Part shown: positions 1 to 64,000 of the stretch, one piece after another | Layout: each line of letters opens with the position of its first letter | How positions within the stretch are numbered: position 1 is the first letter of the stretch | Source: Agroathelia rolfsii | Lineage: Eukaryota > Basidiomycota > Agaricomycetes > Amylocorticiales > Amylocorticiaceae | Direction of reading: 5' to 3' | Assembly (NCBI GenBank): GCA_018343915.1 | Contig: JABRWF010000002.1 | Location: 2,294,001 to 2,358,000, forward strand | DNA length: 64,000 nucleotides | The notes under the pieces: generated by a model | What the model was told of the DNA's origin: nothing | Database searches by the model: none | Seen by the model: the letters and a program-made list of their open reading frames with translations, nothing else | Translations under genes and position numbers: made by a program

Positions 1-1848
1 GCATCGCAATTTGAAACTTAGGCAGGCATAATGCGCTGGTTACAATGCGCCAGCAGTCAACGTAGTCAGTAACCACAAAGGACCTGGAATTAATTATTTG
101 CCAGTGGAACGCCGGAGTGTCTAAGAGCCTCGCTTCTTTGTCATTCAGTTGCGGCGTGCCTGTCGATTTTATACTATCGACCACGCACGATTGTATTCAA
201 AGCCCTGCCAGTAACCCTACCTGTTCAAGCTAAGTACTCAAAGCTCCAATCCAACTTGCGGCCAACCTGAATTCCACGATTTGTCAACATGTAAAGCTGA
301 TCATGAACCGCCCGGAGTCCCCAGACGCGAAGCACTGGCAATCGTGCCACGGATTAATATCGACGATTAATAGTATGTAGCGCGCGCTTCTATGGTAAAA
401 AACATCACATTAAACTTTGGGGGAAACAAAAGGCCCGAATCACTTCCGTTCCGTGCCGTCGCGCAGTTCTCCGAGTCAGTGCTACTGAACTTTGAAGACC
501 CAAATGGGCCAAACTGCATTATAAACCTCAGTGTGAAACGCTGATCAAGTAACTGGGCCAAGGCTAATCAAGCTCCGCAAAACACTCAAGCCATGAGTAC
601 AGTCAGCAAATTACTTTTAATAGTGATACATTGAACTTGAGTAATATGGTGGCGGCATCCAAATCGACACCGGCACTCAGGCTGACACCGGTTCGCTCCG
701 AATCCAGCCTGAAGACTAGCGCTGGTAGCCTGAAGATGACAGCAAGGATGGCCGAGGAGAAATCGCTCAACTTATGTATGACGATGATAACTCCCAGGTT
801 TTCCGCGGTGGCCATGGGTATACATCGTCATCGTTTCGGCTCGCCCCCTTCTCAACCCCACTGGTAGGGCGGCCCGACCACAGCGATTACTGCTATGACA
901 GCCATAAGATCATCATCTGTGCCAGTTAACGCATGGATCATGTGCTGATTCCATGATTTAACAATATTTAATTCAATTTTTTATATAAACATGATGCATA
1001 CCACCTATGTGTACATATAGATCGTCATATGGGTTTCATGGCTCTATCATATCGACAATAATTAAATAAGCGGATAACCTGATGTTGTTATCCTCGGCAT
1101 ATGCATCACTGCGTACTGTTAAGACCAGTGATGTTTGTGGCTCTAGCATAGCATGTCCTCATACCACCACTACCATCATCATTACCCTACTGCAACCAAG
1201 TTGCGGCGAGGGGAGTTTCAGCTGCTAAAAAGAAACAGCCTCCATGACAACAATGAGCGTTCCTAGAGAGAGAAGTGTCCGGGTTTGGGAGATGGATACG
1301 AGACGTTGGCTGGTTGGTCGTAAAAGGTCATTTCATTAATAAAAGTCGTGAAAAGTCGTCGAGTCGTAAAAATGTACGTGGATGCCTTGTGTATGGAGAG
1401 CGTCCGGCAGGTCGTGACAAAAGATGGACGAGGCATTGATAGGAGATGATGGGGGGGGATGTTGATGGGGAAGGGGGAGAAGACCACGTTGGAAAAAAAA
1501 AAAAAAGGGTAGGTGGATGTGAATGTGGATGGCGAATTCGAAGAAAAAAAAATAGAAAAAGGCAATAAAGGCTACGCGGGTGTATGAATCAATGATCGAT
1601 GAAGAAGCCGCCGTGCGAGAGTCGATATTAAAAGGTTGCTGCTCTAGATAGGTTGCTAAAAAGAGAAAAAGGGATGGTGAAGGCTGTATAAACATATTAA
1701 AAATGCGAAAGAATCGGGAAGAGGCGAAGAAAAGAAGGGAATAATGGTAATACAGAAATGGTATAAAAATGTGGATGGGACCAGCCTGTTGTAGAATTGC
1801 GAAGTGAAGCGTGGACGAGAGATGTCTGATTGTGCGGGTATAGATGAA
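1..1848. other. Long stretch without a supportable gene
   Basis: I see no gene with convincing splice structure or a recognisable family here. Short minus-strand reading frames at 367-561 and 603-815 are not low-complexity but match nothing I know and have no clear splice partners. From about 1400 to 1760 the plus strand is strongly purine-rich, with an A run near 1493-1506. That is a typical basidiomycete leader or 3' flank on the minus strand. The left end may hold the 3' part of something outside the window. Confidence 0.5.
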
Positions 1849-2957
1849 CTACTTTTTGCTTTGGTTCTTCTTCACCGCACCTGGCGTTGATAAGGGAATA
1901 ATCAGGGGATAGCGTGACTGGGGATTCGCAGATTTGGACAGTTCAACTGGTGCGATGGGGATAATGTTAATCAGAAGCTCTGGCGTCTGTGAGAGGAGCG
2001 CTTGAGAACAGATGGCTTGGTCGGTGATTGTGGACCCTTGGAGGAATTGCTCCCAAAGGAAGTAAGCAGGCGTTTTAATAAAGGAAGCTGCTTCTTGGGG
2101 CTCATCATGGGCGGGGTCTGCACGTGATAAGAACATGTCACATCAGCTAGGTAAGGGAATAGATTATCTATCAATGAAATCATACACACCGTCACTTCTA
2201 TGTGGGCGCCTTTTGGGGGAATGATGGTGTAGTGACTTGATGGTGGTTGGACGACATAAACACCGTTTACGTATTTCGCTGGTGCGGGAATAGGGGCGGG
2301 CGTTGTATATGACCTCGAATTTGGAGCTCGTGACGAATGATGGAAATACACTTGGGGAGCCTGGGCAGGCTTATCCCTTTCTCGGCCTCGCTCGTATCCA
2401 TGTGTCCCATGAGAAGTCGAAGAGGGACCCTGTGAAGACTGGCGAGAACTTGTGCGGGACCGTGAGGAGGCGCGATCACGATCGTGATGAACGATGGGAA
2501 CTGGCACTGGGACGACATGTGGGCGTTGGTCAACAGAGCGTGAGCGTGTGCGTGTTTGCATTGCTGGAGGAGATTTGGAGCGGATTTCTCGGGGGCGGTC
2601 GTTTCCCCGGCCACTGCTTTCTGTAGCGTGGCGGCTGTGGTGGACACGATCATCGCGTAAAGGTGCTGTGGCAGAACGTGTGGGAGTGGGTCGCACAGTA
2701 GTGGTGACACTGTTAGCCAGGATGGAGCCCCTTGAGTTTGACTGGGATGGGGGGCGGTTGGATGCATGTCTAGGACGTGGATGTTGTATCTCTCGTGTGA
2801 CAACGGGTGGACTAGCATGGTAATCCGAGGGCGAGGGGAGGAATGGATTGCCGTACTGTGAACGGCAGGCATTTGCCTCGTTTGCCCAACGGCCTACACC
2901 TTCAAGCTTTGCCTGATAACGCTCCCATGCGTCGGGGGAATAATCGTACTCGGTCAT
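1849..2957 (-). CDS. Hypothetical protein, disordered N-terminal half
   Basis: I do not recognise this protein. Exons are 2957-2186 and 2117-1849, with a 68-bp intron (donor GTATGA, acceptor GTGCAG), giving about 346 residues. The N-terminal 200 residues are rich in Ser, Arg, Pro and His (many RSR and SRSR patches) and look disordered. A more ordered stretch starts near YVNGVYVVQPPSSHYTIIPP, about residue 230, and runs across the intron. The frame also stays open straight through the intron, but that reading gives an unlikely tail. The alternative frame after splicing reads like folded protein (motif TPAYFLWEQFL). The start ATG lies about 110 bp downstream of a TATATA-containing stretch on this strand. 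The exon choice is inferred. Confidence 0.6.
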
Positions 2958-3067
2958 GGTGGGCGAAGGGAAAAGAGTACGAGGAGGAGAAAGTAGATGG
3001 AGATGAGATAGCTAGAGTTGCTTGAAGAGATGAAATGAGATAGGAGATCGGATACAGTGTGCCTGTG

Positions 3068-3078
3068 GGGTATATATG
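3068..3078 (-). promoter_or_regulatory. TATA-like element upstream of the 1849-2957 gene
   Basis: The minus strand reads CATATATACCCC here, about 110 bp upstream of the ATG at 2957. Position and sequence fit a core promoter TATA box. No other support. Confidence 0.35.
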
Positions 3079-3159
3079 CACACAGAGCAGAACCACACAG
3101 GAAAGACTGCGTCACAAAAGCAATGCGGGCGGAAACGTGGGGCGTGGCAGGCAGCAGTA

Positions 3160-3875
3160 GAGGCTAGACTGCATATATAAGCCTAGTAGTGATGGAAATC
3201 AGAATATATATCACGCACCCGGTGATTAACAGAAATACCCACTACAGAACAATGGCGACGTCCGCTCTGGGGACCTATGGAACTGGAACCTGCTCACCGG
3301 GTGGGGGGGGGATGAGCGAGTAAGTTATAGTTGCAGAGAGAAAAATGGAGTCAGGGCTAGGCAGGCCTCTGAGACCGAGCCGGAAGAAGCACCCTCGGAG
3401 CTTGCAACCTTGCCGGGCACCAAGCACAAAATAACCCCACTTGATCCGCTCCAACCCCGGGTTCCTTCACCCTCCCTCTTTTGGCCAAGACGCCCCAAGA
3501 AACATGCAGGGTCCCAATCACACCTCTCAAATGGAAGCGCACAGCATCTTAATAAAATCTTGTTTTGTATTGGGGTATGCAACATCAATATAAAAACCAT
3601 CGTAGTACGCAAGCTCAACTCCGTACATAGGCAATACAGTGCAGATCAACAGCAGCAGTAGCAGCCGCGTCATCCCCTCAGAAATCAATTCCATCTCGTC
3701 CAGTGCTTCATCCACTCTAATATGGTGAAACAAACCAGTCCTGTGGCAACACCCTCGCCGAAGGTGCCGAGACTCGGGTAACGCGTGCAAGAGAGTATAA
3801 GAATAAAAATAGATGAAAACGATGATGAGAAAGAAAAGAAAAAAGAGAAACCAGGATGTTGCGAACGGTGGCAAT
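3160..3875. other. Intergenic, no gene seen
   Basis: The 0.7 kb between the promoter of the hypothetical gene and the stop codon of the expansin-like gene. Minus-strand frames of 97 and 118 codons occur here (3325-3618, 3527-3883). They have no splice logic or family resemblance, and the second overlaps the real 3' end of the next gene. I see nothing functional beyond flanking UTRs. Confidence 0.4.
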
Positions 3876-5206
3876 CTAATCAAAGCTCCAGGTCATGCCA
3901 TAGAGACGGCCTACACTGGGGTCTGCAAGTGTGTCAAATGCAACTGGCGAGAAATCAAGATCGAGTAAAGCACAGCCGGTGCATCGGTCAGTAACCTCGA
4001 CTGTCACAGACTTCCCTTCGTCTACGTGAAACGTTCATATTGAGTCGGATAAAACACTTTGCAATCTCATGTCTGACTCACAGTTGGCAGTGACCTTCTT
4101 GCCACAGATTGGGTTGGAATTGGGGTTGACACCATCATACCCACTGTACGTTTGATGTTAGTAAGGTAGTCGAGCATACAAAATTTTCAACATACGGGTA
4201 AGTATCATAAAGAAGGTGGGAGACAGCAGCAATGTAATCGGCGTCGGTGTTGGTAATACCGCAGGAGCCAAGTCCAGTTTCATAGAAGGTACCTTTTAAA
4301 GTTAAATGAATCGGTCAGGACACTACAGAAATGACATGCCAAGAAATCACAAAACTAACCTTGACCAGTGTTAACGGCGGTCAACCAGCTATCTGATGAA
4401 CTGGAGCTGGAGCTGGAGCTGGAACTAGCACTTGTAGTAGCTGCGGCAGACGAGGAAGTCGATGTCGTTGTGGGAGTAGGGGTAGGGGTCGTCGATGTGG
4501 TTGGTGCGGCCTCGGTAGTTGTCGGTGTCCAAGTGCTTGAGGTAGTTTCAGGCGTCCAAGTGCTTGAGGTGGTCGTGGGAGCCGCCTGAGAGGTAGAAGT
4601 GGTGGTCGGCTCAGGCGTCCAAGTCGAGGAGGAGGATGAAGCCGAGGAGGACCATGTCTCCGAGGATGATGTGGCTGCAACTGATGTCGTAGTAGATGAC
4701 GATATCGTAGTAGACGATGGTGCAATAGTAGGCGTCACCGTCGTAGTAGGTGATTCCGTCGTAGGCGATGCCGAAGCGAGTGATTCCGTCGTAGACGATG
4801 CCGAAGTGGTGGGTGATACCGCAATAGTAGATGAGACCGTAGCGATAGACGACGACGTCGTTGTAGGTAATGGGAAGGAAGATGATTCAAGGGATGAAGT
4901 AGGTGCAATATCAACACTTGTTGAGTATGATGAGAAGGCAGTCGTACTGGTACTGCTCAATGCACTGCTCGAGGAGCGAGCTTTGCAAGTCTTCCTGTTG
5001 TTACCACGCTTCTTACGGGAAACACGAGGAGCGAACGGGAGGCTTTCAGCCTGCTCCTGCTCGGCAATGATCGAATCACGGACAGCCATCTCCGCTGCGA
5101 CACGGGCGGCAATGGCACGGTGATGATGTGACTTGCCCGGAGCAGACAGGGCCGCGGCGGAGGAGACAAAGGAGACAACGACGAGGAATTGGAAAATCGA
5201 GTACAT
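3876..5206 (-). CDS. Secreted RlpA-like double-psi beta-barrel protein with Ser/Thr stalk
   Basis: Four exons (5206-4360, 4292-4196, 4143-4082, 4021-3876) encode about 383 residues. Residues 1-20 form a signal peptide (FQFLVVVSFVSSAAALSAP). A basic stretch with RKKRGNNRK near residue 65 could be a Kex2-type processing site. Residues 75-275 are almost only Ser, Thr, Ala and Pro with a repeated STWTPE unit, so the region is probably an O-glycosylated stalk. The last 100 residues are a double-psi beta-barrel as in RlpA, expansins and barwin: GTFYETGLGSCG, CGKKVTA, TDRCTGCALLDLDFSP. Such fungal proteins are wall-associated and usually lack demonstrated hydrolase activity. Splice phases 1, 2 and 1 are all consistent. 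CCCCT/AGGGG stretches just upstream of the ATG resemble stress-response elements, a weak observation. Confidence 0.88.
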
Positions 5207-5753
5207 GGTGACCCAGTGTCCGCAAAAATCAGGTTAGGGGGGGGTGTAAAAGGGGCTTAGAAATGTCCTTTAAGAGGCGGCAGCAGCAGTCGTTTATCTC
5301 GCAGATGAAGAGATAGCCGAATGAACAATGAACGATGTGCGTGCGGCAATAAAGCACGAATCCAAATCTGAAAAGACAGACGGAAGGAAAGGGAGGGAGG
5401 GAAAGGCGAGGGGGAAACGAGGGCGGAGGTGAACGACGACTAACAACAACCTGGTGGAGAGCCGTGGACGATTGTCCTCATCAAATTTATGTATTTCGGA
5501 GTGTGTCCAGCATTTGGCTGTGGCTGCTCCATTTAGCCATCCAAGTATCATACTGGCTTCCAAATATGGCTAGACATTCCGGAGAACTGCCCTAAATTTA
5601 GCGGTTGCCTTGTCCGGAAGACAGCATTACCCGATGGAGGCTGGCAGGGCCGGTTCTGATCCAAATTTACTTGGGCGGTCTCAGCACTCCTTGCTCTCAT
5701 CATCATCGTCTCCGTCCGTCTCTATTCCACAAAACACAACAACACAAAAAAAA

Positions 5754-7133
5754 ATGGCAACGTCCATGGCAGCCGCTTTGGCGGCCTCGATACCATCTGC
5801 CCAGGCTGCGCCCACCCCGTCTGCCCCAACTCATGAAAAGATCCCGGATTCGCTGCTCAAAGTCATCGATGTCGAGGCAGCCATTCCCCTCGCATCCGTC
5901 CAGTTGGACAGTCTTGTGAGGATAAAATCAAATGATAAGGCTGTCTCCCCAGCGACAATTCAAACGCATATTCTCAGGTAGTTACCAAGATCCTGAAGCA
6001 TAGTGGTGAGGCAGCGCAGCGTGCCCAAGGTCTTCTCCTAGGCCTTGATCTCGATGGTGTCTTGGAGGTTTCAAATTCGTTTCCCCTGCCGATCTATTCT
6101 GGTGAAGATGAAGAAAAAATATCGAAATCTACCAGTGTGTGATGTGCTCTATAAGATTCCCATAATAGCATCTTATGAAGATCTCCAGGCAGATATCAGG
6201 CATCCATGCTTCGTTCATTGAAGGAGGTGCAATCAGACGATAGCGTGGTTGGCTTCTACCAAGCCTCACCTCTGGGTGCATTCTTCAAACAAACGATGAT
6301 AGAAACTCAGGCTATTCACCAAGAAAAGCTGCGCCAAGGAGGTGTTGTGATTCTTCATGGTACCTTTCTCTTATTCGCTCACTTGATGGTGGCGATTTTT
6401 TCTTTCTTTCTTACCCCTTCTCTACAGATCTTTCACAAGCCACATCCGGAGATGCTTCCCTGCGAGCCTTCAGGCTCACAAAGTCATTCCTGGACGCATA
6501 TAAAAAATCAAACTTCAGTACCGCGGGGTGAGCAAATCTCCTACGATCATGATCTTGATTTTTTTTTTTTTTTTTTTTGTGATCGAAATCAACTTAACAA
6601 CGTGGATTAGCCTCATTAGCCATAGCCTGTCTTTTGCTAACATCCTGGAAGAGTTACCTGTCGCCATCCGCACCAACGCCTTGTCCAGTGCCTTTTTCTC
6701 TGCCGTAACCCAGCCTCCCGCAAGTCAAACCTTGCAAACGACACCTACTACATCAACGCCCTCCTTTGTCGCCCTCGACTTCGTTTCGACGGGCATCACA
6801 CGATCGCTCGAGCAGATCTCTGATGCAGTGGAAGCCTATCGTGTGGAGGAAGGCAACCTCGCCTACCACGCACGCCAAAATGCCCGCGAACGTGCCAAAG
6901 TGGACGCATACATCCAGAAACGCAAGGAAGAAAATGCAACACGTCTGGCACAAGGCTTGCCTGCGCTGCCTGAGGAGGACGTAGGCAGGCTGTTCAAGAT
7001 CCCACCTGAGCCGAGCCGGTTGGAGAGCATGCTGTTGCTGGCACAGATAGATGCATATGCGGGCGGACTGGAAAGCGCAGCAGGCACGGGCTTGCTCAAG
7101 ATGTATGCTGCCAAGGCCAGTGCGGGCATCTGA
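5754..7133 (+). CDS. EIF3H: Translation initiation factor eIF3 subunit h
   Basis: Five exons (5754-5915, 5978-6134, 6189-6359, 6428-6527, 6611-7133) encode 370 residues, the usual length for eIF3h. The protein has an MPN domain from about residue 40 (PLASVQLDSLVVTKILKHSG, then GLLLGLDLDGVLEVSNSFP) without the JAMM metal ligands, as expected for this non-catalytic subunit of the eIF3 scaffold. The C-terminal PALPEEDVGRLFKIPPEPSR block closely resembles the PPLPEEDLSKLFKPP block of animal eIF3h. I chose the ATG at 5754 because it has an A-rich leader after a TC-rich tract and starts the conserved alanine-rich N-terminus. An upstream in-frame ATG at 5610 lies in a leader that looks untranslated. 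Intron 4 carries an 18-T run. Confidence 0.93.
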
Positions 7134-7643
7134 GCCCCGACCATCGCTTGTCTTGTCTATACTTGTACGTTGTGATTATTATTATATGTACCAGTACATG
7201 CACAATCACTGTGGCGGCGATAATTCGTTTCTTTTCTATTGCTGTTCCATTCTAGCGGCTCTTCAGTTAATTGTATTCTTCTAGACTCAAGCTATAAGGT
7301 GGATGCATAAGATAACTGAACAAAGCATAAGTCCATCACCGGCATATGACCTCGTTCTATCAATGAGTTCTCAGGCCTAAACCTTGTTCAAGCCGTATTA
7401 TCGGCCCACGCCGACTATGGCTATGCCATAGCGGTCAGAAAGAGATATTACATTATTATTCGCGGGCCGTACTGGAAAAAAAAATTGAATGGAAGACACC
7501 CCGGTTTCATACATGTATCTTCGTCAAATTCCCCCACAGGGAACGCGACGAACACATGGTTTCAAAGAGAACGGAAGAAATACTACATTTGATCCAGTTT
7601 ATTTGATATATGTTCGAGAGTACATGTATAATGGCTTCATATC
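7134..7643. other. Convergent intergenic region
   Basis: 3' flanks of eIF3h (+) and of the first epoxide hydrolase (-). No gene seen. A short imperfect palindrome around GCTATGCCATAGC lies near 7420. Confidence 0.5.
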
Positions 7644-8835
7644 CTACGATGAAAAGCGTTGCACCCACTCCAGCAGGTCTTTGTTTAGTTGTTCAGCGTG
7701 AGATAGGATAACCCAATGCGATGAATCGTACTCCTTGACGGTCGTTGGCCCTTTGCATAGCCGATCCGTATACCCCTTGCCTACAATCGGATGGGCTGCA
7801 TAATCCTGTAGAGCTGCACCGTAAAACACAGGCTTCGTGATAACATAGCGTTCCTGAGGGATCTCTTCATCACCTGCAGAGATGATACCCGACAACATAG
7901 CCTTGTAGTAGTTCAAAGCTGGAGTAATACCACCGTTGCCAAAGCTCTTGTCGAAGCGTTCGGAAAACTTCAGGGGATATGAGAGAACCGATTTCTAAAG
8001 TGAATTCTAACCAAACCAGCTTACCTCCTGAGTGATGTAATCCGGCTTTGGTCTGATTTCGTTTCTCGCGACGTATGCCTTTGCAGCACCGATGGGACCC
8101 AGATCGGTCTTCCAGATACTGGGGTCTTGAGGGAATAGAAGACTCTTGAAGCTTTCCCACTGTATTTGATAATAGTGAGTGGATGATACTTTAATTGATA
8201 GGCTTGTAAAATTGGGCATACGTTGCGTTCAATGAGAGCAGGCGCCTCATCCTCCGCAAAGAATTGACCGTATCCATAAGGGAAATAGCCAAGCAGAGCC
8301 GTCCATTTCTCATATACGGCCTTGAAGTCGACCTCGGGGTTTGGAGGGAAGTACGACACAGCAAGGAAGCCAAAGCCTAGGAACCGTTCTGGGTACAGGT
8401 TTGCAAGGCGAGAGGAGATTGAAGAGCCCCTAGTAATAAATAAAAAAAAGGTAGATTAAGATACAATGTTTTAGGGGGCTTCAGGGACTCGAAGAAGTTA
8501 TCATACCAATCATGACCAATCACAACTACATTGTCTACTTTCTCCGCATCCAAGATATCAATAAGATCCTTCGCTAAGAGTATGAGTTGATATGGTTGGA
8601 CATCTAATGGTTTATCTGTCCCGCCGTAGCCCAGCATATCGGGCGCAATCACACGATATCCGTTCTTCTCGAAGAATGAGACTTCTGCCTCCCAATCGGT
8701 TGAAAGAGATGGGAAACCATGAACGAAGAGGATAGTTGGTTTAGCGGCATCCACTGATGAACTAGAAGATGTTACGTAGTAATTGTAGGTGATGTTTCGA
8801 GAATTGACAAGCTTCTTGTAGTTGGCGGGATCCAT
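7644..8835 (-). CDS. Epoxide hydrolase, alpha/beta hydrolase fold (copy 1)
   Basis: Four exons (8835-8507, 8429-8222, 8159-8025, 7967-7644) give 331 residues. The motifs are those of soluble epoxide hydrolases: HGFPSLSTDW (oxyanion HGxP), GHDWGS with the nucleophile Asp split by intron 1 in the following Trp codon, and a C-terminal DSSHWV holding the catalytic His. The tyrosine-rich cap region (FPYGYGQFF) would activate the epoxide. Such enzymes open epoxides to diols. There is no signal peptide, so the protein is probably cytosolic or peroxisomal. It is the first of a tandem pair with the gene at 9436-10609. Exon lengths match between the copies except for 3 nt in the last exon. Confidence 0.92.
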
Positions 8836-8890
8836 GGTGGTAAACTGAGGTTAAGATGCTGATAACTACTATTAAGCAATACGTTCATTT

Positions 8891-8906
8891 TCTCGAGGCC
8901 TCGAGA
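8891..8906. promoter_or_regulatory. Perfect 16-bp palindrome in copy 1 promoter
   Basis: TCTCGAGGCCTCGAGA is a perfect palindrome between the TATA box and the ATG of epoxide hydrolase copy 1. Its core TCGAG-NN-CTCGA recurs at the same place in the copy 2 promoter (10664-10675) although the surrounding sequence has diverged. This suggests a bound site or a selected leader structure. Confidence 0.45.
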
Positions 8907-8911
8907 ATACC

Positions 8912-8926
8912 TTTTATATATATACC
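8912..8926 (-). promoter_or_regulatory. TATA box of epoxide hydrolase copy 1
   Basis: The minus strand reads GGTATATATATAAAAGG about 80 bp upstream of the ATG at 8835. The copy 2 promoter has CATATAAAGG in the equivalent position. Confidence 0.65.
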
Positions 8927-8947
8927 GGTGTCCAAAAGTCTTAGTGC

Positions 8948-8964
8948 CGGCTGCGATCCCGCCG
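8948..8964. promoter_or_regulatory. CGG-N11-CCG site (Zn2Cys6 factor type), copy 1
   Basis: CGG, 11 bases, CCG lies just upstream of the TATA box. The same half-sites and spacing occur at 10715-10731 upstream of copy 2. Gal4-class zinc-cluster factors bind this arrangement. The factor is unknown. Confidence 0.45.
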
Positions 8965-8969
8965 GCCAC

Positions 8970-9435
8970 TACAAACTTGCGATGACTTTCAAACCGGAGA
9001 TCATATCAAAGGTGAGGTGATACGGCATTGATACAAGGCCGTCAGTATTAGTCAGTACATGTGTACTCAGCTGAGCTATACCAGGCGTAAAATATCCAAA
9101 GCTCAGTGAGCAAACTAGTATGGTATGAGGCTAAATCATTTGGTATTGCTGTGGCGACTCGGACTTGGACAGCTCTTGTCAGGAACAAGTAGGCAGGCGA
9201 GCAACTCGGATAGTAGGTATAAGCACGACTTGTAGCTTATCATATTAATCACTACTTTGGCTACATTTGGCTAGGCTGACTAGCTGTAGATGACCGGGGC
9301 CCCTTAGGCAACTCCCAGTTCGCTGATACTCAACTTGCATCAAGCGCTGGTCATTATGCTGAGAAAAGTGTTTGTCATCGTAAAATATACATTAAAGGAT
9401 CACGTGAAAAATGGATGCGGCAGATGCAACTCCAT
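8970..9435. other. Spacer between the tandem epoxide hydrolases
   Basis: Upstream region of copy 1 and 3' flank of copy 2. No gene seen. Nearest to copy 1, patches resemble the equivalent region upstream of copy 2 (for example CATTGATACAAGG), showing that the duplication included the promoter. Confidence 0.5.
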
Positions 9436-10609
9436 TTAAAACAAGCTTTGCACCCACTCCAGCAGATCCTTGTTCAGCTGCTCAGCGTGAGATAGGATGA
9501 CCCAGTGCGATGAATCGTACTCCTTGACGGTCGTTGGCCCTTTGCATAGCTCATTCGTACGTCCCTTGCCTATAATTGGATGGGCTGCATAATCCTGTAG
9601 AGCTGCACCGTAAAACACAGGCTTCGTGATAACATAGCGTTCCTGAGGGATCTCCTTGTCACCTGCAAACATAATACCCGACAACACGGCCTTGTAGTAG
9701 TTCAAAGCTGGAGTAATACCACCGTTGCCAAAGCTCTTGTCGAAGCGTTCAGAAAACTTCAGGGGATATGAGAGAACCGATTTCTAAAGTGAATTCTAAC
9801 CAAACCAGCTTACCTCCTGAGTGATGTAATCCGGCTTTGGTCTGATTTCGTTTCTCGCGACGTATGCCTTTGCAGCACCGATGGGACCCAGATCGGTCTT
9901 CCAGATACTGGGGTCTTGAGGGAATAGAAGACTCTTGACACTTTCCCACTATATTTGAAGGTAATGAGTAGACAGCATTTTGATTAGACAACTCGGAAAA
10001 GCAGGCGTACGTTACGTTCAATGAGAGCAGGCGCGTCATCCTCCGCAAGGAATTGCCAGTATCCGTAAGGGAAGTACCCAAACAAACCCGTCAATTTCTC
10101 ATACAAGGCATTAAAGTCCAATTGAGGACTCGGCGGGGTGTAGGACACGGCAAGGAAACCAAAACCTATGAATCGTTCTGGGTATAAAATTGCGAGACGA
10201 CTGGTAATCATGGAGCCCCTAGCAAAGGATGATGCTTAGGACTCATAGGATATGCTAATCCTAAAATAGATAGACCATACCAATCGTGGCCAATTACAAC
10301 TACTTTGTCTACTTTCTCCGCATCCAAGATATCAATGAGATCTTTTGCCAAGAGTTTAGCTTGGTATGGTTGGACATCTAATGGTTTATCTGTCCCGCCG
10401 TAGCCCAGCATATCGGGCGCAATCACACGATATCCGTTCTTCTCGAAGAATGAGACTTCTGCCTCCCAATCGGTTGAAAGAGATGGGAAACCATGAGCGA
10501 AGAGAATGGTTGGTTTAGTAACATCCACTGATGAGCTAGAAGGGGTCACATAGTAGTTGTAGGTGATGTTTCGAGAATTGACAAGTTTCTTGTAGTTGGA
10601 GAAATCCAT
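9436..10609 (-). CDS. Epoxide hydrolase, alpha/beta hydrolase fold (copy 2)
   Basis: Exons 10609-10281, 10218-10011, 9948-9814 and 9756-9436 encode 330 residues. It keeps HGFPSLSTDW, GHDWGS and DSSHWV, so it should be catalytically competent. It differs from copy 1 mainly in exon 2, for example SYTPPSPQLDF against SYFPPNPEVDF, and in the last residues (VQSLF against VQRFSS). Introns 1 and 2 have diverged from copy 1, but intron 3 and its flanks are identical over 187 bp, which points to gene conversion. It has its own TATA box, the shared CGG-N11-CCG site and the TCGAG-NN-CTCGA motif, so the two copies may be co-regulated. Confidence 0.92.
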
Positions 10610-10663
10610 ATTAGTAAACTTAGAAACCGAGGTGTTGGTGATGTTGGTTGTGTTGTTAATTCC

Positions 10664-10675
10664 TCGAGCCCTCGA
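10664..10675. promoter_or_regulatory. TCGAG-NN-CTCGA inverted repeat, copy 2 promoter
   Basis: TCGAGCCCTCGA has the same inverted arms and 2-nt spacer as the palindrome at 8891-8906 upstream of copy 1, again between the TATA-like sequence and the ATG. Confidence 0.4.
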
Positions 10676-10682
10676 AAACAGC

Positions 10683-10692
10683 CTTTATATGC
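10683..10692 (-). promoter_or_regulatory. TATA box of epoxide hydrolase copy 2
   Basis: The minus strand reads CATATAAAGG about 75 bp upstream of the ATG at 10609, matching the position of the copy 1 TATA box. Confidence 0.5.
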
Positions 10693-10714
10693 CGACGCCC
10701 AGAATCCTTGGTAC

Positions 10715-10731
10715 CGGCTGTAACCTCGCCG
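10715..10731. promoter_or_regulatory. CGG-N11-CCG site (Zn2Cys6 factor type), copy 2
   Basis: CGG, 11 bases (CTGTAACCTCG), CCG. Six or seven of the 11 spacer bases match the copy 1 site, more than in the unconstrained flanks. Confidence 0.45.
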
Positions 10732-10732
10732 G

Positions 10733-11655
10733 TTATTACAAACCTGCGATCTTCTTGTTGGGTTTCAAACCGATAATATCAAATATGGGGCGGTGAAGGT
10801 GATACTGCATTGATACAAGGCTACCAACTGAACATCACTCAATGCCCCTCACAGAAAACAACTCAGTAGGAATGACCATTTTAGGAGCATAGTTTAACTA
10901 TACGCCCCATTGGCATGCACGACTGTAAGGGATTTTCGCATAAACCAAGTGAAAAGCCGGGCTGTTCCAGCGAAGCTCAGTATGGAAAGTCCGAATGGTC
11001 AGTCGGGCGAGCCACCGAACTGCCTCATGGGCCTGCATCAAACATCGGGCCGAAGTGATGTTTATCATGTGATACAGCGTGCTAGCCACGTGACTCACTC
11101 CGCACATCCGACGCAATTGAATCCCATGGCCAGTGTCGTCATTGAAATCCGCCATGGCAGGTGCTGTTACTGCTGTAACGCCGTAACGCTCGTTGTGGAG
11201 TCTTCAACAGCCTGTTACAACCGAAAATCGAATACCCTATAATTGAAAATTCAACCGGAAGCACAATGCAGTAAAATATCATGCAATATAACCGAATTAA
11301 TAATAAATAAATTTTCTGACAACCACGTGCAAGGCATATTTTCAAGAGTTCGATGGGTTTGGGAAAAGAGCTCAAGTATGCTGGAATATAGGACGGTCTT
11401 ATCTTACTACCTTTTGAGACATGTTATGAAACAAAGTGCATCATAATGGTAGTTCCATCGGCCTGCATCTGCGAAACACGCATGGCCGAGGCGGAGGATG
11501 CATGCATATGACGAGTGGTCGGTTGAGAGAACATTGGCCGGGTGACTTGTCATCATGTTCCTGTGGCAAATGTTCCCGTCACACGTCCGCAGACTCCATA
11601 GGCCCAGTCCCTTACCCAGGCTTCCGCTCTTATCCCTACCACAACCATCCCTGCC
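10733..11655. other. Divergent intergenic region upstream of the zinc transporter
   Basis: No gene seen. A 110-codon plus-strand frame at 10910-11242 has no coding character I can defend. CACGTGACTCA at 11087-11097 combines an E-box with a Gcn4/AP-1 type TGACTCA. A second CACGTG lies near 11324. The last 100 bp before the ATG at 11656 are pyrimidine-rich, as in a leader. Confidence 0.45.
11087..11097. promoter_or_regulatory. Overlapping E-box and TGACTCA motif
   Basis: CACGTG and TGACTCA overlap by two bases, 560 bp upstream of the zinc transporter ATG. bHLH and Gcn4-like bZIP factors recognise these sequences. Functional relevance is inferred only. Confidence 0.3.
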
Positions 11656-13300
11656 ATGGGTTTCTCTAGAGCTGCACGGATAAAGACTCTACTAGTCATT
11701 GATGTATTATTTTTCTTTATTGAACTCATAACAGGTCTCCCGATGCCCAACAAATGAATCTATTGTACGGAATAACTGACAATTTGACCGCCCAGGTTAT
11801 GCCGTTGGATCATTAGCGCTCGTCGCTGACAGTTTCCATATGCTCAAGTCAGTCGATGAAAGGACTCACGAGCCGTGATTCTGCCGCTAATCAAATCCTT
11901 ACTAGTGATGTGCTGAGCCTTGTCGTGTCTCTGTATGCAATCAAAGTACGTTTTATTCATACCTATTATTATCTCCTAATTAAACTCAGTAAAAATTTAG
12001 ATGTCAACAAACGCATCAGACAAAAATTACTCTTATGGTTGGCGACGTGCAGAGATCCTTTCCGCGCTCGTCAACGGCGTATTCCTTCTTGCCCTGTGTT
12101 TCTCCATTTTCATGGAGGCGATTGAGCGTTTCTTCAGTACTCCGGGTATGTCTCTATACTATGGGTAGCGAATTACTTTTACTGAATGCTATCACAGATA
12201 TTTCTAACCCACGCCTGGTGGTCATTGTAGGATCATGGGGTCTCCTTTCCAATATTATTGGTTTGATCCTATTCCATGGTACATCATTTCAAAGCCTTTA
12301 TCTTACCAAGCCTATATTGAGAGTGTGTATGACTAGAGCATGGCCATGACCATAGCGCAGGGCCAGCTGTCGATCTAGTCTCTCGTGTTCAAAACACCGA
12401 GGAGGAAGTTCGTGAATGGAATTCAATCGATGCTCATGGAAACAGACGGTTTTCGATTGACTCTCATAATCGCAACTCACCCGAAAGTGACGATGCTACG
12501 GCTTCTTCATCCACACATGACCGCGATACAGATGAGCATACGCCTCTCATCGGTAACCAGTATCCATCCAAGAGCAAGGCTGCTGGTGGGCACGGGCATA
12601 GTCACTCCAAGTCAGGGTCTATGAACATGCGCAGTCTTGTTCTCCACGTGCTTGGTGATGCACTGGGTAACGTCGGTGTGATTGCTACCGGCTTGGTCAT
12701 TTGTACGCTCATCTCTTTTGTCCACCACCTGGCTATACTGAGACATAACATAGGGCTCACAAACTGGAAATTCAAGTACTATTTTGATCCTATCATTTCT
12801 CTCGTGATTACAGTCATTATTTTCTCGACTGCTCTGCCTCTTGGTAAGCTCGGCTCCTACTCCTTACAACTGTGGCTGATAGACTTGACCTCTAGTCCGA
12901 AGTGCATCCTTTATTCTCCTCCAGGGAGTACCACCCTCAGTATCACTTGACTCTGTGCGCAAGGCCATTCTCAAGATACCAGGTGTCCTCTCTGTCCACG
13001 AGCTTCATGTATGGCAGCTCTCGGAAGCCGAGATTGTCGCGTCCGTACATGTCACCATCTCGGACCAGCCCCATTTCATGCCTATTGCAAAGGAAATCTG
13101 CGAGACTTTACATAAAGAAGGTATACATTCCACGACCATCCAACCGGAATATGATGAAAGATATTCAGCTGGGTCCGATGAACATTTGTTGAAGGTATGC
13201 TCCAGAGATCCCAAGATATCGTGGATTGCTCACACTTCATAACGAACAGACAACGGAGGATACGGATTGTCTAGTACATCGAAAGGCGCAGACAGTTTAA
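11656..13300 (+). CDS. ZRC1: CDF-family zinc/cobalt transporter (Zrc1/Cot1 type)
   Basis: Eight exons (11656-11734, 11796-11847, 11906-11945, 12001-12145, 12198-12278, 12337-12843, 12896-13194, 13250-13300) give 417 residues. It starts with the usual MGFSRAARIKTLLVIDVLF first membrane helix. The two HxxxD metal-site motifs of cation diffusion facilitators are present: SFHMLND in helix 2 and HVLGD in helix 5. A His-rich cytosolic loop (EHGHDHS and HGHSHSK) separates helices 4 and 5. The C-terminal cytosolic domain includes LHVWQLSEAEIVASVHV. Family members exchange protons for Zn2+ or Co2+ at the vacuole or ER and give metal tolerance. All splice phases agree. The donor of intron 2 (GTCAGT) is weak but required. 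Confidence 0.92.
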
Positions 13301-13546
13301 AGTCATATCTTGCTGAATTTTTTTTTTTTGGACCTACCTTTGGCACCAATGACCACTGTAGATACCATAATTTTCTTTCTACTTTCGAATACGAAAGAGA
13401 AGTTCCTCACCTTCCGTCGAATTGTCTCTACAAATTCCTTGCACTATTTTATGTATTAATGTGCCAATTGCCAGTAAACAATATATTTATTGGGATTCGG
13501 GCAATATAGTCGAGAGTATCAAATACGAAAATAAGCTCAGTTTCTC

Positions 13547-16500
13547 TCATGTATCAAGCCTAAAGAAAGGGAAATCCTTCACGAATGCCGGCAGCGCTCC
13601 CAGTCTTTGTAAGAGCATCTTGGCCGCAGGACTGTCCTTCGCATCTCGTTGTTTAAGGTCCACCGAAAGCCTTTTCGTCAGATCCATCGCTGATCCCATG
13701 GACGGTAGTGCGCCCGTGCGTTCACGCAAGGACCATTCAATATGCAACGCAGCCGTGAGCGAAGACGCCACAGTCGCAACGAGAAGCTCCATGCTGACCG
13801 GTCGCAGGTGCGTCTGCACCGACGGCCCGATTAGATAAGGGAGGATCTTTTGCATGAACAGAGGCAGCAATGGCGGCGTCGATTCCCATGCGTCGGCATG
13901 GGGTGGCGACAAGGCGAGAACGAAGACGGCGATACGTCTGCAAGCCTCAAATTCGGTCTCGCCGTGGAGTGCTACGTTATCGAGTTCTGTCCAGAACGAG
14001 CGCAAGAATGAGATGGGTGGACCGCCGTGGGAGAGTAATCGATAGGCGTCGAGAGAAGGGGGATGGCCGGCCACTGCTGCCCCAACGGCGTCTTCGATGG
14101 CCTTGCGAATGTATTCGTTGGGCGGGCTGTGGGGGGTGGGATTATGATTGTTGCCGGCTTCTTCTGGGGTTTGTTTAGAGGAAAGCGATAAGAGGGCGGA
14201 AACCTCTGGGCGAACTTCGGCTTTCGCGTGGACCATGCTGAAGGCTCGCTGAATATCGAAGGAGCATAACTGGACGACTGTAGGAGGGCAGGAAGGCGAA
14301 ACGAGAAGTGTGTTTAAAACTTGTAAATGGATCAGGCCTGAGGAGATCCTGTATAATTCATATTAGTTTATTTGAATGTTAGAAGAGGGCATGACTTACC
14401 CGGACAATCTAATCTCTCTCAAAAGAGCTTTCACCACGCCCAAGAGCGTCCAGTTTAGTAATGGACCGAGGAAATATGAAATGCCGTTATTCATAATATC
14501 TGTATCCATCTTCTTCTCCCGACATTGTTTAATGACAAATGAAAACAAGGTAGGACAGATTCGATGGAGGACCATTGGGTGTGTAGACCTAGCTCATCAG
14601 ATGCTCAACTTTGTCATAATAAAAATGATGTGACATCACTGACCTTATAAGTGAGTCTTCTATTCCTTCACTGCTACTGTCAAAGAGCGCCTTTGACCAA
14701 GCTGCGAAGGCTGTTTTATATTCGTCTTGAAGTGCGGTCATATGGAGAAGTTGGTCTGAGGCAAGTATATTTTCAGTGACGAAAGCTTTTTCCGCTTTGG
14801 GAGTGATCTGTAAAGAAATTATGATAAAGCTAAGGTATAGGCAGAGCTTGAATTACTTGACGTACCCTGAAGTAAGAGGTGGCCCATTGCACGAATAAGA
14901 CAAGTTCCCCGAGACGAGTTACCGCCGTTTGTGGATCACCTTCGTAAAAAGTTAGAAACGACATCAAGGATGGAGCAGAAAAGGTTATAGACACGCGCCT
15001 ACAGTTTCGCAGTCATACCGCCGTAGCAACAGACTGGGATGAGAGAGCAATTCCGAAATTTTGATATGCAATGACACTATCTCCAGGATCATAGGATGCG
15101 TATGCAGCATGCTGCAGATGTGGCACATTGTGTCTAGATCAAGTTTATTGGCAACAACTTCGAGATGCTTGGATGTGCATTCATGTTAGCACCGAAAGAT
15201 ATTTGTAAAAAGATAGGCACGCCAACGAACCTTCCCCAGAACTTGAGCAAACGTGGCGTGACATCCTGGGTCATGTAATAGTTTTTGCAGGAGATTTGTT
15301 GTGTCTCCGTTATTGCTTTCAGTAAGCAGTTTGTTATGGAAAAAAACCTATGGTGTCCATGTGGGAATATCCGTAACAAGAATAGATATCGAATAGAGCA
15401 TACCTCAAGCGTAACTCCTGATTCTTGTGCTTCTGTTTGCAGCTTTCCATGCGGATCTGAAGGCACATTCTTGTCGACCGCAGATGCAGATACTCGATCT
15501 ATCATCCCAAGCGACATAAATTGCAATAGCAAATCCGTGATGATAGAATGTGAGCTAATAAAATCAATTTAACATATGAGTGGAATTGAGTCTTTCAAGA
15601 TAAATCTTACCTATCCGCCATTTGCATTGTGTTTTCGCCTTGTACATGATCAGAGGTCCGATTACAAATTTCGATTAAGTTTGTATGTTGTACGAGAAAG
15701 GACATAGCGGCTGGAAGAGCTTGGCGCTATAAGCGAAGAGAATGGTTAGTGAGGCGAGACATAAGATGATACAGAGCCGAATCACTCGCCCATTCTTGTT
15801 CGCCAGCAGTATCAAGGTGAAGGGCTTTCAAGAATAGAGAGATTAAAGTAGGTAGCTAATACGCGACATTAATAGCCCGAGTCAGACACATTACATGAGT
15901 ACTACAAATAATAGCCTACTCTTCCAACGACGAAAGCCCTCCAGAGTAGGACCTTTGCCTTATCTGGTGCCGGTGAGTCAACCTGTTGAGCATAGCAGTT
16001 AAGTGCTGCTAGAAGCCATTGACCGTAGAAAGCCATGGGTTTCCAAGTCGTAGACTTATACAGTTGCACTATCAGCGCTACTGCCTCTTCGGTACTGCCG
16101 GCACCGAAGTTGTGCGCCCTGCCTATAAACTTGCTTGAGAGTAAGGTTAGAACATCATATCCAGATAGATATATTGGTTCACCATGCTTTGCAAGAGGAG
16201 ACCACAGCTGATGTTGTCTTTGTCGGGAGGGGGCGCATTAGAGTCTCTTTTGCTCAATGGGGCTTGTATGAACTGCATCATTTGTGTCCTATGATTTAGG
16301 CTATGAGCAGTCTTGGAGTCATTTCCAATGACAAAGCTCAATGACAAAACGAAATTTTCTAGCGCACGACGGACTGGCTGGAGCAAGAAGATTGTAGGAG
16401 ATTGGAGGAGCTCGTTGGCCGTTGAAAACACTGTGATAGATTGAGCGGATGACATCTGTCCCAGAGGAGCAGTCGAGAGAAGTATAGTCAATAGCTCCGA

Positions 16501-17077
16501 TGCAGAATGCGGTAGTGCCATAGAGTTCTCGGATGAGCTAACGTCTCTGAAGGAAACCAGGCCATCGTTGATAACCTCAAGGACCTCTTTGGACGAGCCA
16601 TTAGACGAAAGAAGAGACTCTCCTGTTGTGTAGTGCACGTCCAGCGCTAGTTTATATAGAGAGTCTATAGTGCTATTCTTTTTCAGATCTGGGGAGCGAA
16701 GAGCTTGAAACAATGTGGCCACGAAGGTAGGTAACGATAATAGTCGATTATCCAATGCTTGTCTTAAATATGCAGTCAACGCTGGATCTCCGGGATGATG
16801 TCGATAAAGTGCAAGGACGGAGTCTGTTTAAGCTGTCGAGATCAGGTGTGGGGTACTAGAGATATATTGCTGCGTGCACTTGCTGCTGAGGGCAATCTGC
16901 GGGCTCTCTATTGTCGAGTTGGATGATCCTTGAGCAAGCTGGAGCCGGCATAATGCTGCCCACTAGAAAAGTGAACGCTGAATGATATAGCTCAATTTCT
17001 CAAGACTCAAGCCTGCACACCTTCTGGGCAGATATTCCGCTATTAAAAGCATTGCGGGTTAAATCATACAAAGACAT
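13547..17077 (-). CDS. MED5: Mediator complex subunit 5 (Nut1/MED5)
   Basis: I read 13 exons: 17077-17021, 16962-16884, 16823-16183, 16129-15920, 15855-15790, 15726-15611, 15554-15404, 15347-15231, 15167-14999, 14939-14866, 14807-14644, 14588-14400 and 14348-13547, about 944 residues. The helical N-terminus (MSLYDLTRNAFNSGI) and the C-terminal segments GDPQTAVTRLGELVLFVQW and MNNGISYFLGPLLNWTL are as in fungal MED5 of the Mediator tail. Intron 2 is best read as GC-AG (donor A|GCAAGT at 16883, 60 bp). Without removing it a TAA interrupts the frame, and no GT donor restores it. Introns 5 and 9 also read best with GC donors (GCGAGT at 15789, GCGCGT at 14998). Each of these two has a weaker GT alternative: donor 15785 with acceptor before 15719, and donor 14992. 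The gene looks intact, not a pseudogene. Confidence 0.85.
16824..16883 (-). other. GC-AG intron 2 of MED5
   Basis: Donor GCAAGT is the textbook form of GC introns and the acceptor is AAACAG. Length is 60 bp, a multiple of three, with an in-frame TAA. Splicing joins SPQIALS directly to NSVLALYRHHPGDP, which restores the pattern of MED5 N-termini. Confidence 0.7.
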
Positions 17078-17395
17078 AGACTATGTGGTGGCAATTGGTA
17101 AGTCACGACTTGTGAAGATGGGCGTCAACTTGCGATTGCTGCTTGCGGACAACAACTTGAACTAGTCAACTCGCCGTCAGTTGATCAATACAGCAACATA
17201 TCATCATAGCGCATGTCGCGCGTTTTTGCTCAATTTCTACTGTACAGGTGTAAACCAACATCCGAACCACATAATTTATGTCCTTATCATGATAACAATA
17301 CGATTATATTTGTACAAGCGATCTCCAGGTTAGCCATGATAGTACATGCATGTATATCAGTAGAGTATAATACGCCGCAGAAAAAAATCGTCCAG
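17078..17395. other. Intergenic, MED5 promoter
   Basis: About 320 bp between the MED5 start and the golgin stop, both on the minus strand. No additional gene or clear motif seen. Confidence 0.5.
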
Positions 17396-20300
17396 TTATA
17401 CTTTAGCTATCAACCTTCTGGTTTCTTGTGGGGTAAAGTGCAAGATGATAGAAAGAACCCTAACGAGATTCGGCTGAAGAGATCGAAAAATAAAAATGCA
17501 TTCAAGACTCGACCAATAAATATGAACAGTTACTTACCCGCATCTCTTTATGCTCTAGGAATTGCAGGATAACATTACGAAGATATTCCAAATTTACTTC
17601 CTCGTCATTTTTGTTGTTCGCTGGGGACTGAGGACGAGGCGAGCCTGGACGCGAGGGCGGGTCGGACGTGACCGATGATATTGAGGTCCGTGATGGTGCC
17701 GCCGATGATCCATTTTCTTGGCGCGTTGACCAATAACCAACGCCTGGGTTGCGTTGACGTTCCAGTAGGGCAGCCGAGGACTGTACTTTTCTGAGTTCCT
17801 CACGTAGAGTCTAGAACAGAAGTCAGATGCTACCACATACATGATGTATCACCATGAATCCGTACCTTGTTATTTGCCTTCAACTGTGTCTCGCGGTTCT
17901 TCAGCTCTGAGATCTGCTGCTCCAGTGTTGTCAATTTAGATTGAGCCTGGAGCACCTGCATCTTCGCGGCGTCCTGAAACACAGTAAGACCTGGGTACAA
18001 GCACGAAATAAAATGAAGACATACCTCGACCTCGGTGAAAGACTCTTTTCTCTGCTCTAAAGCAATAATTTGAGTTCTTTGCTCTCTCATTGTTGCTAGC
18101 AACCTCTCATTTTCGTGCATCAAAGTTGAGAGTTTCTCATTCTCAAAGCCCTTGGATTTATCGACTGAGGATAATGTCTTCTTGAGATTGTCCACTTCCT
18201 TCGACTTATCCGACAACTTGCGGCTCCAAGCTGCTTCAGCCTCGCTTCTCTCCTTCTCTGCGGTGTCAAACCTCTTTTGAAGATCGTTCAACCTCGTCTC
18301 GTATTTGGCTTCTACGTCTGATAGCATGCTATCAAGATCAAGAGCCGAGTCATTAACACCAGAAGACTTGTTGTCATAGAATCCTCGACGAGCATCCGAG
18401 AGCTCCTCAGCTAACAGAGCAATGCGATCGTTGCATTCTCGCAGCTGGTACTGTAGCTCGTTATTCTGTCCCTGCAAGGAATCCATCTGCAATTGCGAGG
18501 ATTCAAGTTCGGCTTGGCGCAGTTGCAATTGATCGAAGAGTTCACTTTTCTCGCTGGACAAGGACCGTACTGATTGCTCGAGCGCTGAGACTTGAGATTC
18601 TTTAGCAGCTAAATCCTTCGAGAAGGTGTTCTAGGAAGAAATCTGTTACATGTGCACCGGATCACGAGGAAGAAACAACATACCTTCAGGCTGGCAATAT
18701 CTGACTCTATTTGAGTTTTGAAAGCTAACATTTCCTTCTCGGATCGATCCTTGAGCAGAGAGACCTCTTTGTCAAACTGCGTCCTCAGGCCGACGACAGC
18801 TTTCTCTTTCTCTACATGAGCAGTTTCAATCTCCTGTTGCAGTCGTGTCCGCTCGGCCTTTTCCTTCTCTTGCTCCTCACCGAGCTTCTCCTTGAGAGAG
18901 GCAAGCTCCTTGATGGCATCATCACGCTCCTTCTCCGTCTTCACCAACTTTTGCCTGACAGTCTTTAGTAAAGTAACGGCTTTGGCGCACTTTTCCTGCT
19001 CTTCCTTCGTCGTAGCCGTAGCCTTTTGAAGCTCCGTTTTCAGGCGCATGATCTCGCCTTCTTGTTCGGCCGCCTTTCCTGTGTCCTTGGAGGCAGATTC
19101 CTCGGAAGCACGGAGAAGTGCTTCCAGTTCTTCAACTTGTTGGCGAAGTTGCTGGATTTGTTGGGATTGAGAAGACGATTCCAGACGATGGGTATCCCTA
19201 AGTTCTTCGATGCGCTCTTCTTGTCCTGCAGGATTTACACGTTAAAATGACTGAAAAAATTCGTGGTAAAAGAAAAAAAAACCGCCGCGTACTTGATAGT
19301 TTTCCTGTTAGACGACGAATTTCGTCTTGCGACATCTACAAAGACCGTATTTCGGTTAATGCTAGGGCGAAGCGGGAGGGGAGCAAGATACAATAAACCT
19401 CTGCTTTCATCGTCATATTTTGTAGGAAATCACGAAAATCTTTCCCATCGCGCATAGATTCGAACGGAAGCTCAAATTCATGGACAACAGCATCGACTGC
19501 CTGTCTTTCAACTTGTAAACGCTTGAAGGACGTAGATACCTCTAGAAATCAGAGTTAATTAAAAGACTGAAGGATATTGAGAAATTACTGACCAGCAAAG
19601 CGCTGCTCGACGAGCTTTAGCCTTTTTTGCAGACTTTCTACATCTGCGTTAGCAGGGGTGGATAATTCGGGTGGGTCAGACGGCCCCAAAGAAGAGCAAT
19701 CTTCAGAGTGTGGAGGAGCTACATCGCTTTCTGGAGAAGCTGTGTCGTTGTCCAGGGAAGCCGTATCCTTGAATGGAGAGAGATCTCGAGGAGATGGCGC
19801 CTCTGGTTCTGGAGAAGTAGAATCGACCCTAGGGCTATCGGAAGATGTTTCCTGGGCGTCATCATCATGCTCTTCGGGATGTAAATGCTCCTGTGAGTTT
19901 GTGGTAGACTCTTCAATGGTCTCCGGTAGAAGGGATGGCATGGCAGCCGGCGACCGTGGTGTCGGAGACACAATTTCAGTGCTCGTTTGCAATGATTCTG
20001 ATAGTGGACTTGCAATATGTTGATGAGAATCATTAGGAGATAATGGCTCCAATGGATCTGAAGGCCCTTCTACTAGCACTGCAGCCTTTACCACTGGTGA
20101 CTCTGGTAACGGGACCGATGCAGGAGAAGCCACACGATCCGGGACTGCACTTGGTGTAGGTGTAGAGTCAGGGGAGGGAGATGGTCCCTTGGATGCATCG
20201 GGTGTGGTCGAATTTGACGCTTCGCCGATGACGAACTTAGCGCGAAGTCTCTCTTCGAGGTTCATCTTCCTGCCTTTCGCTGGTTCGACATTACGCAGGA

Positions 20301-20517
20301 CAGAGGGGGATGGACTAGCACTGCGCGGTGGCCTGGACGATGACGATGGTCCCGGGCTGGCTGCTCCCTGAGATACCATAACTTTTCGTAAACTGGGATC
20401 GCCATGAGCATGCCTGGCTGCATCGTCACCTTGGGGATTGTGAGGTGCAGGAGAGCCGGTACGTGGCGGTACTGGTGTTGCCAAGCTCTCTACAGCGTTA
20501 CGCAGTTGAGAGAACAT
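17396..20517 (-). CDS. IMH1: GRIP-domain golgin (Imh1-like)
   Basis: Eight exons (20517-19593, 19541-19399, 19335-19293, 19225-18684, 18630-18025, 17973-17866, 17810-17538, 17473-17396) give about 905 residues. The first 300 residues are disordered and rich in Pro, Ser and acidic residues. About 430 residues of coiled coil follow (heptads of Leu, Glu, Lys and Gln). The C-terminus is a GRIP domain: NLEYLRNVILQFLEHKEMR, then PNLVRVLSIILHFTPQE. The second tyrosine-type contact in the GRIP fold is replaced as is common in fungi. GRIP golgins dock on trans-Golgi membranes through Arl1-GTP and tether endosome-derived vesicles. All phases agree, and the GRIP domain is split by the last intron between MR and PN. 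Confidence 0.9.
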
Positions 20518-20775
20518 GAGAGCGAGAGCTTAACAGGTCAGAAGATAATGCTGTTCAGTGTCTAGGTAAAGTAAGGTTTCAAGTTATATAGACCACAGCC
20601 AGCTGTAAGCACACTACGCAAGTCCGCGTTCGCGCCAAATACGCATATGCTTCCATGACACTTATGTAATTCGATTATGATGCCAGTTGCCTATCAATGT
20701 AAACACACTTGCAAATCATAAGCCCTACATGAGCTTTTGGGTATAAACGTCTAATATTCATATATGTATACAACA

Positions 20776-21906
20776 CTATGAACCGGGTGTAGGAATTCCG
20801 GTTTCGGTTGAGCTACTTGGACCAACAGGTGGAATGGTAGAGCTCAAACTCGAAGAGGGAAGCTGCCAGGCGGGTATGGATGGCTTCTCTGGCAATGACG
20901 AGCCCGTGGAACTGGAGCCTGCGAGTTGCCAGGCAGGAATACTGGGTTTTCCTAATGATATCGGAGGAGACGGCGAGGTTGGCATCACAGGGCCCCTACT
21001 CAACAGAAGCGCCTTAAGAGACTTGAGCTCCTGTTGAAGCTCAGCCAAAGATTGCGACTGGCTCTCCTTGGTCTTGTCAATCATCTATGAAAATGTTAGA
21101 AATGGGTGACGCAATATGATAAAAATGCAGTACCTTAGGCAGCATCTCGCGAACATTGTTAACCTCCTCACGGATCTCATTCAATTCATCCCTTGTCCTG
21201 GTCTCACCCTCGCGCATTTCTTTTACTGCGGCCTCGACGTCTTCGGTCGCCTTATCAACCTTTTCTTTTTGATCATCAATTGCTTCCCTAACAGCTTTGG
21301 TTTCCTCCCGCATATCCTTCAACATAGCTTCTACAACGTCAAATTGGGCAGTTAGTGCATCTCTGTCGGCCTCATATGCGGTCGAGGAGGGTGGTTGAAG
21401 GTGGGGTAGCAGATATTTCTAAAAGCCTGATCAGCCAAACACGAGTAAAATGATAGTAGATACGGATCTACTTTGAACAAAGAGACTGCCCCGTAGGCAA
21501 CAGTTCCGGAAACAACAAATGTGATCTAAGTATTGTGAGTCAGCAGAGTCATATAGGGCGCATGTGAATATTCATTGCATACGAAGTAGTCTCTCCAGTC
21601 CCAAGGAGCAGAGGATGGTGGAACAACGTAACCAGGCGGCCCATATGCTGGTGTTGTTGTATAACGAGGCTGGTAAGACGGGCCAGCCTGGTTGAGTGCA
21701 GCCTGTCTTGTGGCTTCGTCTATTTCAGACGGTGTTAAACCCTTGGCCTGTAGGAACTGGACTCGCTGCTCCAATGGGGAAGATTGAATCTGGCAAGGGA
21801 ATAGGTCAAAATAAGCAGGGCAGCAAACAGTAAATTAACCAACCTTTGGGTCTGCCAGGAAAGCAACTGCATTGCGAATGAGGTCCTGTCTGTCTGGAGA
21901 AGCCAT
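20776..21906 (-). CDS. PEX14: Peroxisomal docking protein Pex14
   Basis: Five exons (21906-21844, 21789-21583, 21525-21472, 21418-21134, 21084-20776) encode 305 residues. Residues 4-55 are the conserved Pex14 N-domain (RQDLIRNAVAFLADPK, then SSPLEQRVQFLQAKGLT) that binds WxxxF/Y motifs of the import receptor Pex5. One membrane segment (ITFVVSGTVAYGAVSLF) occupies its own 54-bp exon. A long charged coiled coil follows (about residues 120-225), then a Pro/Ser-rich tail with a repeated KPSIPAWQL motif. It works with Pex13 and Pex17 at the peroxisomal membrane. It is divergent from TUF1 with 206 bp between the ATGs. Confidence 0.92.
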
Positions 21907-22029
21907 GGCGTAGCTGCAAGCACTTGCACACCGACCCGTCACTGTGCCCGGCAGTCCTCGGCCCAATGGCGATATAGCCGGTGGCAAGGGCCGGAGCTCG
22001 GAAGTAAATACTTCGAGAAGCGAAGCAGA

Positions 22030-22039
22030 GTCACGTGAC
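22030..22039. promoter_or_regulatory. GTCACGTGAC palindrome in the PEX14/TUF1 shared promoter
   Basis: A perfect 10-bp palindrome containing the CACGTG E-box, in the middle of the 206-bp region between two divergent ATGs. Cbf1/USF-type bHLH factors bind TCACGTGA in fungi. Confidence 0.5.
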
Positions 22040-22112
22040 CATAAGCCCCATTTTTTGGGCTCTCTTCCGAGCGCTCCGCAACTCAAGCGTAGACTGTTAC
22101 GACCATTCGACA

Positions 22113-24057
22113 ATGTGGGCCGCCTCTCGAGCTGTTACTCGCACTCTCTCTGTCCCAAAAGGTGCGCCATAACGCGAATGGAATAGCCTGACAACGTCCT
22201 AACGCGACTTACAGCATCCCAAACCGCCTCACTGAGGTCGGCATGGGCTCCCTCTAGAGCAGGCTGGAGTGCGGCGCTTGAACTCACCGCGACAAATTGA
22301 AGCATGTACTAACATTTCTTTTTCTCTTCTCCTTTAGTCTCTCTGCGTGGCTATGCTGAGGCAGCGGGCAAATTCTCGCGTGCCAAGCCCCACATGAATA
22401 TTGGTACTATTGGTGGGTGCCCATCTACGAAATACGGTGTGGGTATTAGCTTCTAACGCGTAATGCAGGTCACGTCGACCATGGCAAGACAACTTTGACT
22501 GCTGCCATTACGAAGGTTTTGTCCGACAAGGGTGCCGCTCAGTTTACGGACTACTCCCAAATTGACAAGGCCCCCGAAGAAAAGGCTCGTGGTATTACCA
22601 TAAACTCTTCCCATGTTGAGTACGAGTCAGACTCCAGGCACTACGGCCATATTGACTGTCCTGGACACGCCGATTGTAGGTGTTCATGGCTGCACAGGGT
22701 GACGCAGCTACTGATACCATTTGTATTCTCCAGACATCAAGAACATGATTACCGGTGCAGCTCAGATGGATGGTGCTATCATTGTCGTTTCTGCTACGGA
22801 TGGTCAAATGCCCCAGACGCGTGAGCATTTGTTGCTCGCTCGCCAGGTTGGCATCAAACGCCTCGTTGTCTTCATCAACAAGGTCGACATGATAGACGAC
22901 CCTGAGATGCTCGAACTCGTAGAGATGGAGATGCGTGACCTTCTTTCAACCTACAACTTCGATGGAGAGAACACGCCTATCATCATGGGCTCGGCTCTTG
23001 AGGCTCTGAATGATGGCAAGGCCGACATCGGTAAAGAGAAGATTTCTGCTCTGGTCAAGGCCTGCGATGAGTGGCTCGACCTTCCCTCTCGTATGTTATC
23101 TACCTTAACTTGGTTGATGTGTATGATATTCACTCTCGAGTACTATAGGTGACCTTGACAAACCCCTTCTCATGCCCATTGAAGGTTGGTCGTGATCCAA
23201 CACCAAATTCATATATTTCCGTTGCTAACGTATGTCCAGACGTTTTCTCGATTTCCGGTCGTGGAACTGTCGCAACTGGTCGTGTATGTACTTGCTCTCA
23301 CCCTTTTTAGATGGATATTACTCACTGCAATCTTTAGGTTGAGCGTGGCGTTGCTAACAAGGGTGATGAAGTTGAGATTGTCGGTCTTGGCGCAAACTTC
23401 AAGACCACCCTGACTGGTATTGGTAAGTAATGATGTGAATATGCTAACTCGGACATGTAATCTAACTCGTCTGCAGAAATGTTCCACAAGGAGCTCGATC
23501 GGGTTTGTTCATGAAAGTATTTTAATTAAGATAGTCGGCTCATTTATTGTATAGGGTGAGGCCGGTGATAATATGGGCTGCTTGCTTCGTGGTATCAAGC
23601 GTGAGCAAATCCGCCGTGGCCAGGTCATTATTGCCCCTGGCTCCATGAAGGCCGTTACCAAGTTCCAGGCTCAGATCTACGTATGTGCTGCGTTGTTTGT
23701 CCATGTGCACTTGTTGATGTTGTATACAGGTCCTGACAAAAGATGAAGGTGGTCGCTACACACCCTTCATGGAGAACTATCGCCCTCAACTTTTCCTCCG
23801 CACCGCCGATGTCACTACTGCATTGACCTTCCCTGATGGCACCTCTGATGCCGCCACGAAGATGGTTATGCCTGGTGACAACGTCGAGATGGTTTGCACT
23901 CTCGTCCACGATGTTGCTGCTGAGGTTGGCTCTCGCTTTACTCTGCGTGAAGGTGGCAAGACCAGTGAGTATATACAATGTTCCGCTTGAAGCAATACCT
24001 GCTAACCTGAATTTAGTTGGAACCGGTATCATTACGAAGGTCATCGAGGCTCTTTAA
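22113..24057 (+). CDS. TUF1: Mitochondrial translation elongation factor Tu
   Basis: Eleven exons (22113-22161, 22338-22412, 22469-22675, 22734-23090, 23149-23184, 23240-23283, 23338-23422, 23477-23502, 23555-23680, 23730-23964, 24017-24057) encode 426 residues. Residues 1-30 are Arg/Ala/Ser-rich and lack acidic residues, fitting a mitochondrial presequence. The GTPase motifs are complete: GHVDHGKTT (P-loop), RGITI (switch I), DCPGHADY (switch II), NKVD and GSAL. Domain II starts near [12 protein letters not shown] and domain III near [16 protein letters not shown]. The small exons of 26-44 nt in domain II are phase-consistent. It delivers aminoacyl-tRNA to mitoribosomes. Confidence 0.96.
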
Positions 24058-24477
24058 TTGATATCATGACCTTACACTGGGGCCTTAATGATCCGCCCAC
24101 ATCATACTCACGCATTTCATCATACCATACAATACCATGCCCACGTTCTGTCCACCCCCACTCACCACTATTTTCAACACGTTATCCTAACGACTGTACG
24201 ATAGTCGGCCACCATGCGAATGCATTGTTATTATACGTAGACATTCCAGTGTTGGAGACATGAGTGGGTAGACTATAATGCAAGATAGATTGATACACAA
24301 GCACCATGCGAGAACTGCGGAAGGATGTACATGTTTGTGTGCTATTATATTATCTATTCGAGATAGTTTTATCTTGGAAATCGGCATGAGTCGGACCATA
24401 TCCATACCATAACCAGTCACCAGCTCAGCCCACTTCATTCCTTGTTCGACCCTTGCCAATCCGTCGTCACTATCACT
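24058..24477. other. Intergenic between TUF1 and GCV3
   Basis: 3' flank of TUF1 and promoter of GCV3. No gene seen. A CT-rich stretch precedes the ATG at 24478. Confidence 0.5.
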
Positions 24478-25360
24478 ATGCACTCCATCTTCAGACAGGC
24501 TGCTCGTACGCGTTGCTACGCTAGGCCCACTCTTGCTGCCCGTAGGCAGAGCCCGTTTGCTGTCTCGCAGCTACGTACGGTCGTTAGTGCGTATTTGAAA
24601 AACGTTTTACCGTCTATACTAGACTCCATGTTGATGGACTGTTCTCTCCTTGCTTGCGCTTTTTGACTACACAGCAAAGAAATATACTGAAGAACACGAA
24701 GTCATCGCGTTCGATGATGAGACTGGCCTTGGTACTGTCTCTATCACGCACCACGCTCAGTCATCACTGGGTGATGTCGTGTATGTAGAGCTTCCTTCTG
24801 CTGGCACCAAGGTCGAAAAGGGCGGTATGTGGCATTTCTTTAGCGTTATTCTTTTGAGTTTGACATCGTCCATCTGTTGGTTTTTTTTTTTCTTTTTCTT
24901 GTGTAGACCCAATTGGTGCCGTAGAAAGTGTCAAGGCTGCATCTGATATCGTTGAGTATCCTTCCCCCCTTTTTTCTATTGTGCTAAGTCATTAATAAAT
25001 GACGTGCTGATTGTTTTTGACCAATTACATTCTTAACAGTATGCCCCTGTGTCTGGTACCATTAAAGAGGTCAACGAGGCGCTTAACACTCAATCTAACT
25101 TGCTTAACAAGGATCCTGAAGGCAAAGGTTTGTATGGTTTACCAACCAACAATCTATCATTCATGTTCTTCTCGATCACTAATGCATTCTTTACATTGTT
25201 CAGGCTGGCTATGCAAAATCGAGTTGTCGAATCCATCCGAGGTACGATGATGCTTGGCTGTCATTTTTCTTTTTAGTGGGCGTAATTGCTAACGAACGCT
25301 ATTGCTTTGTAGTTGGACAACCTGTTAACGGCCGAGGCATACAAGGAAATCGTGCCCTAG
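24478..25360 (+). CDS. GCV3: Glycine cleavage system H protein, mitochondrial
   Basis: Six exons (24478-24586, 24675-24824, 24907-24950, 25040-25127, 25204-25241, 25313-25360) give 158 residues. Residues 1-36 are Arg/Ala-rich, a mitochondrial presequence. The mature protein has the usual KKYTEEHEVI start, the GVSITHHAQ-type segment (here GTVSITHHAQSSLGD) and the lipoylated Lys in AVESVKAASD. It shuttles the aminomethyl arm between the P, T and L proteins. The first intron contains an AG before the used acceptor. The chosen acceptor is the one giving the conserved KKYTEEHE sequence. Confidence 0.94.
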
Positions 25361-25669
25361 AAACAGTGCCATGATCTTTTTCTCTTCTCCTCTTTCTCTT
25401 TCACCTACATCCTCTTAGTATTCAACATACAAAGTAGGCGAATTTGCCACTAATTTTCGGTCTTAAAGTAGATGTTTAGACACGTAGCAATGATATTCCA
25501 ATGCAAGTCCCTCGGTTAGTGTGTATGCACGTAAAGACGGAAGCAGATCGGGTGTCTAGTCGATTCCAGTTGGACATTTGACTCTAGTAGAGCGGAGAGT
25601 TGTATAGGTTACAGTGGAGCGAAGAGAGAGAAAATAAAATGTTATTGCGAGTACGATGTCCATGATCAT
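25361..25669. other. Convergent 3' flanks of GCV3 and the ESSS subunit gene
   Basis: About 310 bp. No gene or clear structure seen. Confidence 0.5.
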
Positions 25670-26139
25670 TCACGACGAAGCTTCGTATTTGTACTTCTCG
25701 CCACGTGCCTCCATGCGTTCCTTAGCCTCCTTAAGAGCCCAAGTTTGGATGCTACAAGGAGAAAGAGGAGAAATCAAGTGAACAAAAGGAGTACGGGGGA
25801 ATGTAAAGATGACTAGGATACCTTGTATCAGGCTTGTAGTACAGCAGTACTGTCGCCAGGCCCATAGAACCGTACATCCCAAGGTACCAGATATTTTCCC
25901 AGCTCTCTTTCACGCGCTTTTGGCCGGGTGCAGGGGGCTATCAGATGTGTATACGGGTGTCAGAATGGACTGCCAACGATACGCAGAAAAAGGATAGAGT
26001 AGCGCACTTTTTCACCGAACAACAAACCGGTGGGTTCGTTGTAGTGCGGAGCACCGTGGGATGCATAGCGCCTGCCTGTGGAGTAGCGTGGCTTACAGCT
26101 GGGCGCCTTCAGAGCTCGGAAAGATGACGATGGAGGCAT
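25670..26139 (-). CDS. NDUFB11: NADH:ubiquinone oxidoreductase ESSS subunit (NDUFB11-like)
   Basis: Three exons (26139-26008, 25937-25822, 25751-25670) encode 109 residues. The sequence PHYNEPTGLLFGEK, then PPAPGQKRVKESWENIW and a single membrane span (GMYGSMGLATVLLYYKPDT), then SIQTWALKEAKERMEARGE, is what I expect of the small ESSS accessory subunit of complex I. The N-terminus is basic and Ser-rich and would direct import into mitochondria. Length is typical for the fungal subunit. Confidence 0.85.
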
Positions 26140-26481
26140 GAGTTAACAGTACGGAGGACTAATAGAGAGTGAACTTGACAAGAAGCGGAGGTAAACGAGA
26201 CCGGCGTATGTAGGGCCAGTTTCCTAATGCGGCTTCCGGTGACGATGGTATTCGCACCGCTTTCAAGATGAGTTGCCCTACATTGTTTGAATTCTATTAT
26301 TATCTCTACATTTAGCATTAAGGAATAGTTCAATAGGCGGATGAATCGAGTTAAAGTATCGAAAGAACAAGGCAAGATTCGAATGTGAGTAAGTAGGTAT
26401 ATACATTAGTCAGGTATAGTGTTGTATGCGTAGCGTGAACTTGGAAAGGAATCACTAGAAAGATGACAGTCAGGTATATCT
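26140..26481. other. Intergenic
   Basis: Promoter of the ESSS subunit gene and 3' flank of the NatD gene, both on the minus strand. Nothing else seen. Confidence 0.5.
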
Positions 26482-27464
26482 TTAAAGTATAAGTGAAAGA
26501 ATTTCATAGTCGCAATTGGCTTCTTCTTCTGATAGCTCCTCATCAGGTTCAACAAAGCTCGGGGAGGCCGGATCGAGTATGAATCTAAGTACATCAGGAA
26601 ACGGCTATTTAAGAACCGAGAGCTGCATGTGCTTACCCGTTACTTTTGTACAGGTCCATTGCCGTAGGATTTGCTGAAGAGAGGAAGAAAGCAGAGTCAG
26701 TCAAGACGGACAGGTAGGGAGAAGGACGATACAAACATTTCAGAACAGTCAACATAATCTTCTCCATCTGGAAATGTGAACCAAGCGCACGGAGCTGCTT
26801 AATCAAAAACTTTCCTATTCCTTGTCTTTGATACGGGCGACGAATCTGAAGCTCATAGCTTGACATATTCAATTGGAGTAAGCGTGTTTCTGATATATGA
26901 GACATGAGAGAACTTGTACCAATATAGTAGAAGCTCGCCTTCTTCCTCTTCAAATTTGAACATCGAATATCCAACAAATGCACCAGAAGGAGTACCACGA
27001 TCCGATTCTTCACCATTGTTTTCATACACGAGGATAAACCGGGAGTTGACGCTGAATACCTCCTTCCTCTTTTCCTTCTCAGCCCACCCCAGTGATGATT
27101 TCGAAATTCTGTGATGAGCCAGGCGTTAGTAGGAATACCTCTTAGTTAACGGAGAACATACAGGTCCCGCATATTTTCCTCTAACAGATCCCAGATCAAC
27201 TTGCGCTGTTCTTGTGATAGGTTGGAGTTGACGAGAATCCTGACGTCGTAACTGTATGCGAGTAAATATCCACATCAAGTAAAGACAAGATGTGATAACC
27301 ACATTTTCTTCTTGTATTGGTAGGTTGGAGAGACATGACGCTTCAACTGGTTAACATTGGCCTATTGGGCCATGTGAGAGGCAGGGTCAGAACGCGACGG
27401 ACAAATGACCACAGACTATTTTGGCCTTCTTCAAGCGCTGCTGGAGCGTTATTTTTCCGGACAT
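26482..27464 (-). CDS. NAT4: Histone N-terminal acetyltransferase NatD (Naa40/Nat4)
   Basis: Seven exons (27464-27417, 27361-27300, 27251-27162, 27108-26920, 26858-26737, 26673-26637, 26584-26482) give 216 residues. The GNAT core has the acetyl-CoA loop RRPYQRQGIGKFL and the following IMLTV strand. Upstream lie LLEENMRDL and GWAEKEKRKEVF, which are characteristic of Naa40 rather than of other Nat enzymes. The family acetylates the N-terminal Ser of histones H4 and H2A. It shares a 309-bp divergent promoter with RIO2. The first donor (GTCTGT) is non-optimal, so the first 16 codons are less certain. Confidence 0.85.
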
Positions 27465-27773
27465 ATTTTCTACCAATAGTGTACTGTCGAGTGTAAATTA
27501 GTTTAGATGGTGCAGCATATAGGAGTGTTGTATGTGGATAGGATGTAAGTGAGTGCTTTGACGAGAGGATTGGAGTCGAAGGCGCGCGCTTAGCTCGAGT
27601 AGCATGAATGGACCGCGTCTCGCCTTTGCCCGTTTGCCGCGGTCCTCGGGACCAATCTGCCACTTCTTGCAAATCTTCCACATTCCATTGCTAGCCGTTG
27701 TACCAACACACGCACTCTCGTCTACAGCAATCACTCTCTCCAATATCTCTCTGGATACAAGGAAACTAAAACA

Positions 27774-29587
<1,814 letters not shown>

Positions 29588-29864
29588 TTTTTTTTCTTTA
29601 ATTTCATTAAGACCTGTGTAATTTCATGTATTGCTCGTATCAACTACCAATCACTTGATTTTATGTACATTCTTATTTGTTAGTCTTGCACTTACTAGTA
29701 CATGTATGATGCACATATGCGCTGAAGTCTTCCTTGACGTAATGCGATGTTTGCGTTACACTCTGTACGTTTCCCACGGTCACAAACACACCCTGCTCTC
29801 CCTCAAGCGTCCATCATCACCGACTACTAATTATCTTTCGCGGTTCACATTTAAACCACACAAT

Positions 29865-30668
29865 ATGAGCAAGGCCGATCTTGAGACATACCAGGTCCAA
29901 CTATCTCAAGTTGAACTCGCAATTCAGGCTGATTCCGACAATACTGAACTGCTTTCGTTGCGCGCAGAGCTCCAAGAGCTTATCGAGCTAACCAAGGCAG
30001 CGCTAGCACAAGCGGAGGCCTCTACATCCTCCTCTAAAGCCGAGACTTCGAAAAAGCAGACACATCAAGCGACGCCCTCGCAGGTCTGGGCTGCTGGAGA
30101 CGAGTGCCTGGCGAAATACTCAGACGATGGTCAATGGTATCCTGCGCGAATCACCTCCGTTGGCGGCTCGACAGAGAATCCAGTGTATAGCATTGTATTC
30201 CGTGGATACAACACTGGTGATCTGGTCAAAGCGGACGAGATCAAGCCATTACCATCCAGCTATTCCGCAAACACGCCTGCAGCAGGCGCTGGTGCTAAGC
30301 GTAAGCTGACCAAGGTGGAGGAGGAGGAGAGAGAACGTAAAAAGAAGAAAAACGAGAAGAAGCTGGAGAACAAGGCCGCCAAAGCCAAGGAACAGACGAT
30401 GAAGCAAGCCACTTGGCAAAAGTTTGCAAAGAAGTCGGAGAAAAAGGGTGTTCACATTGCAGGTATTGCGGGGACATCAATATTCAAAACGCCAGACAAT
30501 CCCCATGGACGAGGTATGTGTACATCTCGTCTTTTTTGTATCCAAGTACAATCCCTTGCTCATTTCGTTGTCTTGTTAGTTGGCGTCACAGGCAGTGGCA
30601 AGGGTATGACTGAGGTGGCAGCTGCGACGAAACATAAATTCGCTCCTACCGACGACTCAAACGCATAA
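29865..30668 (+). CDS. SPF30: Tudor-domain splicing factor SPF30 (SMNDC1) homologue
   Basis: Two exons (29865-30513, 30580-30668) encode 245 residues. A short coiled coil (residues 1-50) precedes the Tudor domain at about 70-130 (AGDECLAKYSDDGQWYPARI, then YSIVFRGYNTGDLV). The basic KKKK-rich segment and the NKAAKAKEQTMKQATWQKFAKK motif match SPF30, which joins U2 snRNP and the tri-snRNP and binds symmetrically dimethylated arginine. The frame is open upstream to 29631, but the A-rich context before 29865 and the start of homology favour this ATG. The end after the intron (GSGKGMTE) is short and less certain in function. Confidence 0.88.
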   Translation: MSKADLETYQVQLSQVELAIQADSDNTELLSLRAELQELIELTKAALAQAEASTSSSKAETSKKQTHQATPSQVWAAGDECLAKYSDDGQWYPARITSVGGSTENPVYSIVFRGYNTGDLVKADEIKPLPSSYSANTPAAGAGAKRKLTKVEEEERERKKKKNEKKLENKAAKAKEQTMKQATWQKFAKKSEKKGVHIAGIAGTSIFKTPDNPHGRGMCTSRLFCIQVQSLAHFVVLLVGVTGSGKGMTEVAAATKHKFAPTDDSNA

Positions 30669-32438
30669 GATGGTCTGTCTTTTACTGACACTGCCGCATA
30701 CCCGTCCTTATTCTTGGAACACTCATTATTTTAGACGATCACACCATCCTTTCTGCACGTCCGTTTGTGGCGCCGTTTTACGAGCTGATCTGAGACGCAC
30801 TAGCCATGTGATGTGTCTTTTTTCTTTACATCTTTTGCCCGTGCCCATATCTCATCAACTCATTTCTACGTCCTGCTTGCTGGTATTTATTTGAACGGAG
30901 TATGGTGTGTGCAAATACGCATGGATCATACATACATGACTTACAAGGTGGTGATGGGCGTGGCGGCAGCTTGATGGATTTAGATAAGCATTTCCTCTCA
31001 AGTAATCGTAAAATTGCCTTGTAACTAATCGTGTCCTGGTCAATGTAATCTCTGATCCGTCTAATCAATCCAATTGTAGTGAAATTTGTAAGTCCATCTG
31101 AATTAACGCCAACGTGATCGTAACCTCTGGAAGTCACTTGCACTTGAGGCGAACAGTGTCTTTGGCTTAGTAACTTTGACTTTGAACTCTTGATGGAAGA
31201 TCCCACCATGATTTTGGCTTTTGCATTTTTACCTTGCGCTCCATTTCTTTTGACTTTTGGGGTGACCGTCAGATGCGGTGCTCCTCATCGGGATGTTCGT
31301 GGTATGCTGTCACATCCTTACTGTGTCCGGTTGCGGTACTCGGATTTTTTTTTTCTCCATGTGAACAGTGATTTGACATGTTTCTAGACCATATGCTGGA
31401 GACATCCGGCAGACACGTCAAGAGCGCGCCATTGCTGGCTGTCTTACAGTCACAGCCCTTGGCACACGAGTAAAAATGAATTGAAAAAAGGTGTACTGGC
31501 CCTGGCCCAAACCTCGAGTTATTGCTCTCTGTATCATGTTACAATCATGGTTTATGGTGACCCCACAACCACCTGGGGCTCCATCATTACACAGGCCGCC
31601 CAGATGCCAACAAAACTACCTACTGAGAATATTGATGCAAGGGCAACTTGGCGAAAGACTCACTGGTGCTCACCTCCCAACAAGAAACGGAACAATCCGT
31701 GAGAGAGGATCCTAGTCTTCCAGTATTTTTCTTCTTCTACTTAGAAGCAGTTTAATGCTGAAAGTTGATGATATCGCTATCTGTCGTCTACCTTATAGAA
31801 TTTGCTCCGCCGAGTTTTTGCCAATTCAATCATATACTTTCCGTGAAGTCAGCCCCTCAACGTCTCAACTTCTTCTGTCCGTCACACGGAGATAAAATGT
31901 ATTCACCGCCCTCCCTCATCTGGCGGCACCGAATCTCTGTCACACCAACCAGGTGCCGGCCTTCGATATGCCTCCTGTACGCGGTTTCTCTCTCTCCGTT
32001 TACCGCTTTCATATGGACAAAACAATACGTGTTGAGCACCAGCCAATCAACGACATTTTCATTTTTCCACCGTCTCAGACCCTTCAGCTAGAGAAACTAG
32101 CCGCATACCTTGTCTCTCGGTTGCATCATTCATTAATTGAAGAAAAGAAGAATGGTGAAAAAAAGAATTTGTTTATATCCTGCATCTTTCCGATTTAAAT
32201 TGATGTACTCTTGATCATCGATCTGTCCCGCGGGCTCTTACCATAACAATCACATAGTTTCTTTTAGGACGATAAGCTTATGGAATCTCGTACTTCCTTT
32301 TTTTGTCTTAGCTCCCTTCGTCATCTCCACACGAGTATCGGACTATTTACATGGTTGAGGCTGTTATTACTATTATGGCAACCGCATTCGAATGGTCATC
32401 TGATTCAACGAACTATGTTTGGTGTTGTAGCGTCCGGT
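30669..32438. other. Long convergent intergenic region
   Basis: I cannot support a gene in this 1.77 kb. Several 60-110 codon frames exist on both strands (for example 31953-32198 +, 30826-31209 -), but none has family resemblance or splice partners. The plus frame at 31953-32198 (start MPAFDMPPVRGFSLS) is the least random-looking and might be a small or decayed gene. Confidence 0.4.
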
Positions 32439-33364
32439 TTATACTCTGGGACTCAGGCTCACTATTGCAGTGGGCTCTTCAAGAGCTTTGCATAGGTTGT
32501 CATTCTAAAGAAAAACTTCACTTAGTCCTGGTAGTCCCTATGAGTCAACTCGAGTGCAACAAGCTACTCACCGCTCTACGGAGTTCCAGCAAGCGAACTT
32601 CAGCTTTATTCAAATCATGTCTGAGGCCCGCTATCATAGCCTGCATTAATTCATCTCAATATCTACATAACTTTTGAGGATCAAGAGGATGTTTTTACCT
32701 TGGCAAGGGGCATGTTGAGGCCGCGGAATGGCTCCAGAGCACTAAAAGGGACGGGATAAAATCCCAACTCCAGCAGTTGTTCATGCAGTCTATCCGTATG
32801 TGCTGTGCAAGAATTGATCAGGAAGCGATATGGTTATATTAGCACGGTGTTTCTGAGTTCTGATCTATGCTTTGTTGTATTACCTTCAAGAGAAGCGAAA
32901 TATGTAGCTCGCCTACTGGGAGCGCTACTGCCAACACTAGAAATATACATCATTTTGTCGTTCAGGGCTCGATAGTTTCTGCGATGAAATTCAACAGGTC
33001 TGACTTACAGATCATTCGGCGAGAAGATTAGTTTCTCCAATGCGTGGTTCCATGATCGACGAGTTCGAAGGGGCTTGGCTATGCGCCTTGTAATTCGAGC
33101 GTATGGATGATCGACAAGTGCAGCATGCGCATCTCCGCTACTATCTCCCTCAAGTTCATCGTCAAGCAAGGAGCTTAGCGTAAATTTTGTGTTGATTGGT
33201 GAGACCTCGGATGAAGGGTCTGGACTGTGTTTGGTATCTGTGCCCGAGGAGAGGGTACTAGATACGGATAAGCTGGGCTGCAGAGATCGACGACTTTGCT
33301 CCATGCTAGCGATAGCGGGCTCCTGGACCGCAACTAGTTGGGAAGAACTGGAATGACTGGACAT
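32439..33364 (-). CDS. Unknown conserved-type protein with shared LHEQL/RGL domain (paralogue A)
   Basis: Not recognised. Exons 33364-33009, 32936-32884, 32802-32699, 32640-32572 and 32504-32439 give 215 residues. The first 90 residues are Ser-rich and disordered. Then comes a basic segment (RRIAKPLRTRRSWNHALEKL) and a domain reading ATYFASLEAHTDRLHEQL, a linker, ALEPFRGLNMPLAK and a helix ending LLELRRA. The neighbouring divergent gene at 35190-36618 carries the same domain with introns at equivalent places and an identical 69-nt exon, so the two are paralogues. The basic-then-helical layout hints at DNA or protein binding like a bZIP, but I see no clean heptad zipper. No membrane or signal segment. 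Confidence 0.75.
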
Positions 33365-35189
33365 AGTGGTGTTGATGAGGGGTGTTCAAGTAACGGGGGA
33401 CAGATAGTGTATAGCAGAATATAAGATGTCTTTTTCTTTTTCCAGACAGCTAACGTAGTTCGCCTTGTCGCGACTCGCGTTGATCTCTGGTCCTACCTCG
33501 ATCTGCCTCCATTGGAGTTAAATGCCACCACCGTTCATCCATACCATTACTTTTTACGCTAATCCAAGCAACAGTGTCGCAATTTCTTCCCGTGATTGAT
33601 TGGCCTATTTTGGGAATACACTGCGTATATACCCGCCTTGCATGCACATTTGGAGTATTAATGTGACATGGACTAGTACCCTATCAGTGTGCGGTAGGGT
33701 CGGTCACGTACCAATGCCAATAAATTTGCTCATATAGCCTTTTGTTCTAGCTTTTTTTTTTTTTCATCAAGTGAATCAATGGAAGTTCCTTTTCAAGTTT
33801 CCATGATCAGATCTAAAGATACCGGACAGACTTGCTTACTCGTCATCAAGTTGAACGACTGATGACCCGGCGCCAAAGCCGCGCATCCATGCGCGTCCAT
33901 TTTATCATCAGCAAAATAAGCCCGTGGCCTTGACACGTTCTAGAGCTTCTGACCAGCTGTCTCGTCTGTTGCTTCCGACTATCGGGGTGGAGTTCGAGAG
34001 CCGTTCGGGTCGCACATACGCACCATTCTGAGTATAGCGATGGATTCTAAAGGAAAGGGTCTCACGTCAGTGTGGTTAGTTGCATGGTTCCAAGAACTTT
34101 CTGCAAAAGTAGAAATAAATTGCGTTGCTGCATCAACTCTATCCTCAGATTCAGGTCTGTGAAAAGTAGTTCATATCTAACTCCTGGACTGCTACCTCTG
34201 TGATCGGTGTGCAAACACTCCAGTTTCTTTTCCCCTCTGCTCGCACTCTGATGTTCAAGTTGGGGAAAGAAGTCGAGGAAAATTGGCGACTCCAAGGGTA
34301 GAACGCATCGACCAACGTTTCTATTGAATGGTAGTCATTCTTAGTACTCCAAAAAAGGTTATGGTGATTTCTGTTTGGACCCAGCTTCTTGATATCCATC
34401 TGTTGTGTACTAAGCCCCATGATACATCTATCAACTGAGTTTTATTACCGGAGGTGAAAAAGATGGATCCGAGAAATGTACCTTTATTTTAATTATAATA
34501 ATGATTATCGACCACAGGCTTCTTCGTCGAGCTAAACATGACTCCTCTATGCCATGTTGATGTATATTTTTGCTTGATTTACCTGATACTTGTCTACAAA
34601 TTCTGCTTCTAGTAGCAGAGGGATTTTTGTTTGCATGCCTAGAGCGGGATCCAGCAGAAGCAGAGGCAGGCTCTTGTAAGAAGTCGCATACCATTTTAAA
34701 TGCTTTAATTATGCACTTCTTTCCGTTCTATTCACGTAACCAGCATTCAAAAATATTGGTATGCATCAATACTTATGGACAAGGCAAAATTGCTCATTTT
34801 TGAACTGGGAACGAGGCTGTTTCAAGCTGATCCCCAAAATTTGGTCATGGATAGTACTGTGTGACAGGGAGAAACAAGCTCGGCGATCGGAGGAATCTGG
34901 TTGGCGCAAGCTTCCGGGAGCGCACCCCCTTGATGGATCCTGAGAAGGCAAGAACTCGTAGAAAACAATTCTATTTTACCGTCCTTTGTCGAGCCATGCC
35001 CCATGCTATCATTCATATATAATCTACATATGCACGATACTGTTGAACTTTTCCGCAGTGACGAAACCGTTTCATCCAATATTTGTTTCCCTCTTCCCTC
35101 ATCATTCCCCCCTTCCCCCTTCCCCAGACTGCAGTCTTTGCACCAATACTATATCTTTACATATATCCATTCTTCTACTACTACCCTAA
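33365..35189. other. Divergent intergenic region of the paralogue pair
   Basis: 1.8 kb between the two divergent paralogues. No convincing gene. Minus-strand frames at 34062-34295 and 34151-34420 overlap in different frames and look random. The last 150 bp before 35190 are strongly pyrimidine-rich, a typical transcription start region. Confidence 0.45.
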
Positions 35190-36618
35190 ATGAATATCTC
35201 ACAGGGCATTTCAATGTGTAACAAAAACATTCCAATCCTCGATCCCATGCAATGTGAATCCCGGCTCATTCCCCGCTGGCACTCCGGTGTCTTTTCTCCA
35301 TGTGGTATGGTGAGTGATATTTCTGGTATTTCCTTCAAACGATACTGCGAGAACCGACTTCGAGCTGAGAACGAGTGGCAGAGTGAATGTAAATATGCTA
35401 GTGATCCAACCTGCCCTGCTCTCGTACCCTTGGCTCTTACATATGAAGCTGGGCTTCCCTGCTCCGTTGGCATAGCAGAACGTTCTCCCCTTTCGGTATC
35501 AAATTCGGAAATATGCTGGCCCACTGAGCAAACCGAGACAACGGCTTCATATCAGCAGGCCATACGCCGATGCATCACAGCAACAGCAGACATTAAGCCT
35601 GGATGGATGCACCCAGTTCCCATGCACCATACCCCTTCACCCGCAGGTAACCAATCTTAGCCTAAATCATTTGAATCTACACCGTCTCTAACGCATACGC
35701 CTACACAATCGGTTCTCTGTCCCATGGTTGGCAGATTCGTACTTGGGTGGCAGCAGCCCGATGTCGTCTTGCTCGTCGCACAGATTGGCGCCCGTTATAC
35801 AGACTGGTGCACCTTGCATGACTATACCAACACCCACCGAGCTTCTGGCGCTGGAAACGACAAGGTCGAAGATCGGGGCCCAGGACGTACCTGATACTAG
35901 CCGCCTGGAGCGCAAACCACGCAGAAAGAATGCTGCCGGGCGATTGGCTAGATCGCATACCCGCGGCGGCACAGAGAAAACCCGGGCGGTGATGCGGGCC
36001 GAGGGAAAGGCGGGCAAGGACCAGGCGCGCACACTATCAGTGATACTTGGTCTAGAGGCCACAGATCCGTAAGTGTGGCAGTATCTCGAGCTTTTTAAGC
36101 CTTGCTAACCTCGTGGTAGAGATACAATTTCAGTTCATGAACGCAAAAGAAGTTATTGCGAGTCCCTAGAACAATATGTTCTTTACCTTCACGAGCAACT
36201 TCGACTTGCAAATCATGAGCCTGCTCCTATTGAACGTTTAACGGAATATCGTGGTCTGACCAGCCGCTCCATTAGAGTACGCTGTCTTCTCTTGATTGCT
36301 CACAGTCTAGCCAAGCCTGTCGCTCACGGAGCAATCACATTCATTATTCTGTCGTAGACACTGCTGGCCCATATGAATTCTCAGCTAGAGGTGGTGGATG
36401 ACAAGATCCAAGAAGCGGAGCGTAAGGTACGTCGGAGGGCCATAGTGTTCTGAGTTCGGGAGGCGGTCATTGAAGAACGAGTTTATTTTCAGTTCTTGGA
36501 TCTTCGGCGTCAGGTCACTGAAAAGCGCTTCGACAACCGAAAAAAGCAGGAAGAACCTGAAGAATCAGGTCAAGGGAAATTCCTATCGTTGGCACTACAA
36601 ATGCTAGATGAAGAATAA
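35190..36618 (+). CDS. Unknown conserved-type protein with shared LHEQL/RGL domain (paralogue B)
   Basis: Not recognised. Exons 35190-35646, 35735-36068, 36120-36276, 36358-36426 and 36493-36618 give 380 residues. The N-terminal 150 residues contain many Cys and Trp without a clear fold. A basic patch follows (RLERKPRRKNAAGRLARSH, about residue 195). The C-terminal domain reads HERKRSYCESLEQYVLYLHE, a linker, RLTEYRGLTSRSIR and a helix ending QEAERK. It aligns with the gene at 32439-33364. The introns before the domain (phase 2), after the RGL helix (phase 0) and 69 nt later (phase 0) are at matching positions. The start is the first ATG after a CT-rich leader. A nuclear or DNA-linked role is only a guess from the basic patches. 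Confidence 0.78.
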
Positions 36619-37455
36619 GATTGCTTGTACTCGACGAGATCTGAGTCTTTGGTGTTTTCGACCTGGGTTTTTGTTTTCTTTATCTTGCTCCGATAGTTTT
36701 CTTCAAGTCGTCTTCTTTCCTCAATTTTCCCAACACAACGCTTCTTTTCTTTTCTTCTTACATACGTGCATAAGTTAAACGTTGTACAACAAGGCCTTTT
36801 GCTGCTTTCTTTTCATTGACGTCGTATAATAATTTTTGTACTGCTGCCGCCGCTTTGGATTAGTTTGTCAGAATTGACGTTGACATCATGACGTGACTAG
36901 TGGAAACATTCTTCGCCTCACACTCGGCGCTCATGCACTCATGACTGAATATGCTCTCCAGTAGTCGTCGGCTCGAAGTCAGATCGATGTGTAGATGGAT
37001 GAAAAAAGGAAGCGAAGGTAATCAAACTGAACGGGCCACTAAACGGGGACACGGCATCAGATCTCGTACGTCTCCGCTTGAATCGCCTCGAACTTTGATG
37101 GGTTTGTCATCTTGGCATGTTTCAACAGCCTGTACGGCTTTCCACTTGGATAGTGCATGCAAACTGCTATTGTCTGCGTCAAACAAATACATGTACTCAC
37201 CAGAAACGACATTTTCAGAAGGGTTTATATCATGAACTAAATATACTATTACCGCACATTGTCACTATCGGCAGGTTACTGTACATCCATATGATTGATG
37301 ATTCATTATTACAATTCCAGTCCATTCTCTTTTTCCTTTTCTGTAATTACGAAGCGAGTCTTGTACGTACGCATATTTCCAGTTCAAATGTCATCGACGC
37401 GGCACATAGATTATTATGACCGTAGAAAACCACCCGTCATAGCGTATAGCCGACA
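36619..37455. other. Convergent intergenic region
   Basis: 3' flanks of paralogue B and PIL1. A T-rich stretch follows the stop at 36618. No gene seen; plus-strand frames at 36951-37419 look random. Confidence 0.5.
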
Positions 37456-39515
37456 TTACATAGGCTGGTACGGTGGCAGATCCTCCTTGGGTCCCTGGGC
37501 CTGGCCATCCTCATTATCAGGCGCCGCAGCAGATGGGACCTGTGACTCGCCATGCAAGATGCGCTCACGTTCGCGCCTCTCCAACTCCTGCTTTTCTTCC
37601 TCGGCGGACGGGTAAGAAGGAGCCGTCGATGGCGTTGAGCCACCCTGCACTAGGATCCGCTCGCGGTCCTCCCGCTGCAGGCGGGCCTTTTCTTGCTCCG
37701 CTGTCTCAAACGCAGCCGGGCTGCCAAACGGGCCACCCCCGATTCCGAAGCTTGTATCGGTAGCAGTAGGCGCAGCAGCTGCGTTGGCAGACGAACGATC
37801 ACGGTCGGACTTTAGATCACGCAGGGAGCCACTAGCAGGGCCGCCTCCACTGACGGGTACACCTGTCTCCGCCACAGTTGGGTTGGGCGCCGTGATGGCA
37901 ACATTCACAGAGGAATCAGGTTGAATTGCACCTGGAGATCCCGCCGTGGCTCCTACGACTGGGCTGGAAACAGGAGATGTTGCTGCACCCGCCGAACGGG
38001 GTGGAATATCGGCCGGTGTGTTGTTCAATGCGAAGGGGTTGATGGAACCCGACCCAGCGACATCGCTGTGGCTGTGGACAGAACTCACGGATAGACCCGA
38101 CCTAAGCGGCGAGGAGGCCGCCAGTACTGGGCTCTGTGCGGGCGAACGAGAAACGGGGCCTGGGTCCTGGAGCTGATAGCCCCCCGTGGCGATAGGAGCA
38201 CCGTGCGCCACATTACCGCCAATACTGGGCTCGTGCACTGACTTGGGACCCAGGCCTGGCGTCGTCGCATTGGAGCGTACATCTTCGTCAGGAGAAGCCA
38301 AGCTAGACAGCTCGCTGGCGTGTGACTCGCCGAAGGAGCGAGTGTCAGACCGGCTCAAATCTGTAGTAGCATCTGGGCGTTCGAAATGGACCTGGCCTGT
38401 TTGATAGTTATCCAATGCACGCTGCAGAGATGCCCGTGTGACTGCTGTCGTGGAGGCACCACCATAGGGAGAAGAAGAAGAGGGTGGGATTGTTGGCAAT
38501 GCTTCTAAAATGGGAGCCGATGCTTGAGCCAACAAAGAGAGTTTCTCTCCATACTGGGGAAAAAAATAATAATAGGCCTGTCAGCACGAGAAAGATTATG
38601 GAGGGGGTATCACAAACCTCGCGGAGTGCTTCCCACTTTAGCGCCTCACTCTCCTTGATGCCTCTGCGCTTGAGCAGCTCAACCTCTTTCTCAAGCGGCT
38701 CGTCGTCGATCTCTGCCTTGTGCAACTGCTCCCTGAACTCGGCCAAACGCTTCTCCATGCCCTTGGCCTGCTCGTGCTCCAAGCGCCCAATTTGGTTGCG
38801 CAAGTTCGCGCGATTTGTGCGTCGCGGAGCAAGCGCCGTCTCTGCATCCCGCAGGGACTTGAGTGGTGCGCGCGCCGCAGATAGTTTATTTGCCAACGTA
38901 GACGCCAGAGATCCGTGCACAAAGTTGAGATAAGCGAGACGATCTGTCACTGTGAGTTCCAGAAGGAAAAGAAGTTAGCATAGTGCATGCATCATTTGAC
39001 CGAAAGCCAAAAAGGGGCGAAAGGTAATGATTGCTCATATTTATTTTTTTTATGGCGCACATACCATCTTGAAGATCCGTCGTCTCCTTCTGACCCCATA
39101 TATACATTTCTTTGCTCAATAACTTGCTGTCATTGGCCAGTTTCTCAAAGTCAATCGCGACGCCCTTCTCGTTGGTTATCATCTTCTGAACCGGCCCTGT
39201 TGATCTAATGATATACATACGGGGTGCAACGTGCATGCGATGACGACAGCGGTGTCAGAATTTTTTCTTTTCTTGAATGGATATCAGCGAGATAAACACT
39301 AAGACGTACGAGTACTGTTGTCCAAGCTCTCTAAATTGGTGCTTGATGGATTCGATGGTAAGATTCTTGCTGCCTAGGCCCTGTCCAGTCGCAGCCTGGT
39401 TGGCAGACGGCTGTGAGGCAGGATCAGGGCTGCTTGCCCTCCCGCCCGATGACGGAAGATGGGCGTTGATCGCATCTTGCGCCTTTGAGGCGATGGAGGA
39501 TAGGAAAGAAGACAT
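37456..39515 (-). CDS. PIL1: Eisosome core component Pil1/Lsp1 (BAR domain)
   Basis: Four exons (39515-39310, 39204-39065, 38949-38618, 38553-37456) encode 591 residues. Typical eisosome motifs are HQFRELGQQYS, QKMITNEKGVAIDFEKLA, VTDRLAYLNFVHGSLAS, RNQIGRLEHEQAKGMEKRLA and KWEALREYGEKL, which together form the Pil1-type BAR domain (about residues 50-260). The remaining 330 residues are a long disordered Ser/Pro/Gly-rich tail with repeated LQREDRERIL and LERRERERIL blocks near the end, longer than in yeast. Pil1 polymerises on PI(4,5)P2-rich plasma membrane furrows. A TATAAG sequence lies about 65 bp upstream of the ATG. Confidence 0.93.
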
Positions 39516-39909
39516 GAGGTATGGTGGTGGTTCTGGTTTATCTTAGCAGGCGTCTCGTGAAGCTGATAGTAAATAGCTTATAAGTACATATGATGCCGTT
39601 GTTGGAGCACCGCCTTCTGTAAGTGTAAGTGGCACAGCCTGACGCAGGGCGCGCCCAGAAAATGCAGTGTTTTGCCACGGCCGCAGCCTAGCACGGGAGG
39701 GCGGTTGCACTCAAATGACATCATTATTTCTACCCGTAGTTCCGAGTACCGACGGAATGAGGACATCTTGGTCAACTCCACAGTTCATTCGCCGCCAATA
39801 GTATGTTGGGAGAAATATGAAGGATATTCGGTAGAAACACAGCATTGAAAATATACAATTATAATACCTCCGTATATACAGCAACCAACAGCAAGTGCGA
39901 TTGTCAATG
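39516..39909. other. PIL1 promoter region
   Basis: Contains TATAAG on the minus strand at about 39576-39583, about 65 bp upstream of the PIL1 ATG. Then comes the 3' flank of eIF4E. No gene seen. Confidence 0.5.
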
Positions 39910-41172
39910 TTATACTACCAGCTTCTTAGCGGACTTGCCCTTCTTCTCTGAGTCCTTGTGGCTCTGGAACTCCACCTCGGTTGCCAAAGGTCCTCCCAGC
40001 CGCTGATCCTCCTTGAAGCCCAATACGGTCGTCTTGAAGTGTCTACCTACGCTCTCTATGCGATCCTTGAGTCCCTCAGGCGTGCTTTCGGACCAGGGGG
40101 ACAGCCGCGTCCATATTGACAGTCGGTAGAACTGCGGTCGCGTGGAGACGATAACACCCGTGATGAGCGACTGTGGTGGCGCCCTACCAGCTTCCGCCGC
40201 CGCCGTTAGTTGGGGATCGAATGTTTCACCGATAGCAGCTAGCATCTATAGAATTTTTTTTTTTTTGAAATAGTCTACATGAGCGATCAAGGAGTCCAGG
40301 AAACAACAGGAACCTGCACTGACAGTATATAACCACATCTTGTCAACGTTACCACGATTCTTGTCTTTCGGTAGCTGAATGCTCCATTTTCCGCCATTCT
40401 TGTTGGCTTCGTCTTCCCAAGCAGGAATGATACCCTCCTACGGTATCGGTAGATCACAAATATTTTATTTTCAAGGAAAAAGTGAGTTTTGTGATTCCCC
40501 ATCACAACGGCGCATAATATTCCCACCTTAAACAAGTAATAGTTTGCCTTTTGAGGCAGCGCAGATGGCGGAACAATGTTGTTATACAGACTAAAACGAT
40601 AAGCAGGATCGAATTAATATTCCACCTGATCGGCGTGGATGGGAGAAACAAATGTACTCACCCCCAGAACTCCTCGACACTATCAAAGCTGATCACGCGT
40701 TTGATGTCGTCCATCCACCCGTGTGTGTTGGCCCCCGCACCAGGCGTCTGAGGCACCGGCGTCTGTGGAAACGCCGTCATGGGTGTCTGGGGCAAATTAC
40801 GCCCCTTGGTAGCAGGCGAATCGAACCAGAGCGTCCACGGGGAATAGAGAGGATGCTGCGATTTAACGTAAAAAAAGAGTATGCAAAGGGAAAAAAAAAA
40901 TACAAGGTCCATTGTCAACACCGAGAACGGGAGCATAGAAGGATAATATAAGAAAGAAACATCTGCGAAATTTATATACACACCTTGACGTTGAAGTTCT
41001 TTGGATCGTTGAAAACGGTCCTGATGTTGTCTGCCTGAGCCTCCATGTTGACCTCTTGAACTTCACCAGGCTCGGAATCGTCCGGGGTTACTGAATCGAC
41101 CTTTTGCTCAGTAATAGCGGATGAGAGGGCATCCACGGAGGCCTGTAGGGCAGATGCAGGGAGAGATGTCAT
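39910..41172 (-). CDS. CDC33: mRNA cap-binding initiation factor eIF4E
   Basis: Five exons (41172-40984, 40855-40662, 40590-40527, 40437-40324, 40245-39910) encode 298 residues, longer than yeast eIF4E because of a 65-residue acidic N-terminus and a Lys-rich C-terminus. The core has HPLYSPWTLWFDSP, then the SFDSVEEFWGLYNN segment, LFKEGIIPAWEDEANKNGGKW (cap-stacking Trp) and DKMWLYTMLAAIGE. An insert rich in TPMTAFPQTPVPQTPG sits between the first strands, which is unusual and might be regulatory by phosphorylation (inference). It is divergent from MTM1. Confidence 0.93.
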
Positions 41173-41723
41173 CTTTTTTTTTTCGATGGTGTTTCTGGTG
41201 GAGATTGTGATGCGAGAAAAAGCAGAGGGTGGAGAAGCTTCAAGCACTCCGGTATATTATATTAGGAGACGATAGGGGATGAGAGAGACGAGCGAGAATA
41301 TGCGTGCGCAAGAGAGATTTAGAAGCAATATATAAAAGCGCAGAGCTCAAAGGAGGTGTGGAAAGGAGATGATGATGAAAGAGTGCCTTGTGTTCGTAGT
41401 AGTGATGGTGAATACGTGACTTTTTCGATCTCGAAACTGTCGCAAGGCTCGGGGCGGGCCAAACGGACCAAAGTCGGCTCTGGTCATGATCCGGAGAAAT
41501 TTTGGCCCATATTTTCATGCCTGATTCAGGTCAAGGCCGATTATCTGATAACATGGGCTGATTTTTTTGATTTCGATTTTGCCGGCGTCGTTCTGTGCCG
41601 CGCCGCCGAGTCCGTCGTCATTCCACCGGCCGATGGACTCCAGCCAGAGCTTTCCACACTCTTTCCCTCTCCTTCATATCTTTCCTCTCCTCATACTTAT
41701 CTTATAGCCTCACTAATTTGCGC
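41173..41723. other. Divergent promoter region of eIF4E and MTM1
   Basis: 551 bp between two start codons. Pyrimidine-rich on the coding strand ahead of each ATG. No gene or strong motif seen. Confidence 0.5.
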
Positions 41724-42942
41724 ATGGAGGCCTATCAAGCAAAACTCATCGCTGCCGCTACAGGCTCAACACTGACGGCGTTGACCAGTAAGGAATATAG
41801 ATTACAAATACATGTACACTGTTCCCATTTGACTCACAACCATTTACAAATTCAGTGACGCCTTTTGATGTAGTCAAGACCCGTCTACAGACTCAACCAC
41901 CACCACCGAAATTGCTCTTCTCGCGGCCACCTGCCAATACATGTTGTCAACCTATGCAACCATGTGTACGAAATATGTCTTCTATGGCAAGAGCGTTGGG
42001 TCCAAGTGACGTCGTATGCATATGGGATCACGGTGTGATGAGATCAGAGCGGGTTAATGGATTCGCTGATGCCGTTCGACATGTATGGAGGGCGGAAGGT
42101 GTGCGTGGTCTGTGGAAGGGCGTCGGTACAACATTGTGAGCTTCATAGCTGCTTGTTCTCCCTTCGTCTCATGCGTTCATGGTGGAATATCATCATAGAC
42201 TAATAGGTGTACCGTCAACAACGATTTACATGCTGACATACGACCAATTACAAAATAATGTCCTGCCGCAACTCCTGCCATCTATTCCTACTGCCGTCCT
42301 TCCCTTGTTCGCAGGCATCACAGCCCGAACGTCGATCACCTCCGTCATGACCCCGCTCGAGCTCATCCGCACAAACCTGCAATCTACACCATTTCATGCC
42401 GACACACCAAACACCCTTCGCTCTGTACTCAGCAGTATGCGACATGCTGTACGCCTACAAGGTCCACTCTATCTCTGGCGTGGACTCGGTGCCAGCCTTT
42501 GGCGGGACGTACCCTTTAGTGGGATTTACTGGGCGGGGTACGAGGCATGGAAGCGCACATGGGCCTCATATGGCTACACGGGCGCAGTAGCGTCCTTCCT
42601 GAGTGGTGCTATCAGCGGCACGACCGCAGCGCTGATTACATCGCCTTTTGACACGCTCAAGACGCGCAGACAGGCACTCATTATGACTGCTGCCGTCGGA
42701 GATGGTGGTCGGACGGCAACGATGCCACTACTAGCAGAAATTATTCGCACGGAGGGCCCTTCGACATTGTTTGCGGGTTTGATACCCCGCATAGCTAAGA
42801 TTGCACCGGCATGTGGAATCATGATTGCTTGCTACGAGGTATGAACTTTAGTTTCTATATATCGTAAGACATGCTGAGTTTCCTGGCTGGTTCCCAGGGG
42901 ATCGGTAGATTGTTAACAAAACCCAAAAACGATAGCAGATAA
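41724..42942 (+). CDS. MTM1: Mitochondrial carrier Mtm1 (SLC25A39/40 type)
   Basis: Four exons (41724-41787, 41856-42135, 42199-42838, 42898-42942) encode 342 residues with six membrane spans in three repeats. Carrier signature motifs PxDxxKxR are visible: TPFDVVKTRLQTQ, then TPLELIRTNLQ, then SPFDTLKTRRQ. A Cys-rich loop after the first signature (PANTCCQPMQPC) is the feature of the Mtm1/SLC25A39 subfamily, which handles glutathione and influences Fe-S and manganese metabolism in the matrix. The final exon of 15 codons replaces an apparent earlier stop just after the donor. Confidence 0.9.
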
Positions 42943-44317
42943 AACCTTACCAGTAGGGTTTTACTGACTTTATGCAGACGAGTATGAGAGACATATAGAG
43001 GATCGGTATCATTTTTATCATTTAATTGTTTTATAGCATTGTTTTTCTAATAATTGAGGACATGAATAATGAACCCCTCTCGATCCAGTTTGAACTTGAT
43101 TCGTAGGAATGGAATAAACACACAACGTTTATGGAACCAATGCTACACAGTTATATCTACTACACAGGCACACGCAAAACAAAATAAAATTTACTGGCCG
43201 ACGCATTTCAATTGCATATCACGTGATACAATATCATCGTGCGAATTGTATCGGTAGAAGGCATAGTTGGCGTCGGAATAAGCTAGGGCCTGAGAGAGAT
43301 TGACAAAGGGCCCTAGCACTGCAGCGCACAGATTTACGGTGGTTCTTACCCTATTGTAGGACAGACCCGGATGCGCCTTGCGAGATCTGTTGCCTGTGAT
43401 TAGGAGTGCATCGATAACAAGCAGAACTCGGGAGGACATCGAGTTCAAACGCACTCGGGGCTGTCAATATCGTTCGTGTAGTTGTACATACTTTATCAAG
43501 ATTTTGAATGTAAACAAGAAATCAACGTAGATCAACTTAGCATCTGCAAATGCCAAAAAGTTCAAATTCAAGTTATTTCATTACAGATTATGTTTGCATA
43601 ATATGGCATAAAGAAAAGGATAATGTTAGCGGTGATTACTGCAGCTGCATTGCAGAGTCAATATTCAATGATAAACTGACGCGATATTGCAGTAGACAGA
43701 TGGGGGGGGGGCTAAGAAAGCAAGGGAGGGTGTGCTGGGCAGAGGTAGGTACTGACTCAGGCAAGGATTGTTCATTCATATCAAATCGGCATGAATGACG
43801 AGGATGGATGGACATGGTCGTAGTCGTAGTCATAACATGTGTCATAGCATGTGCACCTCGCTCGATATGATGCGAGTAGGCTTCTTGTCATCTCCCCTGT
43901 CACAGGCATGTCAATGTCAATCCCGGTCCATTTTGACAGAGCCCCCAAATGATCTCATTGTCCGATGACCGTGGCTTCTGGTGAGATCTGCCGATGCCAC
44001 GAATCGAGATGTGCTCGACGGCCGCAGATCTCGAAGTCAAACTAGTCACAGGCGCCGTTCGATTCGGACGCAGTAGCCAAAAGCAGACGCTCCTGAGGCC
44101 TACAACCTGCAGATGAGCCACAATTACGCCATTTCTCTTGTCATGTTTGTCACATTCGTTTCCTGCAAAGGGTTACCGTGGTGCTAATGGTTAGCATGTT
44201 CGCCTTAGCTAAGCCTAAGATGCCATGCGTTATTAGTACTAGTGCATTAATCACCAAGTTATATACATCCTGGGTACTCTGTCCTGTCACTACAAGTGCC
44301 CTTTGTCTCTTTCACCC
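42943..44317. other. Intergenic, possible small gene remnant
   Basis: Mostly empty. On the minus strand at about 43191-43430 a frame with a plausible 60-bp intron (GTAAGA to CTCTCAG) would end in the sequence YSDANYAFYRYNSHDDIVSR. It lacks a convincing 5' part and may be the remnant of a truncated gene. A G run occurs at 43702-43710. The rest shows nothing I can support. Confidence 0.3.
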
Positions 44318-45762
44318 ATGGTCAACTGGTCCTCTGAAGGCGAATTTTTGCACGATTCTCGTATGTGGCTCCTCTTGATCCCTCTGTGGTGGCGTCAACT
44401 AATTATCACAACTCGCAGTCTCATGGTTGAATCTTGTGCGCACTTTGCTTGGGCTCTATGTGTGGGTTTATTATTATGCTTATCCTTGTAGACATTCACG
44501 CTCACATACCGAATATAATCTAGATGGGAATGGTTCACCTCCCTCTCATTTGAGTGGCAATACATCTCGCGTGCTCGTAGATTCAAATGGCCACTGGTAA
44601 GCAGTTTCTAACAATTAAACCGGGGTATCTATTGACTGCGATCCCTAGATTATTTACTTTGCTAATCGCTACACACTCTTTCTCGCCCTTCTTGGAATGT
44701 AATGGATTTTTGTTAAATAACATGCATTTCCCGTTACTGATTGTGGTTCTTTCCAGAGTCCTTGCTCTTGATATTTCTGATCAGTAAGTCATCTAAACTA
44801 GTCTGGTATCTGCACTATCACTCACCAGATAACAACGATAGCCCACTCGACTGTCAATCCTTTTCTACTTTTAATCAACTCATGTGTAATGCATCAGCAG
44901 GACTGGCAAGCATCAATCTCTCGCTACGCACGTAAGTGGTCCTGACAACCTCGGTTTCACCATCTTTAGCCAAGTCAAGCCATATAATTTCTTCTTCTCC
45001 TGCAGGATCGCCATGTGGAACCGTAACAAGTATCTCATCGCGATCCTTGTTTCACTCATCATTGGTCACTGGGTCGTGTTGCTCCAAGTCGCTACCACGG
45101 CGTACTGGGTGCCTGGACAGGGCTGCGTGGCCCTCATCAGGAATAGTGATATCCTAGCTGCAGCCCTGATATACACTACACTATTTGACCTCCTGATCCT
45201 TTCTCTCACCATGTGGAAGGTGTACCGTTTGGACCAGACGACAAGACACCTACCGTTACCCAGCCTGGTCTTCCGTGATGGTGTGATGTACTTCGTCATC
45301 TCTTTCCTTGTTAACACTTTGGGCACGGTGAGCGGCGCAATGGTTCATATAAAATCATCATATTCATAAGAACACATTTTGGCACAGATCTTTATGTTTC
45401 TCCGCCTTAATCCACCTATGACAGTCGTTGGTTATATCCCGGCTGTAACGGTATCAACGGTACTTTATTCGACTTCGTGCTCTTTTTCTCGTACTGCGTG
45501 CTCAGTGTACCCTACAGATTGCGGCTGGACGCGTTGTCCGCAGATTACACAACTTTGGTGATACCGATGAGAAGGTCGCCCCGCCAGAAACCGTGCCTAC
45601 ACAAATGTGCGTGCTTTACTAGGAATAACACATTGTACGAAGCTCTCCAGATCTGACAAACCCTTTCGATACAGTATAACATCAGTTGCTTTTGGTCACA
45701 TGGTTACGACACAGATTGGGGCAAGGAGCAACACCGAATACAACACACGTTCGAGTCGTTAA
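44318..45762 (+). CDS. Multi-span membrane protein of an Agaricomycete-expanded family
   Basis: Ten exons (44318-44360, 44419-44461, 44524-44596, 44649-44698, 44757-44783, 44842-44931, 45006-45327, 45388-45459, 45518-45606, 45675-45762) give 298 residues. About seven hydrophobic spans are predicted by eye. Family hallmarks are WEWFTSLSFEWQYI, NRYTLFLALLG, DCQSFSTFNQL, LASINLSLRTIAMWNRN, IIGHWVVLLQ and VYFVISFLVNT-like segments. I know this family from mushroom-forming fungi, where many copies occur. No function is established to my knowledge, and its layout only resembles 7TM receptors. Exons 1-6 are tiny and were joined by phase and family pattern. Exon 6 uses the second of two nearby AGs because the first creates a stop. 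Confidence 0.82.
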
Positions 45763-46075
45763 CAAAACACTGACATACTAGTATTTTCTTGCCTCGATGT
45801 ATCTCGAATATCACGCTGTCACTCCGTAGTGATTCAAATCACTGTCTACATCTATACCATTAATAAAGCAAATACCAATACTAAAACCGGCCATTGATTG
45901 TAACTTCATAAGAAGTGAGAGTTATCATGAGATTCAGGATGCTACCATTCATCGATAAAATGAGCTATGGTCCAGCGGAATTTCTTATTTCTTAGAGCAT
46001 ATCTTAGTCTTGTGAGAGTAATAAAATCAAACGGCATGATGTAGGATATAAAAAATGTTGGGATAATCACCAAGC
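45763..46075. other. Intergenic before tRNA-Arg
   Basis: 3' flank of the membrane protein gene. AT-rich, no gene seen. Confidence 0.5.
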
Positions 46076-46080
46076 AAAAA
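46076..46080 (-). terminator. RNA polymerase III T5 terminator
   Basis: Five T residues on the minus strand immediately after the discriminator base of the tRNA-Arg gene. Confidence 0.7.
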
Positions 46081-46178
46081 TGACCACCGCAGGGGTCGAA
46101 CCTGCAATCTCCTGATTTCGCAACTGCTTATCAAACAGCCAATCGTAGTCAGACGCGATGCCATTTCGCCAGGCGGCC
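46081..46178 (-). tRNA. tRNA-Arg (anticodon ACG) with intron
   Basis: On the minus strand GGCCGCC (5' acceptor arm) pairs with GGUGGUC at the 3' end with two wobble pairs. The D stem is GCGA/TCGC, the anticodon loop is C-U-ACG-A-A on a UCUGA/UCAGG stem, and the T arm is GCAGG-TTCGACC-CCTGC. A 26-nt intron follows position 37, the standard place for nuclear tRNA introns. A and B boxes are present (TGGCGAAATGG, GGTTCGACCCC). It decodes CGN after A34-to-I editing. The 3' base is the discriminator A at 46081. Confidence 0.92.
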
Positions 46179-46371
46179 ATGTCTTTATACCTTAACAATT
46201 TAAATATGACACCTGATTATACGCCACATATCATCATGTAGCGATTCTATGGAGTTCAAAGAATAACAAAAGTTCATTTATTTATGTATTCACAAAGGAG
46301 CTGATAATCACAATATTCAGACCAATCCCTTCGGACGAGATCTAAGCGGTTATTTCCTTGTTTACATCAAA

Positions 46372-48276
46372 CTAGCTTTCAACCTGAGCGCGCATTCTGG
46401 ATTTTGGCCGCCGCACTGTTACCAATGGATGAATATCATGATAAACAAAAACGACCATTAAATAATCCACATACGCAAACATGTCCCAGAGAGCAGTCTG
46501 GTTTTTGTAGAACGTGTAGCCATCATTTGGACTTGAACCATTGAGGATGCGATCGACGTATTCGATGAGACGGTTGCCGCCGTCCTCGGTGAGACCAAGG
46601 GCGCCGAATTGCCAGGGCATGATACCGGCATGGCTGGTGTTCAAGCCATACTCGATCCAGCTGGGATATATTGCGGTTTTGTTTTCTAGATGGTGAACAT
46701 TTAGTCTCGGATGCTCTTTTGTTATTTAGTGCACTGCAAGGTTTTGGACGTACCGTAACCTACTACACCGAATTCCTCGAGTACAAGAGGCTTGCGCGCG
46801 TTGGCGGCCACTGCGAAGCCGTTAGTTTACACATCCTCTAAGAGAAGCATAAAAGCTTTGGCTTACTCCACACATGGTCTTCCATCCATTGTAATCCCCA
46901 TCCTTCCACGGTCCAGTTATATCCAGGATGGTCATATTCGGGGTACCAGAATTGCGGGTACATGTGCTAAAAGACCTCATTGATTTTTATCCATGATGTA
47001 TTGGATAACGATATGACTCACGTATACACCGAAATCGATGTTCTCTAAAAAGAGCTCCTGACCAAAGTAGTCACCCGCTGTGTATATATGCGTCAGGATA
47101 TACAAGATACGTTTAAAAGAACCGTATATACTCACCGGAACCATCAAAGTGTTGGTCTGTGCTGTTTGTCCAGTAGATCTCGCCTGAACCACCAGTTGTA
47201 ATCATGTGGTATGGATCCCTGAAAGTTATTATTATGTTAGCAACAGTTTCATTTACCCCCCCCCCCAGAAACTGACGTGACTTACAATGAACGAATGAAG
47301 TCGGACTGCTGTTTATACCAGTTGTAAATGGTGTAGCTGCCTGCAACGCAAGATGGACCTGCAGGCAAGTCACTGCCTTCACAGGAAGCTTCGTTCGCAA
47401 GCTCCCATGCAAAGACAGTCGAGTCATTCTTGTAACGGTTCACAACTACCTCCACCCATCTTTCTGCATGTCATCATTAGTTTAAGTCGGGAAAACACTA
47501 TTGTTTATTGTCTTACGATAGGAAGCGATGGTCTATTGAGCGATTAGCCAACTAAATCAACTTTTAGCATGAGGTGGACGAACCTTGTTATTGGTGAAGA
47601 ACTCGTCATGAGAATAGCCGGAACCAAGGACCCACTCTACCCACATGTCTATACTACTGTAGCTATACCTAGAGTATAATAGATGAGTTTTCTTGATCAT
47701 TTATAAGCAAGAAACGAGTCTCACCAGTTATTCACAAGCGTGATGATGAGCTTAATGTCATGCTTCTTGGCCGACTGGACAACGTAATCAAGGCGCTGTA
47801 ATCCCTGGGGACCATCATTTAGAATCCATTCGGTGGTAGTGTTCCACACTTGGAAATAGGTTAAGCCTGATTCTATAGCATCAGGGACCTCAGGGCCAGT
47901 GATGGTACTGAATCCCTGTGAATGCGTTCAGTCTTATGCGTAGTAAAGGGAGTGATGTGAAGTCACTCACCCAAGTGCGGACGACCTTGACACCAAGTTC
48001 GTTCATCTGTTCGAAGGATGTATCTACATCTGCTTCTGTGAGGAGCAGAGGGAGCCACTGGCCTCGTTTTAGACAGAGATGATGACATAGATTTTACAGG
48101 AGACTAACATAGGCATTGGTGCCAATGAAATAAAACGGTTTGCCGTCAAGTGAAAAGTGACCGTCAGTTGTAGTCACAAATCCCTCTGGCACAGAGCGAG
48201 ACTTAATCGTGTCATTGGCGGATACAACAGCAGAAAAAAGTAGCCCAGTGAGGGCAGGAAGGATAGGAAAGCGCAT
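46372..48276 (-). CDS. Secreted endo-1,4-beta-mannanase (GH5)
   Basis: Eleven exons (48276-48109, 48057-47971, 47915-47725, 47668-47584, 47532-47517, 47463-47286, 47218-47136, 47077-47022, 46966-46867, 46810-46754, 46685-46372) encode 444 residues. Residues 1-20 are a signal peptide (MRFPILPALTGLLFSAVVSA). The acid/base Glu is in FAWELANEAS and the nucleophile Glu in PLVLEEFGVVGY, both intact. Aromatic motifs FYFIGTNAYW and GLQWMEDHVW are typical of the fungal GH5 mannanase group. No carbohydrate-binding module is present. Several N-glycosylation sequons occur. Exon 5 is only 16 nt. The enzyme would cut mannan and glucomannan in plant wall material. Confidence 0.93.
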
Positions 48277-48309
48277 TTTGGATGATGCACCACAAGAATC
48301 AGCATGCAG

Positions 48310-48323
48310 CTATATATATATAT
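48310..48323 (-). promoter_or_regulatory. TATA box of the mannanase gene
   Basis: A TATATATATATA tract lies 35-47 bp upstream of the ATG at 48276. Confidence 0.55.
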
Positions 48324-48446
48324 GCGTGCAATTAATATTAATACTGCCGAGCTAAGTAAATTCTACGGTGAATGGTCAGCGCTCAGTGCTGGTCAGCAGG
48401 GACAGATTAAACGGGAAAAAATATTGGCAGACGCTGTCGGCCATTA

Positions 48447-48625
48447 TTGTCAAACCTCTTACATCGGGTACAATCGGTAACGTTGCTTAGCATTCGATCT
48501 GAAAGGATTATCCAACTTGAGAAGTCGATTGACTCGGAACTGAAACATACCCCAAATACCTCGGCCAACAATCCTTTCGTTGAAATATCCAATCTGGAGG
48601 GTACCGAGTTCGTGAGGTTTGACTG
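48447..48625. mobile_element. MITE with pogo/Tc1-like ends, 179 bp
   Basis: The left end reads TTGTCAAACCTCTTACATCG and the right end is its imperfect inverse (CGAGTTCGTGAGGTTTGACTG). Both sides are flanked by TA (48445-48446, 48626-48627), the target duplication of Tc1/mariner-pogo elements. The CAGTCAAACCTC-type terminus resembles pogo/Tigger ends. It is too short to encode a transposase; an 88-codon minus-strand frame runs through it. A diverged copy lies at 49382 in reverse orientation. Confidence 0.7.
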
Positions 48626-48627
48626 TA

Positions 48628-49379
48628 ACATCATCATTGTTTTGGGCCGTCACAAAGGGCAACACGGGTTGGCTGGAGACATACCCAGTCGGACTCCTCT
48701 GAGGCCATAAAATCGAGAACGCCAAGCAAAGGAGAATATGCCCTTAGAGGACTTGCGATACAAATAAGCTCGAAGGACTACTCGTATATGGAAGTTTTAG
48801 CTGCTCAGCTGATGCCAGTTGACCTTAACAAGGTAAAACCGGTACGGTCACTGCTTGATAAGGCAGTCTGTCGGTAGGGTGAGAAAATATGCCCTACTTC
48901 AAAAACAAATTGGGAAATAAAAGAAGCGCACCTTTAGAATGTCCATGACCCTGGACAAGTCCGGCTGTACCTCTTGGAGCACTCTCAAGGCGGTGCGCTA
49001 CTGAGTTGACAACAGAAAGTTTTGGAGATGAGCGGCATAATAGCTGACATTGTTAATCTCTATGTCGCCGGAGTTTGCGAGATTGAAGATTCGGCATTTA
49101 CAGGCCGGAAGCAACAGGTTTCAGACTTTGCTCGGCAAAGTTTGCCCGCACTCTCTAATTTTGATTCTAAATAGAGCTCCCAATGATTGGGATCCCATTG
49201 TTTTGACTGAATTGAATTTCATTTTAACTCAATGGATTAAACTAACAGGATCAGGACCATTACTAGGAGCTCTACCGCTGCCACCAGGCCCCACAGCTCA
49301 GCTGCTGCACAGTTTGCGATTTTGATTTTTCCAATGATCATGAGCATAGCGCAGACAGTTGGCTAGGAGGGTGTCGGGA
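48628..49379. other. Intergenic repeat-flanked region
   Basis: No gene seen. It lies between the MITE and its diverged copy and may itself be old repeat sequence. Confidence 0.4.
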
Positions 49380-49381
49380 TA

Positions 49382-49534
49382 CAGTCAAACCTCTCAAACT
49401 CGGTACCCTTCAGATTGGATATTCCACCAAAAGGAATATTAGCCGAGGTATTTGGGGTATGTTTCAATTCAATCGACCTCTCGAGTTGGATAATCCTTTC
49501 AAAGCAATGTTCCTGATTTTACCCGATTCACAAC
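49382..49534. mobile_element. Diverged, end-truncated copy of the MITE
   Basis: It starts CAGTCAAACCTCTCAAACTC after a TA and matches the reverse complement of the element at 48447-48625 over about 150 bp with small indels. The far terminal repeat is lost and the sequence runs into the fold-back element at 49540. Confidence 0.65.
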
Positions 49535-49539
49535 GGCTC

Positions 49540-49944
49540 AAGAAACGATAGACGCCCCTGCGCGGGGTATGCGTCTATGGAGCCCACCGCATTTGGAGAC
49601 AAAATTATATCATAGGCTACCCAATAGGCCTGAACACTGCTCCTCCAGTGATCCCAATAGCTGGGCGGCCTAAAGCTCAAGGCATACGTATTGGCGGCTT
49701 AAATACTGGCAAACCATTGCATTCCGCCATTTTCAGCTACTAGCATATAGCAAATACTTCTGGTTTCTCTATATTTTTTGTCTTAATCACTGGCAGTGCC
49801 CTCTCGCTAGTATTGAGCCGCCCAGCTATTGGGATCATCGGAGGAGCAGTGCTCGGGCCTATGTGGGTAGTCTATGATATAATTTCTCCAGATCCGGTAG
49901 GCCCCACAGACGTACACTCCGCGCAGGGGTGTCTATCGTTTCTT
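49540..49944. repeat. Fold-back element with 131-bp inverted arms
   Basis: The left arm at 49540-49670 (start AAGAAACGATAGACGCCCCT) and right arm at 49814-49944 are inverted copies with scattered changes, separated by a 143-bp loop. No coding capacity. It could be a non-autonomous DNA transposon; the possible target sequences TCAA and TTAA at the ends do not match perfectly. Confidence 0.7.
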
Positions 49945-49945
49945 A

Positions 49946-50675
49946 AACCGCTATGAGGGCATCTGATGCAGAAACCTTTTTTGGAAGCCCGGACAAATTA
50001 AGCCGAGTCAGGGCCGGAAACAATGAGTGTCACAGGCTGTCACATCACATCGGAGTTTTTCTTTAAGAGTCGAATAACGATCGTGCAACTCGCTTAACAT
50101 TCATTATTGGAGGATATTCTCCTTGGGGAGCCCGACGCAAACGGGAATTGTGTCTGTCCCTCTCTAAGTCCGTACCCACCCATTGTTATGACGACACTTT
50201 ACACAATACTTTTTGAGTCATTGCAATCTAGCTAGCATGAGCTCTCTAAAGGTTAGGCACTAAAACTATTCTAATTTATGCAGCTATCTACACATTACAG
50301 AAGTAACTGAGTAAAGGATGTAAAAGTATCTTCTACCTAGCATGCAATAGAGTGATTAAGTCCTAAAATGTATGAACTAATAACATTTACTGCTTGAAGG
50401 ACCTCCTTTGTAAAATATACTATAGTGTTGCCTTGATTTTGACCATTTTGGTGGTGCCAGTCAAGGATTTGAATGTGTTGCGTTTGCTTAAGCATTGCAT
50501 TCTACCATCTATAAGAAGCATGATTTGCTCTGCCTTTAGGCATGCTTGGCTGAACTTGGCTATTCTGTGGGCATTATTGTTAAGTCTCGGACAGATGGAG
50601 ATAGTAGAAAAGGGAGGGGCGGAGCAGAATAAAAGTAGAGATGGAGTGAACAGGAGTAGAAATGGGAGAGTGAAT
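49946..50675. other. Intergenic between fold-back element and gypsy LTR
   Basis: No gene seen. A 100-codon plus-strand frame at 50394-50696 is not supported. Confidence 0.4.
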
Positions 50676-51510
50676 TGTCAAGGCTCGCGCTCTTGACTAC
50701 CTCAATAATAAAAGTGGCTTGAGCCAATACACCACACTACCATGCTGTACCGCTAATAAGTCGCGCTCGTGTACTCTAAGTCTACAAGACTTTCCACAGA
50801 GGCCTACTGTTTGCTAATGACGCATAGGAGATGCTTAGTAAAGGCTGAAACACTAGACTCCTAAGACGTCTAGAGGCTTTGGCTTAAAAGGGTATTACCC
50901 TTAAGTTCACACGTGCCCTTATTTATTAGGGACTTTAGCAGAAGAGGGGCTTATAGGGAAGGCATAGGCGTAAGGCTTTGGCTTAGTCCTTATACAACTT
51001 AGGTGCTGACTAAACACGCTAAGAGGGCAAGAGGTGTAAGGGCTAGGACAATGAGCCTGAAGGCAGATTTATTAGTAAGCGTACGTATTTACATGGGTTC
51101 TTACTCACCTGAAGGCAGAAGGTCAAAGCTAAGGCCTTCAGGGAGTGTTACAGGGTCCTTATATATGTGTGTGAGGGCTGTGCAATGATCCGTGCGCAGC
51201 CTTCGGAGAAACTAAGGAGTAATTATAAATCGTACAATACGGATGACTGAGCATGATGGCGTGCTTGTTGTGCCATGCTGACTGATCCTAAGTCTATAAA
51301 TACTTGGGTCTAGACTCTGCTTACTAAACGGCACCGGTACAAGGGTACTATGATGGCCGGTCATGTGACCAAGTATCATGTGACCAACTGTCCTTCAGAA
51401 TGTTTGTGAAAAACAAATAATACGTAGAAAATCAGAGAAAAATCGTAAAAATATAAGAAAAATATGAAAAAATGGAGAAAAATCAGGAGAGTCTGGGTGT
51501 ACCCATGACA
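50676..51510 (-). repeat. 3' LTR of the Ty3/gypsy element (inferred)
   Basis: Read on the minus strand it begins TGTCATGGGTACACCC directly after a purine tract (GAAGGGGGGTGA) and would end CTTGACA at 50676, giving TGTCA/TGACA ends. A TATATAAGG promoter-like motif lies inside (about 51160). The 5' LTR is outside the window, so the left boundary cannot be confirmed by a second copy. Confidence 0.55.
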
Positions 51511-51521
51511 TCACCCCCCTT
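51511..51521 (-). other. Polypurine tract of the gypsy element
   Basis: The minus strand reads AAGGGGGGTGA directly before the inferred LTR start. This is the usual primer site for plus-strand synthesis. Confidence 0.55.
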
Positions 51522-51673
51522 CTAAGGGGCGTTCCCCTGGAACCGCCTATGTCTAAATCGCCATGAATCCGTTACCAAAGTCTCCACCTGCGTTAGATTT
51601 TCTACCTTCCGGAAGGGTAATTTATTGAATGTTGTTGCAGAGATTCGCCTTGGGGCGCTCGGGTTCTCCTTAT
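51522..51673 (-). pseudogene. 3' end of gypsy pol, displaced by the copia insertion
   Basis: The minus strand reads ENPSAPRRIS and ends with FQGNAP and a TAG. This continues the chromodomain-containing frame that stops abruptly at 60739, nine kilobases away. The motif NPSAPRRIS after the chromodomain is common in fungal gypsy elements. Confidence 0.75.
51669..51673. repeat. Target site duplication CTTAT (left)
   Basis: CTTAT immediately precedes the copia LTR at 51674, and the same five bases follow the other LTR at 60739-60743. Confidence 0.85.
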
Positions 51674-52705
51674 TGTTGAACTATTATAGTTCTTGGGTTG
51701 TATAGTGTGGCTATATGCTAGCTCACAAGTTACCTGTTGTGAAGCAAACACTTACTTGTAAAGAAAAGTGCAGGCTTGGGTTGTTTCCTAAGAATAGGCA
51801 AAGTTTCCTAGGTAGGAAGCGGTTAGTAACTATGCTATACTTAAGATAAGACTGTAGCCGGTGTCCCTTTGAGACTACCTACTTGTTTCCCTTTAGGAAA
51901 GGCTTGTTGTCTTGTCTTGTAGACTTTGTAAGTCTAGGGTGAAGTTAGTACTCTAGGAGCTAGTCTTGTAGACTATTTAACTCACTATTTTCAAGTGAAA
52001 TAACTTGTCATTTCCAGCCGAATTTGCTGGTGCTTATATAATACAAAATATTCTAATTTCTACAAGATTAGTAAGCCAATCCTGTGCTTATCTAATCCGC
52101 TTAGTAAGAAGGTTTGCTTACAAATCAGCTTATAAATCAGCTTAGTAATATTCCTATTTGCTGAATAATATGCTTGGTAAGCAATCTGTGTGCTTAGTAA
52201 GTAATTTGTATAGTATTAGTAAGTAAAATGTCTATTGATCTCAATATCCTATTATTAGATCTGTATTAGTAATATTTTATAAATATTACTAATATTATGA
52301 ACTTGCTTAGTAAATATTTTGGTGATTTATAAGCAAGGATCTAGGGCGTGAAAAATCAATTAGTAATATTCACAATGATTATTGAGAAATGAATATTTAA
52401 ATAGAATTGTTTAATATTTATGAAAAAGATATTCATAAATGATAAAGTCAAGTGACCTTAGATATGATAATCTTATCTCTGATAAGATTAGATATAATGA
52501 AATATTGAAAATATTAAATAAAAGAATATATGCATATTATTTCAATGAATATATGCATGTAAAGAATTGTTAATATCTCAACAATGAACGGTTGTAAAAT
52601 CATGAAATAAATAATCATGTATGATATGATATTAGATGATTATTTGAAGTATTCATTGGAATTATTGGAAAGATATGAAGCTTGTAAATATTCAATCTTT
52701 CAACA
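51674..52705 (-). repeat. 3' LTR of the copia element, 1032 bp
   Basis: It starts TGTTGA and ends TCAACA. It equals the LTR at 59707-60738 in length and nearly in sequence; I count about seven single-base differences, all transitions. A TATATAAG box is at 52033-52040 on the minus strand. AT-rich and without coding capacity. Confidence 0.92.
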
Positions 52706-52714
52706 CTCCCACTC
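52706..52714 (-). other. Polypurine tract of the copia element
   Basis: The minus strand reads GAGTGGGAG directly before the 3' LTR start. Confidence 0.7.
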
Positions 52715-52724
52715 AATGAATGCT

Positions 52725-55700
52725 TTATTGCTTTAACCATCTAAGATCATTTGTTAGTCCAGCTAATTTTGAAAAATAGCTGTGCTTTGTTTCTGCCAAA
52801 GGCTTGGTTAAAACATCTGCTAGCTGTTGGTTAGTATTAATATACTCAGTCCTAGCAGTACCATTGGAGACTGTTTCTCTGATAAAGTGATGCCTAACTT
52901 CAATGTGTTTAGTACCTCTACCACCATGTTTGGGGTTATTGGCTAGGCTAATAGCTCCTTGATTATCTGTGAAAATAGTTGTTGGATTAGATATATCTTC
53001 ACCTATGTCATTTAGTAGTTTCCGTAACCATTTGACTTGTTTTGCTGCTTCTGTGAGAGCCATATATTCAGCTTCTACACTGGATAATGCAGTAGTATGT
53101 TGTCTTCTGGTTGACCAGGAAGTTGCACCTTTGCACATCATGGTAATGTATCCAGTTGTAGATTTCCGGTCATCTAAGTCCATTGCCCAATCTGCATCTG
53201 AATATGCAGTTAATTCTTTTGGGTGTTGTCCTTGATAGACAATGGCTTTATCCGGGGTTTTGGATAGGTATTGGAATATATGATTTACTGCAGTGAAATG
53301 CTCTTTTCCAGGATTTTCACTGTACTTTGCACATTTGTTTACAGCAAAAGTGATGTCTGGCCTAGTTATGATGGTTAAGAATGTGAGTGAACCAATCATA
53401 CTTTTGTAGTGGGTTTTATTGGCCTCTGTCACTTGGTTAGGGTTAGATTTGAGTTGGATGCTTGCTGACATCGGTGTAGAATATCCTTTTGATTTTTCTT
53501 TTTGGAATTTCTTTAGAATACCTTCACAGTAATCTTTTTGATCAATAGACAGTAATTTCTTTTTCCTGTTTCTATTGATATTGACGCCTAGGAATGATTT
53601 AGCTTCTCCAAGATCTTTCATTTCATATTTTTCCATGAGTTTTTTCTTGAAGTCTTGAATTCGCTTTTTCACTTTTCCCATGATTAATAAATCATCAACA
53701 TATAAGATGAGAATGATTTTATCATTTGGGTCTCCCACTTGTTGATGGTTTATGTAGATACCTGCATCTGAGTGTGTTCTTTTGAAATTCATTTTTTCAA
53801 GTGTTGAATGTATTTCAAAATTCCACTGTCTACCTGCTTGTTTTAATCCATAGAGGGATTTCTTAAGCTTGCAGACTTGATCTTCTTTTCCTTTGACTGA
53901 AAAACCTGTGGGTTGTTCCATATAGATTTCATGGTCAAGTTTTCCATAAAGGTATGCAGTGGTAACATCCATTTGGTCAATTTCCCAATCACTATATGTG
54001 GCTATTGCAAGTAAAACTCTGAATGCCTCATATCTTGCGACTGGTGACCAAGTGTCATCAAATGTATCATTTGTTTGTAAATCTCCTCTAGCAACATATC
54101 TAGCTTTGTAACATCCATCTGATTTAATATTTAGAACCCATTTTCCTTTGAGGATTGTCTTGTTTTTGGGTCTATTAACCAGATCGTAAACATCCCTAGA
54201 TTTTAATGAATCCATTTCTTTTTTCATAGCTTCTTCCCATTTTTCATGGTCAGGTGAATTCATTGCTTGTTTATATGTTCTGGGAATATTTTCGACGTCT
54301 GCAGCCAATGTTAGCAGATGATTTATGGTTGGTTGTACCGGTTCGATTTGGCTTGAAGTGACATAGTCTTTATATCTGGGATTAGGTCTCTTTTCTCTTC
54401 TAGGTCGACTTGTTTCTCCAGGATCTATGTTTGCTTCTGGTGTTGGGGATTCACCTGGGAAATACTCTTCAGAAAAATCTCCAAGTGGTCCAAATCTGCC
54501 TGTTCTTCCAAGTGCTCCAGAAATACTATCTGGCTCTAGTTCTTCATCACGTATTTCAGTATCTCTTAACTCTTCAAGATATGAAATATCTTCTTCATCA
54601 TCTGTTGTAGAGATAGGGTTTGTTATATTCCCTATGTCTATGTATTCATCTTGTTTTCGAGGATAAAGTATTTTTTCTGAGGTAGTTTCAGAACCTGATA
54701 CATCTGCCTCATTGTTTTGAGGTAGCATATATTGAGCCTTTTTCTTTTCTTTCATAGGAAATATGTGTTCATCGAACTTAACATCGTATGAATCCCATAT
54801 CTTTCCAGTAATTGGATCATAAAGTCTCCAACCTTTGGAACCTTCTGGATATCCTATGAAAATTGTTTTTCTGGCTTTGTCTGAAAGTTTATTTTTTCTA
54901 CCTTCCTTTGGAATAGTCATCCATGCCTGGCATCCAAATACCCGTATCCTTGATATATCTGGTTGTTTTCTATACCAAGATTCATATGGAGTTTTCCAGG
55001 ATTGAACTCTGGTAGGTGTACGGTTATAGGTGTATAGTGCCGCTTCCATGAATATTTTCCAAAATCCTTCTTTCATTCCAGCAGTTTTCCTAATGGCTTC
55101 AGCTTTTTCATGGATGGTTCTTTGAACTCTTTCTGCTCTGCCATTTTGTTGGTGTGTATGCGGAATAGAAGTTTCTCTAGAAATACCAAAGTCATTGAGA
55201 AATTTGTCAAAATCTTTTGACATATATTCTCCACCTCTATCTGATCTGATAGTTTTTAACTTATTTCCAGATTGCCTTTCTGACCATGTAACATATTTTT
55301 TAAATACTTCAAGTGTTTCATCTTTTGATGATATGAAGTACATTGTGCAATATGAAGTAGCATCATCTAGGAATGTCACAACATATTTTATGTTACTCCG
55401 GATGGCATTTACTGGAAGTGAGTATAAGTCTGAGTGTACCAAATCATTTGGGTTTTTAGTATGCTCTGGAGATGGAAAATGTGATGCTCTGATAGATTTC
55501 CCTAGTGCACAACCTTCACAGGTTTCATAAGATGTTTTTCCTATATTTTTAGGTCCACCTATGGTGTTTCCTAAGATTTTATGGATAACATCACTACCTG
55601 AGTGTGCAAATCTTTGATGAATTAATTCATAGGGTGTTTCTTCTGAGCTATGCAAAGATTTTGCATGTTGACTTTGTGTAATTGATCCTCTAAGCTCAAA

Positions 55701-57071
55701 ATTATTGTTTAGGTTGATGTATGCGCTTAGAATCTTTTTCTTGTTGATCATTAATTCCATGGTTTTTCCAGATTTTCCAATGATCCATATCCCATTTGTT
55801 TTTTGTGAAATTTGTTGAGGGGATAGTAATCTTTCTCTAGTGTCTGGAATATACCTGACATTTGTAATGTCGAGTACATGTATTCTCCCACTGGAATCAA
55901 TGTGTTTGATTTTGACAGTACCTATCCCTTTAATTGGGAGTCTGGTTCCATCTGAGATGATTGTATATTTTTGTTTTTCAGGAGGAAATGGTTTGTACTG
56001 GTGAAAATCCTTTAAATCAAATGTGGAGTGATGGCTAGTACCTGAATCAACTAGGTAAAAGAATTCATCATCCTGTGTTTTTTCAGTTTGATACAGAGAG
56101 AGTGAAGTATTTGTTCCTTCATCGGAAGAGCCTTCAACTTCTTCTGTTCTTTGATTTGTTTTGGATTTTCCACCATAGTTTTTCTTTCCTGTATTTTTTC
56201 GATTAAGAGGTTTCCAATTATCTATGTGTTTGTCAGTAGTATGTTTAACATACTTTTTGCACTTTTTGCAATAGTTTTTGTTATCTGACTCCTGACTATT
56301 TGTTTTGTCTTGACCTTTAAATTTCCTTTTGAATTTTCTTTGGCCTTTAGACATATTGGACCTGCTTTGAGATTTATTATTAGTGTGGAGAGATTCACGT
56401 ATGGTTTGTTCCTGCTGTAATTCTCCCCGGATTAAATCTATTGTAGCCTTTTCGTAACCTCCCACTGCTCTTAGGATACTACCCCAAATCATGCGGTATG
56501 AATCTGGAAGTATTTCTCCTATGCGTGAGATGAAATCCTTTTCACCAATAGATAATCCCGTAGCATTGGCTCTTGTCTGTATTTCTTGCATTTCTGAGAT
56601 TTGTGTAGCCATTGATTTATCAGTCCTGAGTCTGTAGGAGTAGAACTCAGTATGATATCTTTGACCTTCTGCAAGTCTTTGAGCTTTTGCCGCTGTGTAA
56701 ATTTTATTCCACATTTTGGCAGCTGTTTCTTCAGCCATTAAAATATTTGCCCAAGTTTCATTTACACATCCTCCAAGTAAACCCTTTGCACGATCATCTG
56801 CTTGATCCCATGCATTAGCTAGAATGATTTTTTTGTCTTCTCCCCAAGAAATCCCTGCAGCTGAAGCTAATTCTTGTGGTAGAATTTCTGCTGGCTTGAG
56901 ATCTGGTTTTTGTAAGGGAGTAGGATCATCCTTGGGTAATCCTTTAGAGAACATTGTCCAAATGCGCAATGACTTGGCTAGGAAATAAAATTTAACTGAG
57001 AATTTGGCCCAATTTGAACCGTTGAAAATAGGAAATCCTGAGGGTATATCTTTTATAAGTATTTCAGTCAT
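52725..57071 (-). CDS. Copia Gag-Pol polyprotein, intact
   Basis: A single frame of 1448 codons without stop or frameshift. A UBN2/Gag-like N-terminus (residues 1-240) is followed by a basic stretch and a zinc-binding CKKCKKYVKHTTDKH. The aspartic protease motif LVDSGTSHHS is at about 342. The GAG-pre-integrase HRF/H and C-E-G-C segment (about 485-515) leads into integrase with HSDLYS, FLDDAT and NGRAERVQ (about 545-650). Reverse transcriptase has the YVDDLLIMG catalytic box near 1120. RNase H includes YSDADWAMD and SSVEAEYMALTEA near 1300-1330. Integrase before reverse transcriptase defines Ty1/copia order. The ATG lies only 6 bp after the stop of the upstream accessory exon. Confidence 0.96.
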   Translation of the reverse strand: MTEILIKDIPSGFPIFNGSNWAKFSVKFYFLAKSLRIWTMFSKGLPKDDPTPLQKPDLKPAEILPQELASAAGISWGEDKKIILANAWDQADDRAKGLLGGCVNETWANILMAEETAAKMWNKIYTAAKAQRLAEGQRYHTEFYSYRLRTDKSMATQISEMQEIQTRANATGLSIGEKDFISRIGEILPDSYRMIWGSILRAVGGYEKATIDLIRGELQQEQTIRESLHTNNKSQSRSNMSKGQRKFKRKFKGQDKTNSQESDNKNYCKKCKKYVKHTTDKHIDNWKPLNRKNTGKKNYGGKSKTNQRTEEVEGSSDEGTNTSLSLYQTEKTQDDEFFYLVDSGTSHHSTFDLKDFHQYKPFPPEKQKYTIISDGTRLPIKGIGTVKIKHIDSSGRIHVLDITNVRYIPDTRERLLSPQQISQKTNGIWIIGKSGKTMELMINKKKILSAYINLNNNFELRGSITQSQHAKSLHSSEETPYELIHQRFAHSGSDVIHKILGNTIGGPKNIGKTSYETCEGCALGKSIRASHFPSPEHTKNPNDLVHSDLYSLPVNAIRSNIKYVVTFLDDATSYCTMYFISSKDETLEVFKKYVTWSERQSGNKLKTIRSDRGGEYMSKDFDKFLNDFGISRETSIPHTHQQNGRAERVQRTIHEKAEAIRKTAGMKEGFWKIFMEAALYTYNRTPTRVQSWKTPYESWYRKQPDISRIRVFGCQAWMTIPKEGRKNKLSDKARKTIFIGYPEGSKGWRLYDPITGKIWDSYDVKFDEHIFPMKEKKKAQYMLPQNNEADVSGSETTSEKILYPRKQDEYIDIGNITNPISTTDDEEDISYLEELRDTEIRDEELEPDSISGALGRTGRFGPLGDFSEEYFPGESPTPEANIDPGETSRPRREKRPNPRYKDYVTSSQIEPVQPTINHLLTLAADVENIPRTYKQAMNSPDHEKWEEAMKKEMDSLKSRDVYDLVNRPKNKTILKGKWVLNIKSDGCYKARYVARGDLQTNDTFDDTWSPVARYEAFRVLLAIATYSDWEIDQMDVTTAYLYGKLDHEIYMEQPTGFSVKGKEDQVCKLKKSLYGLKQAGRQWNFEIHSTLEKMNFKRTHSDAGIYINHQQVGDPNDKIILILYVDDLLIMGKVKKRIQDFKKKLMEKYEMKDLGEAKSFLGVNINRNRKKKLLSIDQKDYCEGILKKFQKEKSKGYSTPMSASIQLKSNPNQVTEANKTHYKSMIGSLTFLTIITRPDITFAVNKCAKYSENPGKEHFTAVNHIFQYLSKTPDKAIVYQGQHPKELTAYSDADWAMDLDDRKSTTGYITMMCKGATSWSTRRQHTTALSSVEAEYMALTEAAKQVKWLRKLLNDIGEDISNPTTIFTDNQGAISLANNPKHGGRGTKHIEVRHHFIRETVSNGTARTEYINTNQQLADVLTKPLAETKHSYFSKLAGLTNDLRWLKQ

Positions 57072-57077
57072 TTTGAC

Positions 57078-57802
57078 TTATACAAATTCCCAGGATATAA
57101 AGCTGTCTTCGATAGGATATAGATATATGCTATAATTTTCTATAATCCTGTTAAGGCTTGTTTCAAGGTATTCCTTGTGATGATTTTCTAGGAATTCCTT
57201 AAAGTCTTTAAGGTTTGGACCTGGATGTATGCTATCCCAATGTCCTGAATTATAGAGGTAGATTATATTGTCTAATCTCTCTATATCTATAAGACTAACT
57301 TTGTCTTCAATTTCCTCTGGTGTGAAGTATGGTATACTCCAATTATGAGGCGTTGGAGTGATTTTGATAAGATACCTTGTATGGTTTTGAGAGTTTTCTC
57401 TTACTTCTTTGTCTGGAAATGTGAAAGGTTCAACTTTGTCAAATCTTCCGAATACTCTTGCGAGAATTATTCTTTCTGCACAGAGAGTGAAGAATTTGTT
57501 CTGGAAATCCTGGCTGACTTTTTCCCAATTATATTTGGTACTATCAAATAGGAATTTCTTTATTTCCAGGTATAATTCTGGGTTTCTGGATGGTGTAGGG
57601 AAATCTTTGTGGTATGTTTCCCAACGAGATTTAAGGGTGATATGCCCTTCTCTTCGAAGTTTCTTTTTGTTTTTCTTTTCTAAGAGCTTAAGTGCAGTTT
57701 TGCTTAATTTCTTAGAAGGTTTTTCTTCTTCAAACTCAAAAGGTTTCTGAGTCTGTGTATCTTCTTTTCCTGTGTCAAATAAGTGAGTTTCTATTTCCTG
57801 AT
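57078..57802 (-). CDS. Second accessory coding exon in the copia element (partial gene)
   Basis: The minus strand is open for 242 codons from a good acceptor (TGGATTCAG, exon start 57802) to a TAA at 57080-57078, yet it contains no Met codon in frame. It must therefore be read from an upstream exon or be decayed. It is Lys/Glu-rich at first (KPSKKLSKTALKLLEKKNKK), then looks folded, with RWETYHKDFPTPSRNPELYL and NWSIPYFTPEEIEDK. A donor at 58177 (GTATAT) in the last exon of the upstream accessory gene has the right phase to join this exon and would give a 656-residue product. That intron would be about 375 bp, long for this genome. Not recognised. Confidence 0.6.
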
Positions 57803-58121
57803 CTGAATCCAGAATAAAGGTTTTTATGCCAAAGTTTCAGGTAAAGCTCAATACAAACCAAAATTAAAATGATGAGCTTATAAAAACTTATGTTGGGCAG
57901 ACTTTAAGGAAATTCAGAGAAATAGAATACAATGAATATTTGTGGTAACTAAATGCTATAGTTACTTTCACAAAAATACAGATAGAAGAGATTTTAAAAG
58001 ATAAAAGAAGATTTTTGTAAGAAAATAGAGCTGTATAAAAGATACAAGGGCTCCTAACAACAAAAAGAGATAGAAAAATTTATTGAGAAAAAGAATGATT
58101 CTGATGTATATAAAAAAATGT
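57803..58121 (-). other. AT-rich spacer between the two accessory reading frames
   Basis: About 320 bp, T-rich on the minus strand with several stop codons. It would be an intron or an intercistronic spacer, depending on whether the upstream gene is spliced into 57802. Confidence 0.4.
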
Positions 58122-59677
58122 TCAAAAGGGAGTATATCTGTGCTCCCTGTTCCTCCTGCCACCTCTGTGTGATATACCAGTCTGATTTTCTAGAATCTTT
58201 CTGGTCTGTGCCTCAAACCTGTCCTTGAATTCCCTCAATTCTCCAGAGTGTCTCCTGCTGAAATTTCTCTGGTGGAGATCAATGTCAACAAGCCTTCTAC
58301 TCTGGGTATTCACCAATCTCTTGAGATTTTCAAGTTCCTCCTGGGTCTTGATCTCCTTTGCTTTCTGGATCTCGTTGGTCCAACCAATGGTGTATTGGAG
58401 GCCCCGGACTTCTCTGGTAAGGTCCTCTAAAGAAGACTTGTACCACAAAAGCTGTGAGGATTGGTGTTGGATGGTTTGCTCTAGGACGTCAACTGTCTTG
58501 AGAGCAAACTTGAGGAGTTCTAGTGGTGATGTTAAGACTGGTTGTTAGTGAGGTTGTGATGTATTTAATTTAATAAATCAAATACCTTCACCGGGTTCAG
58601 GAATTTCTTGTGGTGTTGGAATCTTTGCCCAGTCGTTGAGCTCGTGATTTCCTATTGACCAGGGTGTATATGAACGATTTGAAGGTGGAGCAGTTGATTT
58701 TTGCTGACCTTCTGTACCCCAACCGATGGTCTTGTCGATGGGTTCTTCAGGGAGTTTGTTAAGCTCCTAAAAGTGTGTTAGTGATGGTGAAATGATAAAG
58801 TTTTGTTTACTTTACCTGAAGATCACCAATTGATTTATCTAGGGGACTTCTTTCCACTAGATCGGCACTACTGACCAAGGGAGATAATGTGAAGGGGGAG
58901 GAGGTGTCAGAAATATTGATATCAGAGGGTTTTGAATCTTCTTCTCCTGGGTACACAAATTCTTCGTCCGGGTTGTAGATTGAGGCTTCTTGAAAGATGT
59001 CACGGACAGTCCAGCAGGGTCCAGTCAATGGGATGTTGAAGTGCTTGCACCAAACGTCCTGTTGGTTGGCTAATTCTGCTGTTATGTAATGGGTGACTTG
59101 GTCGTGATCAAGGTTGTACTTGTCCTTGTTGACCTCAATATCTGTGATTATAGAGATGTAAGTCGCTGGGGACTCCTTCCTGATATCTTTGAAGCTTCTA
59201 GAAAATTCTTGATATGTTTCCCAGTGGATTTCTGGGTTAATCGTGAATTTGCTAAGGGCCTGGTTAATATTATTGAGGCCTAGAGAATTTTATTAGTATT
59301 TTTTATCCTTTATTTTTGGATTTTTATACTATAATTCTCTTACTGTCTTCCTTTTCCTCGATGTCGTTGTCTGAGTCTAAAAAGGCCTGAAGGAGATCGA
59401 TATCTTCTTCTTGCTTGATGAGTTCAGAGGGTGACCAGAGGATTTCTGTGCCTATAAAGAATTTATTAGTAATTCTTTTGATTTATTTAATCAGTAGGCT
59501 TTACTCTTGAGATCCTTTTGCCACTGCTTGTCAATCTCTGATTGATCAATGGAGGTAGTGGGGTTACTGTTGGCAAAGTTGATTGCCTGGGCAACAGTGG
59601 TGAATGTGTTGGAGATCTCGGTGTTGAAGGAAGACACTAGAATAACAAATTTGTGTTAGTTACTCCTGTTTTATACT
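58122..59677 (-). CDS. Accessory spliced gene inside the copia element, 433 residues
   Basis: Exons 59677 (first base of ATG), 59636-59505, 59451-59344, 59279-58816, 58766-58586 and 58537-58122. All five introns (40-64 bp) have GT-AG ends, CTAAC or CTAAT-like branch sites and consistent phases. The start codon is formed across the first junction: the A at 59677 joins TG at 59636. The protein begins MSSFNTEISNTF and is acidic in the middle (EEFVYPGEEDSKPSD). It contains WETYQEFSRSFKDI and TGPCWTVRDIFQEASIYN. It ends with a long charged coiled coil and an Arg-rich tail (SHRGGRRNREHRYTPF). I do not recognise it. The coiled coil plus basic tail could suit a nucleic-acid or particle-associated role (inference). 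Gag, protease and polymerase are already encoded downstream. Confidence 0.72.
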
Positions 59678-59690
59678 GACTGCCTTTTTA

Positions 59691-59706
59691 GGCAGGGCTC
59701 ATAACC
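59691..59706 (-). other. Primer binding site, half-tRNA initiator Met type
   Basis: Directly after the 5' LTR the minus strand reads GGTTATGAGCCCTGCC. Its complement GGCAGGGCTCATAACC looks like the anticodon arm of initiator tRNA-Met, with CAT inside CTCATAA, not a tRNA 3' end. Drosophila copia and some fungal elements prime from such an internally cleaved tRNA. Confidence 0.7.
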
Positions 59707-60738
59707 TGTTGAACTATTGTAGTTCTTGGGTTGTATAGTGTGGCTATATGCTAGCTCACAAGTTACCTGTTGTGAAGCAAACACTTACTTGTAAAGAAAA
59801 GTGCAGGCTTGGGTTGTTTCCTAAGAATAGGCAAAGTTTCCTAGGTAGGAAGCGGTTAGTAACTATGCTATACTTAAGATAAGACTGTAGCCGGTGTCTC
59901 TTTGAGACTACCTACTTGTTTCCCTTTAGGAAAGGCTTGTTGTCTTGTCTTGTAGACTTTGTAAGTCTAGGGTGAAGTTAGTACTCTAGGAGCTAGTCTT
60001 GTAGACTATTTAACTCACTATTTTCGAGTGAAATAACTTGTCATTCCCAGCCGAATTTGCTGGTGCTTATATAATACAAAATATTCTAATTTCTACAAGA
60101 TTAGTAAGCCAATCCTGTGCTTATCTAATCCACTTAGTAAGAAGGTTTGCTTACAAATCAGCTTATAAATCAGCTTAGTAATATTCCTATTTGCTGAATA
60201 ATATGCTTGGTAAGCAATCTGTGTGCTTAGTAAGTAATTTGTATAGTATTAGTAAGTAAAATGTCTATTGATCTCAATATCCTATTATTAGATCTGTATT
60301 AGTAATATTTTATAAATATTACTAATATTATGAACTTGCTTAGTAAATATTTTGGTGATTTATAAGCAAGGATCTAGGGTGTGAAAAATCAATTAGTAAT
60401 ATTCACAATGATTATTGAGAAATGAATATTTAAATAGAATTGTTTAATATTTATGAAAAAGATATTCATAAATGATAAAGTCAAGTGACCTTAGATATGA
60501 TAATCTTATCTCTGATAAGATTAGATATAATGAAATATTGAAAATATTAAATAAAAGAATATATGCATATTATTTCAATGAATATATGCATGTAAAGAAT
60601 TGTTAATATCTCAACAATGAACGGTTGTAAAATCATGAAATAAATAATCATGTATGATATGATATTAGATGATTATTTGAAGTATTCATTGGAATTATTG
60701 GAAAGATATGAAGCTTGTAAATATTCAATCTTTCAATA
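59707..60738 (-). repeat. 5' LTR of the copia element, 1032 bp
   Basis: Same length as the copy at 51674-52705. The outer end reads TATTGA on the minus strand where the other LTR has TGTTGA, one of about seven transitions. The promoter-like TATATAAG is at 60066-60073. Confidence 0.92.
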
Positions 60739-60743
60739 CTTAT
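60739..60743. repeat. Target site duplication CTTAT (right)
   Basis: Identical to 51669-51673 and immediately outside the 5' LTR. Confidence 0.85.
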
Positions 60744-63700
60744 AAAATTGGGTAATGAGCCTTTTTGCGTGTATATCTTTGGCCAATTCCCAACTCTCTT
60801 CTCCTGGGTAACCCTTGTATTCAACCAAGAATTGCAACTTTTTCCATCTTCCGTGTAATCGAGCATCCCTGATATGCGAGACTTCCCATTCCTCTTCTCC
60901 TTCTACTTCCACCGGTGGGGGTTCTTCTGGGGTTCGTCCTGGGATTTTGCTTTCCTGGTAGGGTTGTAGGAAGTTTACATGGAAGACCTTGTGCATGTGC
61001 CAGTTTTTTGGAATATTGATTTTGTAGTTCAATTCTCCAATTCTTTTAACTACCTTATAGGGGCCTAGCTTTTTAGGGCTTAACTTCCTACTCGGCTGTT
61101 TGGCAAATTTAATATTTCGTGCATCTAGCCATACGCATGCTCCTGGTTCTAGTTGCGGGAAACTTTTCTTGTTTTGGTCATAATATTGTTTCATTGTTTC
61201 CGCTGCTTTTCCTAGAGCTGCTTGAGCTTCTTCTTGTACTTCCTTCAGATTCCCTAACCAATCTTGCACGCCGTTGGTCTTGACTTGGGGTTGGGATAGG
61301 ATTTCCATTCTGGGTATAAAACTGTAGTTTAGTTCGAAGGGGGTGAACCCTGTTGCTGAACTCTGTCTTTGGTTTAATGCAAATTCTGCGATTTCCAGAT
61401 TCTCTGCCCAGTTTGTTTGCCATTGATTCGAATATATACGTAGGTAGGTTTCAATTTCCTGATTTAACCTTTCTGTTTGTCCATCACTTTGAGGGTGGTA
61501 TGCTGTGGACAAGGCTGTTTTGATTCCTAACTTCCGATGTATTTCTTTTATGACTTGGCTCGCAAACTGGGGTCCTCTATCTGTCGTCCAGACCTTCGGG
61601 ATTCCGTGGAGTTTGAACACATGTTTCAGGTACAATCCTGCTACTTCCGCTGCAGTCACCACTTCTACGGTTGGAATTAGATGACACATTTTGGTAAGCT
61701 TGTCTACTATCACCAAAATAGAGTCATATTTTCCTGACTAAGGTAACTTTACAATCATGTCCGCTGTTACATGTTCCCAGGGTTTTTGTGGTGCAGGCAG
61801 GGGTTGAAGTAATCCAGAAGGGGGTTGTCAAGAACTTTTATTCACAATACATTGTGGGCATGTGGTTACATATTCGTTGATGAATTTTGTCATGCTGGGC
61901 CACCAATAATTGCGTGATACTAGTTCCAAGGTCTTGTGTTTCCCAGGGTGCCCTGCTACAGGTACATCATGGAATTTTTTTACGATTTGTGCCCGTAGCT
62001 GGGTGTCCTTTGGTACATAAACCTTGCCCCTGTACAGAATTAGGCCTTCTTCCTGGTTCCACTCCTCAATTCCATTTTGGAGTTTCACCAGGCCAAAATC
62101 CTTAAGCGTTTGAAGGGCGTCTGCCACTTCTGGTTCTGGGTTTGCTTTTCAGATTTGGTTCAGTAGTCCCTTTTCTCCTTCAACCGTGATATAACCCCTT
62201 CTTCCTGCATTGATACAAAACAGGCGTGGACTAAGTACCACCTGCTCCCTATTGTCATCTGCATCTTCTTTGTGGAAGTCAGGGCGGCGTGATAGTGCAT
62301 CGGCTCTACCATTTTCACTTCCCTTTTGATAATGAATTAGGAAGTTGTATTTGGATAAGAACAGGGACCATCGGGCTTGTCGTCTGGTTAGATCTTTCGA
62401 GGTTTTCCAATATTCTAGGTTTTTGTGATCTGACCAGATTTCGAATGGTTCTTCTGTTTCTATTAGGTAGTGTCTCCATTCCTTGAGCGCTCGGATGATG
62501 GCTAGCATTTCCTTGTCCTAAATCTCGTAGTTGCGTTCTGCTGGTCCTAGAGATTGGGATAGATAGGTTATAGGGTGCCAACTGCCGTCTTCCTGCATTT
62601 GGAATAGTACTGCGCCTGTAGCATAGTTTGACGAGTTGGTTTCTACTCGTGTTTTCCTTGTCTGGTTAAACATTGCTAGCACAGGGGCCGTAATAAATAC
62701 ATTTTTGAGTGCTTCAAAGGATTGCTGCTCCTGTTCCGTCCATTGCCATATCACCTTGCCTATTAACCTATCCAGGGGCTTGCACAGGTCACCAAACCCC
62801 TTTATAAACCTTTGGTAATAGTTGGCTAATCCTCTAAACTGCCTGATTTCTTTTACAGTTTTGGGGGTTGGCCATTCTTTTATTGCCTGCACCTTTTCCG
62901 GCATCATGCGGACCAAGTTATAGCCAATAATTAATCCTAGAAATTCGACTTGGTTTGCATTGAATTTACACTTCTCTACGTTCACATACAAGTTGTTTTC
63001 TTTCAAGCGCCGCAGCACTTCTAGGACCAACGCAGTGTGTTTTGCTTAATTATAAGATGCAATTAGGATGTCGTCAATGTAGACAAAGACTTTTCCTAAT
63101 GCAGTTAGATTGGCTAAGATCTCATCCATCATCCGCTGGAATGTTGCTGGTGCATTGGTTAGACCAAAGGTCATTACCATTGGTTCGAATAGTCCTAATG
63201 GGGTCACAAATGCCACCTTGTGCTCGTCTCCATCCCGGATTCAGACATTGTTGTACCCTCATCTTAGATCTAGCTTTGTGAATATTTTGCTTCCACTTAG
63301 CTTGTCTATGATTGTACTAATAAGCAGCAGGGGGTAACTATCCTTTACCGTGATGTCATTGAGTTTCCTATAGTCTTGGACTGGGTGTAGTACTCTAGAT
63401 TTCTTTGGGATAAAAAAGAAGGGGGAGCTCATTGGGCTTTCTGATTTGTGTAGATAACCCTTGGCTAGATTTTCCCTTATATATTCATCCAAAGAGTTCC
63501 TTTCCTTAATTGCCAGTGGATATACTTTAGATCTTCCCATGACTGCTCCTTCCTTTAAGACTATTTTATGGTCCCAAGGTTTTCGTGTAGGCATACGGGT
63601 TGATTCTTCCTTTGAGAACACCTGCTGGTACTTCAGGTATTCCTTCAGTATCTCTGGGTTTTCCTCGACCATAGTGGCGCGTATGTGTTCCTTTCTTAGT

Positions 63701-64000
63701 TCCACTGTGGCATCCTTCCAGTCAATCTCGGGATTCTCTGCTCTAAGCCAGTCTATCCCCAAGATTACATCCTCTTCCCCAATGTCCACCACACTCATGT
63801 GGAGTTCCCTTTCTATGCCTCCCGTAATTAGCATGACCGTAATGTATTCTGTGATTTTACCAATTTTGTTTTTAGAATTATCAATGTTATATAAAGGAAT
63901 TGCTTAAAGGAGAGATTTTTTTGGTATTTTATTTTTTTCTACAAAGCGTTTATTTACAAAAGTTGAGGAAGCTCCTGAATCAATCATAGCTAACGTATCA
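60739..64000 (-). pseudogene. Gypsy chromovirus pol with stop codons, truncated at the window edge
   Basis: One continuous frame on the minus strand holds the protease motif IDSGASSTF (about 63970), reverse transcriptase (63650-62700, interrupted), RNase H (FEIWSDHKNLEYW near 62430), integrase zinc domain (HPGKHKTL to CPQC near 61950-61860), integrase core (TDRGPQF and HPQSDGQTERLN near 61580-61470) and a chromodomain (LQFLVEYKGYPGEESWE near 60800). Eight in-frame stops lie at 63904, 63259, 63241, 63046, 62518, 62149, 61828 and 61738 (lowest base of each codon). No frameshift separates the parts. Most stops sit where CGA, CAA, CAG or TGG would be expected, i.e. C:G to T:A changes. The 5' part is outside the window. 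Confidence 0.88.

Follow-up and report, generated by a model that had tools for sequence, protein, structure and literature searches.

A copia retrotransposon with a predicted spliced accessory gene, a start codon that splicing would complete from the LTR, and a nearly AUG-free leader

How LTR elements share one RNA among translation, accessory expression and reverse transcription is a question that the sequence of the locus described here seems to answer for itself. The window, by which we mean the whole 64-kb stretch of DNA that was analysed, contains on its minus strand (51674–60738) a complete Ty1/copia LTR retrotransposon. A preliminary description had drawn attention to same-strand coding sequence between the 5′ LTR and Gag-Pol of this element, and to introns that appeared at odds with a life cycle through RNA; the coding sequence is indeed present at that place (Table 1).

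Gag, integrase and copia-type reverse transcriptase (RT) follow in order within a single polyprotein, and LTRs, a primer-binding site (PBS), a polypurine tract and a 5-base target duplication are all present, as in Ty1/copia elements. The order of Pfam domains in Gag-Pol is Retrotran_gag_2, rve, SH3_retrovirus and RVT_2, all above cut-off, with matches to gag_pre-integrs and RVT_3 below cut-off, and the translation contains the protease motif DSG. This is not a polyprotein of the Caulimoviridae type (movement protein, coat, RT) but a copia polyprotein with integrase. The LTR pair has 7 differences over 1032 bases. In the 5′ LTR an ATG at 60044 follows the TATA-like motif, at a distance of 29 bases from its start. 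We take the PBS to be complementary to the anticodon region of initiator tRNA-Met, which is known as a primer from copia elements. The insertion interrupts a Gypsy element (60744–64000 and left of 51669), the frame of which reads through once the flanks are joined into an empty site, and which is elsewhere broken by stops.

The element was compared with copies within one genome (37.7 Mb, 8 contigs), in which we distinguish type A (the window's element), type B (the type of L035–L038) and type C (copy L041 on contig C7). Gag-Pol is full-length and stop-free in 4 of 37 Gag-Pol rows. A divergent subfamily, formed by L041 and L042, is located on contig C7 at about 8 kb from one end and 86 kb from the other, and further copies are found near the ends of contigs C3, C4 and C5; a subtelomeric preference or duplication is possible.

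Table 1. Features of the copia element and its accessory region, in window coordinates.
Feature	Position	Strand	Detail
Target-site duplication CTTAT, left copy	51669..51673	.	read directly
3′ LTR	51674..52705	-	
Polypurine tract GAGTGGGAG	52706..52714	-	assigned by position and composition
Gag-Pol	52725..57071	-	1448 codons, open
AUG-free leader	57072..59701	-	all three frames
ORF2	57078..57812	-	244 codons from putative CTG; open frame reaches 57836
Hairpin before ORF2	57938..57974	-	between ORF1 stop and ORF2
ORF1 coding exon 5 with stop	58122..58537	-	
ORF1 coding exon 4	58586..58766	-	
ORF1 coding exon 3	58816..59279	-	
ORF1 coding exon 2	59344..59451	-	
ORF1 coding exon 1	59505..59636	-	opens with TG of split start codon
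Leader intron (predicted)	59637..59788	-	donor ACAA/GTAAGT in U5; acceptor CTAAC...TTCTAG/TG past PBS
uORF ATG AGC CCT GCC TAA	59688..59702	-	four codons, overlaps PBS
Primer-binding site GGTTATGAGCCCTGC	59692..59706	-	directly inside 5′ LTR
5′ LTR	59707..60738	-	TATATAA within at 60073-60067
Target-site duplication CTTAT, right copy	60739..60743	.	read directly

The 433-codon spliced gene of the preliminary description, here called ORF1 (minus strand, 59636–58122), is confirmed, with GT donors, AG acceptors, matching phases and CTAA(C/T)-like branch motifs. The six exons previously assigned to it are reached only when a leader exon with a donor in the LTR is counted; the coding exons are five, separated in type A by introns of 48–64 bases. 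Introns this short, together with the CTAAC-like branch motifs, would fit a fungal genome. ORF1 has no ATG in the DNA. Its start codon is split between an A at 59789, in the LTR donor exon, and a TG at 59636, and the join of donor to acceptor reads ACA-ATG-TCT, the start of ORF1. The GTAAGT at 59788 behind ACAA is the only GTAAGT from the outer end of the LTR to position 57000, and the 152-base leader intron would take out the end of U5, the PBS and a short upstream ORF (uORF). Among the 21 copies with a PBS pattern (L030, L039, L042 and L044 had none), the donor ACAAGTAAGT is kept in 19 and missing in L032 and L043, and the acceptor TAG/TG is kept in all 21. The donor is present despite several strongly different U5 surroundings, and is also kept in type C, whose Gag-Pol is 65% identical. 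A start codon that splicing would make from the LTR is new and goes beyond the preliminary description, which had missed both this LTR-derived start and the AUG-free leader.

ORF1 encodes 433 residues in type A, 428 in B and 485 in C, and its frames, splice phases and C-terminal tail recur in all three types. The A and B proteins are 52% identical (dN 0.42, dS 2.75), and ORF1 is, by the resulting dN/dS of about 0.15, under purifying selection, this value coming from one method (a second gave none) with dS near saturation. The A and C proteins are 34% identical with a dN/dS of 0.29, and the B–C pair gave no dN/dS value; for ORF1, conservation in other copies at dN/dS below 1 is thus found. Exon 3 is stop-free in 22 of 32 matched places, fragments included, and both copies on contig C7 carry an in-frame TAG within exon 5. 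Structure prediction makes residues 11–110 of exon 3 helical with good confidence. No Pfam family matched the full spliced ORF1, single ORF1 exons and ORF2 gave Pfam matches below cut-off only, with none above the curated cut-off, and no relatives of ORF1 or ORF2 outside this genome were found in Pfam, a protein database or the PDB, which agrees with the earlier impression that the accessory proteins are unlike known families. Type A intron 2 (59280–59343) has no counterpart in B, and an intron in B (L037, reverse strand 2051–2108) is missing from A; on these gene models, introns have been gained or lost inside a gene of a retrotransposon.

The 2634-base leader of type A, from LTR to Gag-Pol, contains one ATG in any frame, compared to 28.4 expected from dinucleotides, with similar depletion in type B (1 versus 24.1 expected) and in the type C copy (6 versus 35.2). 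ATG is the rarest of the 64 trinucleotides in all five leaders tested. As a control, Gag-Pol of type A has 107 ATG against 95.7 expected, and CAT, the reverse complement of ATG, occurs 43 times in the type A leader, close to the 52.9 expected. Of 11748 other, overlapping windows of this size, taken from both strands of the 64-kb window, none has fewer than 27 ATGs, and the AUG-free leader is therefore not due to chance; its longest ATG-free run is 2631 bases, compared to 447 elsewhere on either strand. The one ATG, which opens the uORF, reads as dictated by the PBS. The uORF is closed after four codons in 19 of 21 copies (with GAC in type C), the other 2 having no closed uORF.

Apart from the start codon, ORF1 and ORF2 are without methionine in types A, B and C, whereas Gag-Pol has 31 in 1447 codons. 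The lack of ATG cannot be put down to protein composition alone, since out-of-frame ATGs are also absent from ORF1 when set against synonymous shuffling: type A has 0 versus 4.8 (1 of 1000 shuffles as low) and type B 0 versus 5.5 (none of 1000), with a weaker signal in type C (3 versus 7.3 expected; 29 of 1000). For ORF2 the same shuffling has no power (139, 172 and 104 of 1000 as low), and Gag-Pol shows no depletion (75 versus 61).

Leader ATGs were counted from PBS to Gag in the 14 of 25 copies that have both anchors, the other 11 being cut or damaged. The PBS ATG is the sole one in 7 of the 14; the remaining copies have 2 (L025, L036), 3 (L028), 5 (L021) or 6 (L022, L041), and L033, which carries an insertion, has 30, of which the 29 beyond the PBS one all lie at leader positions 1277–2080. 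As for the cut or damaged copies, L043 has 2 ATGs in a full leader, the first 2450 leader bases contain 1 (L024), 7 (L026), 4 (L031) and 4 (L032), and the 1600 bases before Gag contain 3 (L030) and 2 (L042). L027 and L029 have 9 and 15, in stretches that run into other DNA (matches end at leader 1174 and 1053, respectively), and L039 and L044, with no anchors, gave no count. Across 744 substitutions between A and B (L037), no ATG has been gained on either side, against an expectation of about 34 under neutral change with an assumed transition bias. On the same expectation (in brackets), gained ATGs number 0 (5.2) in L023, 1 (6.4) in L025, 2 (18.1) in L028, 1 (33.5) in L036 and 5 (57.7) in L041, and the type A copies L021 and L022 have gained 4 and 5 versus 3.6 and 5.1, as neutral sequence would.

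Between ORF1 and Gag-Pol lies a second frame, ORF2, previously described as a 242-codon exon; the frame is open as claimed, but runs for 252 codons from stop to stop, without any methionine. ORF2 lengths are 244 (A), 243 (B) and 259 (C) codons. ORF2 ends, in types A and B, with a stop 6 bases upstream of the Gag-Pol ATG and in the same frame; in type C the stop is 1 base away and in another frame. The frame opens 7 to 14 codons upstream of an aligned NTG codon, the contexts of which are ATT-CTG-GAT (A), ATA-TTG-GCA (B) and AAG-GTG-GAT (C), position -3 being A and position +4 being G in every case. Such a codon, near the frame opening and in this context, would be in keeping with weak initiation on unspliced RNA, and from these three sequence types we lean towards a near-cognate NTG as the beginning of ORF2. 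The A and B versions are 89% identical (dN/dS 0.33–0.39), and ORF2 is stop-free in 16 of 36 matched places, fragments included. The hairpin before ORF2 is common to types A and B, with one pair exchanged (A-T to G-C), and is weakly more stable than shuffles. A very weak ORF2-like match elsewhere in the genome (G000:C2:5089947-5090411; 23% identity, 9 stops) is possibly an old ORF2 relative.

It is likely, from the arrangement of these features, that one transcript is used in two ways, spliced RNA serving ORF1 and unspliced RNA serving as genome and Gag-Pol mRNA with leaky expression of ORF2. Splicing of the leader intron would join U5 to the exon behind the PBS and make the ORF1 AUG, and as this AUG is created by splicing, ORF1 could be made only afterwards. 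The spliced RNA would have lost PBS and uORF, so that it would yield ORF1 protein but could not be reverse transcribed. On the unspliced RNA, ribosomes would scan about 2.6 kb of AUG-free sequence, passing the four-codon uORF forced by the PBS, may start leakily at a near-cognate CUG, UUG or GUG to make ORF2, and would finally reach the Gag-Pol AUG. The need for this RNA to be scanned as far as Gag-Pol would explain why AUG has been purged in between, introns and both frames included; the accessory frames ahead of the polyprotein are free of internal AUG, as leaky scanning demands. The scanned distance of 2.6 kb is long, and counts against the model. Splicing would then probably decide which proteins come from one transcript, and the introns, rightly noted as sitting uneasily with an RNA life cycle, would find an answer, since the first of them deletes the PBS and a spliced RNA that cannot be primed is no template. 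What can be read from sequence is the gene models, the scarcity of AUG, the conserved donor, acceptor and frames, and selection on ORF1; splicing, scanning and the NUG start of ORF2 are what we infer. With less assurance, we also incline to a fuller reading in which a single splicing event acts as a complete switch (start codon gained, PBS and uORF lost), one promoter supplies the genome as well as three proteins, and elements swap the accessory module by recombination, in the manner of host-facing viral genes.

ORF2 might instead be the last exon of ORF1, through a junction at 58177/57803 or similar, giving one 656-residue protein while the AUG-free leader still serves Gag-Pol. In type A this junction is in phase and open, ORF2 has no ATG, and phase-1 AG acceptors can be seen by eye near the ORF2 start in A, B and C. 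The alternative is nevertheless rather unlikely, as the donor place, GGTATATC or GGTACATC in type A, reads GGAACGTC or GGAACATC in 6 aligned type B copies (junction and NTG could be aligned in 15 of 25 copies, the other 10 having no anchor), and the intron would be 375 bases long, far from the size of the other coding introns of type A. With no GT at the candidate donor in type B, and with the ORF1 tail and stop past the donor common to A, B and C, ORF1 most likely ends at 58122, and the fusion of its last exon to the 242-codon frame finds no support as a conserved arrangement.

A different challenge concerns scanning itself: Gag-Pol could be reached by internal entry, or translated from a different RNA, either spliced or with an internal start, and ATG could be lacking for a separate reason, such as selection to avoid false starts on antisense or truncated RNAs. 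A hairpin does lie before ORF2, but with internal entry, or with splicing that skips the leader, an AUG in ORF1 would do no harm, and the ATG deficit nevertheless extends to exons, introns and all frames; CAT is not depleted in the same way, and a scan from 58520 to the Gag ATG found no CTAAC...AG-type acceptor. We consider this explanation improbable. That the accessory frames are functionless remains of host sequence, captured and since decayed, is scarcely credible: stops do occur in many copies (for ORF2 in 20 of the 36 matched places), but the low A–B dN/dS of ORF1, the recurrence of frames, phases and tail in A, B and C, and the AUG depletion all argue against decay.

The two-way use of one transcript is thus our preferred reading, and the accessory region that it concerns has a history of its own. 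Gag-Pol of types A and B is 99% identical, with a dN/dS of about 0.1. Between A and B (L037) identity is 98–99% in the LTR, 51–74% from the PBS to the start of ORF2, and 92–100% beyond; judging from these values the accessory module is either exchanged between elements or evolving much faster than the rest, and the sharp identity boundaries would favour exchange. Copy L028 shows another pattern, with identities of 80–94% across ORF1 and of 64% for part of ORF2, the comparison beyond its Gag start being spoiled by an insertion. The end of U5 (LTR about 890–1032; e.g. L021, L025, L031) occurs in strongly different versions on near-identical LTR bodies, which may be read as a sign of recombination between elements. 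Divergent accessory genes with near-identical Gag-Pol point to module exchange or host conflict. As types A and B pair such different ORF1 proteins with nearly the same Gag-Pol, ORF1 seems not to be tied to Gag, and on this ground we tentatively guess at an accessory protein that forms oligomers, has a basic tail containing Arg/Gly, and plays a host-side role on unspliced RNA, which might be export, silencing escape or protection.

Accessory genes of this kind would stay hidden, since gene finders need a start codon and the frames contain no ATG, and long AUG-free runs between LTR and Gag offer a searchable mark of how widespread the strategy is. In the parts of the open-access literature that were available, we found no copia element in which the accessory region is AUG-free or a start codon is spliced from the LTR. 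Closest in translation are RTBV and the badnaviruses, for which the available text describes an ORF I and an ORF II that lack AUG and are passed by leaky scanning and, in RTBV, a first accessory frame starting at AUU, about 900 nt scanned and a Met-tRNA primer site (PMC5902531). The copia element shares with them accessory frames upstream of the polyprotein that are purged of internal AUG, and the Met-tRNA primer site; it differs in a leader of about 2.6 kb with introns and in a first frame whose AUG would arise by splicing only, and we found no protein homology between the two sets of accessory frames. In green-algal bicistronic genes AUG is depleted before the downstream ORF, and experiments favour leaky scanning (PMC11892635, in the text available). 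Unlike the copia element, these are cellular genes, and the same text mentions no start codon made by splicing.

Splicing also separates RNA roles in BARE and copia, where a spliced subgenomic RNA favours Gag (PMC3735527, in the portion available). The present element likewise appears to be a copia-type element that divides RNA roles by splicing, but here splicing would yield an accessory protein upstream of Gag and delete the PBS. Ogre elements have an ORF1 upstream of gag, and foamy viruses have a splice donor upstream of the PBS. Bdelloid rotifer LTR elements carry extra ORF3s, which are spliced (PMC5408684, in the portion available). These three groups resemble our element in carrying additional genes, which in the rotifer elements and the retroviruses are spliced, and differ from it in position, superfamily and protein content, and the accounts available mention no AUG-free leader for them. 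The likeness to complex retroviruses suggested in the preliminary description stands as an analogy of expression strategy and not beyond that; at the level of sequence there is support for a copia element in which an accessory gene is spliced and the genome is left unspliced, the splice sites and phases being conserved. Our best reading is of a copia element whose strategy would unite leaky scanning of the badnavirus kind with accessory splicing of the retrovirus kind.
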